Shown here in pieces: positions 1 through 10,959 of a stretch of DNA of 10,959 bases (position 1 is the stretch's first letter; the number at the start of each line of letters is the position of its first letter). The notes under the pieces are model-generated. The model had not been told where the DNA came from, searched no databases, and saw only the letters and a list, made by a program, of their open reading frames with translations. The DNA is from Ghiorsea sp. Lineage in GTDB: Bacteria; Pseudomonadota; Zetaproteobacteria; Mariprofundales; Mariprofundaceae. A program made the position numbers and the translations under genes. The stretch spans positions 1 to 10,959 of the forward strand of contig JALUHL010000111.1 in assembly GCA_027053695.1 (NCBI GenBank), read 5' to 3'.

Positions 1-33
1 CTTTTGAAAAAAAGTATCTATACTTTCAACACT

Positions 34-61
34 TTAACACTAATTTAATGTCAAATAGATT
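34..61 (+). promoter_or_regulatory. Weak sigma70-like promoter candidate for lpxC
   Basis: TTAACA at 34-39 matches five of six -35 consensus bases. A 16-bp spacer leads to TAGATT at 56-61, a four-of-six -10 match. The whole of 1-101 is AT-rich and has no convincing ORF, so a promoter here is plausible. TATAAA at 73-78 is an alternative -10 but lacks a good -35. The upstream gene is outside the window, so read-through from an operon is equally possible. Confidence 0.25.
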
Positions 62-87
62 ATCTTAGTGGCTATAAAATGACGACC

Positions 88-94
88 AAGGAGG
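88..94 (+). promoter_or_regulatory. Strong Shine-Dalgarno of lpxC
   Basis: AAGGAGG sits 7 nt before the ATG at 102 and is a near-perfect anti-16S match. It fixes the lpxC start and suggests efficient initiation. It is the strongest ribosome binding site I noticed in the window. Confidence 0.85.
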
Positions 95-101
95 CTGCAC
101 C

Positions 102-1004
102 ATGATTAAACAACGTACGCTTGACCATGCGATTCGATGCAGTGGTATTGGTCTGCATTCAGGTAAAAAAGTTGATTTGGTTTTGCATCCTGCGGAAGTG
201 GATACAGGTATAGTTTTTGTCCGTTCTGATTTAAATATTGAAATTAAAGGTCATGTTAGTTCTGTAGTAGATACAAGGCTTTGCACCACGATTGGCAATG
301 GCGAAGCAAGCATTGCTACGGTGGAGCATATCATGTCTGCATTGGCTGGGCTTGGCATTGATAATGCCCGCATTGAAGTCAATGGTCCTGAAGTTCCTGT
401 GATGGATGGTTCCGCATCACCATTCATTTTTTTGATTCAATGTGCAGGCATTGTTGAGCAGAATAAAGCGAAAAAAGTATTGCGTATTAAAAAGCGCATG
501 AGCATCGAAGATGGCGATAAATCTTGTGCTTTATACCCTGCGTCGGGTTTCCGTGTGTCGTATCATTTGGATTATGCGCATCCTTTACTGTCCAACTGTA
601 AAGTCAGTTTCGATTTTTCACGTCAGGGTTATGCTAGAGAAGTAAGTCGCGCGCGTACCTTCGGTTTTATCCATGAAGTGGAAGCTTTGCAAAAAGCAGG
701 TTTAGCGCTTGGCGGCTCTATGGATAATGCTGTTGTGTTGGATAAATATGGCGTACTCAATGAAGGCGGCCTTCGTTATGCCGATGAGTGCGCTCGTCAT
801 AAAGTATTGGATACGGTTGGTGATTTGTTTTTGATTGGTTACCCTATTGTTGGTGCTTTTGAAGGCGAAAAAAGTGGCCATGCGATGAACTCCCAACTTG
901 TGCAAGCCGTGCTCGCTGATGAAACAGCTTGGGTCATCGAAGAGTTAGAAGATACAAATGAAGTGACTGAAAACTCAGGTTTTGCTATCCCCATCCCACA
1001 ATAA
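102..1004 (+). CDS. lpxC: UDP-3-O-acyl-N-acetylglucosamine deacetylase LpxC
   Basis: LpxC is the zinc hydrolase that removes the acetyl group from UDP-3-O-acyl-GlcNAc, the committed cytoplasmic step of lipid A synthesis. At 300 aa it is close to the E. coli length of 305. The expected active-site residues are visible: E75-H76 in TVEHIMSAL, the RARTFGF segment at 183-189, H233, K234 and D237 in ARHKVLDTVGD, and the general acid H260 in KSGHAMNSQL. H76, H233 and D237 should bind zinc, by correspondence with E. coli H79, H238 and D242. MDGSASPF at 101-108 is also typical. The start is supported by AAGGAGG 7 nt upstream. In many proteobacteria lpxC closes the division/cell-wall cluster after ftsZ; here the upstream gene is off the window and ubiE follows after a 134-bp gap. 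Nothing appears truncated. Confidence 0.97.
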   Translation: MIKQRTLDHAIRCSGIGLHSGKKVDLVLHPAEVDTGIVFVRSDLNIEIKGHVSSVVDTRLCTTIGNGEASIATVEHIMSALAGLGIDNARIEVNGPEVPVMDGSASPFIFLIQCAGIVEQNKAKKVLRIKKRMSIEDGDKSCALYPASGFRVSYHLDYAHPLLSNCKVSFDFSRQGYAREVSRARTFGFIHEVEALQKAGLALGGSMDNAVVLDKYGVLNEGGLRYADECARHKVLDTVGDLFLIGYPIVGAFEGEKSGHAMNSQLVQAVLADETAWVIEELEDTNEVTENSGFAIPIPQ

Positions 1005-1138
1005 ACAAACAAAGACAGCGTTTTTTATTTTTCTCACACTCTTCTCACGCTCACTTCAATTTTAAGCATAAACATTCTTAGAAACTTTTTTGATGATTAA
1101 TAGTCAACAATAGAATCATTCGGTGCTACGCTGCGCCT
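1005..1138 (+). other. lpxC-ubiE intergenic region with weak promoter candidate
   Basis: This 134-bp gap has a T-rich run just after lpxC (about 1021-1032) but no clear GC-rich hairpin before it, so a terminator is not demonstrated. Near the 3' end, TTGATG at 1090-1095 and TAGAAT at 1111-1116 could form a promoter, although the 15-bp spacer is short. TAGAAT alone matches five of six -10 bases. The implied start would leave a very short leader before ubiE, which lacks an obvious Shine-Dalgarno. I see no small gene here. Confidence 0.3.
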
Positions 1139-1915
1139 ATGTCTGAACAAGTGAAAACTGAAAATACATCAAACAAACAAACGCACTTTGGTTTTGAAAC
1201 CGTAGATGCAGATAAAAAGGCTGGCAAAGTGATGGAAGTTTTCTCCTCGGTTGCCTACAAATATGATATCATGAATGATGCCATGAGTGCTGGTATGCAT
1301 CGCTTGTGGAAGCGCTCTTTTATTGCCAAAGCCGTGTTACCCAAAGGTGGTATAGCATTGGATGTTGCTGCGGGCTCTGGTGATATTGCCATAGGTTTGC
1401 TAAATAAAGTCAATCGCAAGGCGCGAGTGGTATTAACCGACTTGAATGGGCCCATGTTAGAAGAAGGTGCGCGGCGTGTTTTGGATCAAGGTATGCTTGC
1501 AGGCACTGCCGACTGCATACAATCGGATGGTACCAAGCTTCCTTTTGCCGATAATAGTTTTGATTTGGTCACCATTGCGTTTGGTATTCGCAACTTTGTT
1601 GATGTACCTGCTGGGCTTGCAGAGTTTTACCGGGTACTTAAACCAGGCGGACAATTTATGTGCTTAGAGTTCTCCAAGCCCGTGCTTCCATTGCTGGATG
1701 TGGTTTATGATGCTTATTCATTCAATGTGATTCCTGCGATGGGTGAAATGATTACGGGTGATAGAGATTCCTATCAATACTTGGTGGAATCCATTCGCCG
1801 TTTTCCTGACCAAGCGCGTTTTTCCAAGTGGATTAAGCAAGCAGGCTTTTCGCTTGTGCGTCATGATAATTTAACGGGTGGTGTGGTCGCCATGCATAGA
1901 GGGTATAAAGTATGA
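1139..1915 (+). CDS. ubiE: Ubiquinone/menaquinone C-methyltransferase UbiE
   Basis: UbiE is the SAM-dependent C-methyltransferase of ubiquinone synthesis (and of menaquinone where present), acting on the polyprenyl-benzoquinol ring. The 258-aa protein opens with the family hallmark THFGFETV (15-22) followed by SSVAYKYDIMND (36-47). SAM motif I is DVAAGSGDIA (75-84), the second strand ends at D101 (VVLTDLN), and LPFADNSFD with AFGIRN follows (134-152). YRVLKPGG (164-171), LEFSKP (176-181) and the C-terminal HRGYK (253-257) are all characteristic. The length is near E. coli's 251, with a slightly longer polar N-terminus. No Shine-Dalgarno is visible before this ATG, and the preceding bases are GC-rich (gctacgctgcgcct). 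No in-frame ATG lies between it and the conserved THFGF, so the start is the likeliest. It overlaps ubiJ by 4 bp. Confidence 0.96.
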   Translation: MSEQVKTENTSNKQTHFGFETVDADKKAGKVMEVFSSVAYKYDIMNDAMSAGMHRLWKRSFIAKAVLPKGGIALDVAAGSGDIAIGLLNKVNRKARVVLTDLNGPMLEEGARRVLDQGMLAGTADCIQSDGTKLPFADNSFDLVTIAFGIRNFVDVPAGLAEFYRVLKPGGQFMCLEFSKPVLPLLDVVYDAYSFNVIPAMGEMITGDRDSYQYLVESIRRFPDQARFSKWIKQAGFSLVRHDNLTGGVVAMHRGYKV

Positions 1916-2559
1916 GCGTGATGTTTCTGCCTTTGCGCTTGATTCCAGTGCCTGTGCAATGCGTTGTTTTGGCATCGGTCTTACAAGTCTTTTTTAAGGA
2001 TAATGATGCATTATCAGCGACGCTAGAAGCCTTGGAAGGCAAAGTTTTCCGCGTGTTTATCAAAGATACAGGGGCTGTATTTTTTATAGGGTTTAAGCGT
2101 AGCAATGTGTGGGTGCATCCTTCAAGCCAAGTGCGTCCTGATGTCAGAATTGAATCGACGACCTCTGGTTTTGCAAGACTTAGCTTTGCCAAAGAAGACC
2201 CTGATGCCTTGGTGATGCAAAAGGTATTAAAGCTTTCTGGGGACTCTGAATCTATGCTACTGTTTCAAAAGCTTTTGCAAGACTTGGATTTGGATTGGGA
2301 GCTAGAATTAAGGCGCACGTTTGGCGATTTCTTTGGTCGCAAGGTGGCAAATGCTGCATACAAACTGATTGAAGCAGAGAAGCAACTGAGAAACACATCA
2401 ACGCAGTTGGTGGATGATGCGCTGAAGGCCATGCACACGCCTTCAGAGGAACGGCTGCAACTTTGGCAAGCTGGCGTTGAATCAGTGACTCGAAAAACGC
2501 AAAAGGTCGGGCGGCATTTGGATAAATTAGAACATTTGGCAGCCCAAGCAAAAGTATGA
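1912..2559 (+). CDS. ubiJ: Ubiquinone biosynthesis accessory protein UbiJ (SCP2 domain)
   Basis: UbiJ is a lipid-binding accessory factor that, with UbiK, helps the soluble Ubi complex handle hydrophobic intermediates (known from E. coli). The 215-aa product has an SCP2-like domain over roughly residues 15-125. The C-terminal part contains a charged helical stretch (about 150-212, EAEKQLRNTSTQLVDDALK onward) likely to form coiled coil. LSGDSESMLLF (108-118) followed by LDLDWE (125-130) and LRRTFGD (133-139) corresponds to the conserved UbiJ segment 'GD...LDIDWE..L....GD'. It starts inside the ubiE stop (ATGA overlap, 1912-1915), which implies translational coupling, and ubiB begins 7 nt after it. 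This ubiE-J-B order is the standard proteobacterial one and is the main support for naming so divergent a family. E. coli UbiJ is 201 aa. Confidence 0.88.
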   Translation: MSVMFLPLRLIPVPVQCVVLASVLQVFFKDNDALSATLEALEGKVFRVFIKDTGAVFFIGFKRSNVWVHPSSQVRPDVRIESTTSGFARLSFAKEDPDALVMQKVLKLSGDSESMLLFQKLLQDLDLDWELELRRTFGDFFGRKVANAAYKLIEAEKQLRNTSTQLVDDALKAMHTPSEERLQLWQAGVESVTRKTQKVGRHLDKLEHLAAQAKV

Positions 2560-2566
2560 GAAAGCT

Positions 2567-4165
2567 ATGAGATTTAAAGGCTTACGCCGTAATATAAGGC
2601 TTCTTTTTATTATCCATGTCTTGGCAACACATGGGCTGGCAGCCATGGCTGTGCGCTTAAGGTTATTCAGCCCTTATATTTGGCTGCTTAGTTTATTTAG
2701 CCAAGAATACAGACCCAAAGAATTGGGTGTACAAATTCGGGTCGCTTTAGAGCGGCTTGGGCCAAGCTTTATCAAATTTGGACAAATGCTTTCTACTCGC
2801 GTGGATTTATTGCCTATGGATGTGGCATTGGAGCTGAAAAAGCTTCAAGATCATGTGCCGCCAGAGCCTTTTGATGTGGTGGAATGCCTATTAAATAAAG
2901 CTTATAAGCAAGATGCCTTGGGTGAGGGCGGGCTGTTTGCATCGTTTGATAAAGAGCCAGTTGCTGCAGCATCGATTGCTCAAGTTCACTTTGCGACATT
3001 GCACAATGGGCAAGAAGTTGCCGTGAAAATCCGCAGACCAAACATCGATAGAATGATTGAGGCGGATTTATCGATATTGCGCATGTTGGCGGCATTATTT
3101 GACCGCTATTTCCCCGAATATGAGCGCTTAAAAGCGCCGCGTGTTGTCGAAGAATTTGCTGTGACCATTTTGGGTGAGCTAAATCTTCGCTCAGAGGGTG
3201 CGCATGCCAGCCGCTTCGCCGATCAAGTGAAAGATTTAGAAGGTGTGGGTGTACCAGAAGTGTTTTGGGATTATACCAATACCGATGTGTTGGTAACTGA
3301 GCGAATTCATGGCATACCTATTGATGAGCGTGATGCTTTGATGGCTGCAGGGCATGATCCCTTTACCATATGCAAGAATCTGCAAAACATGTTTTTTCAC
3401 ATGGTGTTTATCCATGGTTATTTCCATGCGGATTTGCATCCTGGCAATATCTTTGTATCCAAGGAAGGAAAAATACTATTGGTTGATTTTGGTATTGTTG
3501 GTCGCCTGGAAATGCAGAGCAGAGTGTATCTTGCGGATATGATGCTGGCTTTTTTGAAGCAAGATTATAAACGCGCTGCCGAAGTACATGTTGAGGCAGG
3601 GTATGTGCCTTATGATACAGATGTTTCAGCTTTTGAAGATGCTTTGCGTGAGATTGCCGTACCTATTTTCAATCGGCCGCTTAAAGATATTTCGATTGCT
3701 GAATTATTGTTTTATCTATTCGCAGTGACCGAGCGCTTTCAAATGGAAACCCAGCCGCAACTTTTATTATTGCAAAAAAGTATGGTGGTCATTGAAGGTG
3801 TGACCCGTGAACTGCACCCTGATATCAATATTTGGGAATTGGCAAAACCCCTTATTTCTAGCTGGGCGATTGAGCATTTAGGCCCCAAAGGTAAAGCCCA
3901 ACGTTTGTTGCAAGAGAGCAAGCATTATATCCATGCTTGGATGCATTTACCTGAGGATATCAATGCTCACCTTAGCGAACTTGAAAAGCGTTTGGATAGA
4001 CGTACTCAGACATCTGCGACCATGTCTATGCTGCCACTATTGCTGCTTGTGTTTGGTGGCTTAAGCATTGGTTTTGCATGGCATCAGCCCGCGCTTTCAT
4101 ACCCGTGGGCTTTGGGGGCTTTGCTTATGGTTTCAGGGTTTTGGCTACAATGGAAACAAAAGTAA
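2567..4165 (+). CDS. ubiB: UbiB, ADCK/COQ8-family atypical kinase-like protein
   Basis: UbiB belongs to the COQ8/ADCK atypical kinase family, membrane ATPases needed for ubiquinone synthesis whose exact role is still debated. In the 532-aa protein the hallmarks appear in order: KFGQ (70-73, the KxGQ motif), the Ala-rich loop AAASIAQVH (133-141) that replaces the usual glycine loop, the ATP-binding lysine K154 in VAVKI, the catalytic-loop FHADLHPGN (286-294), and DFG (307-309). Two hydrophobic helices close the protein (about 487-504 and 513-527), as in E. coli UbiB. The usual ELDxxxEAxN motif reads ELNLRSEGAH (204-213), with D to N, A to G and N to H changes. The start lies 7 nt after the ubiJ stop, with only the weak purine stretch GAGAAAG in front, so coupling to ubiJ is likely. 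It converges with fumC. Confidence 0.96.
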   Translation: MRFKGLRRNIRLLFIIHVLATHGLAAMAVRLRLFSPYIWLLSLFSQEYRPKELGVQIRVALERLGPSFIKFGQMLSTRVDLLPMDVALELKKLQDHVPPEPFDVVECLLNKAYKQDALGEGGLFASFDKEPVAAASIAQVHFATLHNGQEVAVKIRRPNIDRMIEADLSILRMLAALFDRYFPEYERLKAPRVVEEFAVTILGELNLRSEGAHASRFADQVKDLEGVGVPEVFWDYTNTDVLVTERIHGIPIDERDALMAAGHDPFTICKNLQNMFFHMVFIHGYFHADLHPGNIFVSKEGKILLVDFGIVGRLEMQSRVYLADMMLAFLKQDYKRAAEVHVEAGYVPYDTDVSAFEDALREIAVPIFNRPLKDISIAELLFYLFAVTERFQMETQPQLLLLQKSMVVIEGVTRELHPDINIWELAKPLISSWAIEHLGPKGKAQRLLQESKHYIHAWMHLPEDINAHLSELEKRLDRRTQTSATMSMLPLLLLVFGGLSIGFAWHQPALSYPWALGALLMVSGFWLQWKQK

Positions 4166-4189
4166 CAGACAAATAATAGGTTACTTTTG
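4157..4189. terminator. Inverted repeat over both stop codons, possible bidirectional terminator
   Basis: CAAAAGTAAC at 4157-4166 and GTTACTTTTG at 4180-4189 are perfect 10-bp reverse complements separated by 13 nt. The ubiB TAA (4163-4165) and the fumC TAA (4181-4183 on the + strand) both lie in the stems. In either direction the RNA forms a hairpin whose 3' arm contains four U's. The stem has only three GC pairs per arm and no long U-tract follows, so it would be a weak intrinsic terminator. The only alternative site in the 15-bp gap is none, which favours some role in separating the convergent transcripts. Confidence 0.5.
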
Positions 4190-5563
4190 CGGTGATAGCA
4201 TGGTGGTTGGGTCTAGCAATGTATCCAGCTCAGCTTCTGGAAGAATGCCTTCAAGCAAACAAATGTCGCGGACTGTTTTGCCTTCTTTTACTGCTCGTTT
4301 GGCAATGCTAGAGGCTTTTTCATAGCCAATGACGGGTGCAAGCGATGTCACCATGCTCATGCTCCACTGAATTTGTTGCTCACATTTCTCAATATTGGCG
4401 GTTAGACCATGAATGCATTTGTCGGCAAACATGATACAGGCATTAGCTAGTATTGCTTCAGACTCAAGCACATTGTGTGCAATGATGGGAAGCATCACAT
4501 TCAAGTCCAATAAACCTGATGCGCCACCAAAGGTAATTGCAGCATCATTGCCAATCACTTGCGCACAAACTTGAGCCATGGACTCAGCAATCACAGGGTT
4601 GACTTTTCCCGGCATGATGGATGAACCAGGCTGCACTGCAGGCACGTTGATTTCCGCAATACCGCATCTAGGCCCCATGTTTAATAAACGCACATCATTA
4701 GCAACTTTCACCAAAGAAACAGCAACAGTTTTAAGTGCGCCAGACAACTCTACAGCAGCATCTTGCGCAGCTTGAGCTTCAAAATGATTGGCAGTTTCTG
4801 TAAATGTGATGCTATAACTTTCTGATAAAGCTTTGGCCATGCGTGCGCCAAATTCAGGGTGTGTGTTGAGCCCTGTGCCCACGGCTGTGCCGCCTTGTGC
4901 AAGTTCTGTGATGCGTGGTAAACAAGCTTCTAATCTGCTGATGCCCAACTCAACCTGCCTAGCCCAGCCAGAAATCTCTTGGCCAACCGTGATGGGGGTT
5001 GCATCCATCAAATGGGTGCGCCCAATTTTAATCACGGCTTGGGTTTCTTCTGCTTTTTGTTCAAGGCTTTGCTGCAAATGTTGTAGCGCAGGAATCAGTT
5101 TGTGTACCAGTTCATCGGCTGCTGCAAGGTGAATAGCGGTGGGAATCACATCATTGGAAGATTGCCCCATATTCACATCATCATTGGGATGTATGCCGAG
5201 TGAAGCATTGATTTGTGCGCAGCGATGCGCAATGACTTCATTGGCGTTCATATTGGTGGATGTACCTGAACCTGTTTGGAAAATATCCAAGGCGAAATGT
5301 TTATCCCACTTTCCTTCTGCGACTTCATTCGCGGCTTGGGTGATACATGCTGCTTTATCAGCATCCAACTTTTCAAGCGTTTGATTGACTTGGGCAGCAG
5401 ATGCTTTGATGCGCCCCAAAGCTTTGATGAATACGCGGGGAAACCTTAAATCTGAAACGGGAAAATTCTCAATGGCGCGTGCAGTTGATGCGCCATACAT
5501 GGCCGATTCAGGGACTTGCATTTCACCCATAGCATCGTGTTCAGTGCGTGTTTTATTGGTCAT
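4181..5563 (-). CDS. fumC: Class II fumarate hydratase (fumarase C)
   Basis: This is the oxygen-stable, iron-independent fumarase of the TCA cycle, a cytoplasmic homotetramer that interconverts fumarate and malate. With the ATG at 5563 it is 460 aa, against 467 in E. coli. Numbering from that ATG: TGSGTSTNMN (97-106), SSND (135-138), GRTHLMDATP (181-190, containing the catalytic-site histidine H184) and the mobile signature loop GSSIMPGKVNP (313-323). Fumarase is favoured over aspartase or argininosuccinate lyase by HPNDDVN and overall similarity. A GTG directly precedes the ATG, but GGAG lies 5 nt before the ATG and only 2 nt before the GTG, so I chose the ATG. It overlaps the upstream phosphatase gene by 11 bp and is the last gene of the - strand operon, an unexpected place for a central-metabolism enzyme. 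Confidence 0.96.
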   Translation of the reverse strand: MTNKTRTEHDAMGEMQVPESAMYGASTARAIENFPVSDLRFPRVFIKALGRIKASAAQVNQTLEKLDADKAACITQAANEVAEGKWDKHFALDIFQTGSGTSTNMNANEVIAHRCAQINASLGIHPNDDVNMGQSSNDVIPTAIHLAAADELVHKLIPALQHLQQSLEQKAEETQAVIKIGRTHLMDATPITVGQEISGWARQVELGISRLEACLPRITELAQGGTAVGTGLNTHPEFGARMAKALSESYSITFTETANHFEAQAAQDAAVELSGALKTVAVSLVKVANDVRLLNMGPRCGIAEINVPAVQPGSSIMPGKVNPVIAESMAQVCAQVIGNDAAITFGGASGLLDLNVMLPIIAHNVLESEAILANACIMFADKCIHGLTANIEKCEQQIQWSMSMVTSLAPVIGYEKASSIAKRAVKEGKTVRDICLLEGILPEAELDTLLDPTTMLSPQK

Positions 5564-7187
5564 CACTACTCCGTTTTAAGCATAACATGGTGATATCATC
5601 ATCGCGAGTATGAAAGCCTTTTTCATCCAAGCAAGCAAGCATGGATGATGGCAATACCGCAGGGTCTAAGGCATGGCGAAGCTGAAACCAAGCTTCCACA
5701 TTTTTATCACCAAACATTTCTTTTGCGGCATCTCTTGCTTCTGTGATGCCATCGGTGCATGCAAATAGTGTGTCATTCACACCAAGCTTGCTTGTTTCAA
5801 CATGCAGATTGATATGTTCTAGCATGCCCAGCGGTGGTGATGTGGCTTCAAGATGGGTGATGCTATCTTTGTGCCATAAAAGTGGTGGGATATGCCCTGC
5901 ATTGATCCATTGTAAGGTATGGTTTTGGTGATTGAGCTCAGCCATAAATAGAGTGACGAAGCGCCCGCCTTGCAAGGATTGATGCAAGGATTGATTGATA
6001 TAACTTGCTGCATCCAAAAGGCTAATGTTTTCACCATTGGCAAGGGCATGCAGCATAGCTTGAAGGTTAGCCACGGTTAACGCAGCGGGATAACCTTTAC
6101 CTGCCACGTCGGCAATAATCAACCAGATGGAACCATCATGGCGCGTAATATAATCATAATAATCACCACCCACAGCATGACAACTTTGTTGAAAGCCTGC
6201 GATGGCATAGTGGGGGATATTAGGTTCTCCCTTGGGCATCAGCCCTTTTTGAATATCGCTAGCAATAGCAAGCGAATCTTTGAGGCTATCTCGCTCTTTT
6301 AAGCCTGCAAGAGCAGTGTTTAACCCCCGAGCAAGCTCACCCATTTCATCATCAATCATGATGGCGACATGACCATCAAACTTACCTTGTCTTAGAAAGT
6401 TAAGCCCCATGGCTAGCTCTCGGGTAATGCGATGAATCGTGCGGCTGGTAATCCATACCAGAGCCATGCCACCAAAAATAAGGTTGGCGAATAAAACAAT
6501 GGCTTGCATGAGAATAAAGTGTTGTTCTGCATCATCGTTGGTGCCTAGCATTAACCATGAAAACAGTGCCAAAATACTTACCGGTAATAAGCTGGTCACG
6601 CCAAAAATCAGCCAAGGGCGATTGGCAGAGCGAATCAGCCATGGATAAGTATGAAAATGTTCTAAATCACCAATGAATAAGTTTTGTAAGGATAGTTTTT
6701 TACGCGCTTTGGCCATCCATGCCATGGTCAAGGCGATAGCAGTAGTAGGAATAAGCACCCCTAAGCCAAAACCAACGCTAAAAATCAACGCGGTCATCAT
6801 GCGTGGCGTGAAATCATTATCCAAGACCAAGGAAGAAAGAAAAATCACACCCAAAATAAATACCACAGCGATAAGCCCTGCTAGGGCAAAGCTTTTGAGG
6901 GCGCGCATGGGTAACACGGCCATAGCCTGCTCTAGCGATTGATGCGTATTTGAGCGTAGAGCTTCTTGAATGGGATGGTGTGCCCAGAAGGCGCTAGCTG
7001 CAAAAATAGCAAGGAAAATTAATGGGTTGAAAAAGAATAACCATGCTGGGATATGTGTAATCAAAGGGTTATCTGTTAGGCGGATAACGCTTTGTGCAAA
7101 AAGCAACATCACAGGAATCACCCATAAACTTTTTAAGTATTGGCTGACATCAATATGCTGGATATGTGGCTCTAAATTACTTTGCAA
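5553..7187 (-). CDS. Membrane HAMP-SpoIIE/RsbU-type PP2C serine phosphatase
   Basis: This is a predicted inner-membrane protein phosphatase of the PPM/SpoIIE family, whose relatives dephosphorylate Ser/Thr in partner-switching regulators. From the chosen start it has about 544 aa. Six hydrophobic helices lie near 21-37, 47-68, 97-122, 130-158, 192-214 and 224-246. A HAMP-like linker follows (about 247-296), then the catalytic domain (about 311-536). The metal-binding motifs are VGGDYYD (339-345), ADVAGKG (359-365), NAGH (429-432), TDGITEA (478-484) and DDDITML (529-535), so it looks catalytically intact. I chose the TTG at 7187 because GGAG lies 7 nt upstream and it overlaps the PII-like gene stop by 11 bp. 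The upstream in-frame ATGs (7250, 7241 and the ORF limit near 7349) lie deep inside the PII-like gene without good ribosome sites. The substrate is unknown; no STAS antagonist or anti-sigma kinase is in the window. Confidence 0.88.
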   Translation of the reverse strand: MQSNLEPHIQHIDVSQYLKSLWVIPVMLLFAQSVIRLTDNPLITHIPAWLFFFNPLIFLAIFAASAFWAHHPIQEALRSNTHQSLEQAMAVLPMRALKSFALAGLIAVVFILGVIFLSSLVLDNDFTPRMMTALIFSVGFGLGVLIPTTAIALTMAWMAKARKKLSLQNLFIGDLEHFHTYPWLIRSANRPWLIFGVTSLLPVSILALFSWLMLGTNDDAEQHFILMQAIVLFANLIFGGMALVWITSRTIHRITRELAMGLNFLRQGKFDGHVAIMIDDEMGELARGLNTALAGLKERDSLKDSLAIASDIQKGLMPKGEPNIPHYAIAGFQQSCHAVGGDYYDYITRHDGSIWLIIADVAGKGYPAALTVANLQAMLHALANGENISLLDAASYINQSLHQSLQGGRFVTLFMAELNHQNHTLQWINAGHIPPLLWHKDSITHLEATSPPLGMLEHINLHVETSKLGVNDTLFACTDGITEARDAAKEMFGDKNVEAWFQLRHALDPAVLPSSMLACLDEKGFHTRDDDITMLCLKRSSDDQ

Positions 7188-7554
7188 GTGATGGCTCCAT
7201 TGCCTTGCTATCAACTTCGGTTTGTTGGGCAATATACGCATCATCAACATTGGGGCTGATGATGGATTGTTTAATGGGTGTAACATAAATGATGCCACCG
7301 TGTGGGCGATGCAAATCGGCGGTATGATACATATGTTCAAAGATTTCATCGGCTTGTTTGGTGGGGACTAAAACAGAGAAAATTGTTTTTTCTGTTTGCT
7401 GACCCAAGCCCTGCGTAGAAGGGGTGATGGAGCTTCGCCCTAAACCACGCGCAAAATGGCTAATCACAGCCTGAAGGCCAAAGTTCGCATCAAGGCTTTG
7501 CACGGTATCTTGGGCTTTATCTTCTGCCGCTATGCAAGTGATAAGCTTAAACAT
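7177..7554 (-). CDS. PII-like small regulatory protein, divergent second copy
   Basis: The 125-aa product has the ferredoxin-like PII pattern: strand LITCIA (4-9), helix, strand QAVISHFARGLG (28-39), a loop rich in Ser, Thr and Gln (about 40-54), strand EKTIFSVLVP (55-64), helix ADEIFEHMYHTADL (68-81), and strand GGIIYVTPI (86-94). It is paralogous to the gene just upstream (LITCI, RGLG against HGHG, ILVP/VLVP, IFEKM/IFEHM, GMIYL/GIIYV) but strongly diverged. It also carries a longer polar tail (from about 98). No GlnB-type uridylylation tyrosine loop is recognisable. The ATG at 7554 overlaps the previous stop by 8 bp (ATGTTTAA). Earlier in-frame ATGs would extend it deep into that gene and add residues unlike the family. 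The ligand is unknown. Confidence 0.78.
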   Translation of the reverse strand: MFKLITCIAAEDKAQDTVQSLDANFGLQAVISHFARGLGRSSITPSTQGLGQQTEKTIFSVLVPTKQADEIFEHMYHTADLHRPHGGIIYVTPIKQSIISPNVDDAYIAQQTEVDSKAMEPSLAK

Positions 7555-7930
7555 CAGACTTTTGCGCATCACTGGCAGATATCGCATCCAAAATATGCTG
7601 CGGGATATAAGTGGCAGCTTTTTCAATGCGGGTTAAATAAATCATGCCCATGCCAGGTGTATCCAAGTGCCCAGCTATCGACATTTTTTCAAATATCATA
7701 TCGCATAAATCGCTGGGTACGAGAATGTTTACAATTTCTTTTTCTGCATTGATGGCAACGGAAAGTATGCCCAACATCTCCTGCACACCATGCCCATGCC
7801 CATAATGAATGGTTGCGCCTTGTGCACCTGCATCTTGGGCAGCTTTGAGCACAGCTTTAGCGCGGCCACGCTGCACAATGCATGTAATCAAAAACACATC
7901 CGTTAATACATTGATATGTTGCACACTCAT
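7547..7930 (-). CDS. PII-like signalling protein adjacent to DUF1538 gene
   Basis: The 127-aa protein follows the PII-superfamily fold: strand VFLITCIVQRG (12-22), helix RAKAVLKAAQDAG (23-35), strand ATIHYGHGHG (39-48), a short loop, strand EKEIVNILVP (63-72), helix LCDMIFEKMSIAGHLDTPG (75-93) and strand MGMIYLTRI (94-102). PII proteins are usually trimeric and bind nucleotides plus a small metabolite, then dock on a membrane or enzyme partner. This one lacks a canonical GlnB T-loop tyrosine, so it is a PII-like and not a classical nitrogen PII protein. The segment HGHG with nearby H42 and Y43 could sense metal or another ligand, but that is speculation. GGAGAGG lies just upstream, and the ATG overlaps the DUF1538 stop (ATGA, 7927-7930). 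The obvious candidate partner is that membrane protein. Confidence 0.85.
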   Translation of the reverse strand: MSVQHINVLTDVFLITCIVQRGRAKAVLKAAQDAGAQGATIHYGHGHGVQEMLGILSVAINAEKEIVNILVPSDLCDMIFEKMSIAGHLDTPGMGMIYLTRIEKAATYIPQHILDAISASDAQKSDV

Positions 7931-9690
7931 GCCGCCTCTCCTTGAACTTGTTGATCCATAGCGCGATGTTTTTTATGCACTTTGTATTGCACCCAAAGCC
8001 CAGTCAGCAAGACAGTGAGTATGGGGCCAATGGAAGCAAGTGATAAAATACCAAACCCTTCAATCGCATCCACAGCATTACCCAAACCTAACCCCATCGC
8101 CAACACCAAGGGCACAGTGATTGGCCCAGTGGTAACCCCAGCACTATCCCAAGCGACATTAACAAATTCTTCGGTGGACAGCCATGTGAGCAACAATGCC
8201 AAGGTGTATAAAGGCATCAATAAATATGCCAGCTTCAAACTGAAAATAATTTTTAAGACACCCAGCGCAATGCCGCAGGCGACACCAAAAGCCACTGCAT
8301 AAATCAGTACTTTTTTCTCAAATGCGCCATTGGTTAAAGTATCCACAGTATTACCCAAGGCATTGAGCGCAGGTTCGGCAACAGTTGCACCAAAGCCTAA
8401 GATAAAGGCAAAAATCAGCGCAATACCTATGCCTATGCTCCACGGATAAATGGGCGATTCACTGACATGCTCCACGGCTGTGAAGGCGGCTGATAATAAG
8501 CTTCCCGCTTGTGCGCCTAAGGCAGTTAGCCCATAGCGTAAACCAATGCTGAATATAATCATGCCCAAGACACATAAAATGATGCCGTAGGCAATAATAC
8601 CTGGTGTGGGCAACTTCTCGCGCAATAAAACGCGAAGCACAATCATCAAAAATACCACCAAAGGCACAATGGCTTGAAGCCCAGCTAGCACTTCTTGCAT
8701 AGGGCTTTCTGCATACCATGGAATTGCTGAAGCTGCACTATGCATACCAGCATGAGCAGCAGCGATAATGGCTTCTGGAGTGGTGCTAGCGGCAACAAAT
8801 AAACTCAGCAGCAATACGCCAATGATAGGGAATAAAGATGCCAGTGTGACAATGCCAAATCCTGATAACGCGCTAACGCCACGCCCAGAAGCAGAGGCAA
8901 TGCCAATGCCAAGTGCCAGCACCAGCGGTACGGTGACAGGGCCCGTGGTCACTGCACCGCAATCCCAAGCAAGCCCAAGTGTTTTGCTAAGTTCAGCATC
9001 TTGCATACACCATGCAGTCAAACCAAGTGCAGGCGCAAGAGAGCCATAAATAAAATATTTTAAGCTCCAATTATAAAGCAAACGAAGCGTGCCAAGCACG
9101 ACAGCTAAACCCACGCCAAGCCCAACAATCAAAACCAATGTGGTGCTCCAATCATTAAGCAAGGTGTATAAATAAGGTGCGTTCTCAACTTTTAAAATAC
9201 TGCCTGCCGCTTGCAACGCACCAATCGCAGGTTCAGCAAAGGTGACGCCTATACCCAGCAAAAACGCAACCAAAAGCACTGTGGGCAAAGAGACTTTAGC
9301 AGGAAGGTTATGACCAATGGTTTCACCAAAAGGCATCAGCCCTTTGCTTAAGCCCTCCATAAATAGCATCAGCCCAAGCACCACAGCCGCAAGCCCCAAT
9401 AATATTTTCACAGGCTCGCTAACGATTTGGTTGAGTACCAAGGTTTGAAATAGAATCAGGTAAACAGCAAGGGGCAAAACCACTTTGATTTGCGCAATAA
9501 ACCGCGATGAAATATAGGGTGCGAGCAACCTATAAATGTCAATACCGCGCAAGGAGGCGCGTTTTTTCTTTCGAGACTGTTGGCGTAAAGCAAGCTGCCG
9601 ATGCGCAAAATCATTGAAGCTGATGATGTTCTGCCGCAAAGAAATATGACGAATTAATTTCCCATAACGAATTTTTTGCGGCTTATCCAA
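7927..9690 (-). CDS. DUF1538 family multi-spanning membrane protein with two internal repeats
   Basis: The 587-aa protein is predicted to be integral to the inner membrane, with many hydrophobic helices from about residue 68 to 567. It resembles the DUF1538 family, whose function I do not know to be established; a transporter or channel is inferred. Two halves are clearly homologous: TFAEPAIGAL (150-159) pairs with TVAEPALNAL (436-445), VTTGPVTVPLVLALG (247-261) with VTTGPITVPLVLAMG (519-533), and GFGIVTLASLFPI (277-289) with GFGILSLASIGPI (545-557). Conserved acidic, proline and Thr-Thr-Gly-Pro positions inside hydrophobic surroundings suggest paired substrate sites, as in inverted-repeat carriers. 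The first ~65 residues form a strongly basic, probably cytoplasmic extension. The start is TTG, with AAGGAG 8 nt upstream and an in-frame TAA further upstream; the next in-frame ATG falls inside the membrane part. It is the first gene of the five-gene operon. Confidence 0.88.
   Translation of the reverse strand: MDKPQKIRYGKLIRHISLRQNIISFNDFAHRQLALRQQSRKKKRASLRGIDIYRLLAPYISSRFIAQIKVVLPLAVYLILFQTLVLNQIVSEPVKILLGLAAVVLGLMLFMEGLSKGLMPFGETIGHNLPAKVSLPTVLLVAFLLGIGVTFAEPAIGALQAAGSILKVENAPYLYTLLNDWSTTLVLIVGLGVGLAVVLGTLRLLYNWSLKYFIYGSLAPALGLTAWCMQDAELSKTLGLAWDCGAVTTGPVTVPLVLALGIGIASASGRGVSALSGFGIVTLASLFPIIGVLLLSLFVAASTTPEAIIAAAHAGMHSAASAIPWYAESPMQEVLAGLQAIVPLVVFLMIVLRVLLREKLPTPGIIAYGIILCVLGMIIFSIGLRYGLTALGAQAGSLLSAAFTAVEHVSESPIYPWSIGIGIALIFAFILGFGATVAEPALNALGNTVDTLTNGAFEKKVLIYAVAFGVACGIALGVLKIIFSLKLAYLLMPLYTLALLLTWLSTEEFVNVAWDSAGVTTGPITVPLVLAMGLGLGNAVDAIEGFGILSLASIGPILTVLLTGLWVQYKVHKKHRAMDQQVQGEAA
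7996..9492 (-). repeat. Protein-level internal duplication in the DUF1538 gene
   Basis: Residues about 67-297 (9492 down to 8800) and 340-565 (8673 down to 7996) are two copies of one domain. Aligned landmarks, copy 1 against copy 2, are LGLMLFMEGLSKGL/LGMIIFSIGLRYGL, AEPA/AEPA, TTGPVTVPLVLA/TTGPITVPLVLA and GFGIVTLAS/GFGILSLAS. The order and spacing are preserved, which points to ancient gene duplication and fusion. The DNA itself is diverged, so this is not a recombination repeat. Boundaries are approximate. Confidence 0.85.
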
Positions 9691-9698
9691 TATACAAT

Positions 9699-9704
9699 CT
9701 CCTT
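9699..9704 (-). promoter_or_regulatory. Shine-Dalgarno fixing the DUF1538 TTG start
   Basis: AAGGAG reads on the - strand from 9704 to 9699 and ends 8 nt before the TTG at 9690-9688. An in-frame TAA lies further upstream, and no in-frame ATG or GTG is closer, so this site decides the unusual start. Confidence 0.75.
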
Positions 9705-9719
9705 GAAGTTAAGGCTCCA

Positions 9720-9748
9720 AGTATAGAATAAAAAGGATTATTTCACAA
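9720..9748 (-). promoter_or_regulatory. Candidate sigma70 promoter of the DUF1538-PII-phosphatase-fumC operon
   Basis: On the - strand, TTGTGA (9748-9743, four of six -35 matches) is followed by exactly 17 nt and TATACT (9725-9720, five of six -10 matches). Transcription would start near 9713, giving a leader of roughly 20 nt that still contains AAGGAG. The -35 lies immediately beyond the metalloprotease stop and inside a hairpin arm. Confidence 0.55.
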
Positions 9749-9763
9749 TGTCATAGGTGAAAT
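9740..9763 (-). terminator. Small hairpin with T-run after the metalloprotease gene
   Basis: ATTTCAC and GTGAAAT form a perfect 7-bp inverted repeat (9740-9746 and 9757-9763) with a 10-nt loop that contains the protease TGA stop. On the - strand the stem is followed within 5 nt by TTTTT. It could be a weak intrinsic terminator, but the stem is AT-rich. It could equally be an operator, since it covers the candidate -35. Confidence 0.4.
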
Positions 9764-10959
9764 TTAGGTCTTTTCCGTGTCTGCAGGAGTAAAGTGATGC
9801 CTGCGAAAGATAGCAATATCCATGGTGAAAAAGCAGCGCTTACGCAGCCACCACCACTACTGGATGATGTTGATGTAAAGGTGGTTCCACCACCACCTGA
9901 AGACAAAGAAGGTAAAGCTGTTGTTACGCCATCAGTTAAGTGCCAAGTCATGGTATCATCTGTTGCTGAGGTATTGGAAATCACAAAGGTGACTTTAGCT
10001 GTGCCAGCAGGGGCTGACCATGAACCTTGGCCACCTGTTAAGGCAATGGGTTGAGCAGTGTAAGCACCACCTGCAGCGCTTTGAACCAATGCAGAAACCT
10101 TTGCTGTGCCATTGGTTGTAAAGGTATATGTTGCATTGGGCGCATTGACCAGTTCATAAATGGTGGATAAGTGCTTTTGTTTGCCAGAAAAAGGGCGTAA
10201 CGATTGGGTGGCATCGCTGCTAATATTCATCGCTCCATTATTGAATAATCTGTCGCCCCATGCGATAGGATAATCAGCGCCCATTTGATATTTACTCACA
10301 TCGATATTCCAAATGCCAAATTCATGGAAAGCTGCGGCAAGAGAGGAGTTGTATGTAGCGCCTTTAAGCACGCTATCAATAGCAGAATAGGTATTGTTGC
10401 CAGCCGTGGTTGCGCAGGCAGTGAGTATATCTTTGGCTACCGCATCACCAAACTTGTCCGATAAATAACGAATCCACATAAAGCGCCCATATTGCTCCAA
10501 ACCATTACCACTTAAGCCAAAGGAATCCAAGTGTAGTTCTGGGTAATCTTGGCTGCCTGATTCACGTTTGCCATTGCCATTGATATCGGTGAATGATTCA
10601 CCAGCACTGTATTGTCCATCACCATTACTATCCACATACACTTCACCAATGTATTGAAGATTATCTTTGATGGTGGGGTAGTTTTTATCTTCCATCCATG
10701 TGCTTAAGGATTCAAGAAATGCTGGAAATTCGGAGCGGTCATAACCATTTTGGATGCTATGGAAAAATTCATGGGCAAGGGTCACTTTAGCAGCATTGGT
10801 TGACCCTTGAGGAAATTCTGCAAAATCATTATCGACAACCATATGCGTGAACAAACTATGTGCGTAAGGTGTAGCAGGGATATAAGTGTTAGGTGGGAGA
10901 TCGCTAGTGACATAACCATAAACACCTTTACTACCTACATTGAGCAAGTAAATATCATA
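9751..10959 (-). CDS. Secreted zinc metalloprotease, MXAN_6640-like, 5' end missing
   Basis: The reading frame is open to the window edge, so the N-terminus with any signal peptide is missing; 402 residues are visible (numbered here from the edge). HEFFH (63-67) within VTLAHEFFHSIQNGYD is an HExxH zinc site, and E83 or E90 in FLESLSTWMED may give the third ligand. The surrounding sequence resembles the putative metalloproteases named after MXAN_6640. An insertion at about 109-134 holds DSNGDGQYSAGE, a perfect EF-hand-type calcium loop, and DINGNGKRESG, a partial second one. A beta-rich C-terminal region precedes a Ser/Thr/Gly linker, then GGGC (369-372), one hydrophobic helix (about 377-394) and RKRPK. 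That tripartite tail resembles CTERM sorting signals, so surface anchoring or processing is likely. The substrate is unknown. It lies on the same strand as the operon and 60 bp upstream of it. Confidence 0.82.
   Translation of the reverse strand, partial: YDIYLLNVGSKGVYGYVTSDLPPNTYIPATPYAHSLFTHMVVDNDFAEFPQGSTNAAKVTLAHEFFHSIQNGYDRSEFPAFLESLSTWMEDKNYPTIKDNLQYIGEVYVDSNGDGQYSAGESFTDINGNGKRESGSQDYPELHLDSFGLSGNGLEQYGRFMWIRYLSDKFGDAVAKDILTACATTAGNNTYSAIDSVLKGATYNSSLAAAFHEFGIWNIDVSKYQMGADYPIAWGDRLFNNGAMNISSDATQSLRPFSGKQKHLSTIYELVNAPNATYTFTTNGTAKVSALVQSAAGGAYTAQPIALTGGQGSWSAPAGTAKVTFVISNTSATDDTMTWHLTDGVTTALPSLSSGGGGTTFTSTSSSSGGGCVSAAFSPWILLSFAGITLLLQTRKRPKFHL

Follow-up and report, generated by a model that had tools for sequence, protein, structure and literature searches.

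The stretch of DNA analyzed here (the window, 10,959 nucleotides) comes from Ghiorsea sp. and belongs to a 71%-complete zetaproteobacterial assembly; its nearest relatives by protein and contig bear the names Ghiorsea, Mariprofundaceae, or Zetaproteobacteria. It contains five genes on the minus strand, running from position 9690 to position 4181. In the direction of transcription, these encode a long fused DUF1538 membrane protein of 587 aa that is UmpA-UmpB-like, with two homologous halves (7927..9690, with a TTG start); a conserved PII-like protein of 127 aa, PII-1 (7547..7930), recognized by the PII profile; a fast-evolving PII-like protein of 125 aa, PII-2 (7177..7554), recognized by Pfam family PF00543; a PP2C/SpoIIE-type phosphatase of 544 aa with a membrane N terminus (5553..7187, with TTG chosen as the start); and a probable class II fumarase of the FumC type, 460 aa (4181..5563). 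Pfam and NCBIfam support the family assignments, as does, for the fumarase, its ranking against the Protein Data Bank (PDB). With the chosen starts, successive genes overlap by 4, 8, 11, and 11 bp, so that the coordinates bear out the five overlapping genes in one direction described in the first-pass annotation. The overlap between the DUF1538 and PII-1 genes is a 4-bp ATGA in all 12 cases (window and same-genus loci), and at the PII-1/PII-2 junction an ATG lies 8 bp before the stop codon in 10 of 10; alternative in-frame starts are also present at these junctions.

A promoter-like sequence, TTGTGA-17-TATACT (9720..9748, minus strand), was found by a sequence scan and ends 30 nt 5' of the start codon of the DUF1538 gene. 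By eye, about 5 of the 12 upstream regions that were aligned, the window included, keep it; the others have it in altered form or lack it. Promoter-like sites are rarer than expected by chance (9 in the scan versus a shuffle mean of 21.4). Support for the single plausible promoter proposed earlier is weak, and the scan gives no enrichment over shuffles.

The DUF1538 protein and its PII neighbors

The DUF1538 profile (Pfam ID PF07556) matches the 587-aa protein in two stretches, with an E value of 4.8e-109 and a score of 363 bits against a cut-off of 22.6. Taken separately, the halves score 185.7 and 184.3 bits, both above that cut-off, and they are homologous to each other (hhalign E value, 1.5e-28). 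NCBIfam assigns them to UmpA and UmpB with 216.2 and 165 bits, short of the equivalog cut-offs of 490 and 500 bits. The protein is a fused relative of UmpA and UmpB; because the equivalog cut-offs are missed, it is not claimed as an UmpAB equivalog, and its substrate may differ. The DUF1538 pair UmpAB of Halomonas zhaodongensis has been characterized as a Na+(Li+,K+)/H+ antiporter, umpA and umpB are jointly sufficient for activity in Escherichia coli, and salt tolerance of E. coli was part of the characterization (PMC5484666). This family precedent supports the first-pass view of the DUF1538 protein as a transporter. UmpAB is also named in the cable-bacteria literature.

The N-terminal extension of the DUF1538 protein, about 66 residues long (9493..9690, minus strand), is basic, with 16 Lys or Arg residues versus 3 Asp or Glu, and its profile serves as a marker of the form followed by two PII genes. 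The predicted membrane structure is moderate in quality (pLDDT of 75, and about 48 to 66 in the extension), and comparison of this structure with known folds, SbtA-like ones included, returned no match above the stated noise. Searches of solved sequences with DUF1538, PII-1, and PII-2 gave weak matches or none. The dN/dS ratios indicate purifying selection on all three genes: against five relatives, they are about 0.04 to 0.07 for DUF1538 and PII-1, with synonymous sites near saturation, and 0.12 to 0.23 for PII-2 in the three unsaturated comparisons; three values were not computable.

PF07556 is found in 72 of the 78 genomes of the class and in 125 of the 398 genomes of the phylum sample. The fetched loci cover most of the listed PF07556 places, with weaker, placeless matches falling outside the count. 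In these loci, 113 of the 119 distinct DUF1538 units have a PII gene directly downstream on the same strand. They comprise 87 split pairs and 3 short fused units with one PII each, 19 long fused units with two, three more fused units with one PII each (L039 and L053, both truncated at contig ends, and L103, which lacks the extension), and the fused unit of L099, behind which come its own PII and the PII of a neighboring split pair. That split pair, whose PII lies on the opposite side, is one of the six units with no PII downstream; L035 and L038 are cut by contig ends, and L094, L112, and L063 have room for a PII gene but contain none. The spacing between DUF1538 and PII is never gene-sized and reaches at most 179 bp (L008).

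When named genomes were scanned with the PII-1 alignment, 279 loci were obtained, of which the best 80 were kept. DUF1538 lies upstream of PII-1 in 78 of these best 80; in the other two, L173 and L174, the locus starts at the edge of a contig. A second PII is present in 79 of the best 80, the exception being L202, a fused unit with a single PII and no extension; as the scan started from PII-1, it cannot measure how often the long form lacks a PII. The two-PII loci among the best 80 fall under about eleven phylum-level names, and most come from metagenome bins, so that individual taxon assignments may be wrong. Their titles include Gamma-, Alpha-, and Zetaproteobacteria, Bdellovibrionales, Myxococcales, Campylobacterales, and Nitrospinota, as well as Planctomycetota, Elusimicrobia, Lentisphaerae, Opitutales, Acidobacteriia, Cloacimonadota, and Lindowbacteria. 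Distances within the DUF1538-PII-PII trio are correlated (Mantel r of 0.49 to 0.65, reached in 0 of 2000 permutations each), a result that inheritance or transfer as a block would also produce. Neighbor families other than the core ones recur in at most 7 of the 70 trio loci, which gives no lead to a substrate.

The literature searched, which excluded supplements, preprints, and most subscription journals, contains no account of a link between DUF1538 and PII, and a term search of the main texts of three of the five papers that contain DUF1538, PMC5484666 among them, did not return PII. Thus, this widespread trio is not described in the papers searched.

The extension sets the two-PII form apart. 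In the class and phylum set (duplicates included), its profile matches 26 of the 27 long fused open reading frames (ORFs) and none of the 210 ORFs that are split or short fused; for the named set, the matches are 67 of 68 long fused, 2 of 4 mid-length, and none of 9 short ORFs. When the count is restricted to distinct units with 1 kb or more of downstream sequence, two PIIs follow 18 of the 19 that carry the extension, the 19th being interrupted by an assembly gap (L040), which makes 18 of 18 for gap-free units. None of the 46 units without the extension has two: 42 are followed by one PII and four by none. Another 54 units, cut by contig ends, were set aside from this count. In the named set, the automatic count gives two PIIs for 62 of the 67 extended units, and the other five (L200, L210, L217, L227, and L244) also have both, located outside the automatic limits on length or distance. 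The two-PII form is therefore a distinct class, in which the second PII is tied to the N-terminal extension.

In L113, L118, and L222, a long fused unit lies next to a split or short fused one, suggesting that the forms have different jobs. Together with scores far below the UmpA and UmpB equivalog cut-offs, and with UmpAB as the one DUF1538 pair reported as characterized in the papers found (PMC5484666), this arrangement is what would be expected if the long fused form carried another solute and PII gated a different transport step. Both halves nevertheless exceed the Pfam cut-off, and we regard a change of solute as rather unlikely.

PII-1 and PII-2 both score above the cut-off of the PII profile and belong to the PII superfamily by the match to PF00543 and the PII fold; PII-2 scores 32.1 bits against PF00543 and has 34 relatives by sequence. 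We take the canonical PII sites to be Lys90, Arg101, and Arg103 of the adenylate site and Tyr51 of the T-loop, where uridylylation occurs. Neither protein has equivalents of these four residues. The GDGK motif of the canonical PII from the same genome is replaced by GMGM and HGGI in PII-1 and PII-2, the IRIR motif is absent from both sequences, and their shortened T-loops contain no Tyr. Cysteines are located at positions 17 and 76 in PII-1 and only at position 7 in PII-2, and the C-terminal two-Cys redox R-loop of the SbtB type is absent from both. By sequence, PII-1 and PII-2 are thus non-canonical, with the residues for adenylates and uridylylation missing. The canonical PII is encoded at a separate locus (L132), beside an Amt-like gene named by eye.

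The phosphatase and the fumarase

The PP2C domain of the phosphatase matches PF07228 with an E value of 1e-43 and 150 bits against a cut-off of 25, and the protein contains GGDYYD, DVAGKG, TDGITEA, and DDDITML, which we take to be the metal-site and catalytic motifs of PP2C enzymes. The HAMP domain assigned to it in the first-pass annotation has no Pfam match at an E value of ≤0.1; residues 231 to 303 show only weak matches to sensor kinases in NCBIfam. The fumarase has nothing but fumarases among its 37 best PDB sequences, with 506 bits versus 385 for the best aspartase. It scores 569.6 bits against the fumarase model TIGR00979, under the cut-off of 664.75, and 546.2 bits against the PRK12273 aspartase subfamily, over the cut-off of 510. 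The dN/dS ratios against five relatives are 0.06 to 0.10 for the phosphatase and 0.08 to 0.12 for the fumarase, with synonymous sites near saturation.

At an E value of ≤1e-40, a phosphatase of this type is found in 52 of the 398 phylum genomes, all from this class: 14 belong to the genus of the window and 38 are other Zetaproteobacteria. In all 20 loci fetched from those 38 genomes, fumC follows the phosphatase gene, and none of the 20 stretches has a match to DUF1538 or PII. Five of these 20 genomes (G040, G049, G056, G063, and G069) carry the long trio on another contig. Among the best 80 of the 279 named loci, the phosphatase adjoins the trio in ten Ghiorsea-like loci, which are largely the same genomes as the same-genus set, and in none of the other 70. 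Hence, the phosphatase and the fumarase are a pair of their own, specific to the class and located behind the trio in Ghiorsea, and the five-gene run consists of two units placed end to end. Association of DUF1538 with PII extends far beyond the window, as the first-pass annotation had expected; the adjacency of the phosphatase, expected along with it, is confined to Ghiorsea-like loci among those compared. One of the other 70 loci, L234, has a distant PP2C-like frame on the opposite strand, 3 kb off.

These distributions bear on the proposal that the five genes constitute one pathway, in which a phospho-signal from the phosphatase is tied to transport via the PII pair and the fumarase is the metabolic output. 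All five genes occur in the same order in the window and in nine relatives, and L040 agrees except for an assembly gap over the PII genes. (An apparent PII-PP2C fusion in L040, considered as a Rosetta-stone lead, was rejected because the frame crosses this gap of 100 N.) However, ubiB keeps its place behind the fumarase gene in 7 of the 9 relatives with room for it, which makes gene order within the genus weak evidence. The junctions outside the trio vary among the same-genus loci: likely starts of the phosphatase range from +8 to +14 and use ATG, GTG, or TTG, and those of the fumarase range from +29 to -11.

Phosphatases of the RsbU type usually have an RsbW-like kinase and a STAS protein as partners. 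Genes for both are found 2.6 to 8.7 kb upstream of DUF1538 in six Ghiorsea loci, as a single pathway might predict, but they belong to a divergent run, in which the next two genes are ubiD- and gpmI-like (by eye). In G045, G047, and G048, the best kinase match either lies on a different contig or is separated from the phosphatase by about 1 Mb. In L154, which has no DUF1538, the phosphatase has a kinase fragment (62% identity over 29 residues) next to it at the contig end. The kinase and the STAS protein are thus candidate partners of the phosphatase, and nothing seen ties them to DUF1538. With the phosphatase apart from DUF1538 in all 20 loci fetched from other Zetaproteobacteria and missing beside the trio in the 70 named loci that are not Ghiorsea-like, a single five-gene pathway is highly improbable, and the earlier suggestion that the phosphatase ties transport to a phospho-signal is not upheld.

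A PII-gated antiporter as the likely function of the trio

The genes from 9690 to 7177 probably form a self-contained PII-gated cation/proton antiporter, separate from the phosphatase-fumarase pair; its docking, inhibition, ligand, and substrate are what we infer. A transporter family with a near-constant PII neighbor makes PII gating a good reading, and the PII-like pair put forward as the gate in the first-pass annotation gains support from that association. The fused UmpA-UmpB-type transporter would be produced together with two dedicated non-canonical PIIs from overlapping genes. The PIIs most likely dock on the cytosolic face of the transporter. By the positive-inside rule, the basic extension should be cytosolic; it is the likely contact on which PII-2 would rely for docking. 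The docked PIIs would then restrain or tune Na+(K+)/H+ exchange post-translationally, in response to an internal signal that would differ from the usual ATP/2-oxoglutarate code.

The direction of control cannot be read from gene order, and the transporter could instead be the sensor, sequestering the PIIs and releasing them onto metabolic targets without being gated, for which the sequestration of GlnK at the membrane by AmtB is a precedent. The tie between the extension and the second PII suggests instead that PII and transporter are physically matched, and the PIIs lack the residues with which canonical PII switches; such a sensor role is unlikely. PII might also report the state of transport elsewhere in place of gating. 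For PII gating of the antiporter, a brake or a tuner is favored, because the sufficiency of umpA and umpB in E. coli (PMC5484666) makes PII dispensable for activity. Two different PIIs on one antiporter might form a mixed trimer or serve as a pair of sensors, one slow- and one fast-evolving, that read ions, pH, or redox state and not adenylates or 2-oxoglutarate. It is tentatively suggested that such an arrangement, in which the second PII goes with an extension unique to the two-PII form, represents a new and widespread way of controlling transporters.

Comparison with known systems

The phosphatase shares its catalytic motifs with the RsbU/SpoIIE-type PP2C enzymes of partner switches and, in six Ghiorsea loci, is encoded near genes for a kinase and a STAS protein. 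In contrast to those switches, its constant neighbor is the fumarase (20 of 20), and a kinase fragment adjoins it in 1 of 20. A tidy-looking operon may thus be two units.

In the ammonium channel system, PII acts on AmtB by docking. The trio shares with AmtB-GlnK (PDB 2ns1) the PII fold and the adjacency of transporter and PII genes and differs from it in that its PIIs have no equivalents of Tyr51, Lys90, Arg101, and Arg103. Like the DUF1538 protein of the window, UmpAB of Halomonas zhaodongensis comprises two homologous DUF1538 units, with the same Pfam family over both halves (PMC5484666); unlike UmpAB, the window protein is a single chain, has an additional region at its N terminus, and is accompanied by two PII genes. 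In the cyanobacterial bicarbonate system SbtA-SbtB, a dedicated PII-like regulator binds the transporter, and the R-loop of SbtB has a C-terminal Cys pair (PMC13249358 and PMC10117731), whereas the trio has two PII paralogues, a transporter of another family, and no such Cys pair. DUF1538, listed in Pfam as a family of unknown function, would gain partners and a testable rule that links the extension to the second PII. PII gating has so far been established for ammonium and bicarbonate transport; if the proposed mechanism is true, a dedicated PII, and in one branch an almost strict PII pair, on a cation/proton antiporter family would extend PII control to ion and pH homeostasis across many phyla.

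Genes flanking the DUF1538 and fumarase genes

Directly upstream of the DUF1538 gene, on the same (minus) strand, lies a gene for an MXAN_6640-type HExxH metalloprotease (positions 9751 to 10947), whose sorting-type tail is a weak match. This gene is found at several Ghiorsea loci and is absent at L034/L277. On the plus strand, a run of lpxC, ubiE, an SCP2 protein gene, and ubiB (positions 102 to 4165) is convergent with the fumarase gene. ubiB adjoins the fumarase gene in 7 of the 9 relatives with room for it, the exceptions being loci L041 and L043.

The PP2C-fumarase pair and candidate partners of the phosphatase

The PP2C/SpoIIE-type phosphatase is paired with fumarase in all 20 fetched zetaproteobacterial loci (L145 to L164). 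At one of these, L154, a kinase fragment adjoins the PP2C gene of the pair.

Six Ghiorsea loci encode an RsbW-like kinase and a STAS protein, located 2.6 to 8.7 kb upstream of DUF1538 in divergent orientation (L275, 6558 to 7339; L276, 7311 to 8089; L277, 5772 to 6532; L278, 3124 to 3895; L279, 8567 to 9348; and L280, 7347 to 8128). The same run also holds ubiD- and gpmI-like genes, both named by eye. The kinase and the STAS protein are possible partners of the PP2C phosphatase.

DUF1538 loci that lack a PII gene or carry two units

DUF1538 units without an adjoining PII gene are found at L094, L112, and L063; these natural exceptions are of use as controls. Loci L113, L118, L099, and L222 each carry two neighboring DUF1538-PII units of different types: a long fused unit next to a split one, a split unit next to a short fused one, or a short form next to a long form. 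Such adjacency of unlike units within a single locus suggests that they have distinct jobs.
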